Positions 1 through 45,941 of a stretch of DNA of 45,941 nucleotides are shown piece after piece. The stretch lies in NCBI GenBank assembly GCA_021163845.1, contig JAGGTH010000081.1:1-45941 (forward strand). Direction: 5' to 3'. Each line of letters begins with the position of its first letter. The first letter of the stretch is position 1. The notes under the pieces are model-generated. The model saw nothing but the letters and a program-made list of their open reading frames with translations, did no database searches and was not told the origin of the DNA. Origin of the DNA: Helicobacteraceae bacterium (GTDB taxonomy: Bacteria > Campylobacterota > Campylobacteria > Campylobacterales > Sulfurimonadaceae). The translations under genes were made by a program, and so were the position numbers.

Positions 1-2834
1 ACGATATCTCGGCTTCTTTTTTTTATAAAGAGGGAGAGCGTGGATATATAGATGCTCGCTCACAAACGATCGCTCTTCAAAGTAGACTTTTTTTTGAAAA
101 TGAATTTTTACATATCGAAATAGAAAGCCTTGTAGATAAAAAAAGAAAAATACAAGTCGATGGAAAAGTGCTTATAGATACACACAATAAAGAGATATTC
201 TCTCAGTTGATCCTTTCATTTGAACAACAAAAGCTTGCTAAGCTTTTTCTTTATGCACATGAAGAGGGTTTAAGTTATTGCCTCAATCCTCTCAAAGAGA
301 TCCAAAACACCAAAAAGATCCTTTCTTTGATAGATCTGCCAAAAGAGATCCATTACTGGGCGCGTGATGCTTTTGAGTTAACAAGCTTAGATATTGAGAG
401 CCTTCATGGTTTTGTAGAGTTTGATAAAGTTTCTGATTTTTACAAGAATATCTATGCCAAAGCAAAAGCGCGCGATCTTGTTTATGCATACAATCCACAG
501 CTAGATTCGATCCATACCCTCTATACAGACCTCGAATTAATGGATGGAGTATTACACATCCGCCCAGAAAAAGCATATTCTTATGGGATGGATCTTGACA
601 AAAGTTGGGTTAAAATTGATTTTACGAAAAAAGAGGAACTCTTAACACTCTATCTTCTTTTTGAGGGTTCACTCAATAAAGATATTTTGCATATTCTCAA
701 AAGCTATAAAATAAATATACCTTTTTATCAACACTCTGGAATGATAACGACAAACTTAAGACTCCTTATCAACCTTACAACTTTGGATGTAGATGCAAAA
801 GGAAATTTTTATACAAAAAACGGTAATTTTGATTACAAAGATCTCAATCTTGATCTATCAAATGTACGTGTCCTGCTTGACAACAATGATATCAGTATCA
901 AAAGTATGCGTGCAGATTACAAAGAATATGCAAGTGCACTTGTGGATGTAGCCTATGATGCAAAAAAAAGCACAGGCAATATCTCTTTACACTTTGACTC
1001 TATAGCTTATTCTGACTACGATCTTTTTTTAGATGCCTCACAAAAACCTTTAGATGTAGAGTATACATTGAACCCTAAAAAAAACATCCTTTCAATTCAA
1101 GCTTCAAAATGGAATTTTCAAAATAAAACGCTTTTGCTTGATAGTATCCGTACACCCTTTGATATAGATACACTCTCTTTGAAACTTCCTAATACGACAC
1201 TAGAGATTCAGGGGAACCTAAAAGCTGATCTCTCTGGCATCTTAGATATTGCGAAACAAGAGGCTGATTTGGATATATCTCTCAAGGAGTTCTCCTACCA
1301 AAATCTTGAACTCACGAAAGTACCACTCGATTTGAAGCTGCACTATTTGCAACAAACTCTTTCTCTTTTTTCTGAAATGACAGTTCCGTTTAAAGCTTCG
1401 AATGCAGAGATTCAGATCAGCGAACCAAAACTTATACTTAAAGATCATCATCTTCAATTCTCAACAAAATATCTTGAAATTGATGATCTGTTTCGTTCAA
1501 AAATTTCTTTAGATTATGATAGCCAAGAGAAGAACGGTTCCATTATATTGAAAAATCCTCACCTTCGAGACAAGCAAGAGGAATCTCTGTGTCGAGCCAA
1601 AGAGCTTTTATTTCATTTTAACGTAGATCAAGAGAGCAATCTATTCGCACATGAAAAAAAATATGATATAGAATTTACAAAAATACAAGATGAGTCAAAA
1701 CTCTCTCTTTTAAATCTTGAAAAGCTTGCATCTGATTGTGCTATTTTACAAAAATATAGAATCAATAATGGGACAGCATCAATGACACAGATAACTGCCC
1801 AAAGTGATCTCCATATCTCTCTAGATACAAAATATCCATACAAACTTCTCTCTAATGAAAAAGGGCTGGTTGAAGAATATTCTCTCAAAGGGATGTATGA
1901 CACAAGTAATAATGCACTAAACCTGACTATTAATAATGTTGTGGATATAAGTGTCTTTAAAGATATTCGTATCAATGCGCAAGATATAGGCTTTTATCTT
2001 CGAGAACTGATCGAATTTCTTGAAGATATTAAGCTCAATGATACAAATCAAAAAAAACTTCCTCTTTACTTTGAAGCCAAAAACACTCATATCTATGTCA
2101 GTGAAATGAGAAAAGCGCCTGCTGACACTCTCACACTAAGCTATGATGAAGAGGGATTACTTGGTGCAACACTCACCCATCAAGGTGCACAAGCAGACTT
2201 TAGATATAAAGACAAAGAGTTTTATCTCTACGGTGATGGTTTTAACGATCGATTTATGGAGGAGTTTCTCGCTGTTTCCAAATTCAAAGGGGGAGCACTC
2301 TCTTTTTCGATGAAAGGTAGCATTGATGAGTATGATGGTGTTTTCTATTTAGAAAATACAAATATAATCGACTATACTCTTCTTAACAATGTTTTTGCAT
2401 TTGTTAATACTATTCCCTCTCTTGTCACTTTTTCTTTACCTAGATATAGCAGTAAAGGACTTTTTGTCAAAAGTGGTTTTGTCAATATGAAAGCGAAGAA
2501 TAGAGTCTTAGATATATCTGATATCTATCTAGAGTCTGATGAAATGAAGATTTTTGGAAAAGGCAAGGCTGATTATAAGAACGATATGATCGATCTAAAA
2601 CTCAATCTCAGAACAAACGTAGCAAATCAAGCCTCACAAATTCCTCTTGTTGGCTATCTGATATTTGATGGTGAGAGTGTCTCGACAACACTCAGTATAA
2701 CAGGTTCACTTGAAGATCCACAGGTAAGTTCACACCTTGCAAAAGATATCTTCGTAGCACCTCTAAATATCATCAAGCGAACGCTTCTTCTCCCTTATCA
2801 CCTCTTTAAAGGTGAAGAGAAGAGTAAAAAGTAG
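1..2834 (+). CDS. AsmA/YhdP-family large periplasmic-facing protein, 5' end missing
   Basis: The reading frame is open from base 3 of the window, so this gene starts outside it; the GTG at 168 is an internal codon and not a convincing start. About 943 residues are visible. The protein is rich in alternating beta-strand-like segments throughout. Its C-terminal 120 residues (roughly bases 2460-2790) have the AsmA-like C-terminal pattern: a layer of short amphipathic strands, then VPLVGYLIFDGE-like and TGSLEDPQVS segments that end in a hydrophobic LLLPYHLF tail. Known family members (AsmA, YhdP, TamB) are anchored in the inner membrane and are thought to form hydrophobic grooves carrying phospholipid to the outer membrane; that role here is inference. 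The N-terminal anchor would lie outside the window. Its stop codon directly abuts the stop of the convergent lolC gene. Confidence 0.75.
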   Translation, partial: DISASFFYKEGERGYIDARSQTIALQSRLFFENEFLHIEIESLVDKKRKIQVDGKVLIDTHNKEIFSQLILSFEQQKLAKLFLYAHEEGLSYCLNPLKEIQNTKKILSLIDLPKEIHYWARDAFELTSLDIESLHGFVEFDKVSDFYKNIYAKAKARDLVYAYNPQLDSIHTLYTDLELMDGVLHIRPEKAYSYGMDLDKSWVKIDFTKKEELLTLYLLFEGSLNKDILHILKSYKINIPFYQHSGMITTNLRLLINLTTLDVDAKGNFYTKNGNFDYKDLNLDLSNVRVLLDNNDISIKSMRADYKEYASALVDVAYDAKKSTGNISLHFDSIAYSDYDLFLDASQKPLDVEYTLNPKKNILSIQASKWNFQNKTLLLDSIRTPFDIDTLSLKLPNTTLEIQGNLKADLSGILDIAKQEADLDISLKEFSYQNLELTKVPLDLKLHYLQQTLSLFSEMTVPFKASNAEIQISEPKLILKDHHLQFSTKYLEIDDLFRSKISLDYDSQEKNGSIILKNPHLRDKQEESLCRAKELLFHFNVDQESNLFAHEKKYDIEFTKIQDESKLSLLNLEKLASDCAILQKYRINNGTASMTQITAQSDLHISLDTKYPYKLLSNEKGLVEEYSLKGMYDTSNNALNLTINNVVDISVFKDIRINAQDIGFYLRELIEFLEDIKLNDTNQKKLPLYFEAKNTHIYVSEMRKAPADTLTLSYDEEGLLGATLTHQGAQADFRYKDKEFYLYGDGFNDRFMEEFLAVSKFKGGALSFSMKGSIDEYDGVFYLENTNIIDYTLLNNVFAFVNTIPSLVTFSLPRYSSKGLFVKSGFVNMKAKNRVLDISDIYLESDEMKIFGKGKADYKNDMIDLKLNLRTNVANQASQIPLVGYLIFDGESVSTTLSITGSLEDPQVSSHLAKDIFVAPLNIIKRTLLLPYHLFKGEEKSKK

Positions 2835-4037
2835 CTATTCGTTTCTTAAAACGGTAAGAATATCTACTTCGCTTGCTTTTTTCGCAGGATAATAAGAGGA
2901 AAAGATCACAATGGAAAATGCGCCACTGATGATCAAAAAGAAGTCTTTGATACTCAGATCAAGAGGAAGATTTGTTGTAGGATAGACATCTTTTGGTAAA
3001 GAGACAATATCAAAATTGCTGAGGATCCAAAGTCCACTCAAGCCAAATACAATACCAGCTAAAATGCCACTGATTCCTATTACGATACCCAAGTACAAAA
3101 AGACTTTTTTGATCTCTAGAGTTGTTGCCCCCAAAGAGAGTAGGAGTGCGATCTCGCTTCTTCTATTCATCACTGTCATTAATAACGAGGAGACAATATT
3201 GATCGCAGCGATAAGAATGATCAACATCAAAACGATAAAAAGAGAGACTTTTTCAAGCTCAAGGGCTGCAAAGAAGTTCATATTATCTTCCCACCACCCT
3301 TTGATGACAACACTCTTTGGAAGCATCTCTCGAATCTTTTGGATATCTGCATGTGGGTCTTTTGAAAAGATATGGATCCCATCGTATTGATTTGATGGGA
3401 TGTGAAGGATCGCTTGCAATGAAGCCAGTGTTGTATAACTATATGCTTTATCATATGCGCTCAGACCCGAATCAAAAACCCCTTTTACATCAAAGCGCTT
3501 AATCTTAGGTGTTACAGACAAGCCACCTGGCTCAACATGGGTAAAAATATACATAAGTTTATCATCTACTTGAAGTGCAAACTCATCTTTGAGAGATTTA
3601 CCGATAAGAACATCAAACTTCCCTATATCGCTCTTTTGGATCGCCTCGGCTAAAACACTATTTACCTTAGCTTCCTCTTGAAAATTAACACCAAAGAGAT
3701 ATCCACCCTCAAGTTTTGAACCACTACGTGCCATCACAGCAGACTGAACATAAGGACTAAAACGTAATGTCGGAAAGCTAGTTTCTAGATCTATAAGGAG
3801 GTTTTCATTCACCGCCCCATAAAACTTTGGAATAACGGTCAGAGGATAATTCATAATGGTGAGCTTTTTTTTGAACTCTTTGTCAAATCCATTCATGAGC
3901 GCCATGGCGATGATAAGCACCATAACACCAAGAGAGATACCTAAAAAAGCTAAAAGAGCAGAGAGGAAAATAAAAGGCTGCTCATTATCAAATCGTAAAA
4001 ACCTTTTGACAAGGTAAGGGACTATGGACGTTTTCAA
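2835..4037 (-). CDS. lolC: LolC/LolE-type lipoprotein-releasing ABC transporter permease
   Basis: This 400-residue inner-membrane protein has the classic LolCE/FtsX layout. There is one transmembrane helix at about residues 22-48 (ending in MNGFDKEF, typical of the family), a periplasmic MacB_PCD-like domain to about residue 250, then three helices in an FtsX domain (about 257-385) containing [15 protein letters not shown]. Family members extract lipoproteins from the inner membrane and hand them to LolA. The start is TTG at 4037; the codon overlaps the secA stop as TTGA, so translation is probably coupled to secA. There is no nearby ATG. No LolD ATPase and no second permease gene lie in the window, which fits the single-permease (LolF-like) arrangement known in bacteria other than gammaproteobacteria, though I cannot see the rest of the genome. 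Confidence 0.88.
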
Positions 4038-6613
4038 GAGGCAAACACACCTTTTTTAGGACCACTTTTCCCACAGCATTGTTTATATTTTTTGCCACTA
4101 CCACAAGGGCATGGATCATTTCGAGCCACTTTCTTCTCTATCACTTCAGGCGCATCACCCGATTCTGTGTGATTGAGTTGAAGTTGAGATTCTTGAAGCT
4201 TTTGTTGCATTTCCAGTTGTTGCGAAATTCTTTTTGCTTCCTCTTCTGGTGATTCTTTTTTGAACTGAATGATCTGAAGCGTTCGAATTGTATTAAACTT
4301 GATGTCATTGGTGAGTTCACCAAAAAGACTATAACTCTCTTTTTTATATTCAACAAGAGGATCTTTTTGATTATAGGCACGGAGTCTGATCCCTGTCTTC
4401 ATGCTATCCATGGCATAGAGATGATCTCTCCATGCACTATCAAGCTCTTTGAGATAGAATTCTCGCTCGATCTCATGGCGCACATCCGCATCAAGTACTG
4501 ACATTTTAGTGTCATACGCTTGTTTAAGCTGAGTGAGAACTTTTTCATAAAGCTCTTCATACTCCATCCCCTCTAGCTCTTGGGATGTAAGATCAAAGTT
4601 GATCTCCTCTTTGAGAAGCTCTGAGAGTTTTTTTGTATTAAAGTCTTCGTGAGCACCTCCAGCAAAGATAGCAGATCTGTGAAGTAAATCTGTCACAAAA
4701 TCCTCACGGATTAAGTTGATTTTTGCATCAATATCATAATCAGCGCTGAGGAGTTGATTTCTAAACTTATACACGATCTTTCTTTGTTCGTTGGCAACAT
4801 CATCATATTCAACGATCTGCTTACGCCCCTCATAGTGCATATTTTCTACTTTTTTCTGTGCTTTTTCTACCGCGCGTGTTACCATTTTAGACTCTATGTA
4901 CTCGCCATCTTCAACACCGAGTCTCTCCATGATCGCCTTAATCTTATCAGAACCAAAGATACGAAGAAGATTGTCTTCAAGAGAGAGGTAGAACTGTGTC
5001 GTTCCAGCATCACCCTGACGACCCGAACGTCCACGAAGCTGGTTGTCTATACGACGGTTTTCATGGCGCTCTGTCCCGATAATATAAAGTCCACCAAGCG
5101 CCTTGACTTCATCACTCACCTTGATGTCAACACCACGACCTGCCATATTTGTAGCAATGGTCACAGCACCTTTTGCCCCCGCATTTTTAATGATCTCACC
5201 CTCTTGAGCATGATTTTTTGCATTTAATACTGTATGTGCGATCTTCTCTTTTTTCAGAAGCTCATGAAGCACTTCTGAACGCTCAATAGAAGCAGTCCCA
5301 ATAAGTACGGGTTGTCCAGTTTGAGCAAGCTCTTTGATCTTTACAATAACAGCGGCAAATTTTTCCTGCTCTGTTTTATAGATCAAATCATTGAGATCAA
5401 CACGAGTTATAGGGATATTTGTCGGAATAGAGACTACATCCAAAGAGTATATTTGCGTAAACTCTGTTGCTTCTGTCTCTGCAGTTCCCGTCATACCAGC
5501 AAGTTTGTCATACATCCTAAAGTAGTTTTGAAAAGTGATATCTGCGAGAGTTTGTGTCTCCTCTTTGATCTCTACACCCTCTTTTGCTTCGAGTGCTTGG
5601 TGCAAGCCCTCAGAAAAACGGCGCCCTTCACTAAGGCGCCCTGTAAACTCATCTACAATAACAACTTCCCCATTATTCACAACATAATCAACATCTTTTT
5701 CAAAAAGATAATTTGCTTTGAGTGCTTGATCTAATACGTGAGAGAGTGAAGAATTTTCAGCACTATAGAGATTTTCTACTTTAAAAAGCTCTTCAGCTTT
5801 TGTGATCCCCTCTTCTGTGATCAAAACCACTTTATCTTTTTCATCGACGGTAAAATGCTGATCTTTTACAAGTTCAAGAGCGATCTTATTTGCATCACTA
5901 TAATCTTGCATCGTTCTATTGGTCGGACCAGAGATGATAAGTGGTGTACGCGCTTCATCAATAAGGATCGAGTCAACTTCATCGACTATTACAAAGTTAT
6001 GCCCACGTTGTACCATATGCTCTTTAGAATAGCTCATATTATCACGAAGGTAATCAAATCCAAACTCGTTATTTGTTCCATAGGTAATATCAGCATTATA
6101 CACTTCACGCTTTTGCGCAGGGTCATACATCCCCTCTGTAATGATCCCTACACTATACCCCAAAAACTCATAAAGAGGACGCATCTCATTGCCATCTCTT
6201 GAAGCGAGGTAATCATTGACCGTTACAAGATGAACCCCTTTGCCAGTCATCGCATTGAGAATAATAGGAAGTGTCGCGACAAGCGTTTTTCCTTCCCCTG
6301 TCTTCATCTCAGCAATACGCCCTTGGTGCAGTACGATACCACCAATAAGTTGCACATCAAAATGTCTCATACCAAGGATTCTTTTACTTGCTTCTCTTGT
6401 GATTGCAAAAGAATCTTCTAAAACATCATCAAGAGTTTTCTCTTGTTCTAATACACTTCTTTTGAGTTCAAAAAAAGCATTTTGAAGCTCATCGTCACTC
6501 ATAGCCTGGTACTGAGGCTCTAAACCATTTATGTTTTTGATTTTTTTTAAATATTTCTTTAATTCACGATCATTTGAAGTTCCAAATACTCTACCCATTA
6601 ATGCTTGTAGCAT
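4034..6613 (-). CDS. secA: Preprotein translocase ATPase SecA
   Basis: SecA is the ATPase motor that drives unfolded preproteins through SecYEG. All landmarks are present: Walker A KTGEGKT at residues 104-110, the [15 protein letters not shown] segment around residue 205, the TGTAETEA linker region, MAGRGVDIK and the [11 protein letters not shown] motif of nucleotide-binding domain 2. A C-terminal zinc-binding tail has Cys835, Cys837, Cys846 and Cys847 in the order CPC-x8-CC, which in known SecA binds SecB or ribosomes. I place the start at the ATG at 6613 (859 residues) because AAGG lies 6 bases upstream; a TTG two codons earlier would touch that ribosome binding site. lolC follows with overlapping codons and lolA is divergent, an arrangement also found in Campylobacter. 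Confidence 0.97.
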
Positions 6614-6643
6614 CTTCAACCTTATACTTTGAAAATTTGTTTT

Positions 6644-6652
6644 ATTCTATCA
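6644..6652 (-). promoter_or_regulatory. Extended -10 for secA-lolC
   Basis: On the minus strand this reads TGATAGAAT, an extended -10 element (TGn plus TAGAAT) about 31 bases upstream of the secA ATG. No good -35 is visible, which is usual for sigma-70 promoters in Campylobacterota. Confidence 0.4.
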
Positions 6653-6741
6653 TACAATAAATAATATTTTGCATAAACGGATAAATAGTCTCAAAGCAAG
6701 GAGAAGACAATTAATACTAATTAATATGTAAATCGAAGCTT

Positions 6742-6750
6742 TGCTATAAT
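6742..6750 (+). promoter_or_regulatory. Extended -10 for lolA
   Basis: The sequence TGCTATAAT is a perfect extended -10 located 20 bases before the lolA start. An AGGA ribosome binding site lies at 6761-6764. The -35 region is only AT-rich. Confidence 0.55.
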
Positions 6751-6769
6751 ACTACGCAAAAGGAACTTC

Positions 6770-7285
6770 ATGAAATTACTCACAGCCTTAGTCATTACAC
6801 TCACTTATCTCTCAGCTTCTATCAGTGTCATAGACTCATTTGATGCTACTTTTGTACAAACAATTACAGATGAAAAATCCAAAATAATTACATATAAAGG
6901 GAGTGTACTTGCCTCAAAACCTCAAAGTGCCCTCTGGAGCTACAAGTCTCCTATATCAAAGGATGTCTATGTGAATCAAAATCTTATCACGATCATAGAA
7001 CCTGAGATCGAACAGGTGATTATAAAACGCATTACTTCCGATCTCAATCTTTTTGAACTCATCAAAAAGGCAAAGAAAATATCTGAGGGACTTTATGAAG
7101 CGAGCTATATGGATAAGAAATATCTTATAGCATTCAAAGATGATCTCTTAGAGTCTATCTCTTACAAAGATGAGTTTGATAATAGTGTCAAGATCTTGTT
7201 TGAGAATCAAAAACAAAACAAAAAGATCGATCCTACCCTTTTTACACCCAAGATCCCTGTAGATTTTGACATCATACAAGAGTAG
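6770..7285 (+). CDS. lolA: Outer-membrane lipoprotein carrier protein LolA
   Basis: This 171-residue protein starts with a short signal peptide (about residues 1-19, ending near SASIS). It continues with the LolA signature: FDATFVQTITDE, a KGSVLASKPQSALWSYKSP strand region and VNQNLITIIEPEIEQVI. LolA is a periplasmic chaperone that receives lipoproteins from the LolCE-type transporter and carries them to the outer membrane. The length is slightly short for the family (about 170-200). The start ATG at 6770 has an AGGA site 5 bases upstream and a good -10 further up. It is divergent from secA-lolC, so the carrier and its release permease are neighbours but are transcribed separately. It converges on the following regulator gene with only 3 bases between the stops. 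Confidence 0.88.
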   Translation: MKLLTALVITLTYLSASISVIDSFDATFVQTITDEKSKIITYKGSVLASKPQSALWSYKSPISKDVYVNQNLITIIEPEIEQVIIKRITSDLNLFELIKKAKKISEGLYEASYMDKKYLIAFKDDLLESISYKDEFDNSVKILFENQKQNKKIDPTLFTPKIPVDFDIIQE

Positions 7286-7288
7286 AGA

Positions 7289-9034
7289 CTACGTTAACTT
7301 GAGTGAGGGTTTTGCGATCGCATACCCTTGCATAAAATCGATACCAAGAGCTTTGACCTTTTCATAAAGCTCTTCATTTTCTACATGTTCTGCAATGACC
7401 TTGACCCCGCCCTCTTTTGCAAAGGCGATAAGACTTTTGATGATAATCGTATGAGCGCTATTGTTTTCTAGCTCTCGAATAAGTTGACCGTCGAGTTTGA
7501 GATATTCCGCTTTGAGTTCAAGGATTCTGTTATAGATCAGAGCATCCGAGCCAAAGTTATCGATCACGATGTGAAATCCAAACTCTTTAAGTGCCAATAT
7601 CTGCTCATCTATGATAGCCGTCTTAGTTAAAACGATATCTTTGACAACCTCAAGATAAACTCTACTTGGATCAATGGCATATTTTTCACACTTATACTTT
7701 AGAAATTCAAAAAGATAGTTTTCATGCAGGTCGTACATACTGATATTGAGCGAAAAATGAAAGTCATTATGTGTAAACATTTTAAATGCTTTGTCTATGA
7801 CATTTTTCGTGATATGGGTAATGAGTCCAACAAGCCTCGCGCTATAGATAAACTTCTCGGCACTAATGAGATTGCCCTCTTCATCTTGAAGACGACAAAG
7901 AACCTCATAATGCTTCACTTCTTGAGTGGCACAATTTTTGATAGGCTGATAGTATGTTAAAAGCCTATCCTCATCAAATGCCTTTTTAAGAGCTTGTATC
8001 CAGTAAAGGTTTTCTCTTTGCTCTTGCATATACTCAGATCTTGGATGAAAGAAAGTGATCTGATCTCCCCCATAGTAGCGTGATTCTTTGGAAGCAGATT
8101 TTGCATTTACAAAGAGAATCTTCCCATTTCCAGAATCGATCCCGATAGAGAAGTTTACAAAGTGCGTATACTCATCGAATTCCACAGGAGCCTCTTTAAA
8201 CATCGACTGTATCTGCTTTGCCAAAGAGAGTTCTTGATCTTGCGCGGCATCATCAAGTAAGATAACAAATTCATCTGCAGTGATATGAAAAAGCTCCCCA
8301 TTTTTTGGTAAAAACATATTGAGTCTTTTTGCACACTCTTTTAAGAGCTTGTTGGCTTTTCCCATCCCATAGATAGAGTTTATAAAATCAAAATGATCGA
8401 TGTTAAGATAAAGAAGGGACTGTTTTTCGCCACTCAGTGCAGTTTGGAGCGCATATTTACTAGGAAGTCTTGTCAGTTCATAGATATTTTTGCTCACATG
8501 GATATTATCTTCATACTCTTTGATCTTTTGAGCCGCTTTTTTTTCATTGATCATAAAGCGCCCGATCCTTTTTCTCTCATACTGAATTGTTTCATTGAGT
8601 TTTTCGATTTCTGGGCGAAGGTAGTCTCTTTGATGCGAGACTTTCATCAAGACAGAGTGAAGCGTGTCCACAAGTGTAAGCGCCTTAAGTGGTTTTGCCA
8701 CAATAGCTTCTATACCTTGCGCATAAAACTCTAGTCGTTCTGCTTCACCTTGATTTTTGACCGTAACAACAATGATTAAAAAAGGATCTGTTTTTTTGAG
8801 ATTTTGGATAAGTTGCACCCCACTCATGATAGTGGAAGAAGCGTCAATAATAGCAACATCATATCTGTTGAGCCTTGCATAGCTCAGACCTATGGTAGCA
8901 TCACTCGCATCATCTACTTTATGAAAAACTTTGTGAAGTGCATCGGTAATATTTTTGAGTAGATCTTGATCTTCATCAATATAGAGCAAAGAAAGATTTT
9001 GAGAAAGTTTGAAGAGATCTTTTATATCTGCCAT
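7289..9034 (-). CDS. Response regulator with degenerate GGDEF and EAL domains
   Basis: The 581-residue soluble protein has three domains. A receiver domain spans about residues 12-130, with a possible phospho-acceptor Asp64 (AIIDASS) and the conserved Lys114 in AKPL. A linker of charged, coiled-coil-like sequence follows to about 185. A GGDEF-type domain spans 186-335 in which the motif reads TADEF (252-256), so diguanylate cyclase activity is unlikely. An EAL-type domain spans 345-580, where EAL reads EVL (377-379), DDFG reads DNFG (492-495) and the AEGVE segment reads AEHVE (548-552). It may bind cyclic di-GMP or act as a protein-interaction hub, but weak phosphodiesterase activity cannot be ruled out. 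The second of two adjacent ATGs (9034) is preferred because AGGA lies 6 bases upstream of it. Confidence 0.85.
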   Translation of the reverse strand: MADIKDLFKLSQNLSLLYIDEDQDLLKNITDALHKVFHKVDDASDATIGLSYARLNRYDVAIIDASSTIMSGVQLIQNLKKTDPFLIIVVTVKNQGEAERLEFYAQGIEAIVAKPLKALTLVDTLHSVLMKVSHQRDYLRPEIEKLNETIQYERKRIGRFMINEKKAAQKIKEYEDNIHVSKNIYELTRLPSKYALQTALSGEKQSLLYLNIDHFDFINSIYGMGKANKLLKECAKRLNMFLPKNGELFHITADEFVILLDDAAQDQELSLAKQIQSMFKEAPVEFDEYTHFVNFSIGIDSGNGKILFVNAKSASKESRYYGGDQITFFHPRSEYMQEQRENLYWIQALKKAFDEDRLLTYYQPIKNCATQEVKHYEVLCRLQDEEGNLISAEKFIYSARLVGLITHITKNVIDKAFKMFTHNDFHFSLNISMYDLHENYLFEFLKYKCEKYAIDPSRVYLEVVKDIVLTKTAIIDEQILALKEFGFHIVIDNFGSDALIYNRILELKAEYLKLDGQLIRELENNSAHTIIIKSLIAFAKEGGVKVIAEHVENEELYEKVKALGIDFMQGYAIAKPSLKLT

Positions 9035-9065
9035 CATCGATCCTAAACTATAAAATTCAAAGGAT

Positions 9066-9074
9066 ATTCTAGCA
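9066..9074 (-). promoter_or_regulatory. Extended -10 for the degenerate GGDEF/EAL regulator
   Basis: The minus strand reads TGCTAGAAT, an extended -10 about 32 bases upstream of the chosen start. The same 9-mer occurs upstream of the PAS-GGDEF-EAL gene at 43584. Confidence 0.45.
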
Positions 9075-9117
9075 CTTTTTTATTAACACAATATTTTTTA
9101 ATGATTAAGAACAGAGA

Positions 9118-9150
9118 AAAGAGAGCATGTGCATAACACATACTCTCTTT
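9118..9150 (-). terminator. Intrinsic terminator after acnB
   Basis: An inverted repeat pairs AAAGAGAG with CTCTCTTT and ATGTG with CACAT around the loop CATAA, with one internal mismatch. On the minus strand it lies 22 bases past the acnB stop and is followed by a T-rich stretch, so it should end acnB transcription before the regulator gene. Confidence 0.6.
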
Positions 9151-9172
9151 CTTGATGTAGAAAAAGGAGGGA

Positions 9173-11758
9173 TTAAACAGGTTTAACTGTTACACCATAT
9201 TTTTCTTCAGCGATCGTACGCTCTTCTAGGTGATAGTTTTCAATCTCGTTGAAGTTGAGATATTTATATACATCCGCAGCTTTGCCCTCAAGCTTTTGTG
9301 GAACGATACTCATATACTCTTCAACACTTGGGATACGTCCAAGTTTCGCACATACAGCAGCTAACTCTGCAGAACCAAGGTACACTTGAGTCCCTTTTCC
9401 TAAACGGTTGTCAAAGTTACGTGTCGATGTTGAGAACACTGTAGAACCTGGACGAGCACTTGCTTGGTTCCCCATACAAAGTGAACAACCTGGAACCTCA
9501 GTTTGTGCTTCTATCGCTTGGAATACATCGTAGTAACCCTCGTTGATCAGTTGTTGCTCATCCATACGAGTTGGTGGAACGATCCAGAATTTCTCAACTG
9601 CAACTTTGCCTTCACCACGCATAACTTCGCCAGCCGCACGGTAGTGACCGATATTTGTCATACAGCTTCCTAAGAATACTTCATCTACTTTTTCACCAGC
9701 AACTTCACTTAAAAGTTTTACATTATCTGGATCATTAGGACATGCTAAAATAGGCTCTGTAATCGTGTTGAGATCGATATTGATCACTGCTGCATACTCT
9801 GCATCAGCATCTGGTTTCATAAGAGATGGTTTTTCTAACCATTTATTCATCTTCTCGATACGACGAGCAAGTGTACGCTTATCTTCATATCCAGCTTCGA
9901 TCATAGACTCTAAAAGAACTACGTTTGATTTAAGATACTCAACAACTGGTGCGTCATTTAAAAGAACTGTACAAGCAGCTGCACTTCTCTCAGCAGATGC
10001 ATCTGAAAGTTCAAATGCTTGCTCCGCTTTAAGATCTGGAAGACCCTCGATCTCTAAAATACGTCCAGCAAAGATATTCTTCTTCCCTTTTTTCTCAACA
10101 GTTAAAAGACCATCTTGAATCGCTTGGTAAGGGATAGCATTTACAAGGTCACGAAGTGTGATACCAGGTTGAAGTTCTCCGCTAAATCTTACAAGTACAG
10201 ATTCTGGCATAGTAAGTGGCATAGATCCAGTTACTCCAGCAAATGCAACGATCCCTGATCCACCAGGAAAAGAGATACCGATTGGAAAACGTGTATGGCT
10301 ATCTGCCCCTGTTCCTACAGTATCTGGTAATACCATTCTGTTTAACCAAGAGTGGATAACTCCATCACCTGGACGAAGTGCAACACCGCTACGGTTTGAG
10401 ATAAAGTCTGGCAATGTGTGGTGCATCGTTACATCCGAAGGTTTCGGATACGCTGCAGTATGACAAAATGATTGCATTACAAGGTCTGCGTTAAATCCAA
10501 GTGCTGCAAGCTCTTTGATCTCATCACGTGTCATTGGTCCTGTTGTATCTTGAGAACCAACTGTACTCATCTCAGGCTCACAGTACATCCCAGGACGTAC
10601 ACCATCAAGACCACACGCTTTTCCAACCATCTTTTGTGCAAGAGTAAACCCTTTTCCATTATCAGCTGGTTGCTCAGGTGCCAAGAATGCATCACTTGTT
10701 CCAAGACCTAATACACCACGTGCTTTGTTCGTTAAACCACGTCCAATGATAAGTGGAATACGTCCACCTGCACGTACTTCATCTGTGATCGTATTTGGGT
10801 TGAGTTTAAATGTAGCGATACATTTACCATCTTTGTGTGCCTCACCTTTGTAAGGGTAGATAGTTACCACATCCCCTGTTTCCATCTCTGATACATCAAG
10901 CTCTAATGGAAGTGCGCCAGAATCTTCACAAGTAGCAAAGAAAATCGGTGCGATGATTCCACCAAGAACAACCCCACCTGTACGCTTATTAGGAACACCT
11001 GGGATATCTTCACCCATGTGCCATTGCACAGAGTTTACTCCAGATTTACGGCTAGAACCAGTTCCTACAACATCACCAACGTATGCAACGTGATGCCCTT
11101 TTTTCTTAAGCTCTTTGATCGTCTCAATTGGGTTTTCCATTTTTGACTGAAGCATAGAATTTGCATGAAGTGGAATATCTGAACGTGTAAACGCCTCAGA
11201 AGCCGGAGACAAATCATCTGTATTTGTCTCACCAGGAACTTTATATACAGTCACTGTGATCTCTTCTGATAACGCCGGTTTGCTCGTAAACCACTCTGCA
11301 TTTGCCCATGAAGTCATAACCTCAGTTGCTGCAACGTTTCCTGCTTTGTGTAACTCTTCTACATCATTAAATGCATCATATACAAGTAATGTATGCTTTA
11401 GGGCCTCTTTTGCTGCATCTACAACAGCACTGTTTGATGAGCTAAGTGCATCGATGATCGGTTTTACATTGTAACCACCAAGCATCATCCCTAACATCTC
11501 TACAGCTTTCTCAGGCGCAATAGCCGCAACGCTCACATTTCCAGCTACTACATCATTTAAAAATGCTGCTTTAACGTAAGCTGCATCATCCACACCTGGA
11601 GATACACGATTTGTTAAAAGATCTAACAACTCATCTGTACAGTCAGCTTTGATAAGTTCGATCAACTCTGCTGTTTGCTCAGCTGAAAGTGGTAATGGTG
11701 GTACACCAAGTGTCTCTCTCTGTGCTACGTGTGCTTTATATTCTTCAATAAATGCCAT
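9173..11758 (-). CDS. acnB: Aconitate hydratase B (bifunctional aconitase / 2-methylisocitrate dehydratase type)
   Basis: AcnB interconverts citrate and isocitrate in the TCA cycle, which in many Campylobacterota runs reductively. The 861-residue length and domain order (N-terminal HEAT-like domain, swivel domain, catalytic domains) fit AcnB rather than AcnA. Three cysteines that would hold the 4Fe-4S cluster are Cys699 (LGSCMTN), Cys758 and Cys761 (GCSLCMGN); the spacing between them is the same as in E. coli Acn[10 protein letters not shown] is also present. The ATG at 11758 has an AGGA site. A clear promoter upstream and a hairpin terminator downstream suggest a single-gene transcription unit. 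In E. coli, iron-free AcnB binds mRNA; whether that holds here is unknown. Confidence 0.97.
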
Positions 11759-11788
11759 TGCTATTCCTACCTATATTAATTTCGAAAA

Positions 11789-11816
11789 ATTATAACGAAA
11801 TAAAAAGGGTGTGCAA
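11789..11816 (-). promoter_or_regulatory. Sigma-70 promoter of acnB
   Basis: The minus strand has TTGCAC (11811-11816) and a perfect TATAAT (11789-11794) separated by 16 bases. The -10 is 30 bases upstream of the acnB ATG. This is the best two-box promoter I see in the window. Confidence 0.6.
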
Positions 11817-11882
11817 GAGCAATGTTACTTTTCTCTACATTATGGAGTAATTTTATGATTTTAGTGTTTATATTCGTAACAC

Positions 11883-12275
11883 TTAAAGTTTTCGACGCTT
11901 GATTTCTGCGTCAATATATTCTTTTTGAGAACCATGGTAGTTTCTTTGGAGCCACAAAAGGTAATGCTCTGGTATATCTCTATACGATAAGCCTTTATAT
12001 TTTCCAAAACCCACTCTCTCTTCAAACTCTGTCTCTATGATATTTTCTTGGGATGTAGCCTGCATACCGAGGTGTTCTAGTAAAGAGCAGAAGCTTTCAA
12101 AGTTGAGGCGTTTTTGGATTACAAAGGTGTAGGTAGAGAAATCAAAGATCCCTTTTCTATTGCTCACAAAAGCTTGGATCTCTTGGATCTGCTCTACGCT
12201 AAGATCTTCGAGATTTTTTATATGGACACTAAAAGAGTTGGGATATTCTGTAAAAACAAATCGAGGTGTTACCAT
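11883..12275 (-). CDS. DUF3820-type small protein
   Basis: This 130-residue protein ends in FGKYKGLSYRDIPEHYLLWL followed by a basic tail (about residues 90-130). That is the FGKYKG...P..YLLWL pattern of the DUF3820 family, which has no established biochemical role and is sometimes labelled a putative quorum-sensing-regulated factor. The first 85 residues are a mixed alpha/beta region with no motif I know. The start ATG at 12275 has a strong AAGGAG site 7 bases upstream, so the gene is real. It lies 15 bases after the ftsK stop on the same strand and is very probably co-transcribed with it, though a link to chromosome segregation is only suggested by position. Confidence 0.7.
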   Translation of the reverse strand: MVTPRFVFTEYPNSFSVHIKNLEDLSVEQIQEIQAFVSNRKGIFDFSTYTFVIQKRLNFESFCSLLEHLGMQATSQENIIETEFEERVGFGKYKGLSYRDIPEHYLLWLQRNYHGSQKEYIDAEIKRRKL

Positions 12276-12290
12276 GAGTAAACTCCTTTT

Positions 12291-14528
12291 CTAGAGTATC
12301 TCACGGATACCTTTTGCATTTGGAGAGGAAAGGATCCCCTCAGCTTCGAGTTGCTCGATCACTCTTGCAGAACGGTTATAACCAATTTGAAGTTTTCTTT
12401 GTAGATAAGAGATCGATGTTTTTCTATCGGTGAGCACCACATTTTTTGCTTCGTTGAAAAGCTCATCAAGCTCTTCATAGGTATCCCCTGAACTCGAAGA
12501 GCTGCTCTCACTCTCCTCTACCAAAAAGCTCTTGTCGTAATTTGGCTCTCTTTGAGACTTAATAAAGTTGACGATCTTCTCGATCTCCTCTTCTGTACTC
12601 CAAGGAGCATGAAGACGTACAAGCCCAGTAGAGCCTGGAGGTGTAAAGAGCATATCTCCCCGCCCTAAAAGCGACTCAGCCCCTTGTTGATCAAGAATGA
12701 TCTTCGAATCAACCCTTTGCCCTACTCTATAAGAGATACGTGATGGGAGGTTTGCTTTGATAAGACCTGTGACTACATCCACAGATGGACGCTGCGTGGC
12801 TACGACGAGATGTATCCCAGAAGCACGTGCCATCTGAGCAAGACGCGCGATAGAGTGCTCTACATCCTTTCCACTTGTCATCATAAGGTCTGCAAGCTCA
12901 TCGATGATAACAACAATATAGGGAAAGTGCTCTCCACCCTCTTTTTTCACTTTCTCATTATAATTTTCTATATTTTTTGTGCGTGTTTGACTCATCAGCT
13001 CATAACGACGCTCCATCTCATTGACCATATTATTCAGGGCTACAATCGCTTGTTTTGCCTTGGTAATAACAGGAGTGAGCAGATGGGGAATATCATTGTA
13101 GATAGAAAATTCAAGCATTTTAGGATCGATCATCAGCAGACGCAGTTGATCGGGAGAATTTTTATACAAGAGTGAGAGGATCATTGCATTGATACCTACA
13201 CTTTTTCCACTCCCAGTTGTCCCTGCGATAAGGAGGTGTGGAAGCTTTTTTAGATCCGTAATAAAAGGCTTACCAACAATATCCTTTCCAAGCACTATTG
13301 TCAAAGGTGATTTCGACTCTTGAAAAAGCTTGCTCTCTATGAGTTCGCGCAAGAAAATAGTATCGACGGTATCATTTGGTATCTCTATTCCTACTACATC
13401 TTTTCCAGGGATCGGTGCTTGAATACGGATCGTCTCAGCACTCAGTGCCATCGCTAGATCATCTTGAAGATTCAGTATCTTGGAGACCTTTACATTGGCT
13501 GCAGGCTTGAACTCAAAAGTGGAAACCACAGGTCCTGCGTAAGTGCGCACTACATCCCCATCTATTTTAAAGTGTGCAAGCTTTTCAATAAGGTAGCGGA
13601 TCTTGTCATCCACTTCACTCTCATCGACACTATGGCTCGTTTTATCAGGCTTTTGTAAAAAATCTACAGGGGGAAGCTTAAAATTCTTTGGTTTTTCCGT
13701 AAAACCTTTTTCAATACTCTCTAAAAGTTTAGTATTCTCTTCGAGCTCATCCACAATCAATGCATTTTTTTGCTCTTTTATTTTACTTACAAGTTCTGTG
13801 ATCGTATGGGGTTTTGGCTCCTCTGTTATAGGAGACTCTGGATGTTGCTCTTCTTGAACTATTGAAGCCGTTTCTTCTTTTATCTTTTCCTCATGTTTTA
13901 TCTCTTGAGGTGTTTCTTTTTTTACCTGAAGAGACTCATTCTTTCTCAAGTAAGCTGGTTTATCAAACTCATCTTCAAATATCTCCTCTGGTACTTCGTA
14001 AGCTTCCTCTTCTTGTTCATACACATCGTCAATAGAAGCTGGGTACTCTTTATACTGTGCCTGTTGCTCTACTTTTTTTTTGATAGCATGGGAAAAAAGC
14101 GCCATCAATTCTTGTGTCGTTCTGTCAAGTAATATCACCAAAGAGACCATAGTGATAATAAACCAAAAGACCCATAAACCAAAAAAACCGATAAAAGGTG
14201 AGAGAAAATCTACAAAATCTCCTGCTATTTTGCCTCTAAATTCATTTGTAACAAGAAGTGCTTGTGCGAGTAAAAATGAAAAGAAGAGTAAAAAAGATGC
14301 AAGCAACACTTCGAGTTTGCGAAGATCAAAAGAGCTATTCTTGTAGAATAAATAAAGTGGAATAAGTGCGACAAAAAGATAGATAAAAGAGAGATACCCA
14401 AAATACTCATGATTAAATGCTGAAAAGAGCACTCCATAACTTCCCATCAATCCACTATCACCTAGAGCTGTTGCAAAACCAAGATAGAATAAAATACCAA
14501 AAACGACCAGAAATAGAGTATCTTTCAA
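12291..14528 (-). CDS. ftsK: DNA translocase FtsK
   Basis: FtsK pumps chromosome termini across the division septum and activates dimer resolution. The 745-residue protein has four predicted membrane helices in the first 140 residues and an acidic, low-complexity linker (about 150-300). The motor domain follows, with Walker A GTTGSGKS at 436-443 and a Walker B region LRLLMIDPK near 465. The C-terminal winged-helix gamma domain (about 683-745, with ISYLQRKLQIGYNRSARVIEQLE) reads DNA polarity sequences in known FtsKs. The linker is short compared with E. coli FtsK. The start is a TTG at 14528 with AAGGTG about 7 bases upstream; no ATG lies close by in frame. flgL lies upstream but is separated by a hairpin terminator, and no strong ftsK promoter is obvious. 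Confidence 0.96.
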   Translation of the reverse strand: MKDTLFLVVFGILFYLGFATALGDSGLMGSYGVLFSAFNHEYFGYLSFIYLFVALIPLYLFYKNSSFDLRKLEVLLASFLLFFSFLLAQALLVTNEFRGKIAGDFVDFLSPFIGFFGLWVFWFIITMVSLVILLDRTTQELMALFSHAIKKKVEQQAQYKEYPASIDDVYEQEEEAYEVPEEIFEDEFDKPAYLRKNESLQVKKETPQEIKHEEKIKEETASIVQEEQHPESPITEEPKPHTITELVSKIKEQKNALIVDELEENTKLLESIEKGFTEKPKNFKLPPVDFLQKPDKTSHSVDESEVDDKIRYLIEKLAHFKIDGDVVRTYAGPVVSTFEFKPAANVKVSKILNLQDDLAMALSAETIRIQAPIPGKDVVGIEIPNDTVDTIFLRELIESKLFQESKSPLTIVLGKDIVGKPFITDLKKLPHLLIAGTTGSGKSVGINAMILSLLYKNSPDQLRLLMIDPKMLEFSIYNDIPHLLTPVITKAKQAIVALNNMVNEMERRYELMSQTRTKNIENYNEKVKKEGGEHFPYIVVIIDELADLMMTSGKDVEHSIARLAQMARASGIHLVVATQRPSVDVVTGLIKANLPSRISYRVGQRVDSKIILDQQGAESLLGRGDMLFTPPGSTGLVRLHAPWSTEEEIEKIVNFIKSQREPNYDKSFLVEESESSSSSSGDTYEELDELFNEAKNVVLTDRKTSISYLQRKLQIGYNRSARVIEQLEAEGILSSPNAKGIREIL

Positions 14529-14577
14529 ACCAAATCACCTTTATATATGAGAGAATAAAATTAAAAAAGAAGTATAA

Positions 14578-14607
14578 CCAAAAAAGCTCTTTGGGAGCTT
14601 TTTTTGG
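14578..14607 (-). terminator. Intrinsic terminator after flgL
   Basis: GCTC/GAGC (14586-14589 with 14595-14598) is flanked by A6 and T6-7, forming a 10-bp stem with a 5-base loop. On the minus strand the hairpin is followed by a run of T and lies 20 bases past the flgL stop. The symmetric A/T flanks could also stop transcription from the other side. Confidence 0.7.
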
Positions 14608-14626
14608 CAAAATGACAGAAAATCAT

Positions 14627-16699
14627 TTAGAGATAATTAACAAGACTAAGTTTTGAAACTTTTCCTACAGTAGAGAGCATCGCTTCATAGGTCAATGAGA
14701 GCTGTGCGAGTTGCATCGATGCTTCTGCAAGGTCTGTATCAAGTACTGAAGAGCGCAGAGAAACCGTGCTCACTTCAAGGAGTGTTGCTCTATCGAGTGC
14801 TCTATTAAGAGAGTTTGAGTGCGCTCCTACTTGAGAGTGCGATTTTGTGACATGCTGCTGCAGATCTTCGATCATAGCGATCGCATTCTGGATTCCTACA
14901 TTTCTTGGATTTCCACTTTCACTATCTGGATGAAGCTTATTCTCTTCGACCGAACGAATCATCTCATCTATCGTTTTGAAAAAGTCAGTTTTCGGGTCAT
15001 TGATAGTCAATGCATTGTTCACATTAAATGTCATAATAGAACCCGTAGTTGTAGAGAAATCTCCACTTGTAGCATCAAAAAGAGAAAGTGTCGCTCGTGT
15101 ATTTGAACTATTGAGCTGATTGAATTCTAATTTTCCATCATAAGTAAGTGAAGTTCCACCAACATTATTAGATGTGCGAACCGCACTATCGTAGTCCGCA
15201 GCACTAGCGCTTGCAGGCAGCGTATTTGTAACTATCATGTTAATGACATCCGTAAACTGTTGGTACGTCATCTCATCGGCATCTACGGCAGCTCTCCCAT
15301 TTGGATCCATATTAAAAATATCATAGTTCGTCACCCCACCATCAGGTGAAAAAGTCGTACCAGATGACGCAAAGTCAATCTGTACATTGTATGGATTTCC
15401 ACTCACATCTGTTCCACTTAGATTAAATGCTTTGCCATCAAGTGATTCCCCAGCAACTGCAGAAAGTTTTGTCGATGGAGTAGCGAATGCATTTGTTCCT
15501 TGGATAACTTGGGATACATTCGAGATGAGCTTTGATCCTTTTTTTTCAAACTGTGTCTGATCATATAAGAGGGCATCAGTTGTGATCGTACCATCGGTAG
15601 GAGCAAAATCAGACTTGACAAATTCTTTGACAAATAAACCTGGTGTGTATGTATCCGACATCACATTACGAAAGTTTGTTTCTGCTCCGTTTAGGTTACT
15701 TATATCTGTTACATCCGCGGCCAAACCTCCACTAAAATCGGTCGCTCCAACCATATGAAAATCAAGTTTACTAGAACCTTGCATTTTGTCTTGAACTAGA
15801 ATCTCACCACGATCATTAAGAGATACATTTACTACATTCACATCTGAAGTGTTTCCATACGCTTCGCCGATCTTTTTGAGTAACTCACCAACACTATCCT
15901 CATCACTCATAGCGATTTTATCACGGAATGAACTTCCATCGCTTTGTCTACCACTTATGTAAAAGAAGTGCTTTGCATTTCCCGTATCTACAACATTGTC
16001 AGTATCCCCCATCATATCCCTGATAGTATCATTCGCTGTGATAAATTCCTCTTTACTCTCAAGCGGTGTATTTATATTTGTATAATCAGGGTATTTGGCA
16101 GTTAAGTTAAGACTATTTACATTAGTCGTGATCATGCGTTTGATTGTGGAGTCTTCACCTAAAAAAAGTTGTCCACCTGTGAGATTGTACTGTTGCTTTA
16201 CATTTGAATCAATCAAAGCACTCATCGCTTCGTTGTTTCCACGGTAAGTGCCATCATCAGCAATAGGTTTTGTATCTACATCCGAACCTGCAAAGAGATA
16301 TTTTCCATTGATTGAAGTATTTGCAAGATTTCTAAAATGATCTTCTAATCCACGTAGTTCAACTGCTATTGCATTAAGGGATGTACTATTTTGTGAGCCA
16401 TTGGCCGCTTGAATAAAAAGGTTCTTCATCTTATCTAAGCTCATTTGAAAATCATTCAACACCACATCCGTTTGGTTTGAAATTTTCGCACCGCTCTGAG
16501 TACTTTTTTTGATCTGTCCAAGAATATTGATCTCATTATCAAGACGCATTGTTTCAGAAAAAACACGTACATCATCTTTTGCGTACTGAATCTTAACACC
16601 AGAAGAGATCTGTTTGTTCACGTCATAAAGCTTACTATTAAGCTGAGAATTGTTCTCACCGTAAACATGTTTGTAGTACATTCCTGATGTAACTCGCAT
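14627..16699 (-). CDS. flgL: Flagellar hook-filament junction protein FlgL (HAP3)
   Basis: The 690-residue protein has a flagellin-type N-terminal coiled-coil domain (residues 1-145; RVTSGMYYK, then LNSKLYDVNKQISSG and a SINGKYLFAGSDVDTKP segment). Its C-terminal helix (about 600-690) includes LDTDLAEASMQLAQLSLTYEAMLSTV. These two ends form the D0/D1 core that links hook to filament. The middle 450 residues are a serine/threonine/asparagine-rich insertion. E. coli FlgL is only about 317 residues; long versions are usual in Campylobacterota. The start ATG at 16699 has the strong site GGAGGTG 4 bases upstream. A sigma-54-like element precedes it, in line with the RpoN control of this gene class in Helicobacter. 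No other flagellar gene lies in the window. Confidence 0.93.
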   Translation of the reverse strand: MRVTSGMYYKHVYGENNSQLNSKLYDVNKQISSGVKIQYAKDDVRVFSETMRLDNEINILGQIKKSTQSGAKISNQTDVVLNDFQMSLDKMKNLFIQAANGSQNSTSLNAIAVELRGLEDHFRNLANTSINGKYLFAGSDVDTKPIADDGTYRGNNEAMSALIDSNVKQQYNLTGGQLFLGEDSTIKRMITTNVNSLNLTAKYPDYTNINTPLESKEEFITANDTIRDMMGDTDNVVDTGNAKHFFYISGRQSDGSSFRDKIAMSDEDSVGELLKKIGEAYGNTSDVNVVNVSLNDRGEILVQDKMQGSSKLDFHMVGATDFSGGLAADVTDISNLNGAETNFRNVMSDTYTPGLFVKEFVKSDFAPTDGTITTDALLYDQTQFEKKGSKLISNVSQVIQGTNAFATPSTKLSAVAGESLDGKAFNLSGTDVSGNPYNVQIDFASSGTTFSPDGGVTNYDIFNMDPNGRAAVDADEMTYQQFTDVINMIVTNTLPASASAADYDSAVRTSNNVGGTSLTYDGKLEFNQLNSSNTRATLSLFDATSGDFSTTTGSIMTFNVNNALTINDPKTDFFKTIDEMIRSVEENKLHPDSESGNPRNVGIQNAIAMIEDLQQHVTKSHSQVGAHSNSLNRALDRATLLEVSTVSLRSSVLDTDLAEASMQLAQLSLTYEAMLSTVGKVSKLSLVNYL

Positions 16700-16746
16700 A
16701 ACGCACCTCCGTTTGCTATTATCGTCTTCTATTCACTAGCTATTCT

Positions 16747-16762
16747 AGCAATAAAAGTTCCA
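16747..16762 (-). promoter_or_regulatory. Sigma-54-like promoter of flgL (alternative: sigma-70 extended -10)
   Basis: The minus strand reads TGGAACTTTTATTGCT, with GG and GC exactly 12 bases apart as in -24/-12 promoters (TGGCAC-N5-TTGC). The predicted start site falls near 16736, giving a leader of about 37 bases. The same place also contains TGCTAGAAT (16742-16750), which could serve as an extended -10 for sigma-70, so the assignment is not settled by sequence alone. Confidence 0.5.
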
Positions 16763-16786
16763 TTTTATAGAATCGACTAAAAGTTA

Positions 16787-16815
16787 TTTACTTTTAAGCT
16801 ATATGTCACTATTAT
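16787..16815 (+). promoter_or_regulatory. Promoter for tRNA-Leu
   Basis: TTTACT (16787-16792) and TATTAT (16810-16815) are spaced by 17 bases and lie 22 bases before the mature tRNA 5' end. The fit to the consensus is moderate. Confidence 0.4.
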
Positions 16816-16836
16816 TTCACTCCTCAACAACACAAA

Positions 16837-16920
16837 GCCTGCGTGGTGGAATGGTAGACACGACGGATTCAAAATCCGTTATCTTCGGATGTGGCGGTTC
16901 AAGTCCGCCCGCAGGTACCA
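16837..16920 (+). tRNA. tRNA-Leu (anticodon CAA, reads UUG)
   Basis: The 84-base gene folds as a class II tRNA. The acceptor stem is GCCTGCG with CGCAGGT (one G-U pair at the end), the anticodon stem is ACGGA/TCCGT with loop TTCAAAA (anticodon CAA), the variable arm is long (ATC TTCG GAT), and the T arm is GGCGG-TTCAAGT-CCGCC. The 3' CCA is encoded. The long variable arm plus anticodon give leucine; TTG is also a common start codon in this window. Confidence 0.97.
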
Positions 16921-16929
16921 CCTTGACTT

Positions 16930-18249
16930 TTAAAACTCCAGTTGCAATCTTCCATAAAAAGCAAGTTTATCTCGTGTTTCGTTCTGTGCATTATTCAAGT
17001 TCGTTTGCCCTATTACTCCCTTGCTATATCCACTCAGACCATCATATATTCTTGCATACGCTACACCAAGGTCTAGTCCGAGATATTTATGCAAACGCAA
17101 CTGTGTCATCACGACACTATCTATTGCAACATCACTTCCTCTTTGAGGTGCATCTGTATTACCAAACCATCCAAAAGCGCCATAAAGTTTTGTCGTATCG
17201 TTGACCTTATAGCTCGCGTTAAGTTGAACAGAGCTCATTCCATATCCATTATTTGAGACATGGATCGAGTCGCCATCAAAACCTGTATCCGTTTGAGGCA
17301 TCACAGTGACGATCCCTGTATATCCCCAGTAAGAGTTTGTTTTGGTAAATGACATAGGGACTAAAAACCCTCGCCCCTCATCATCACCTTGCATATGTGT
17401 CACAAGGAGTGAAGAGGAAAAACCATCCCGTTGATACTTTAACTTTGCCAAAAAACCTAAGCCCTCTGCATTTTTACCATGGCTAAAAAGAGATTTTTGC
17501 GTAGAGGAGTAAAGAATATCTGTATCAAGATCAAGATGCTCACTGAGTTTATAGTTGAGATTGAGCGCTATATTAAGATGCTTTCCTGAGTATGGTATCT
17601 CATTGACATCCAAGAGTGTTGTGGAGAGTGTAAACTTTGTACCTGTGTTTGGTTTAGTAAAAAGATCAGCTTGATATTGAATAATATCATCCTCTCGTGT
17701 CGTCTCATCATCTTCTCGAAGTGAAGCAACAAAATAGTGAAGTGCAAAGGTATCAAAGTTGTGAAAACCCTCAAGTGCAAAAGGATTATATCCCCATCCT
17801 TTTGAATAAAGAAGATCGTGATGATACTCCTCAACTGGCACCAAACCTGCACGCAACTGTATCTCTTTGAATGGCTTATAGGCGATATATCCATGACGTA
17901 TTTGTACACCATTGCCAGCTGTATCGTTTGCATTGGTCACATTATCATTGGTGTGATTGAGCTGAAAACGTATTGAACTAGAGAGTTGATCACTAAACTC
18001 TATATCCACATTTTGACGGATTCTCGCACGCGCTGCGTTTTGTGTATCTTCCCCTGCTCTGTCATTTTCTACGGAATAAAAGTTGATACGATACTGCCCA
18101 GGAAATGAGATTTCATACTCACTTTGTTCTTGCTTTTTTGTCTCTTTGAGTGCATCGATCTGTTTTTGAAGTGATTCGATTTTGAGATTGATATCCTCAG
18201 AAGCAAAAACAACTTCAAAAATAGCTAATACGATTAAAACGATTTTCAT
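16930..18249 (-). CDS. Outer-membrane beta-barrel porin-like protein
   Basis: The 439-residue protein has a signal peptide (MKIVLIVLAIFEVVFAS) and a short coiled-coil-like segment (about residues 20-40, LKIESLQKQIDALKETKK), as in trimeric porins with a periplasmic or peptidoglycan-facing helix. A long series of amphipathic beta-strands follows, and the chain ends in LQLEF with a terminal phenylalanine typical of BAM substrates. I cannot assign a substrate; alginate-export-like or general porin families are possible. I choose the ATG at 18249 because it opens directly on the signal peptide; AAAGG lies 11 bases upstream, a little far. Upstream in-frame ATGs at 18258 and 18273 would add a basic extension. 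Its stop is 9 bases from the convergent tRNA-Leu 3' end. Confidence 0.75.
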   Translation of the reverse strand: MKIVLIVLAIFEVVFASEDINLKIESLQKQIDALKETKKQEQSEYEISFPGQYRINFYSVENDRAGEDTQNAARARIRQNVDIEFSDQLSSSIRFQLNHTNDNVTNANDTAGNGVQIRHGYIAYKPFKEIQLRAGLVPVEEYHHDLLYSKGWGYNPFALEGFHNFDTFALHYFVASLREDDETTREDDIIQYQADLFTKPNTGTKFTLSTTLLDVNEIPYSGKHLNIALNLNYKLSEHLDLDTDILYSSTQKSLFSHGKNAEGLGFLAKLKYQRDGFSSSLLVTHMQGDDEGRGFLVPMSFTKTNSYWGYTGIVTVMPQTDTGFDGDSIHVSNNGYGMSSVQLNASYKVNDTTKLYGAFGWFGNTDAPQRGSDVAIDSVVMTQLRLHKYLGLDLGVAYARIYDGLSGYSKGVIGQTNLNNAQNETRDKLAFYGRLQLEF

Positions 18250-18320
18250 TCGACACATAACCTTTCTTGGCATAAGCCCGATTTTTTATTTGCCTCATAG
18301 TATCCACCTATTGTAAAGTA

Positions 18321-18326
18321 AGTATA
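18321..18326 (-). promoter_or_regulatory. Possible -10 for the porin gene
   Basis: The minus strand reads TATACT about 70 bases upstream of the porin start, in the short gap after the HTH gene. There is no recognisable -35, so this is a weak call. Confidence 0.3.
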
Positions 18327-18330
18327 AAGT

Positions 18331-18621
18331 CTATAGAGTGACATATTTCTTTACAGTGCTGTAACTCACGCCACTTGATTGTGCGATAGAATAGTAGCTT
18401 ATTTTTCTGTTTTCCATACGTAAGATATTGATAGCGTTTTGTATCTTTGCTTTAGCTCTATCGCTTCGTATTTTAGTGGCTTTGAGGGCAGATTTTGATT
18501 TTTTGCTCACATCTCTTTGCTCTTCGATCTCTAGTTGTTTTTTGATCTTAGCTTCAAGTTCTCTATTTTCTATTTTTTTGAGTATGTACTCAACCTCTTT
18601 TTTATTCAATGTGAGTCTCAT
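18331..18621 (-). CDS. Small basic helix-turn-helix protein
   Basis: This 96-residue protein is strongly basic. A long charged helix (about residues 6-60, rich in K and E) is followed by a helix-turn-helix-like segment (residues 75-96, ISYYSIAQSSGVSYSTVKKY). That segment resembles the DNA-binding element of small regulators or of DUF6262-type proteins. I do not recognise a named family. The ATG at 18621 with GGGGTG just upstream is a better start than the GTG at 18627. It is divergent from the ATPase-MscS unit across 126 bases, and a tandem 12-bp repeat overlaps its own -10, so autoregulation or control of the divergent genes is a reasonable guess, not a demonstrated role. Confidence 0.6.
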   Translation of the reverse strand: MRLTLNKKEVEYILKKIENRELEAKIKKQLEIEEQRDVSKKSKSALKATKIRSDRAKAKIQNAINILRMENRKISYYSIAQSSGVSYSTVKKYVTL

Positions 18622-18631
18622 TGACACCCCG

Positions 18632-18655
18632 TGCTCTTATTTTTGCTCTTATTGT
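18632..18655. repeat. Tandem 12-bp direct repeat over the HTH gene promoter
   Basis: TGCTCTTATTTT is followed at once by TGCTCTTATTGT (11 of 12 identical). The second copy overlaps a minus-strand -10 (TACAAT, 18651-18656) for the HTH gene. Its position between promoter and start is where an autorepressor site would lie. Confidence 0.5.
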
Positions 18656-18709
18656 ACAGATTTTCTACTTTAGATCTTCTAACATAGCTTCGTAGTTCTT
18701 GCGATTTAG

Positions 18710-18718
18710 TGCTATACT
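18710..18718 (+). promoter_or_regulatory. Extended -10 for the ATPase-MscS unit
   Basis: TGCTATACT is an extended -10 located 29 bases before the TTG start at 18748. An AAAGGGA ribosome binding site lies between them at 18734-18740. Confidence 0.5.
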
Positions 18719-18747
18719 TAGGGATAAAAAGCTAAAGGGATGATCGC

Positions 18748-19956
18748 TTGATACTAGAAAACCTCAAAGATACACTCCAAGAAAAACTCAAAGAGCTCAA
18801 AAAAATCTTTGGCGTTGTTGATGAAAAAGAACCTATCTCTTTTGAACTCTCCGAATTTATGCAACAAACAGAAAGTGCACTTCAAAAACTCCCAACTAAC
18901 TACCGTGAACTCTTTGAGATCAAGGCTATAGAACATCATAACTTATTTGTAGGAAGACAAAAAGAGTTTGAACTCCTCAGCACCAACTTTACAGACTGGC
19001 AAAAAGAACGATTTGTCACCTGTGCGCTCATAGGAGAAAAAGGTGGAGGGTCTACATCCATACTCAACTATTTTCTCCATACTATCGAAGATATAGAGGT
19101 CATCAGACACGAACTCCATCAAAAGATCTATACAGAAAACTCCTATATGACTTTTGCCAGCACTCTTTTGGGGGCAAAAGATATCAATAATAATAAAGAA
19201 CTTATCGAGTTTGTCAATAACTCAGAACAACGACACATTGTCGTTTTAGAGAATCTCCAACATATGTTTTTAAAACGTGTCGATGGCTTTATAGCGATGA
19301 AAATGCTTTTTGAGTTGATGTCTTACACCACAAAGAAGATCTTTTGGATAGGTACCTTTACCCCTGCTTCTTGGAACTACTTGGATAAAACCATCTCTGC
19401 ATCCAACTACTTTACAAGTGAGATTACACTTGAACCCCTACCATACGAAACGATAAAAGAGATTATCTTAAGACACAAAGATTTTGGGCAATACGAAGTA
19501 GAGTATCTGGCAAGTGAACAAACCCAGCAAAGCAAAAGCTACAAAAAACTCAGCGATGAAAAAAAACAAGACTACCTCGAAGAACAACTCTTCAAACTGA
19601 TCCATAAACTCTCCAATGGCAATGTTAGCCTTGCAAAACTTTACTGGATGCGTGCGATCGAAGGGATAGAAGAAAACCATCTACGAGTGGAAGAGATAAG
19701 CGACCTTGATTACTCTTTTGTCAAAAACCTTTCGGAAAACTATCTTTTTACCTTACAAACACTCCTCGTACATGATGGACTGATTTTGCAAGATTTCTCT
19801 ATCGCTATCAACGAACCGCAATACACGTGCCGCAATATTTTAATGCCCATGCTCGAAAAAGGTTTACTGATCCAGCCAAACAAAAAATACAACATCAATC
19901 CTGTGATATACAAGCATATCTATGACTATCTTGCATCCAAAAATTTTATTCACTAG
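18748..19956 (+). CDS. AAA/STAND-like ATP-binding-fold protein with degenerate P-loop
   Basis: The 402-residue protein opens with a charged helix (1-50) and then has a NLFVGRQKEFELL box (66-78) like that preceding the ATPase core of Orc1/STAND proteins. The P-loop position reads GEKGGGST (96-103): glycines and the final threonine are kept, but the invariant lysine is a serine. A Walker B-like HIVVLEN (163-169), a sensor-like IFWIGTFTPASW (198-209) and LEPLPYETIKEIIL follow. The C-terminal 70 residues look like a winged helix. Nucleotide binding may be lost or altered. The start is TTG at 18748 with AGGGA 7 bases upstream. The MscS gene begins 15 bases downstream, so the two are almost certainly one operon; a regulatory or gating role is inference. 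Confidence 0.65.
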   Translation: MILENLKDTLQEKLKELKKIFGVVDEKEPISFELSEFMQQTESALQKLPTNYRELFEIKAIEHHNLFVGRQKEFELLSTNFTDWQKERFVTCALIGEKGGGSTSILNYFLHTIEDIEVIRHELHQKIYTENSYMTFASTLLGAKDINNNKELIEFVNNSEQRHIVVLENLQHMFLKRVDGFIAMKMLFELMSYTTKKIFWIGTFTPASWNYLDKTISASNYFTSEITLEPLPYETIKEIILRHKDFGQYEVEYLASEQTQQSKSYKKLSDEKKQDYLEEQLFKLIHKLSNGNVSLAKLYWMRAIEGIEENHLRVEEISDLDYSFVKNLSENYLFTLQTLLVHDGLILQDFSIAINEPQYTCRNILMPMLEKGLLIQPNKKYNINPVIYKHIYDYLASKNFIH

Positions 19957-19971
19957 AGAGGAATCTTTTTT

Positions 19972-20850
19972 ATGAAACTACTTTTTATACTATCTCTTCT
20001 TTGTCTCCAAACACTCTTGGCCATCGAGATACCAGAAACACTTAAAACACCAGAGACTGCGAGTCCACTTGAGTTTTTTTCTATCATCTCTTGGTCCAAT
20101 ATCTTATGGACGATTTTTCTCTTTACAATCAGCTACTTCTTTATGCAAATACTTACAAAAACACTCATCTTTTTTGCAGAAAAAAGCTCCAGATTGCGTA
20201 TCACTATCAAAAGTCTCATCCCAATTTTACGCATCGGTCTTTGGACCATTATCATTGTACTCATCATCAAAGTGATCTACAATCCTCCTGTTGAGATGTT
20301 GATGACCGCACTTGCATCCGTAGCTATTGCTGTGGGTTTTGCAGCACAAGATCTTCTCAAAAATATCTTTGGTGGTTTAATGCTCCTTTTTGACCGCCCT
20401 TTTAAAGTGGGTGATAAAATAGGTCTAGGAGAATACTACGGAGAGGTAATCAACATAGGACTGAGAACTACGCGTATCGTAACTGATGATGACTCTGTGA
20501 TCGTAATTCCAAATATGGACCTGATGAACCGCTCGGTCTCCAACACAAATGCCGGAGAGCTCTACTGCCAAGTGGTAGCGGATATAGCGCTTCCTATCGA
20601 TATAGACACACAAAGAGTACGTAAGATAGCTATAGAAGCAGCTCAAGTATCAAAATATATCTATCTCAACAAGCCAATTGTCGTACTTTTTAGCAATAAG
20701 ATCTATCAAAGAAAGTCTTTTTTGAACATGCAAATCAAAGCCTACGTAATGGATATTCGCTATGAATGTGCCTTCAAAAGTGATATGACGGAGATCGTTC
20801 TTCGAGAACTACTCAAGCAGAAGATTTTGGATAAAGGAGATCTTGAGTAA
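19972..20850 (+). CDS. MscS-family mechanosensitive channel
   Basis: The 292-residue protein has a signal-like hydrophobic N-terminus (1-18), two membrane helices (about 43-60 and 83-102) and the pore-lining TM3 signature (ALASVAIAVGFAAQDLLKNIFGG, 113-135). The DRPFKVGDKI start of the beta domain follows, then NMDLMNRSVSNT. MscS channels open under membrane tension and release solutes on osmotic downshock. The size is close to E. coli MscS (286). The C-terminal cytoplasmic domain seems complete. The ATG at 19972 has GAGAGGAA about 8 bases upstream. It lies directly behind the degenerate ATPase gene, an unusual partner for a channel normally encoded alone. Confidence 0.9.
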   Translation: MKLLFILSLLCLQTLLAIEIPETLKTPETASPLEFFSIISWSNILWTIFLFTISYFFMQILTKTLIFFAEKSSRLRITIKSLIPILRIGLWTIIIVLIIKVIYNPPVEMLMTALASVAIAVGFAAQDLLKNIFGGLMLLFDRPFKVGDKIGLGEYYGEVINIGLRTTRIVTDDDSVIVIPNMDLMNRSVSNTNAGELYCQVVADIALPIDIDTQRVRKIAIEAAQVSKYIYLNKPIVVLFSNKIYQRKSFLNMQIKAYVMDIRYECAFKSDMTEIVLRELLKQKILDKGDLE

Positions 20851-20869
20851 AAATAGAGCAACGATTGGT

Positions 20870-21316
20870 TTATTTTCTATGTTTTTTCACTGCTGCGTAG
20901 GCTTCATTGAGAGCTTGAGTCTTTTGCTCTGCAAATTTCAGCATCTCCTCTGGTAGGTCTTTGCTCGCTATAGAATCATAATGGTACTCTTTTATAAGTC
21001 TTCTGTAGTTTGCTTTTATTACATCCCAAGGATCACTCTCTTTGGATTCTAAGACTTTGTAGTACTTATCCAAGTCATTTGTCGCTTGATTCGTGCTGTT
21101 GTTATGATATTTGTATCTATTAGCTTGGCTATACTTTTGTGGGTTAATGATAGAAAGTCCTATCACTAAAAAAAAGTTAAATGGGAAAAAAAGTATCGCA
21201 GGGGCAAAAATAAGCAACAATATTCCGATGATAATGCTTCCAAAACAAAATCCAAGCCATAAAACCTCCAAAAAGATACCCAAGGCAATGAAAGCAAGTC
21301 CGAGGAGTGTTCTCAT
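20870..21316 (-). CDS. Membrane-anchored J-domain-like protein with HYD in place of HPD
   Basis: The 148-residue protein has two or three closely spaced hydrophobic helices in residues 1-58, a polar linker, and a C-terminal J-like domain (84-148). The J-like domain contains YYKVLESKE, then DPWDVIKANYRRLIKEYHYDS and QALNEAYAAVKKHR. The loop motif that in J-proteins is HPD and stimulates DnaK reads HYD (112-114), so DnaK stimulation may be impaired. Known membrane J-like proteins with altered motifs act as tethers or decoys. Start ATG at 21316; the ribosome binding site is weak, and the gene begins 8 bases after the preceding gene, so it is probably translated from the shared message. Confidence 0.65.
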   Translation of the reverse strand: MRTLLGLAFIALGIFLEVLWLGFCFGSIIIGILLLIFAPAILFFPFNFFLVIGLSIINPQKYSQANRYKYHNNSTNQATNDLDKYYKVLESKESDPWDVIKANYRRLIKEYHYDSIASKDLPEEMLKFAEQKTQALNEAYAAVKKHRK

Positions 21317-21324
21317 TTATGCCA

Positions 21325-21624
21325 CTAGTCTCTTGAGAGATTCTGGATAATATCGCGAATCTCCTCTTTATCAAAAAATATATTCATCGAGAGTTCATTG
21401 CTAAACTTTTTGAGTAACTCACTTTTTTTAGCCACCATCGCTTCTTCATCATCTTCTAAAGCATCTAGGGCAGATCGAAGCTGCTGTCGATACTCATTGA
21501 TTATCTCTTGGCGTTTTTGTTCTTTGGTCTGAATCTCGCTTGGTGGCGTACTGCGAAGTGTAAGAATGATGATCAAAATAAAGATCACAATGCCACCAAG
21601 AGAGTATATTATTTCACTATCCAT
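21325..21624 (-). CDS. Single-TM protein with charged coiled-coil tail, function unknown
   Basis: I do not recognise the family of this 99-residue protein. It has an N-terminal membrane helix (about residues 5-24, YSLGGIVIFILIIILTL) and a highly charged helical tail (35-99) with heptad-like spacing. The ATG at 21624 has AGGA 5 bases upstream, which supports it as a true gene. It sits 8 bases before the J-domain gene on the same strand, so the two small membrane proteins may work together. Confidence 0.55.
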   Translation of the reverse strand: MDSEIIYSLGGIVIFILIIILTLRSTPPSEIQTKEQKRQEIINEYRQQLRSALDALEDDEEAMVAKKSELLKKFSNELSMNIFFDKEEIRDIIQNLSRD

Positions 21625-21657
21625 TTTTTCCTATTCATCTATAAAATTAAATACCCT

Positions 21658-21936
21658 CTAAGTATATCCAATCTCATGAAACTTATACCATTTGCACCGT
21701 TTTTTATTTTTAATCGAGTAGATGTTATAGGTAAACTTTCTTCCACACTCTTGGCACTTAAAAGTTGCACGGTTTTTAAACTTGTTGTAGTTTACAAAGA
21801 GAAAATTCCCTACCTGATCACCCTCTTTGTAGATGATCTTTTCATTTTTTGCATAAGACTCTTCAGCGATTTTCGCGTCTTCTCTTTGCTTGATAAGCCA
21901 AGTCGGCTCTTCGTCTTCTTCAAATTCATAGCTCAC
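21658..21936 (-). CDS. Small CxxC-containing protein, function unknown
   Basis: The start I favour is GTG at 21936, preceded by AAGGTGG 8 bases upstream and overlapping the end of the esterase gene by 11 bases. That gives 92 residues. A longer reading from 22011 would lie mostly inside the esterase gene. The N-terminal third is acidic and helical. The C-terminal part has FKCQECGRKFTYN (a CxxC) and a later RCKW, which could form half of a zinc ribbon, with the fourth ligand not obvious. No family is recognised. Translational coupling to the YqiA-like esterase is likely. Confidence 0.5.
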   Translation of the reverse strand: MSYEFEEDEEPTWLIKQREDAKIAEESYAKNEKIIYKEGDQVGNFLFVNYNKFKNRATFKCQECGRKFTYNIYSIKNKKRCKWYKFHEIGYT

Positions 21937-22510
21937 AAGAACGACCACCTTGCAAAAAATCATACATCCGATCAAAATACCGCTCGATCCCCACAAAACT
22001 ATGATCTCCACCTTCCTCTACGACTTGAAGCGAGTCAGCAAACTTTTGTGTAGCGTAGCTATAGTCTAAGATCTCATCGCCCTTTTGCACCAAAAGCATA
22101 AAACGCTCAGGTTCAATAGAGTTTACTTGGTAGCGATGTAACATCTCTATATGCCCCTCATTCCATTCAAAGATAGAACCATCGTGATAGCTTTTCCCTC
22201 GGGTGATAGTGCGTGAGAGCGTATTATAAGGTTGTACGGCGGGGTTAATGAGAGCAGCTTTTGTTTTGTACTTTGTAGCAAGATAGATACTATAAAATCC
22301 ACCAAGTGAAGATCCCACAAAAGCCACCTTTTGACCAAGAGCGATATAGGATTCTGCGAGCTCTTCTAGAGTACTCATAGCGAGTGTTGGGATGTAGGAG
22401 AGTGAGGGCGCGATAAAACGGTAGTTTTTACCCCTTGCATACTCACGAAACAAAGAAGCTTTCTTTCCCTCCCCGTTTCCGCCAAATCCATGGATGTAGA
22501 TCAGTATCAT
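21926..22510 (-). CDS. YqiA/YcfP-type alpha/beta-hydrolase esterase
   Basis: This 194-residue cytoplasmic protein opens with MILIYIHGFGGNG, the oxyanion-hole strand of YqiA-like esterases. It has the nucleophile elbow GSSLGG with Ser68, an acidic residue in LVQKGDEILDY and a histidine in GGDHSF near the end, giving a full Ser-Asp-His triad. YqiA-family enzymes hydrolyse short acyl esters in vitro; the physiological substrate is unknown. I choose the ATG at 22510, with GGAG 5 bases upstream, over the ATG at 22513 (too close to that site) and a TTG at 22525. The downstream CxxC gene overlaps its 3' end. Confidence 0.8.
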   Translation of the reverse strand: MILIYIHGFGGNGEGKKASLFREYARGKNYRFIAPSLSYIPTLAMSTLEELAESYIALGQKVAFVGSSLGGFYSIYLATKYKTKAALINPAVQPYNTLSRTITRGKSYHDGSIFEWNEGHIEMLHRYQVNSIEPERFMLLVQKGDEILDYSYATQKFADSLQVVEEGGDHSFVGIERYFDRMYDFLQGGRSCEL

Positions 22511-22536
22511 CATTGCTCCTCTCAAATATAAGGTGT

Positions 22537-22542
22537 ATTGTA
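22537..22542 (-). promoter_or_regulatory. Possible -10 for the esterase gene cluster
   Basis: The minus strand reads TACAAT 27 bases upstream of the esterase start. No -35 is evident. The same 150-base divergent gap must also hold the hisS promoter, which I cannot place with confidence. Confidence 0.3.
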
Positions 22543-22660
22543 GTAAACAGAGACTTAAGAGTAATAGTTCCTTCGTTCATAAAACTTCTTCAAGAGAAAA
22601 AATGGTATCCTTTCGACTTTAAATTCAAATCAATTTTATACGTTAAAACAAGGGACGGCA

Positions 22661-23872
22661 ATGATCAATTCTCTACGTGGAATGAATGATATTATGAGTG
22701 AAGACTACGAGCGCTTTACATACTTTATAAATACAGCAACAAAAATAGCACAAAACTATGGTTTTCATTTTATCGAAACGCCACTTTTAGAAGAAACTGC
22801 ACTTTTCAAAAGAAGTGTGGGTGAATCGAGTGATATCGTGGGCAAAGAGATGTATCAATTTATCGACAAAGGTGAGAATGATGTGTGTCTGCGTCCTGAG
22901 GGTACAGCAGGTGTTGTGCGCGCCTTTATCCAAAGAAAGCTTGACCGAGCAGGTGGTTTGCACCGCTTTTTCTACCATGGTGCGATGTTTCGTTATGAGA
23001 GACCACAAAAGGGGCGCTTACGCCAGTTTCATCAATTTGGTGTAGAAAGCTTTGGTGAAGCAAGCGTCTATGAAGATGCGACAATGATCATGATGGTTGC
23101 TGATATTTTAGATGCATGTGGAATCGGCTATAGATTGCAGCTCAACTCCCTCGGAGACCACAACTGTATGCCACAGTACCGCGAGAATCTTGTAGGCTAT
23201 GTCAAAAATATTGCCGATCAGGTATGTACAGATTGTGTGCGACGAATAGACACAAACCCTATCCGTGTGCTTGATTGCAAAAATGAGAACTGCCAGAGTC
23301 TTTACAAAGATGCACCAAAACTCATCGACAACCTCTGCGGTGAGTGCGATGAGGATTTTGCTACCCTTCAAAAGATTTTAGATGATGCGGGGATCAAATA
23401 CGAGATCGATACAAACCTTGTGCGCGGGCTTGATTATTACTCCAAAACAGCTTTTGAGTTTGTAAGTGACAACATCGGGAGCCAAAGCGCCATTGCAGGG
23501 GGTGGACGCTACGATAAACTTGTAGAGTTTTTAGATGGGCGTGCTACTCCTGCGGTAGGTTTTGCAATGGGGATCGAGCGTTTGATGGAGCTTATCGTGA
23601 TGCCCGAGACAAAGCGTGAGGGATACTATATCGGTGCAATGGATGAAGAGGCACTTCCTCTTGTGATACAGCTTGCACAAAAGAAAAGAAAAACAGATAA
23701 AACGACTTTAGACTATAAAGCAAAAAATCTTAAAAACCACCTCAAGGCAGCAGACAAAATGAATGCAAAATACTGCTGTATTATTGGTGAAGACGAACTT
23801 AGAAGTGAAACTATCTGGATCAAAGATCTTGAAAACAAAACAGATGAAAAAATAGCAAGTGTAGACTTCTAG
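22661..23872 (+). CDS. hisS: Histidyl-tRNA synthetase
   Basis: HisRS charges tRNA-His. The 403-residue class II enzyme has a motif 1 region near residue 45, motif 2 with RYERPQKGRLRQFHQFGVE (about 108-127), the histidine-specific LVRGLDYYSKTAFEF segment near 255, and motif 3 with GFAMGIERL (about 305). A C-terminal anticodon-binding domain follows (about 325-403); it is somewhat short but complete. The ATG at 22661 has AGGGA about 7 bases upstream. The last base of its TAG stop is the first base of the GTG start of the next gene, so the two are translationally coupled. Confidence 0.96.
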   Translation: MINSLRGMNDIMSEDYERFTYFINTATKIAQNYGFHFIETPLLEETALFKRSVGESSDIVGKEMYQFIDKGENDVCLRPEGTAGVVRAFIQRKLDRAGGLHRFFYHGAMFRYERPQKGRLRQFHQFGVESFGEASVYEDATMIMMVADILDACGIGYRLQLNSLGDHNCMPQYRENLVGYVKNIADQVCTDCVRRIDTNPIRVLDCKNENCQSLYKDAPKLIDNLCGECDEDFATLQKILDDAGIKYEIDTNLVRGLDYYSKTAFEFVSDNIGSQSAIAGGGRYDKLVEFLDGRATPAVGFAMGIERLMELIVMPETKREGYYIGAMDEEALPLVIQLAQKKRKTDKTTLDYKAKNLKNHLKAADKMNAKYCCIIGEDELRSETIWIKDLENKTDEKIASVDF

Positions 23873-25602
23873 TGATCGAGTATATCAGTATCTCTTGGAA
23901 TTTTTTCATCCAGTTTTTCGACTATTTTGTTTTCCTGCTTCTCCTTGGGCTTGTTTCACTCTTTGTGTATGACAAATACATCCAAAGAAAGCACTCTCTT
24001 CTCATCAACTACCCAGTTATTGGACGTATGCGCTATCTATTTGAAGCCTTACGTGAGCCTTTACGCCAGTACTTTGCTGAAGAGACTTTTTATCAGTCTA
24101 AAGACAAGGTAGACTGGGTATACAAAGCAGCCAAGAATGTACCAAACTACCAATCCTTTTCGGTCAACCAACCTTTCTCAGGCTCACGCTTTATCATTAA
24201 ACACGTCACAAACGTACTCAACGAAGATGAAGTAGATGAGGATGTAAGTGTCACTTTTGGCGAAAATCGAGAGATCCCCTTTGTCTCGCACACCCCAATT
24301 ATCCGCTCTGCTATGAGTGATGGAGCCCTCTCGCCTGAGGCGGTACGCGCTTTTTCTATTGCAGGAGCGACAACAAAGTTAACCATCAATACAGGAGAAG
24401 GTTCTCTTACATCCAATCATCTTTTTACTCACAAACCAGACCTAAAAAACTGTGACTATTTAGAGATTGTCAAGCATACACCTCTCTCTGAGTTCGTTTT
24501 TAAGGTGGGTGATCTGTTCTTTAACCGTGCCATTGCTCTTAAATGGTACAGAACACTTTTACTTAATAGAAAAACGCAGAATACTTATATCTACGATACT
24601 GCTTCTCACATTCTCTTTCGTGTCAATTGGAACGCTCCTCTCGATGCTTTTCCAAAAGAGGTACCCCAAGATATCCCAAATATGATCTTTCAGATGAGTT
24701 CGGGACTTTATGGCGTGCGCGATAAAAATGGAGCTTTTGATGCTTTGCGTTATCAAAAAGTAATGAAGTTTTGCCGTATGACCGAGATCAAAATAGCTCA
24801 AGGTGCGAAACAAACAGGAGGAAAACTTGCAGCAAGCAAGGTCAATGCCGATATCGCTTACTACAGAGGTGTAGAAGAGGGAAAAGATCTCTTCTCCCCG
24901 AACCGTTTTCCTTACGCTGATTCTATCTCTCATCTCCTTGACTTTGTAGAGACACTCCAAAAACTCTCAGGCAAACCTGTAGGCTTTAAGATCGTCATTT
25001 CCGATACAGCTTCAGTCGAAGAGATCGTTATCGAAATGACAAAAAGAAAAAAGGAAAATAAACCTCTTCCTGATTTTATCTCTGTTGATAGTGGCGAAGG
25101 CGGAAGTGCGACAGCTCCACTTGAACTCATGGAAAGTGTCGGGCTTACAACCAATAGTGCTTTATACGTCCTAGACTCTATTTTGAAGCGTCATGGTATT
25201 CGTGATGAATTAAAAATCATTGCAAGTGGAAAGATTTTAACTCCTGATGATGCTATAATCACACTTGCTATGGGTGCAGATGCCATAGGGATCGCGCGAG
25301 GATTTATGATGAGTGGCGGTTGTATTCGTGCTCGGATGTGTTCTGGCTTTGGCTCTCATGTGTGTCCTGTGGGTATGGCGACACAAGATAAGAAAAAAAG
25401 AGCATCGTATCTCGTAATAAAGAAGGGCAAGGATATAGGCAACTATCACCTTAATCTCATCAAAAGTATGAAAGTTGTTCTTGCGATTATGGGTGTCAAG
25501 CGTATAGCTGAGCTTAAAAAATCTCACTTGACCTTTAGAAATACAAATGGGGAAACTTATTTTGACATCGATGCATACTTTCATCAAAAATTACATATTT
25601 AG
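23872..25602 (+). CDS. Membrane-anchored FMN-binding glutamate-synthase-family protein
   Basis: The 576-residue protein has an N-terminal membrane helix (about residues 12-33, FFIQFFDYFVFLLLLGLVSLF). The rest is a glutamate synthase central/FMN domain, with SDGALSPEAVRAFSIAG, VDSGEGGSATAPLELMESVG and ASGKILTPDDAIITLAMGADAIGIARGFM. A cysteine cluster C-x5-C-x7-C (CIRARMC to HVCPVG) may hold a 3Fe-4S centre as in GltB, where the spacing is C-x5-C-x4-C. There is no glutaminase domain, so it is not a complete glutamate synthase; archaeal-type single-domain relatives exist but the substrate here is uncertain. GTG start at 23872 overlaps the hisS stop. speA follows after 9 bases, with the AGGA of its ribosome binding site overlapping this stop codon. 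Confidence 0.85.
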   Translation: MIEYISISWNFFIQFFDYFVFLLLLGLVSLFVYDKYIQRKHSLLINYPVIGRMRYLFEALREPLRQYFAEETFYQSKDKVDWVYKAAKNVPNYQSFSVNQPFSGSRFIIKHVTNVLNEDEVDEDVSVTFGENREIPFVSHTPIIRSAMSDGALSPEAVRAFSIAGATTKLTINTGEGSLTSNHLFTHKPDLKNCDYLEIVKHTPLSEFVFKVGDLFFNRAIALKWYRTLLLNRKTQNTYIYDTASHILFRVNWNAPLDAFPKEVPQDIPNMIFQMSSGLYGVRDKNGAFDALRYQKVMKFCRMTEIKIAQGAKQTGGKLAASKVNADIAYYRGVEEGKDLFSPNRFPYADSISHLLDFVETLQKLSGKPVGFKIVISDTASVEEIVIEMTKRKKENKPLPDFISVDSGEGGSATAPLELMESVGLTTNSALYVLDSILKRHGIRDELKIIASGKILTPDDAIITLAMGADAIGIARGFMMSGGCIRARMCSGFGSHVCPVGMATQDKKKRASYLVIKKGKDIGNYHLNLIKSMKVVLAIMGVKRIAELKKSHLTFRNTNGETYFDIDAYFHQKLHI

Positions 25603-25611
25603 GATTACATT

Positions 25612-27441
25612 ATGAAAAACTTTGGTCTGAATATCTGGTCTAACAACAACTTCATCATAGAAGATGGTCATATTAAACTCAACTACAAATCGATGCCCTC
25701 ACTCTTAGAGATCACCGAGGAGATACGTCAAAATAATATCAAGGGACCTATTTTGCTGAGATTTCCCCATCTTATTAAAAAGCAGATCCGTACTCTTTAT
25801 AGCTACTTTGATAAAGCGATCCAAAACAATAATTACAAGGGAAATTTTCAGGCGGTTTTCCCCCTTAAGGTCAATCAGTTTCCAAATGCTGTAGAAGCTG
25901 TTACATCCCAAGGCAAGCAATATAACTACGGGCTTGAAGCAGGAAGTAAAGCAGAGCTGATCCTTGCAATGAGCGAAACCCCAACAGGAGCTAATATCAC
26001 TGTCAATGGTTTCAAAGACAAAGAGATGCTCACTCTAGGGTTTATCGCTGCACAAAGTGGTCATAATATCACGATCACCATCGAGGGACTTAACGAGCTT
26101 GAGACCATCATTGAAGTGGCAAGTGAGTGTGATCTCAAAGTGCCAAATATCGGTATACGTGTACGCTTACACAGTGCAGGAAGCGGTATTTGGGCAAAAA
26201 GTGGTGGGATGGACGCAAAATTTGGTCTTACATCCACAGAGATCATCGAAGCGATCGCTCTACTTAAAGATGCAAAACTTCTTGACAAACTCAGTATGAT
26301 CCACTTTCATATCGGCTCACAAATGTCAGATATTGCCCCACTCAAGCGTGCACTCCGCGAAGCTGGGAATATCTATGCAGAGCTCAAGATGATGGGAGCC
26401 GACGCGCTTCGCAGTATCAATATCGGTGGGGGTCTTGCTGTAGAGTATGACCAACACGTGATGTCAAGCGCGCGCAACTACTCTATCGATGAGTTTTCCA
26501 GTTCAGTTGTTTTCTTACTCGGTGAGATCATGAATGCAAAAGGGGTCGATCATCCAGATATCTTTACAGAATCGGGTCGTTTTATCGTTGCTTCACATGC
26601 GGTACTCATCACCCCTGTTTTAGAGCTTTTTTCTCAAGATTATCAAGAAAAACTACTCAACTTTAAAGAGATCAATCCGCCACTTATTGAAGAACTCATT
26701 GAGCTCAATACACTTCTCAACAATACCAACTGTATCGAGTACCTGCACGATGCACTCGATCATATGGAATCGATCCTGACACTCTTTGATCTAGGGTATA
26801 TCGATCTACAAGATAGATCCAATGCAGAGATCTTAGTGCATAACATTATCAAAAAAGCACTCTATCTTAAATCTGCAAACCCAACAGATGAGCTCGAACA
26901 GCTCCAAACAAAACTCCAAGAGCGTTACTTGATTAACGCTTCTATTTTTCAAAGTTTGCCTGATTATTGGGGTCTAGATCAAAACTTTCCTGTGATGCCA
27001 CTGCACCATCTCAACACCACTCCGCTTCGTGCGGCTTCACTATGGGATATCACCTGTGATAGTGATGGGGAAATAGGATTTAACCCTGAGAGACCTTTGT
27101 ATTTGCATGATGTCAATCTCGATGAAGAAGATTATTTCTTGGGCTTTTTCAATGTGGGTGCTTACCAAGAAACACTCGGGATGAACCATAACTTATTTAC
27201 ACATCCAAGTGAGTATACTATCAGCATCACAGAATCAGGATATGAGATCAAAAATGCGATAGAATCCAAAAATATCTTGGATATTTTAGAGTCTATCGGC
27301 TATGATAAAAATGAAATTTTAAACAAGCTTAAATCTGATCTTTCCAAAAGTGATTTTATTACAGAAAAAGAAAAAGATGATACACTTGCAAAACTTGAAG
27401 AGTTCGTAAAACAAAACGGCTATTTACGAACCACTAACTAA
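25612..27441 (+). CDS. speA: Biosynthetic arginine decarboxylase (PLP-dependent)
   Basis: SpeA turns arginine into agmatine, the first step of polyamine synthesis by the agmatine route. The 609-residue enzyme is of the alanine-racemase-fold type: PLP lysine Lys86 in FPLKVNQF, IHFHIGSQ and a glycine-rich phosphate-binding SINIGGGLAVEYD. The decarboxylase C-terminal beta domain carries WDITCDSDGEIGFNPE and GAYQETLGMNHNLF. It is shorter than E. coli SpeA (about 658), as in other Campylobacterota. ATG at 25612 with AGGA 7 bases upstream. It lies within a run hisS - FMN protein - speA - cysE with small gaps, likely one transcript. Confidence 0.95.
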   Translation: MKNFGLNIWSNNNFIIEDGHIKLNYKSMPSLLEITEEIRQNNIKGPILLRFPHLIKKQIRTLYSYFDKAIQNNNYKGNFQAVFPLKVNQFPNAVEAVTSQGKQYNYGLEAGSKAELILAMSETPTGANITVNGFKDKEMLTLGFIAAQSGHNITITIEGLNELETIIEVASECDLKVPNIGIRVRLHSAGSGIWAKSGGMDAKFGLTSTEIIEAIALLKDAKLLDKLSMIHFHIGSQMSDIAPLKRALREAGNIYAELKMMGADALRSINIGGGLAVEYDQHVMSSARNYSIDEFSSSVVFLLGEIMNAKGVDHPDIFTESGRFIVASHAVLITPVLELFSQDYQEKLLNFKEINPPLIEELIELNTLLNNTNCIEYLHDALDHMESILTLFDLGYIDLQDRSNAEILVHNIIKKALYLKSANPTDELEQLQTKLQERYLINASIFQSLPDYWGLDQNFPVMPLHHLNTTPLRAASLWDITCDSDGEIGFNPERPLYLHDVNLDEEDYFLGFFNVGAYQETLGMNHNLFTHPSEYTISITESGYEIKNAIESKNILDILESIGYDKNEILNKLKSDLSKSDFITEKEKDDTLAKLEEFVKQNGYLRTTN

Positions 27442-27459
27442 TTGTCATAAAGGATTTTC

Positions 27460-28161
27460 TTGGGAGTTTTTGCAGATATCAAAGAAGATTTTTCTAATGT
27501 TTATAAGACAGATCCAGCACTCACTTCACGTTTAGACTTTATTTTTGGGTATCCTGGCGTTTGGGCTGTTGCTTGGTATCGTCTTGCCAATAAACTCTAC
27601 AAAGCCAACTTCAAAAGCCTCGCTAGAATGATCATGGGAATCAACCAGATCCTCACCAATATCGACATCCACCCTGCTGCTACCATCGGACGCCGTGTTT
27701 TTATCGATCATGGTACGGGTGTGGTGATTGGTGAGACCGCTATCATCGAAGAGGATGTGATCATCTATCAAGGGGTCACACTCGGTGGTGTCTCTTTGGT
27801 ACAAGGAAAGCGTCACCCTACTATCAAGCGCGGCGTTGTTCTAGGGGCAGGAGCAAAAGTACTTGGGAACATCACGATCGGTGAGTATGCAAAAATAGGT
27901 GCGAACTCTGTTGTGGTAAAAAACGTTCCTGATTGCTCTACTGCTATTGGGATCCCTGCTCATGTGATCGAAAAAGGGAGATGTAAAGATCCATTTATGC
28001 ACAACATGCTCCCTGATATCAACAAAGAGATGTTTGAGTATCTTCTCAAACGTGTCGCGATCTTGGAACACATCTTGGTCGAAGACAATAAACAGCTCCT
28101 TGAAGAGGATCTTGAACTCGAAAACATCTACGAATCATTTATTAAAGCGATGAAAAATTAA
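27460..28161 (+). CDS. cysE: Serine O-acetyltransferase
   Basis: CysE makes O-acetylserine from serine and acetyl-CoA, the precursor for cysteine. The 233-residue protein has the left-handed beta-helix typical of the family: HPAATIGRRVFIDHGTGVVIGE, VIIYQGVTLGGVS and KRHPTIKRGVVLGAGAKVLG, with the catalytic His in FIDHGTG and the one in RHPTI region. The N-terminal helical domain is short, as in epsilonproteobacterial and cyanobacterial enzymes. TTG start at 27460 with AAAGGA about 6-7 bases upstream; no ATG is better placed. It lies 18 bases after speA and is probably co-transcribed. Confidence 0.94.
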   Translation: MGVFADIKEDFSNVYKTDPALTSRLDFIFGYPGVWAVAWYRLANKLYKANFKSLARMIMGINQILTNIDIHPAATIGRRVFIDHGTGVVIGETAIIEEDVIIYQGVTLGGVSLVQGKRHPTIKRGVVLGAGAKVLGNITIGEYAKIGANSVVVKNVPDCSTAIGIPAHVIEKGRCKDPFMHNMLPDINKEMFEYLLKRVAILEHILVEDNKQLLEEDLELENIYESFIKAMKN

Positions 28162-28194
28162 ACATTTTTCGCGCAAAAATCGCTCTTTTTTGAG

Positions 28195-28200
28195 TATAAT
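28195..28200 (+). promoter_or_regulatory. -10 element for aspC
   Basis: A perfect TATAAT lies 32 bases before the aspC ATG, in the 71-base gap after cysE. It suggests aspC has its own promoter besides any read-through. Confidence 0.45.
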
Positions 28201-28232
28201 TCCACTATTATTTTTCAAACAAAGGGTTAACA

Positions 28233-29402
28233 ATGCTAACTGACCGCATTAATACGCTATCTGAGTCGATCACGATGGCGATAACTGCTCTTGCACAAGA
28301 GCTTAAAGCACAGGGAAAAGATATCATTAGCTTTTCTGCTGGTGAGCCAGATTTTGATACACCACAAGTGATCAAAGATGCGGCAATTGAAGCGATCAAC
28401 AGTGGATTTACAAAATATACTGCTGTTGATGGGATTCCTGCCTTACGTGAAGCGATCGCGGCAAAACTCAAAAGAGAAAACAATCTTGAGTATGCTCCAA
28501 ATCAAATCATCGTAAATAATGGAGCAAAGCACTCTTTATTTAACCTTTTTGCGGCAACGATCCAAAAAGGGGATGAAGTGATTATCCCTGCCCCGTACTG
28601 GGTAACCTACCCTGAACTTGTACTTTACTGTGGTGGAAGTGTCGTAGAGATCCAGACGAGTGATGCAACAAAATTCAAAATAACACCAGAGCAACTTAAA
28701 GCTGCACTTACACCAAAAACAAAGATGCTCGTACTTACATCTCCATCAAACCCTACAGGTGCTGTGTATACACACGATGAGCTTGTCGCACTTGGTGAGG
28801 TTCTCAAAGGAACTAATGTCATCGTAGCGAGTGATGAGATGTATGAAAAACTAATCTATGATGGTGAGTTTACATCCGCAGCTGCAGTGAGCCAAGATAT
28901 GTATGAGCGTACAGTAACTATCAATGGACTGAGCAAATCTGTAGCGATGACAGGATGGCGTTTTGGCTATATGGCAGCACATAATACTGAGCTTATCAAA
29001 GCGACGAAAAAGCTTCAAAGTCAAAGTACATCTAACATCAACTCTATCACGCAAAAAGCAGCTCTTCCTGGGCTTGATGGGCGTGCAGATGCAGATATCG
29101 AGATGATGCGCCAAGCCTTTAAGGCGCGCCGTGATGAAGCTGTTGATCTCTTCAATGCGATCGATGGACTCAGCGTTGTCAAACCTGATGGAGCGTTCTA
29201 TCTGTTTGTGAACATCCAAGAGGTGAGCAACGACTCTATGGAGTTTTGTAAACAACTCTTAGAGAAAAAAGGTGTAGCACTTGTTCCAGGTGTAGGTTTT
29301 GGAAGTGAGGGCTATTTTAGATTTAGCTTTGCGACAGATATAGAGAGTATCCGCAAAGGGATCAAAAGAATCGAAGAGTTTGTTCAAGAAATCAAAGCTT
29401 AA
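28233..29402 (+). CDS. aspC: Aspartate/aromatic aminotransferase (class I, PLP)
   Basis: This 389-residue fold-type I aminotransferase has SFSAGEPDFDTP (about 33-44), the SPSNPTGAVY signature (170-179), the PLP lysine Lys235 in NGLSKSVAMTGWRFGY, and a C-terminal RFSFATD for substrate carboxylate binding. Closest in style to the AspC/AAT I-gamma enzymes of thermophiles and epsilonproteobacteria that use aspartate and 2-oxoglutarate; a role with other amino acids is possible. ATG at 28233 with AAAGGG 8 bases upstream. A perfect 9-bp hairpin follows 9 bases after the stop. Confidence 0.92.
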   Translation: MLTDRINTLSESITMAITALAQELKAQGKDIISFSAGEPDFDTPQVIKDAAIEAINSGFTKYTAVDGIPALREAIAAKLKRENNLEYAPNQIIVNNGAKHSLFNLFAATIQKGDEVIIPAPYWVTYPELVLYCGGSVVEIQTSDATKFKITPEQLKAALTPKTKMLVLTSPSNPTGAVYTHDELVALGEVLKGTNVIVASDEMYEKLIYDGEFTSAAAVSQDMYERTVTINGLSKSVAMTGWRFGYMAAHNTELIKATKKLQSQSTSNINSITQKAALPGLDGRADADIEMMRQAFKARRDEAVDLFNAIDGLSVVKPDGAFYLFVNIQEVSNDSMEFCKQLLEKKGVALVPGVGFGSEGYFRFSFATDIESIRKGIKRIEEFVQEIKA

Positions 29403-29411
29403 CTTTTTCAA

Positions 29412-29433
29412 GGATGTGGAACTCTCCACATCC
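29412..29433 (+). terminator. Hairpin after aspC, probable terminator without a U-tract
   Basis: GGATGTGGA and TCCACATCC form a perfect 9-bp stem with the tetraloop ACTC just past the aspC stop. The sequence after it is C-rich rather than T-rich, so termination may be inefficient or the hairpin may protect the mRNA 3' end. Confidence 0.45.
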
Positions 29434-29486
29434 CAAGCCCCTCCACCCCTCCCACTTCAAACAATCAAAAAAATAAAGGAAAAAAT

Positions 29487-30983
29487 TTGTTAGCAAAATA
29501 TCTCAGAAAAGATGAATGGTTCTCAAATATACGAGGTGATATCCTCTCAGGTCTTGTCGTAGCACTTGCACTTATTCCAGAAGCGATCGCCTTTTCTATA
29601 ATAGCCGGAGTTGATCCTAAGGTTGGGCTCTATGCTTCTTTTTCTATGGCAGTCATTATTGCATTTGTTGGTGGGCGTCCAGGGATGATCAGTGCAGCTA
29701 CGGGAGCCATGGCTCTACTTATGGTTACCCTTGTCAAAGAACACGGCTTAGAGTACCTCCTGGCTGCTACAGTGCTTACAGGTATTCTTCAGATGCTTGC
29801 AGGGCGTTTTAAACTCGGTCAACTTATGAGCTTTGTACCACGCGCGGTTGTGGTTGGATTTGTGAATGCTTTGGCGATCCTCATCTTCATGGCACAGCTT
29901 CCAGAGCTTAGTAATGTCACATGGCATGTGTATGCACTTACACTAGCAGGTCTTGGGATCATCTACCTTTTTCCTTACATCCCAAAGATAGGGACACTTT
30001 TACCATCCCCTCTTGTGACGATCGTCGTACTCACCCTTTTTGTCTACTTTATAGGTGTTGATGTAAGAACTGTCGGCGATATGGGGCAACTTCCAGACAC
30101 ACTTCCTATCTTTTTGATCCCTGATATTCCTTTGAATTTTGAGACACTCCTTATCATCTTGCCTTACTCTATCTCTCTTGCAATGGTTGGGCTTTTAGAG
30201 TCTCTCATGACTGCAACTATTGTCGATGATCTCACTGATACAAAAAGTGATAAAAACCAAGAGTGTACAGGCCAAGGGATCGCAAATATAGCAACAGGTT
30301 TCACTGGTGGTATGGCTGGTTGTGCGATGATAGGACAGTCTGTTATCAACATCAAGTCAGGTGGACGTGGACGTCTCTCAACTTTTGTTGCAGGGTTCTT
30401 TTTGCTTATGATGGTGGTTTTTCTGAGTGACATCATCTCTATTATTCCTATGGCTGCACTTGTGGCGATTATGATCATGGTCTCTATCGGTACCTTTGAC
30501 TGGGGCTCGATCAAAAAGCTAAAAACCCTTCCGATCTCCACAAATATAGTGATGATAGCAACTGTGGTCGTGGTCGTATTTACCCACAATCTCGCTCTTG
30601 GTGTATTTGTAGGAGTGCTCTTAGCATCACTCTTTTTTGCAAACAAGATCAGCCACTTTATGTACAATGAAAGCTCATACGATGAAGCAAATGATACAAG
30701 AACTTATAAAGTTGTCGGACAGGTATTTTTTAATAGTGCCGATAAATTTTATGAATCTTTTGATTTTAAGGAAGTTGTAGAAAATATCGTGATAGACTTA
30801 TCCAAAGCTCATTTCTGGGATATTTCAGCGGTACACGCTCTTGATAAAGTAGTGATAAAACTTCGCCGTGAAGGTGCAAATGTAAAACTCATCGGGCACA
30901 ATGAAGCAAGTTCTACGATCATTGACCGTTTTGGGATCCACGATAAACCAGAAGAGATCGAAAAAGTGATGGGGGGACATTAA
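29487..30983 (+). CDS. SulP-family anion transporter with STAS domain
   Basis: This 498-residue inner-membrane protein has about 12 hydrophobic segments and the SulP signature [36 protein letters not shown] (about residues 18-53). A short C-terminal STAS domain follows (about 410-498, [23 protein letters not shown]). SulP carriers move sulfate, bicarbonate or other anions; the substrate cannot be read from the sequence. The TTG start at 29487 has AAGGA 6 bases upstream. The universal stress protein gene begins 4 bases after its stop, a pairing that suggests the stress protein regulates or senses the transporter. Confidence 0.9.
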
Positions 30984-30987
30984 AGAG

Positions 30988-31863
30988 ATGCAAAATATCA
31001 AGGATATCAAAGAGGCTGTTTTTGCCTGTGTAGATGGTTCAAGATTTTCAGAGGCGGTGTGTGAGTATAGCTTACATATCGCAAAACAACTCTCCCTTCC
31101 ACTTGTGTTACTCAACACTATAGAACATCCCAATGCCTCTTCTGTAACGAACCTCTCAGGCAATCTTAGCCTTGGCGAGAGAGAAGATCTCCTTGATGAA
31201 CTCTCCCAAGAGGATGCGGCAAAGAATAAAGAGACGCGCACGCAGGGCAAAGAACTTCTAACAACACTCAAAGAAAAAGTGAAAGTTCAAGGCTTTGAAG
31301 ATGTAATAACATTGCAACGCCATGGCACACTCTATGAAAACCTCAAAGACCTTGAGGAGAAGCTTCGCGTCGTACTCTTTGGTGTTTCGGGTATGGGACA
31401 CTTTGCTGAGGGTGTAGAGATAGGCTCTCAAGTGGAAGATATCATCCGTGATATTGATGCTCCTATCATCCTTATCAACAAAGAGTTCACGCCAATTCAT
31501 AAAGTGATGATCGCTTTTAATGGGGCAAGTGGATCGGTGCGCGCTCTTGAAGAGGTATCTGCTTCTCCAATGCTTGCAAAAGATGTAAAACGTTATATCG
31601 TAACGGTAAATAAAGATATCCAAAAAGCCCAAGAGCTTTCACATCAAGCAAAAGATCTTATCCAAGACAAGTCTCTTAACTGTGAGTATATCTCCAAAGC
31701 AGGAGATCCTCTTGAGAGTATCTTGGGATGTATAGACAACAACGATATCGATATGCTCTCTATTGGCTCGTATAGCCATGGAAAGCTCAAAACTGCACTC
31801 TTTGGAAGCTTTACAACGAAGCTTATTAAGAATGTAAAGGTTCCACTTATTATTTTAAAATAG
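30988..31863 (+). CDS. Tandem-domain universal stress protein
   Basis: The 291-residue cytoplasmic protein contains two UspA domains (about 5-158 and 165-291). The second ends in SIGSYSHGKLKTALFGSFTTKLIKNVKVPLIILK, which keeps much of the G-x2-G-x9-G(S/T) nucleotide-binding pattern. The first is more divergent (LFGVSGMGHFAEGVEIGSQVEDII). Usp proteins bind ATP or act as stress-induced chaperone-like regulators. Start ATG at 30988, four bases after the SulP stop, so it is surely co-expressed with the transporter. Confidence 0.85.
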   Translation: MQNIKDIKEAVFACVDGSRFSEAVCEYSLHIAKQLSLPLVLLNTIEHPNASSVTNLSGNLSLGEREDLLDELSQEDAAKNKETRTQGKELLTTLKEKVKVQGFEDVITLQRHGTLYENLKDLEEKLRVVLFGVSGMGHFAEGVEIGSQVEDIIRDIDAPIILINKEFTPIHKVMIAFNGASGSVRALEEVSASPMLAKDVKRYIVTVNKDIQKAQELSHQAKDLIQDKSLNCEYISKAGDPLESILGCIDNNDIDMLSIGSYSHGKLKTALFGSFTTKLIKNVKVPLIILK

Positions 31864-31878
31864 TAAGTACTTTTTTGA

Positions 31879-31941
31879 CAGACTGAAGTCTGTGTTACGA
31901 GATATTACGAGAGTAATCTCTTCGTGACACAAAGATCAGTC
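31879..31941. repeat. Compound palindrome between convergent uspA-like and tamB genes
   Basis: A small perfect hairpin (ACAGAC-TGAA-GTCTGT, 31878-31893) sits inside the left arm of a much larger imperfect palindrome. The outer arms GACTGA/TCAGTC (31881-31886 with 31936-31941), middle arms GTGTTACG/CGTGACAC and inner arms ATTAC/GTAAT surround a GAGA loop. It follows TTTTTT on the plus side. The right end overlaps the tamB stop codon. It may be a bidirectional terminator or a copy of a dispersed palindromic repeat. Confidence 0.5.
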
Positions 31942-34551
31942 ATCAAGTGAAAAATCTTTCACGTACAAAATACTTACCCCCTGCCCCGTTTCATCTACAT
32001 CCACATCCAAACGAATATTGCGAGAAAGACTATATTGTAAGATTATACTCGAGACCGTATCGTTTTTGTACACTATACGAAAATCTTTATCCAGTTTTGC
32101 CCCGATCTCATAGCCTAGAGTTCCCTCTTCATTAGTGAGAATATTGAGCGTATCTACTTTGATCATATCACTTTGATTGAGCATCTCCTTGAGTCCACTC
32201 CCAAGCAAAAGAGCGCTTACAGAGCCCTTTGTATCTCCTGTACTAGAAGTATCAAAAACAGAAGATGCTCTCTCACCAAAGAGAATATAAGAGAGGATAT
32301 CCTCTTGACTCATCGCAGGTTTTGAAGAGAAAATAATGACAGGATCTTCCATTGTATGGGTGATATATATCTCGATGTCGATCCCATCGAGGGTGTAATG
32401 ATGAAGCTTAAGATTGAGCTGTGGGTTGATCCGCTCTGTACCCTTAAAAGTAAGCTCACTTTTGTCAAATTCAAAGATTCTATCACTTACATTTACCTCT
32501 CCACGCTCTATAGTTATGCCACCAAGTATCACCAAAGCCCCGCCACTTTCTTGAGAGAGTTGAAGTACAGGAACAAATTCAAGTTCAATGTTTTCATTGT
32601 TGTATTTGATAGGTTTTTTTGCATTGATCTTGATATCTATCTCTCGTTGTGTTTGCACCTCTTCTTTGACATCTTGAAGGATGATAATATCTTTGTCTGT
32701 GATCTTATAATCCTCTTTTGGCATATAAGAGATCACCCCATCTAAGATACTTACCTCCCCTTTTACCTTTTGCTTGCCTCCAAACTCTATATCTACTTCT
32801 AGATCCATTGCAAGAGTAAGATTTGCATCTTTGGAGTTATAGATAAAGCTATCACTTTGCAGATGAAGTTGTGCTTTTTTTTCTAAGGGTGAGATGCGAC
32901 CTGTAAGTAAAAGCTCATTATTGATAAAAACGCTTTCTAAGAGGATCTCTTGATCGCTTTGTATAGAGATTTTAGATGCTTTGGTGGCGAATATCTTCTG
33001 ATCTTGTAAAAACATCGTATAGCTATCGATAAAGAGTTGTTTGTTTTGATAAGAAAGACTCAAAGAGACATTCTCCCCTTGATAGATACTCTCTTCATCA
33101 AGCTGGATCTTATACCAAGGGATATCAATTTTACTTTTGATAAGGAGTTCATGAGCAAAGAGGAGTGTTGTGGTACTTTGAAGCTTTGCATCATAACGTA
33201 ACTCTTGCTCCTCTTGAATGATACCTAGTTCTAAAAGAAACGCATGGAGTGATTCTAGCTCTGAGTAGATCGTCAGCTCTTTTTTCTCCATATCTCCTAG
33301 AAGATGAAAATGATTTGAAGCGATACGTCCTCCACCCTCTATACTCTTTTGCTCTCTTGTAAGTTGTAGTTTTAAAAGCAAGGAGTCTAGAGAGAGTTTT
33401 GTCTTATCCTCTTTGTGTTCGACAAAAAGCTCTAGTTTTTGCATCTTTGGATCAACATCTTGAAGCTCTATCATTGCTTGGAGTGTTTGCATATTTTCTT
33501 GGAGCTTAAGCAGACCACTCGCATGAACATATGGGCTTTGTACTTGGTAACTGTAGTTTTGATAATCTGTGGAATGAACTTGGAGTCGATACTCCTGCAT
33601 AAACATCTCTAGATCAAGATGCTTTGTATCGCCTGCTACATCCAGAACTATCTTTTGGGCAAAAAGATCCTCTACATTTACTTCCATCTTACTGATAAAA
33701 GCCCCTTTGGTATCTACACTCCCCCTTTGAGACACCTCAATACGATGCTCTTGAACCAAGAGCGCAGAACTTGAATCAACAAATATCTTCTCTTGTGCAA
33801 AGGGATATTCTATCCTTATAGAACTCTCTTGGAGTTTGATATCTTCATTCTCTTTCAAAGAGATAGTATCAAGCTGCGTTTGAAGTTTTACACCCTCTTG
33901 ATCAAGGAGTAGATCGATAGTAAACGCACGAGGCAGATTTGCAAAACTTGCAAGATACTTCTCTTGCAAACTCTTTTCAAGTTTTACCTTTGTTTTGGCA
34001 CGCACTTGTGAGTCTTGTATAACTCCTCTCGCTTCTAGCTTACCGTATTGTGTACTGAGGTCTAGTAGAAAAGCTTCTACATCCAAAGCCCCGTCAAAGT
34101 GAAGTGCATTTGCATCAAGATGTAAGCCTATCTTCTCTCCTTGTATACTCAGCTCGATATTCTTTAAAGAGAGCTTTTGGAGAAAAAAAGCGGGGATCGC
34201 TTGGGATATAGTCGTATTAGACTCAGACGCAGGAAGCTTGGAGGGATCCAAAACAAGCCCATCGACAAAGAGATATTCTATCTTTGGTGTTGGGCGTAAA
34301 AGCTTTAGTAGGTTATATTTCAGCTTTATTCGTTTGACTTGCAGCCCATCTCCATAGCTTAGTTCATCGATCTCTACACCATAAAAAAGACTCCCTTCGA
34401 TTTTGGTGTATTTTATCCCAAACTCTTTATGATACTTTTGTGCAAGATATGGCACGACATCTTGATGAAAAAGGAGAAAAAAAGCACTGATGACAACTGC
34501 AATACTCAAGAGAAAAAGGGTGCGTAAAAGAAGGAGAAAATAAGCTATCAA
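31936..34551 (-). CDS. tamB: TamB-like inner-membrane protein of the translocation and assembly module
   Basis: This 871-residue protein has an N-terminal signal anchor (about residues 5-27), a long beta-rich body, and the C-terminal TamB/DUF490 domain. That domain includes GGITIERGEVNVSDRIFEF, FKGTERINPQLNLKL and SQEDILSYILFGERAS. TamB spans the periplasm and with TamA supports outer-membrane protein assembly and probably phospholipid transport. It is shorter than E. coli TamB (1259). TTG start at 34551 overlaps the tamA stop (TTGA), with GGAGA about 8 bases upstream, indicating translational coupling. It is the last gene of the ilv-lpxD-tam run. Confidence 0.88.
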   Translation of the reverse strand: MIAYFLLLLRTLFLLSIAVVISAFFLLFHQDVVPYLAQKYHKEFGIKYTKIEGSLFYGVEIDELSYGDGLQVKRIKLKYNLLKLLRPTPKIEYLFVDGLVLDPSKLPASESNTTISQAIPAFFLQKLSLKNIELSIQGEKIGLHLDANALHFDGALDVEAFLLDLSTQYGKLEARGVIQDSQVRAKTKVKLEKSLQEKYLASFANLPRAFTIDLLLDQEGVKLQTQLDTISLKENEDIKLQESSIRIEYPFAQEKIFVDSSSALLVQEHRIEVSQRGSVDTKGAFISKMEVNVEDLFAQKIVLDVAGDTKHLDLEMFMQEYRLQVHSTDYQNYSYQVQSPYVHASGLLKLQENMQTLQAMIELQDVDPKMQKLELFVEHKEDKTKLSLDSLLLKLQLTREQKSIEGGGRIASNHFHLLGDMEKKELTIYSELESLHAFLLELGIIQEEQELRYDAKLQSTTTLLFAHELLIKSKIDIPWYKIQLDEESIYQGENVSLSLSYQNKQLFIDSYTMFLQDQKIFATKASKISIQSDQEILLESVFINNELLLTGRISPLEKKAQLHLQSDSFIYNSKDANLTLAMDLEVDIEFGGKQKVKGEVSILDGVISYMPKEDYKITDKDIIILQDVKEEVQTQREIDIKINAKKPIKYNNENIELEFVPVLQLSQESGGALVILGGITIERGEVNVSDRIFEFDKSELTFKGTERINPQLNLKLHHYTLDGIDIEIYITHTMEDPVIIFSSKPAMSQEDILSYILFGERASSVFDTSSTGDTKGSVSALLLGSGLKEMLNQSDMIKVDTLNILTNEEGTLGYEIGAKLDKDFRIVYKNDTVSSIILQYSLSRNIRLDVDVDETGQGVSILYVKDFSLDD

Positions 34552-36248
34552 AAGAGTTCTCCTATATGAAAGTGGATCGCATACTGTTTTGATGGAGCAT
34601 CTGTATCTACTCCAAAATCAAGTGCTATAGGACCAATAGGCGTTTTATAACGAAGCCCAAAACCAACACTCGTATATGCTTTGTTGTACTCTACAATCGC
34701 ATTATCCCCTATAAAGCTCACGTCACTAAACACCATGCCGCGAACATTCCCATAGATACCAAAACGCCACTCAAGAGTGGACTCAAAAACAGAATAAGAA
34801 CCCTTTGGATCCCCCTGAGCATTGAGCTCACCGAGCTCTCTATATCCATATGCACGATTGGAATACATCCCACCTGTATAAAATCTATACGATGCAGGCA
34901 ATTCCCCCTCATAAAGTTTCAAAGAGCCATATTTTGATTTGAGACCCAAGATATTCGAACCAAAAGGAAAAAGTACTGCTCCGCTAAGCTTATACTTATA
35001 GTAACTCGCATCTGAGATCTCACTTTTGAGTGAACCCATCATCTCGGCACTCAGAAAATAGCCTCGGCTTGGATCAAGAAGTTTGTCTCGCGTGTCATAG
35101 TTCCACTCTAGCTTCGGGGAGAGTACAAAAAGTGAGCTATGGGGAAACAGGACAAGATCATTACTCCTATAGGTTTTAGCATTATCAAAAACAAGGCTCT
35201 CTTTAAAGCTATGCAAACCTTTTTGTTGTTTGAGATAGATACTTCCAAAAACACTTTGTTCCTCAAAACCAATAAAATCTTCATTCTTAAAACCAACTTC
35301 CAAACCACTATAGTTTCTATCGATCAATGGCACATCATAATTGAGCTTGATCGTTTGACGAATCTGTGTGACACGTGTACTCAGACTTAGTGTCTTGAGA
35401 TCCCCATAAAAGTTTCGATGTTTGATTCCCAAAAGTGCCATAGCCCCCTCATCACTGCTTATCCCTAGACCTGCTTGAAAACGTAAAGGTTTTTCATTTT
35501 CATCGATACTCACTTTGATATTGACACGACTTTGATTGACATCTACATCCGTATCTATACTCACTTTGGATATCCCCTCATGTCGATAGATGTTTTTATA
35601 ACTTTGAGAAATACTCTCATAAGAAAAAAGTGCCCCCTCCTCGATGGGGAGTAAAGAGGAGACAATCGCAGCATCGATACTCTCACTCCCGCCTACATCC
35701 AAAGTTCCAAAATAGCACAGATCGTTCGTAGCGATATCATAGAGGATATACGCCTCATTGGTATCGATATCTATCCATGTTTTTGCATCTATATTTGGAT
35801 TACAATAGCTCTCATTTCCATAAAATGCGGCTATATCCTTTTTGCTTTGTGTAAAGAGGTCTGATTCAAAACGATCCCCCTTTTCAAAAGGGATCACCTC
35901 TGAGAGATCAAACTCAGAGAGAATCACGAGATTTTTTATACGCACAGCATCATTTTCTTCAATACCAATAATAAGTTTATTATTTTCCTCTATGTAAGAG
36001 AGCTTTGCATTAAAATAGCCCTTGGTTTTATAATAGTTTCGAAGTGTAAGAAGCGTTAGTTCAATAGTTTTAGGATTGATTTGTGGTTCATCTTTATAGA
36101 ACTCATAAAGATAAGGTTTGTGCAGTCCAAGAGATTTATACAATTCTCTTGTATCAATGTTTTTATTTCCCTCGAACAAAAGTTCAAGCGAATCAGCAAA
36201 AAGGAGTGTAGACAATAAAAAATAAAAAAATATTTTTTTAGACAACAC
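34548..36248 (-). CDS. tamA: TamA/BamA-family outer-membrane protein with POTRA domains
   Basis: The 566-residue precursor has a signal peptide (about 1-19, FFYFLLSTLLFADS), about 230 residues of periplasmic POTRA-type alpha/beta repeats, and a C-terminal 16-strand Omp85 barrel. The barrel contains DPSRGYFLS and YKTPIGPIALDFGVD and ends in HFHIGELF with a terminal phenylalanine. Linkage to tamB argues for TamA rather than BamA. The start is GTG at 36248 (AGGGG only 2 bases upstream) or the following TTG at 36245 (5 bases, better spaced); the signal peptide is preserved in either case. Confidence 0.88.
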   Translation of the reverse strand: MLSKKIFFYFLLSTLLFADSLELLFEGNKNIDTRELYKSLGLHKPYLYEFYKDEPQINPKTIELTLLTLRNYYKTKGYFNAKLSYIEENNKLIIGIEENDAVRIKNLVILSEFDLSEVIPFEKGDRFESDLFTQSKKDIAAFYGNESYCNPNIDAKTWIDIDTNEAYILYDIATNDLCYFGTLDVGGSESIDAAIVSSLLPIEEGALFSYESISQSYKNIYRHEGISKVSIDTDVDVNQSRVNIKVSIDENEKPLRFQAGLGISSDEGAMALLGIKHRNFYGDLKTLSLSTRVTQIRQTIKLNYDVPLIDRNYSGLEVGFKNEDFIGFEEQSVFGSIYLKQQKGLHSFKESLVFDNAKTYRSNDLVLFPHSSLFVLSPKLEWNYDTRDKLLDPSRGYFLSAEMMGSLKSEISDASYYKYKLSGAVLFPFGSNILGLKSKYGSLKLYEGELPASYRFYTGGMYSNRAYGYRELGELNAQGDPKGSYSVFESTLEWRFGIYGNVRGMVFSDVSFIGDNAIVEYNKAYTSVGFGLRYKTPIGPIALDFGVDTDAPSKQYAIHFHIGELF

Positions 36249-36266
36249 TACCCCTGCAATTGTTTT

Positions 36267-36470
36267 TTATTTGACCTGTTTTAAAGCCTCTATCACTTCA
36301 TCTACATTCTCAAGCGGAATATGTACCTTCCACTCTGGTTCTGCAGCATTTCCTGAGAGAGAAATGCCTATACTCGCGACTGTTGCACTTCCCTCCCCAT
36401 AAGGTTCTTCTATCTTTGTTATAGAGATGATTCCATTTTTTGTTCCGCTAAGTGCGATTGTTTTTGACAT
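36267..36470 (-). CDS. Conserved-looking 67-residue protein of unknown function in the lpxD-tamA run
   Basis: I do not recognise this short soluble protein. It has a beta-rich N-terminal half (SGTKNGIISITKIEEP) with GEGSATVASIGISLSG in the middle and a final amphipathic helix (ENVDEVIEALKQVK). Its ATG at 36470 has AAAGGAG 6 bases upstream, one of the best ribosome binding sites in the cluster, and it is packed between lpxD (18 bases) and tamA (18 bases), so it is a true gene. It has no signal peptide, so it acts in the cytoplasm; a part in envelope assembly is suggested by position only. Confidence 0.6.
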   Translation of the reverse strand: MSKTIALSGTKNGIISITKIEEPYGEGSATVASIGISLSGNAAEPEWKVHIPLENVDEVIEALKQVK

Positions 36471-36488
36471 AGATTCTCCTTTGAATAA

Positions 36489-37439
36489 TTACTTGATAAG
36501 TCTAGCTAGTTTTGCCTGAAGTTTCAACCATAGTTTGTGCTCCATCAGAGGAAACCCACCGTAAGTTAAGCCACTCTGTGTGATCGACTTGGTCACTCCA
36601 CTTCGTGCAGCAAATTTTGTAAAAGGTGCGATCTCTAAATGTCCTGCTGTAGCACTCTGTCCACCCATGACAACATTGCGTCCAAGCTTTGTGGACCCGG
36701 CAAGACCTGATTGTGCTACAAGAACGCTATACTCACCCACTTCACAGTTATGCCCTATTTGAACCAAGTTGTCAATACGCACCCCTTTTTTGATGCGTGT
36801 AGCACCAAAAACAGCACGATCGATCGTTGTAGAACTTCCGATCTCTACATCATCTTCGATAATCACATTTCCGTTTTGATAGATCTTTTTGTGTTCACCC
36901 ATCGCGTTTGTCGCAAAGCCAAAGCCATCACTCCCTATCGTTGTATTGGCATGGATCATACAATCACTACCGATCATACAATCACGGTAGACAGTTACGT
37001 TTGGATAGATCACCGTATTATCGCCGATCACCGTGTTACATCCGATGTAACTGTGTGCTAGGATAGTACAGTTCTTTCCGATCACTGCACCCTTAGCGAT
37101 CTCTGCTTTATTTGAGATCTTGCTTCCCTCACCGATGATAGGTTCAGGCAAACTCTCATCTTCGATAAGCGGTGCGAACTTCTTTGAGAGCACTGCCATC
37201 TCCCAATATGGGTTTTGCACAACCAAAGCGACACAACCCTCAGGCACAAATTCTTGTGTCTTTGTATCTACGATAATAGCGGCAGCTTTGGATGTTTGAA
37301 TATCTTTGACATATTTTGAGTTTGCAACAAATGAGAGCTCAGAGGCACTTGCATCTTTGAGCGTATTCATCGCAGTTATCTCAAAATTCTCGCCCGTATA
37401 TTCTGCTCCAATGAGTGAAGCGATACTTTGGATATCCAT
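36489..37439 (-). CDS. lpxD: UDP-3-O-(3-hydroxyacyl)glucosamine N-acyltransferase
   Basis: LpxD adds the second hydroxyacyl chain in lipid A synthesis from acyl-ACP. The 316-residue protein has an N-terminal uridine-binding domain (1-98, LSFVANSKYV), a left-handed beta-helix of hexapeptide repeats (about 100-290) with the catalytic histidine His230 in VQIGHNCEVG (equivalent to His239 in E. coli), and a C-terminal helix. Start ATG at 37439 two bases after the ilvH stop. Its usual partners skp, fabZ and lpxA are absent here. Confidence 0.95.
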   Translation of the reverse strand: MDIQSIASLIGAEYTGENFEITAMNTLKDASASELSFVANSKYVKDIQTSKAAAIIVDTKTQEFVPEGCVALVVQNPYWEMAVLSKKFAPLIEDESLPEPIIGEGSKISNKAEIAKGAVIGKNCTILAHSYIGCNTVIGDNTVIYPNVTVYRDCMIGSDCMIHANTTIGSDGFGFATNAMGEHKKIYQNGNVIIEDDVEIGSSTTIDRAVFGATRIKKGVRIDNLVQIGHNCEVGEYSVLVAQSGLAGSTKLGRNVVMGGQSATAGHLEIAPFTKFAARSGVTKSITQSGLTYGGFPLMEHKLWLKLQAKLARLIK

Positions 37440-37440
37440 T

Positions 37441-37923
37441 TTATCTCTCGAGTGCTACAGCACCGCTACGTACTATCTCTTTTGGATTGTAGCGTTTGAC
37501 CATACTCAAAAAGTTATCCACTCTCTTTGGCTCATCTGCAACCATCGTGATGATCATATCATCGCTCACGTTGACGATCTTGCCATTATACGCATCACAA
37601 AGCGCTGCGATATCACTTACATTTTCTGTGATAGGAAACTTCACAAGTGCCATCTCTTTTTCTACAAGATCACAATGCTCATACACTCTTAAAACTGGGA
37701 TCAGTTTGTGCAGCTGTTTTGTGATCTGTTCTATCACACGTACAGAGCCTGATGTAACGATAGTGAGTCTTGAGTACTTACTATCAGGAATCGGTGCTAC
37801 TGTAAGGGATGTGATGTTATAACCACGTCCAGAGAAAAGGTCAGTGATGCGTGAGAGTACACTCGCTTCATTGACAACGATAACTGAAACAACTCTTCTT
37901 TCGCTATTTTCAATTTCAGTCAT
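37441..37923 (-). CDS. ilvH: Acetolactate synthase small (regulatory) subunit
   Basis: This 160-residue protein has an N-terminal ACT domain (about 9-80, VVNEASVLSRITDLFSGRGYNITSLTVAP) and a C-terminal regulatory domain. It binds valine and gives feedback control of the IlvI catalytic subunit. The size is typical. The ATG at 37923 overlaps the last base of the ilvI stop (TAATG), with AAGGAG about 9 bases upstream, so the two subunits are translated in a coupled way. Confidence 0.95.
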   Translation of the reverse strand: MTEIENSERRVVSVIVVNEASVLSRITDLFSGRGYNITSLTVAPIPDSKYSRLTIVTSGSVRVIEQITKQLHKLIPVLRVYEHCDLVEKEMALVKFPITENVSDIAALCDAYNGKIVNVSDDMIITMVADEPKRVDNFLSMVKRYNPKEIVRSGAVALER

Positions 37924-39620
37924 TATTTTTTCTCCTTCTTCTCTAGTAACATCATGTTAAATAAACTTCCTCCCGATGGAACCATCGGCATAACGTTTTC
38001 AAGTCGCTCAACTACAACGTCGATAAATGCAACAATATTTTTCTCTACAGCATCTTTGAGTGCCGCATCGAACTCCTCTTTTGTCGTAACACGGTAGCCT
38101 ATCCCACCAAATGCTTCTGCAAGCTTGACAAAGTCAGGCTGAACACTCAGATCTGTCTCAGAGTGACGCTTGTCATAAAAGAGTGTTTGCCACTGGCGAA
38201 CCATCCCAAGATAATTATTATTGAGAATAATATTGATAACTGGGAGTTTTTTCTCTACCGCTGTCATCAACTCTTGGCAGTTCATAAGGATCGAACCATC
38301 TCCTGTAAAGTTGATACTTATCTTATCAGGAGTAGCAGATTTGACACCCATCGCTGCTGGAAAACCAAATCCCATCGTTCCAAGTCCACCGGAACTTGTC
38401 CATTGGCGTGGACGTGTGAATGGATAAAACTGTGCAGCCCACATCTGGTGCTGTCCAACATCTGTAGTGATATTTGCATCATCACCAAGAAGCTCTCCAA
38501 CACGCTTGACAACCCACTGAGGCTTGATACGATCTGTATCTTCATGAAATGTGAGTGGATGTAACTCATCAAAGTTTGCGATCGTCTCTCTCCACGTCTC
38601 ATAGCGTGATGGATTGATATTGCCAACATGTGCAAGCATATCTTTGACAACACTGCGTACATCCCCAACGATAGGAAAGTCAGCATTGACAAGCTTAGAG
38701 ATACTTGCAGGATCGATATCTACGTGGATAACACCCGCATTTTTTGCAAATTCAGAGAGCTTTCCAGTTACACGGTCATCAAAACGCGCACCAAGAGCGA
38801 TCACGAGGTCTGTCTCACTCATCGCCATATTTGCCGCGTAACTTCCGTGCATCCCAAGCATAGAGATAAGATGTGGATCGTCATAACTAAGAACTCCACG
38901 TGCCATAAAGGTCTCAACAGCAGGGATCTGTGTTTTTGCAACAAGTTCACGCACCTCATACGATGCATTGGAGTTGATAATACCACCACCAAGGTAAAAG
39001 AGTGGACGCTTCGCTTTTGCGATCGCCTCCATCGCTTTTTTCACTTGACGAGGATTTCCTTTGGTATGTGGCTTATACGTTTCAAGCTCTACAGGTTTTG
39101 AATAATCAAAAGTCGCGATCTGTGCTGTAACATCTTTTGGAATATCCACATGTACAGGACCTGGGCGACCCGAAGCTGCAATATAAAATGCCTCTTTTAA
39201 AACACGCGCAAGATCAGAAGCATCTGTGACAAGATAGTTATGTTTTGTACATGAGCGGCTGATCCCAACTGCATCGATCTCTTGAAACGCGTCTGTTCCG
39301 ATAAGACTCATAGGAACCTGTCCACTGATCACGACAAGAGGGATAGAATCCATATACGCATCTGCTAGACCTGTTACCGCATTGGTAAAGCCAGGCCCAC
39401 TTGTAATCATCGCTACACCTACTTTTCCGCTCGCTTTTGCGTAACCCTCTGCCGCATGGACAGCTGCTTGCTCGTGGCGAGTAAGTATGTGGTGAAAATC
39501 AGTCTGTTTGTAGATCTCATCATAGACATTCATAATTGCTCCGCCTGGGTAGCCAAACACAGTGTCTACACCCTCTGCAATCAAAGCTTCAATGACCATT
39601 TGTGCGCCACTTATCTGCAT
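37923..39620 (-). CDS. ilvI: Acetolactate synthase large (catalytic) subunit
   Basis: This enzyme condenses pyruvate with pyruvate or 2-oxobutyrate in valine, leucine and isoleucine synthesis. The 565-residue protein has the thiamine-PP fold: catalytic Glu50 in TRHEQAAVHAAEGYA, the SGPG loop, the FAD-binding central domain and the GDGS...NN thiamine-PP motif (GDGSILMNCQELMTA). ATG at 39620 with AGGAG 8 bases upstream. ilvH follows with a one-base overlap; ilvA, which supplies 2-oxobutyrate, is upstream on the same strand. No leader peptide of an attenuator type is seen. Confidence 0.96.
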   Translation of the reverse strand: MQISGAQMVIEALIAEGVDTVFGYPGGAIMNVYDEIYKQTDFHHILTRHEQAAVHAAEGYAKASGKVGVAMITSGPGFTNAVTGLADAYMDSIPLVVISGQVPMSLIGTDAFQEIDAVGISRSCTKHNYLVTDASDLARVLKEAFYIAASGRPGPVHVDIPKDVTAQIATFDYSKPVELETYKPHTKGNPRQVKKAMEAIAKAKRPLFYLGGGIINSNASYEVRELVAKTQIPAVETFMARGVLSYDDPHLISMLGMHGSYAANMAMSETDLVIALGARFDDRVTGKLSEFAKNAGVIHVDIDPASISKLVNADFPIVGDVRSVVKDMLAHVGNINPSRYETWRETIANFDELHPLTFHEDTDRIKPQWVVKRVGELLGDDANITTDVGQHQMWAAQFYPFTRPRQWTSSGGLGTMGFGFPAAMGVKSATPDKISINFTGDGSILMNCQELMTAVEKKLPVINIILNNNYLGMVRQWQTLFYDKRHSETDLSVQPDFVKLAEAFGGIGYRVTTKEEFDAALKDAVEKNIVAFIDVVVERLENVMPMVPSGGSLFNMMLLEKKEKK

Positions 39621-39662
39621 GAAAAGTCTCCTATTAATATATATAAATTTAAAAAGGGGCTA

Positions 39663-39668
39663 ATTATA
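39663..39668 (-). promoter_or_regulatory. -10 element for the ilvI-ilvH-lpxD-tam run
   Basis: The minus strand reads TATAAT 43 bases upstream of the ilvI start, in the 91-base gap after the propeller-solenoid gene. There is no matching -35. An AT-rich leader follows. Confidence 0.45.
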
Positions 39669-39711
39669 GAGAAAGTGAACTATAATAGAGGTTAAAATGA
39701 AAGTTAAAATC

Positions 39712-41841
39712 TTAATCTAATATACTCTTTACTATCATGCTTGGTTTCCACATCTTTAAAACCCCGTGAGGCATAGTCTCGAGCTTGAGTTTAGAGTCGG
39801 GATATTCTTGTATAAAAAGCTCATAAAAGCTCATGATCTGATCTTGCAGACCAAACTGTAAAACAAACTTTTTGATCCCATTTTCTATTGTTTTCATCTC
39901 TTGTTTTTCTCGCATCGCATTTTCAAGTTGGACCATATAGCACCATGCAATAAGAGTCGCTATGTATCTGTATTTTGAGCTGATCTGCTTGTAGGCTACA
40001 AGTGTTTTTTCGATCCCCTCTATATTTCCCTGCGTTGCATAAAAATAGGCATCGACCACATCCTCATTCCACACTTTTTGAAGCTTCATCCCATCAGGGG
40101 TGTCGAGGAGCTCTTCATGAGTATCAAGAAGTGTGTATGCTAGTACGCTGTCTTTACTCTCTATTGCATTAAAGAACTTTTGCTTGAGTTCTATAAAGCT
40201 TATGGTGTCGTTTGCTTCTTGTGTAAAATCTGGAAAAAGTTTAAGAATGCGTAAAAGCTTGAGTGCCAAATGTGTTTCATCTGCACTCAGGTAACGATTT
40301 GCTTGGATGTAGAGAGAATCCGCGTAAGCTACAAGGGCATCATAATCGCTAAACTCTTTTAAGAAGGGATGTTGCTTGACTAAGCTAAAAACGATCACAA
40401 AATCTTTTTGTGCCAAAGATGTACGAAATCGTTTATATACACTTGCTTGACTCATAAGCTCTTGTATAAGCTTCGTTTTTTCACTTACCCCACGATAAGG
40501 GCTCAGTACATCCCTTGCTTTTTCGATCCCCTCTTTTGGATCAAGTGCATACTTGTGTGCCAGAGCCAAAGACTTTTTCCAGTTACTCTCCAAACTCGCG
40601 TAGAGTTGTGACTTTTTATACAGAGGGTTACTATTTGCCATAGAATACGCCAAAGCGATCTTGTTTTGCTCTACAAGTGCAATGAACTTAGGAAACTCCT
40701 TATAGCTTGTAAAAAGCTCTTGGGCTGTCTTCTTTTTAGCGCCTATTTCCATAAAAGGTTCTAGGAGTTTTTGTGCACTTTTTGTATCACCACTTTCTAA
40801 GAGTTCTCTTGCTTTTTCCAAGCTCTTTTCCCAAATATCTCCAAAAAGATTATAGCTCTCTTTGTAACGCAAGAGTGGATTGGTGTGCAGTGATCTCTCT
40901 ATCTTGGCATAGTTTTGTTCTTGAAGATATTTTCGATTTTCCTCTTCACCATAAAAGAGTTCATAGACCAAAACCTCACCACTATCCGTAGCTATCAAGA
41001 GTTGTTCTGTGCGTTCATCGAATGCTAATGTAGTGATGCTCGCACCAAGCTTTATATATTTTCTTGAAACAAGCTGGTAGCTTTTCATATCAAAAACGAT
41101 CACATAACCAAGCTTGGTTGCTACAAATAAAAGAGAGTATTTTTCATAATAAAGAACATCGCTCACATCATCATGGATCCCTTGGAGTCTACACAAGATA
41201 CGATCATGTTTCACATCCCAGATGATCGCACTATTTTGCTTATCAATACTTAGCAGTCGCCCTTTATCCAAGAACAAGACTTTCATCACCGCTTTACTAT
41301 GTCCTTTGAGCTTATGCTTTGGTGTCATAAGAGCCAAATGAAATAAAGAGATCGTTTTGTCATAACTCGCAGTTGCGACCCAATCACCATTGGATGAAAA
41401 GGCGATAGCATTGATGGTGTCAGCGTGGTGAGGGAGTGTAAGGGCGAGTTGTCCACTTTGTATATCGATCACAAAAGTGCGTCCATCTTCGCCACCTGAG
41501 AACATATATTTTTGTCGCGGATCGATCGCCACACAAGAGACCTCCCCTTGATGTCGTTGCACACGGGCGATCGCCTTTTTGGCTTTTGTATCATAGAGTC
41601 TGGATTCTCTTGCATCAGAACTGATCGTGGCAAAATAGGTACCATCAGCACTAAAGGCTATCGCTTGGGATGTAGCGTTGGAATGCTCTATATTGACCTT
41701 AAACCCTCCAAGGGTCTCCATGCTCTTTGGATCAACATAGCGTATCGTCGTCTGAGCATCGACTAAAAGCCAACGCTTCTCATCGAGAAACTCACACAAA
41801 AGGATCGGCTTTGAAAAATTTGTAATGGTACTTGCTTGCAC
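39712..41841 (-). CDS. WD40 beta-propeller plus alpha-solenoid protein
   Basis: The 709-residue cytoplasmic protein has no signal peptide. Residues 1-300 form a WD40-like propeller of about seven blades; clear units end in DGRTFVIDIQS, YDKTISLFHL and NSAIIWDVKH. Residues 334-672 are all-helical and built from four units of about 85 residues, aligned on Trp337, Trp421, Tyr506 and Trp591, each with a helix like WxKSLxxA, an ALxLL helix and a KFxxxIExKDxxLAYSLL helix. This propeller-then-solenoid order is like that of eukaryotic coat and nuclear pore scaffold proteins, but I claim no homology. GTG start at 41841 with GGGAG 9 bases upstream, 6 bases after ilvA. Function unknown. Confidence 0.7.
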   Translation of the reverse strand: MQASTITNFSKPILLCEFLDEKRWLLVDAQTTIRYVDPKSMETLGGFKVNIEHSNATSQAIAFSADGTYFATISSDARESRLYDTKAKKAIARVQRHQGEVSCVAIDPRQKYMFSGGEDGRTFVIDIQSGQLALTLPHHADTINAIAFSSNGDWVATASYDKTISLFHLALMTPKHKLKGHSKAVMKVLFLDKGRLLSIDKQNSAIIWDVKHDRILCRLQGIHDDVSDVLYYEKYSLLFVATKLGYVIVFDMKSYQLVSRKYIKLGASITTLAFDERTEQLLIATDSGEVLVYELFYGEEENRKYLQEQNYAKIERSLHTNPLLRYKESYNLFGDIWEKSLEKARELLESGDTKSAQKLLEPFMEIGAKKKTAQELFTSYKEFPKFIALVEQNKIALAYSMANSNPLYKKSQLYASLESNWKKSLALAHKYALDPKEGIEKARDVLSPYRGVSEKTKLIQELMSQASVYKRFRTSLAQKDFVIVFSLVKQHPFLKEFSDYDALVAYADSLYIQANRYLSADETHLALKLLRILKLFPDFTQEANDTISFIELKQKFFNAIESKDSVLAYTLLDTHEELLDTPDGMKLQKVWNEDVVDAYFYATQGNIEGIEKTLVAYKQISSKYRYIATLIAWCYMVQLENAMREKQEMKTIENGIKKFVLQFGLQDQIMSFYELFIQEYPDSKLKLETMPHGVLKMWKPSMIVKSILD

Positions 41842-41847
41842 GAAGCA

Positions 41848-43050
41848 CTACTCCCTTAAATAACCCTCTTTTTGCAAGAGGGAACGGATACGCTCTTGGT
41901 GTTCTTCCCCTTTTGTCTCCATATGCACGGTCACATTTGCATCTCCATAATCAAGAGAGATAGAGGTTCTATCATAAGCGATATGGACAATATTGGCATC
42001 AAGATCTTTAAGTATCTCTGTAAAACGCATAAGTGAACCTGGCTTGTCTACAAGGGTCACTGTAAGCTTCATCTTTCTTCCAGATTTGAGCAAACCTTTT
42101 TCGATGATGACTGAGAGAAGCGTTACATCCATATTTCCACCACTGAGCACGATCGCTATCTTTTTACCTTTGAGATGTGCAAGCTTATCGTGTAAAAGAG
42201 CCGCAACACCTACAGCACCCGCACCCTCTACCACAAGCTTTTGCTTCTCGAGTAAAAATAAAATTGCACTCGCGATCTCTGCATCATCTACACTAATAAA
42301 GCGATCGACACACTCTATAATATGTGGAAGTGTAATGTTTGATGTATCACGTACAGCGATCCCATCGGCAATAGTGCGCACTTGTGTGGAGTCTATCGGT
42401 GTCTTTGCCTCATAGGAGTTTTTGAGCGCTGGGGCACCTGTCGCACTCACAGCGATCACCTCTATCTTTGGGTTGAGCGCTTTAATGGCACTTGCCATTC
42501 CAGAGATCAGACCACCGCCACCAGCTGGGATCACCACAGCATCAAGATCTGCACATGAGTCTAGGATCTCTAGAGCGATCGTGCCCTGCCCTGCGATCAC
42601 CGCTTCATCTTCAAAAGGGTGCACAAAAGTCAAAGAATTCTTCGCACCATAATCAAGGGCATACGCATACGCTTCATCATAGTTACTCCCCGCCAAGATC
42701 ACCTCTGCACCAAAATGCTTGACACCGTTGATCTTTGTAAGAGGAGTAGAATCAGGCATCACGATCACCGCGCGAATGCCAAACTTGAGTGCGGACATCG
42801 CTACACCTTGCGCATGGTTGCCTGCACTCGCTGCTACTACGCCACATGCACGTTGTGCATCACTCAGACTTGCTATTTTGTTATAAGCTCCACGGATCTT
42901 AAACGCACCCGTAACTTGAAGATTCTCTTTTTTGAGATACACGTCACTCCCGCTGAGCTGGCTAAGATGAGGCGCGTAAGAGAAAGGTGTATTAACAACT
43001 ACGCCAGAGATTCTCTCTTTTGCTTCATATATTTTTTGTAAATCTACCAA
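41848..43050 (-). CDS. ilvA: Threonine ammonia-lyase (threonine deaminase) with ACT domain
   Basis: IlvA turns threonine into 2-oxobutyrate and ammonia, the first step to isoleucine. The 400-residue PLP enzyme has Lys51 in LQVTGAFKIRGAYNK, the AASAGNHAQG and PAGGGGLISG phosphate-binding loops, and a single C-terminal ACT domain (about 325-400, LTVTLVDKPGSLMRFTEIL). That single-ACT layout fits the short form, not the longer E. coli IlvA. TTG start at 43050 with AAGG about 9 bases upstream. ilvI-ilvH lie downstream, past the propeller-solenoid gene. Confidence 0.94.
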   Translation of the reverse strand: MVDLQKIYEAKERISGVVVNTPFSYAPHLSQLSGSDVYLKKENLQVTGAFKIRGAYNKIASLSDAQRACGVVAASAGNHAQGVAMSALKFGIRAVIVMPDSTPLTKINGVKHFGAEVILAGSNYDEAYAYALDYGAKNSLTFVHPFEDEAVIAGQGTIALEILDSCADLDAVVIPAGGGGLISGMASAIKALNPKIEVIAVSATGAPALKNSYEAKTPIDSTQVRTIADGIAVRDTSNITLPHIIECVDRFISVDDAEIASAILFLLEKQKLVVEGAGAVGVAALLHDKLAHLKGKKIAIVLSGGNMDVTLLSVIIEKGLLKSGRKMKLTVTLVDKPGSLMRFTEILKDLDANIVHIAYDRTSISLDYGDANVTVHMETKGEEHQERIRSLLQKEGYLRE

Positions 43051-43064
43051 TGAATCAAACCTTT

Positions 43065-43490
43065 TTAGAGTGATCTATGTTCAACCATAGAGCACATATT
43101 TTGTACCACTTGCATCCCTGCATCTTGGGCTTTTTTCGCCGCTTCGTTATTGACGATACCTTTTTGTGCCCAAAAGACATCTACATCCCCACGTGCTATA
43201 CATGCATCGGCGATAGGATCAAGCGCATCAGGCTTTCTAAAGATATTGACCATATCCACTTTCTCAGGGATCTCAGCTAAAGAACGATATACTTTTTCGC
43301 CTAAGATAGTCTCCTCTTTTGGATACACAGGAATAATTTTAAAACCTTGAGACTGTAAATATGCAGCTACTCTATGGCTATCTTTGGATGAATCAGGTGA
43401 GAGTCCTAAAACTGCAATTGTTTTGATTGAGCTAAAAATATCTTTAATTTGTTCTTTGTTTGCATTTATACTTGGAAATTCACACTCCAT
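43065..43490 (-). CDS. CoA-binding Rossmann-fold protein (YccU type)
   Basis: This 141-residue protein has the CoA_binding_2 fold: TIAVLGLSPDSSKDSHRVAAYLQSQGFKIIPVYP at the start and VDVFWAQKGIVNNEAAKKAQDAG near the end. This family resembles the CoA-binding domain of succinyl-CoA synthetase alone and has no settled role. I prefer the second ATG (43490), with AAGG 7 bases upstream, over ATG 43496, which is only 1 base from it. It is 14 bases before ilvA and probably leads the ilvA transcript, with a good -10 upstream. Confidence 0.85.
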   Translation of the reverse strand: MECEFPSINANKEQIKDIFSSIKTIAVLGLSPDSSKDSHRVAAYLQSQGFKIIPVYPKEETILGEKVYRSLAEIPEKVDMVNIFRKPDALDPIADACIARGDVDVFWAQKGIVNNEAAKKAQDAGMQVVQNMCSMVEHRSL

Positions 43491-43521
43491 TTTCATACCT
43501 TTATAATTAAAATGAGAAGAG

Positions 43522-43527
43522 ATTATA
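43522..43527 (-). promoter_or_regulatory. -10 element for the CoA-binding protein - ilvA - propeller run
   Basis: The minus strand reads TATAAT 32 bases upstream of the chosen start, in the divergent gap with the PAS-GGDEF-EAL gene. A TTGAGC lies 19 bases further up, a loose -35. Confidence 0.45.
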
Positions 43528-43583
43528 TCAAAATTAGGACTGAGATGCTCAATAGATTAGAAAAACCCCTCTAAGCTAAGAGA

Positions 43584-43592
43584 TGCTAGAAT
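43584..43592 (+). promoter_or_regulatory. Extended -10 for the PAS-GGDEF-EAL gene
   Basis: TGCTAGAAT lies 33 bases before the ATG at 43626. This is the same 9-mer found upstream of the degenerate GGDEF/EAL regulator gene. Confidence 0.45.
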
Positions 43593-43625
43593 CTTGAAAA
43601 GTCTGCATATAAAGAGTGGCTCATT

Positions 43626-45593
43626 ATGATTATCAATAAGTCTCAAGGTATCAAAAACAGTTTGAAAATATCTACCATCTATTTCACAATAGGTATACTT
43701 TGGATTTTTCTCTCTGACAATATCCTTTCATTATTTACCAACTCCTCTTATGAAGTTACCCTTTTACAAACCTATAAGGGGTGGTTTTATGTTTTTATCA
43801 CCTCAGTTATTTTATTTTTTCTTGTCTCTCATTACTTTCGTACGATGCATCATCAATATCTTCAAAATATCGAAGAAGTCAAAAAGCACAAAGAAACTAT
43901 CAAAGCTTCACAGCAAGAACTTTCAAGATACGACAAGCTTCTGCACACTATCATCAACAGCTCTCCTGACGCTATCTATGCAAAAGATCGAGAGGGAAAA
44001 TATATTCTTTTTAACGAAGCATCTGCAAAGATAACAGGAGTACCTAAAGAAAAAGTACTCGGTCAAACAGACGAGGCTCTTTTTCCAAAAGCGATAGCTC
44101 AAGAACTACAACAAACAGAGCAGTCGATTATAAAAAATGGAGAGATCATTCAAATAGAAGAGATAGTTACTGTAGACAAAGGTGAGACAAAAACTTTTCA
44201 CGCCACGAAAGGTCCACTCAAAGGAAATAAAGGTACTGTTTTTGGAACATTTGGCATCTCTCGTGATATTACAGCGCAAAAAGAGTACGAAAAACATCTC
44301 ATTGAATCAAAAGAGAAGTTTTATAAACTCTCATATATCGACACACTTACCAAGCTTCCAAATCGACTCTTTATCTCTGAAAAGATCAGCGAAAAAATAG
44401 AACAAAAGCAGCCATTTAGCCTTATATTTCTTGATCTAGACGAATTTAAGATGATGAATGATTCGTATGGGCATAGGTTTGGGGATAAGATACTCACAGA
44501 GATCGCACATACGCTTCAAGATGTTTTTGGCTCCGATACATTTATCGCACGCATGGGTGGTGATGAATTTGGAGTTATTTATGAGTGTGTAGAAAAAGAG
44601 AAGATCCAAAAAACCATGGATCTTCTTTATGCGCGACTCAACGATCCTTTTGAGCTTGATCTCATCGATGTCTACATCACTGCAAGTGCTGGTATCTGTC
44701 TCTATCCAGAGGATGCAACAACGATGGAAGAGATGTATCAAGCAGCAGATGTAACAATGTACAACGCAAAAAAGATCGGTAAAAATAGATTTAGTTTTTA
44801 TGACGAACAGTTTACGCAAGACACCCTTTTTCATACACAGATCGTTACAAATCTCAAGCAAGCACTTGACACAAATCAACTTGAACTCTATTTTCAATCT
44901 CAAAACAAAAGTTCTACACACGATATCGTAGGGTTTGAAGCACTTTTGAGATGGAGATCAAAAGGGGAGATGATACCGCCTGATGTTTTTATTCCGATTG
45001 CGGAGCAGACTACACTTATCATTGAGATAGGCAATTTTGTTTTACAAAGAGGTTTTGAAACGATAGTTAAATGGAGAAAAATGGGGCTTCTTTCACAACG
45101 TGTAGCGATCAATATATCTGCACGCCACCTTATGCATGTGGACTTTATCTCTAAACTCAAATCACTCTTAAAGCGAACAGAGTGTCTTGCTTCTTGGGTA
45201 GAGATAGAGATCACAGAAAGTTCTGTTCTTGAAAATCCAGAACTCACTATCAAGATCTTAAAACAACTCAAAACACTTGGATTTCATATCTCTATGGATG
45301 ATTTTGGGACAGGCTATTCTTCGCTCTCTTATCTCAAAAACCTCCCTATAGATAAACTCAAGATCGATAGATCTTTTATCACCAATATCAAAGATGAACC
45401 GAAAAATCAGATCATTGTCAAAACGATCATCTTCTTGGCAAAAGAGCTTGGGCTTCATGTGCTAGCAGAAGGTGTAGAGCTACAAGAAGAGCTTGATTTT
45501 CTCATAGAAAACAAGATCGACTCTATTCAAGGCTACTACTACACAAAACCTCTGCCTGAGGTGGAAATGCTGAAGTTGCTTCAAGGTAAATAA
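43626..45593 (+). CDS. Membrane PAS-GGDEF-EAL protein (cyclic di-GMP synthesis/hydrolysis)
   Basis: The 655-residue protein has two membrane helices (about 13-37 and 51-70) that flank a short periplasmic loop, a PAS domain (about 103-215, SSPDAIYAKDREGKYILFNEAS), a GGDEF domain (235-395) with the intact motif GGDEF at 311-315, and an EAL domain (405-655). The EAL domain has FEALLRW (437-443), AINISARHL, EIEITESS, MDDFGTGYSS, LKIDRSF, AEGVE and QGYYYTKP, all intact. Both diguanylate cyclase and phosphodiesterase activity are plausible, with PAS sensing as the switch; which one dominates is not readable. ATG at 43626 with AGAGTGG 6 bases upstream. It is likely monocistronic or leads the following gene. 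Confidence 0.93.
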   Translation: MIINKSQGIKNSLKISTIYFTIGILWIFLSDNILSLFTNSSYEVTLLQTYKGWFYVFITSVILFFLVSHYFRTMHHQYLQNIEEVKKHKETIKASQQELSRYDKLLHTIINSSPDAIYAKDREGKYILFNEASAKITGVPKEKVLGQTDEALFPKAIAQELQQTEQSIIKNGEIIQIEEIVTVDKGETKTFHATKGPLKGNKGTVFGTFGISRDITAQKEYEKHLIESKEKFYKLSYIDTLTKLPNRLFISEKISEKIEQKQPFSLIFLDLDEFKMMNDSYGHRFGDKILTEIAHTLQDVFGSDTFIARMGGDEFGVIYECVEKEKIQKTMDLLYARLNDPFELDLIDVYITASAGICLYPEDATTMEEMYQAADVTMYNAKKIGKNRFSFYDEQFTQDTLFHTQIVTNLKQALDTNQLELYFQSQNKSSTHDIVGFEALLRWRSKGEMIPPDVFIPIAEQTTLIIEIGNFVLQRGFETIVKWRKMGLLSQRVAINISARHLMHVDFISKLKSLLKRTECLASWVEIEITESSVLENPELTIKILKQLKTLGFHISMDDFGTGYSSLSYLKNLPIDKLKIDRSFITNIKDEPKNQIIVKTIIFLAKELGLHVLAEGVELQEELDFLIENKIDSIQGYYYTKPLPEVEMLKLLQGK

Positions 45594-45643
45594 AAAGAGC
45601 AAGTATAAGATTTGCATATGTATTTGAAAAACAAAGAGAGATT

Positions 45644-45941
45644 ATGCAGATCGTCTTCTATGAAAAGCCTGGATGTAGTGGAAATGCCAAACAAAAAAAA
45701 CTTCTAGATCTCCATCAAGTCACCTATAAAACAAAAGATATCTTGACCGAATCATGGAGCTTTGAGAGGCTCAGCACTTTTTTTGATACCCTGCCAAAAG
45801 AGAAAATATACAACCCCTTTGCCCCACAAATAAAGCAAAAAGCCTTGGATGTAGATGCTCTGACAAAAGAGCAACTCATAAAAGCAAATCTCCAAAAACA
45901 CATACGCATCAAAGCACATGACCTAATGATATTCGGCGCGC
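45644..45941 (+). CDS. Thioredoxin-fold ArsC/Spx-like, nitrogenase-associated-type protein, 3' end missing
   Basis: The frame from the ATG at 45644 stays open to the window end (about 99 residues seen). It begins MQIVFYEKPGCSGNAKQKK, with one cysteine at the position used by ArsC-fold proteins. It continues with DILTESWSFERL, a YNPFAPQIK segment and an LMIFGA segment near the edge. That layout resembles the nitrogenase-associated ArsC-like family, known near nif genes; whether nif genes follow cannot be seen. A GAGAG stretch lies 4 bases before the ATG. No promoter is clear in the 50-base gap after the PAS-GGDEF-EAL stop, so read-through from that gene is possible. Confidence 0.65.
   Translation, partial: MQIVFYEKPGCSGNAKQKKLLDLHQVTYKTKDILTESWSFERLSTFFDTLPKEKIYNPFAPQIKQKALDVDALTKEQLIKANLQKHIRIKAHDLMIFGA

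Follow-up and report, generated by a model that had tools for sequence, protein, structure and literature searches.

A Campylobacterota protein family with a predicted WD40 propeller followed by a regular helical repeat domain

Proteins in which one or more beta-propellers precede an alpha-solenoid include the IFT-A subunits, clathrin, the COPI/II coats and the nucleoporins, and an update on prokaryotic coat-like proteins reportedly appeared in 2023. Santarella-Mellwig et al. (2010; PMC2799638) described the MC architecture as an N-terminal beta-propeller of six to eight blades followed by C-terminal stacked pairs of alpha-helices, and reported it for eukaryotes and, among bacteria, for the PVC group only, in agreement with the initial annotation of the locus treated here, which called it uncommon in bacteria. 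The order of propeller, then solenoid, was used as an argument for a special link between PVC bacteria and the eukaryotic endomembrane system. WD40 proteins are, according to PMC5587647, widespread in Proteobacteria with few representatives per proteome.

The window of the current study, i.e., the whole stretch of DNA that was analysed, comprises 45,941 nucleotides of contig JAGGTH010000081.1 (GenBank assembly GCA_021163845.1) from a member of the Sulfurimonadaceae. The host is a sulfur-oxidising bacterium. One gene of the window, whose GTG start codon lies 6 nt 3' of ilvA, encodes a 709-aa protein that is predicted to consist of a WD40 propeller and four helical repeats of 84/85 residues. The features are as follows.

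39712 to 41841, minus strand: whole gene, 709 aa; open reading frame with full-length homologues
40960 to 41829, minus strand: seven-bladed WD40 propeller, residues 5-294 (Pfam, AlphaFold2, structural superposition)
40654 to 40905, minus strand: predicted helical repeat unit 1, residues 313-396, anchor W337 (repeat, profile, model)
40399 to 40653, minus strand: predicted helical repeat unit 2, residues 397-481, anchor W421 (repeat, profile, model)
40144 to 40398, minus strand: predicted helical repeat unit 3, residues 482-566, anchor Y506 (repeat, profile, model)
39892 to 40143, minus strand: predicted helical repeat unit 4, residues 567-650, anchor W591 (repeat, profile, model)
39715 to 39891, minus strand: predicted C-terminal cap, residues 651-709, with the conserved tail W698-D709 at its end (tail conservation, model)
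41848 to 43050, minus strand: ilvA (threonine dehydratase), immediate upstream neighbour, named by reading
37923 to 39620, minus strand: ilvI (acetolactate synthase large subunit), downstream neighbour, named by reading

No membrane span is evident in the 709-aa protein, whose highest 19-residue hydropathy mean is 1.18, and no sign of the membrane association suggested earlier was seen; basic and acidic residues are nearly balanced (92 and 91). Three further features of the window were recognised by eye. A 148-aa reading frame (20870-21316, minus strand) encodes hydrophobic segments and, at its C-terminal end, a J-domain-like stretch whose HPD motif seemingly reads HYD; a gene for a 402-aa protein with a glycine-rich stretch resembling a P-loop is immediately followed by one for an MscS-type channel (18748-20850, plus strand); and two overlapping adjacent genes resemble a TamB/TamA pair (31936-36248, minus strand).

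The N-terminal half was assigned to the WD40 repeats on the basis of PF00400 (76.3 bits; cut-off, 27), seven predicted blades and structural superposition. Among the matches listed (25 of 45), all Pfam families above their cut-offs are propeller models (PF00400, PF12894, PF23410, PF23411), so that no catalytic domain was seen among these matches. The AlphaFold2 model places 28 strands in this half, which by our own assignment would form seven four-stranded blades, the N-terminal strand closing blade 7. Superposition of the propeller on WD40 chains gave Z values of about 30, e.g., for that of the Thermomonospora curvata protein PkwA (5yzv; Z 30.4, 23% identity, rmsd of 2.7 over 285 residues). 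PkwA shares the propeller but is a serine/threonine-protein kinase fusion, and we know of no solenoid of the present kind in it. The best conserved loops lie on the top face around blades 3-4 (conservation of 0.60 to 0.77), and their conserved residues are partly structural positions of any WD40 domain; over all propeller loops, the conservation of top and bottom did not differ significantly (p 0.065). A PADLOC match to HEAT-ARM_XIII (9.3e-13) was rejected as a label for the helical part, its best stretch being residues 18-208 of the propeller.

The helical half contains a regular repeat. The anchor residues W337, W421, Y506 and W591 follow one another at spacings of 84, 85 and 85, exactly as the initial annotation had stated, and in a 114-row alignment W337 and W421 are each conserved in 113 rows, W591 in 108 and Y506 in 90, with F at the latter position in a further 15. 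In an ungapped self-comparison of the profile (residues 316-709), the strongest lags were 170, 84 and 42 (z 5.3, 5.2 and 3.9), and the signal at lag 42 indicates that each unit is made of two hairpins of about 42 residues. Without gaps, lag 85 gave no signal (z -0.4) although two of the anchor spacings are 85, because the pairs spaced by 85 residues, units 2-3 and 3-4, are more divergent. A simpler test put lag 170 past the 99% shuffle level and lags 84 and 42 barely past the 95% level. The best gapped off-diagonal self-alignment placed residues 317-581 on 401-675 with a score of 146, whereas 12 column shuffles reached no more than 55 and the reversed profile 78. Profiles of the single units matched each other in hhalign with E values of 5.9e-16 (units 1-2), 4.1e-12 (1-3), 1.8e-12 (1-4), 4.8e-10 (2-3), 1.6e-12 (2-4) and 1.5e-6 (3-4); the controls, i.e., the end cap and the WD40 part, gave no significant match to the units (E 0.047 to 0.77). 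On these profiles, the C-terminal cap is not a fifth repeat. The four units that had been placed at residues 334-672 are thus confirmed as repeats, but are better cut at 313-396, 397-481, 482-566 and 567-650.

The period was also found in five groups of relatives that were aligned apart, with top lags among 84-87 and 168-171 and at least one of them above the shuffle maximum in each group. Lag 84 reached z 7.5 in the fliI-linked group and z 4.5 both in the polA-linked group and in a three-member ilv-linked group; the ispG/c74 group showed lags 87 (z 4.1) and 84 (z 3.8), and the yibQ-dprA group lag 170 (z 4.4), with lag 84 (z 3.1) below the shuffle maximum of 3.4. The 114-row alignment shares rows with the polA-linked group (4 of its 5) and with the three-member ilv group, and none with the other three. 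When 81 members were searched with a model of the unit (i-E below 0.01), 29 displayed four units, 21 three, 23 two, 7 one and 1 none, so that recognition of the units is difficult in many of the more distant proteins.

The repeat resembles, and differs from, that of TPR proteins, with which it shares helical hairpins and, in some members, weak Pfam TPR matches; unlike in TPR proteins, the 34-residue period is absent from the profile self-comparison (lag 34, z -0.96) and the helices are longer and uneven. Kinesin light chain TPRs measure about 42 residues. The helical half of the window protein alone met no Pfam cut-off (TPR_14, 15.6 bits; cut-off, 23.5), the comparison with the cut-offs of the TPR models being confined to this protein, and NCBIfam returned one sub-threshold match (FimV_Cterm, 15.4 bits; cut-off, 30.65; residues 341-362). 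Weak Pfam matches in 76 members were led by TPR_6 (18 members at E up to 0.1, best 3.1e-4), followed by ANAPC3 (14), DASH_Duo1 (11), TPR_8 (10; best E 1e-4, in a single member), YfdX (10) and others.

Structure prediction agrees with the earlier reading of a propeller followed by alpha-helical repeats. AlphaFold2, run on the whole protein with 76 sequences, gave a mean pLDDT of 90.0 (pTM 0.60) and helices at model residues 298-678 (protein numbers are higher by one). The region of 39826-40842, to which the repeats had been ascribed, does hold helical repeats, but the helical part is larger and includes a helix at about residues 299-307 as well as the cap (651-709). Since matches of the whole model in Foldseek and VIA were filled by the propeller, the helical part was folded and searched alone (mean pLDDT 92.9, pTM 0.66). 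It displayed a similar series of helices four times over (10, 5, 22, 7-12 and 22-25 residues long), i.e., the similar pattern per unit that had been read from the sequence. The low pTM values leave curvature and domain placement unsure. Against the PDB, the helical part had no significant match, with a best Foldseek E of 0.33 and a best VIA Z of 7.8, which lies within the range that this tool calls common for helical repeats. The 50 Foldseek matches listed were mostly spliceosomal HAT chains, TPR chains (SPINDLY, P58IPK, OGT, LGN, APC/C) and IFT-A chains, and a kinesin light chain-type chain (4y6c) matched weakly at E 0.31. We read the helical part as a putative TPR-like solenoid with a longer unit, in which the stacking of helix pairs is predicted to be continuous through the C-terminal half.

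An unlikely alternative is that the C-terminal half, instead of forming one continuous solenoid, consists of several small helical bundles in a row or of repeats in an irregular array. The low pTM of the helical part despite its high pLDDT, the poor global superposition on TPR and HAT chains, and the alternation of long (22-25 residues) and short (5-12 residues) helices would be consistent with this, but the regular 84/42-residue period runs through the helical region, and the weak structural matches are mostly TPR, HAT and other helical-repeat chains, just as TPR leads the weak Pfam matches. A docking-peptide reading of the conserved tail was rejected, as the tail blocks reached pLDDT 91 when the helical part was folded on its own; a structural cap is therefore the simpler reading.

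The family to which the gene belongs is distributed across Campylobacterota in several putative subfamilies, as judged from searches of Campylobacterota genomes and plasmid records, and the conservation across the phylum that the initial annotation wanted to see checked was found. The window protein matched in 87 of 99 relatives. A broad full-length profile had matches in 146 of 298 Campylobacterota genomes, including weak ones, with best E values as poor as about 1e-3, that probably reflect WD40 repeats alone; the count for the helical part alone, 43 of 150 genomes in a different and smaller sample, is safer. Each of the 76 helical-domain rows falls within an open frame of 561-805 aa, long enough to accommodate a propeller as well; in two rows a single internal TAG is present. 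For closer study, 81 members were chosen, not drawn at random (537 to 794 aa, median 709). In every one of them, the family profile matched 150 or more helical positions, and in 80 it also covered 120 or more of the 281 propeller positions, the exception being L168 with 79. Two members of 564-568 aa (L187:5433-7127 and L188:5396-7102), in which the match ends at profile position 552-556, lack the last repeat and the cap, while a 615-aa member matches the profile to 614 and a 646-aa member to 669. Three family members per genome occur in G000, G089 and G117, G000 being the genome of the window, with further members on its contigs C38 and C17; no family member was found in G012, which belongs to the same genus and whose genome is a single contig. 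The whole protein matched 193 plasmid records, none of which covers 80% of it in one place; the 15 matches listed lie within query residues 1-360, and the helical part had no match among the plasmid records. The open PMC literature, searched by titles and abstract openings, contained no paper on a propeller-solenoid family of this kind. A regular repeat domain in a conserved propeller-solenoid family is thus real and, by title and abstract opening in that literature, undescribed.

Both modules, the repeat, their joint occurrence, their conservation, the lack of an evident membrane span and the absence of the gene from some relatives were established by computation. Two interaction modules in one chain, no catalytic domain among the listed matches, the paralogues and the patchy absence point to an adaptor, and the product is rather probably a soluble, dispensable cytoplasmic scaffold for protein interactions, of which we infer the binding role and the location. 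The seven-bladed propeller would present one binding face and the four double-hairpin repeats, i.e., eight TPR-like but longer hairpins of about 42 residues, a second, extended one, so that two or more partners could be held together, and the paralogous subfamilies within one genome may serve different partners. A scaffold, as the initial annotation had proposed in broader terms, is accordingly a plausible role, and the gene neighbours, which vary among subfamilies, name no pathway.

Alternatively, the protein might associate with two-component signalling or comparable sensory complexes, which we regard as improbable. Among the neighbours of the 81 members, the most frequent cluster is of the response-regulator/sensor type (read by eye), but the 22 neighbour slots that it fills are a raw count, the genomes of such bacteria are rich in these genes, and the window gene itself is flanked directly by ilvA and ilvI.

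Still less probable is membrane assembly as a coat-like scaffold, in the way proposed for clathrin, COPII, the nucleoporins and the MC-like proteins of planctomycetes. In its favour, both domains occur in the order that defines the architecture in PMC2799638, the propeller and the helical part fitting that definition by prediction, and up to three members are present per genome. The proteins of Planctomycetes-Verrucomicrobia likewise combine a propeller with stacked helix pairs in several copies per bacterial genome; the modules of the window protein measure roughly 32 + 45 kDa, as estimated from length, versus the 48 + 76 kDa given for gp4978 (PMC2799638). The propeller models of VPS8 (36.2 bits; cut-off, 28.9) and Vps41 (34.2 bits; cut-off, 33) also pass their Pfam cut-offs, though narrowly, and carry little weight because general propeller models outscore them. 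VPS8 and Vps41 are coat-like tethering proteins. Against a coat, the helical part has no significant fold match to any coat solenoid, no membrane segment was found in the window protein, G012 from the same genus lacks the family, and Campylobacterota are, to our knowledge, not known for internal compartments. Among the matches listed by Foldseek and VIA, no coat or nucleoporin family stood out: clathrin (6wcj_A) reached a Foldseek E of 2.6, and nuclear-pore chains appeared in VIA as pieces of 46-49 residues, or in the case of 7r5k with 181 residues at an rmsd of 12.8. IFT-A chains connect the protein to the eukaryotic WD40 plus solenoid proteins by weak Foldseek matches (E 0.46-1.8), but unlike these it has a single propeller, a double-hairpin unit of 84 residues and no significant solenoid match. 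The comparison with coats and the nuclear pore in the initial annotation hence stands for the domain order, the only feature shown as shared. In contrast to the PVC proteins, the host belongs to Campylobacterota and no sign of a membrane link was seen; the likeness described here is one of predicted domain architecture. The MC architecture does not make the family a coat, and a second, independent bacterial MC-like lineage, in which the Campylobacterota paralogues would self-assemble on the cytoplasmic membrane or at the poles with their own class of repeat, is equally doubtful.

The position between ilvA and ilvI is conserved in the genus. In 80 related loci, mostly from Sulfurimonas (the contig of L098/L099 was counted twice), ilvA lies directly upstream in 76 (three are cut at the locus end and one is without), with a gap of at most 10 nt in 72 of these, including eight overlaps, and ilvI lies within 2.5 kb downstream in 73, is absent there in 4 and lies beyond the evidence in 3. 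The ilvA neighbourhood recurs in more distant members, e.g., L032, L034 and L035. Other subfamilies adjoin polA, yibQ-dprA, fliI-folE or ispG; apart from yibQ, a PF04748 protein (2.8e-60 for L155), the names of the context genes were read by eye from the sequences. In a tree of the members, the contexts yibQ-dprA (10 members), fliI-folE (10), polA (5) and c74-75 (3) each occupy one side of a supported branch, while ilv (19, including the window), ispG (8) and PPIase/regulator (4) need 3, 2 and 2 changes, and 23 members have other contexts. A YibQ-type membrane protein is encoded directly upstream in L063, L066, L151, L152, L153, L154, L155, L156, L160 and L069, with dprA downstream where the locus is uncut and mostly minD further upstream (L069 is cut after the propeller gene); a link of this subfamily to envelope or division genes is possible.

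The gene is not kept wherever ilvA and ilvI are kept. The two enzyme genes are 124 nt apart in G012, and in G047 they are separated by a 4.3-kb gap holding porin-like, response-regulator and kinase-like genes (by eye). In G003, an incomplete, partial assembly, a degraded copy (L200; G003:C9:3300-4500) with fragments matching residues 41-184 and 626-709 is left between ilvI and ilvA. The gene can therefore be missing while ilvA and ilvI stay. An accessory or regulatory protein of branched-chain amino acid synthesis (IlvA/IlvI), although suggested by the conserved neighbourhood, which extends to distant members, is highly improbable in view of the varying contexts of the other subfamilies and of the three genomes without an intact copy between the enzyme genes. 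Gene context was rejected as a functional guide because the subfamilies have different contexts, and the caution of the initial annotation that the ilvA-ilvI position gives no functional clue was right.

The likely role of a binding scaffold is an ordinary one, and the interest of the family lies in a domain order that was once used to single out PVC bacteria. Its predicted presence in Campylobacterota, with up to three copies per genome, none in some genomes and no sign of a membrane link, suggests that this order may arise or persist without compartments. The Campylobacterota family would thus be a genetically simple place for testing what propeller-solenoid proteins do.
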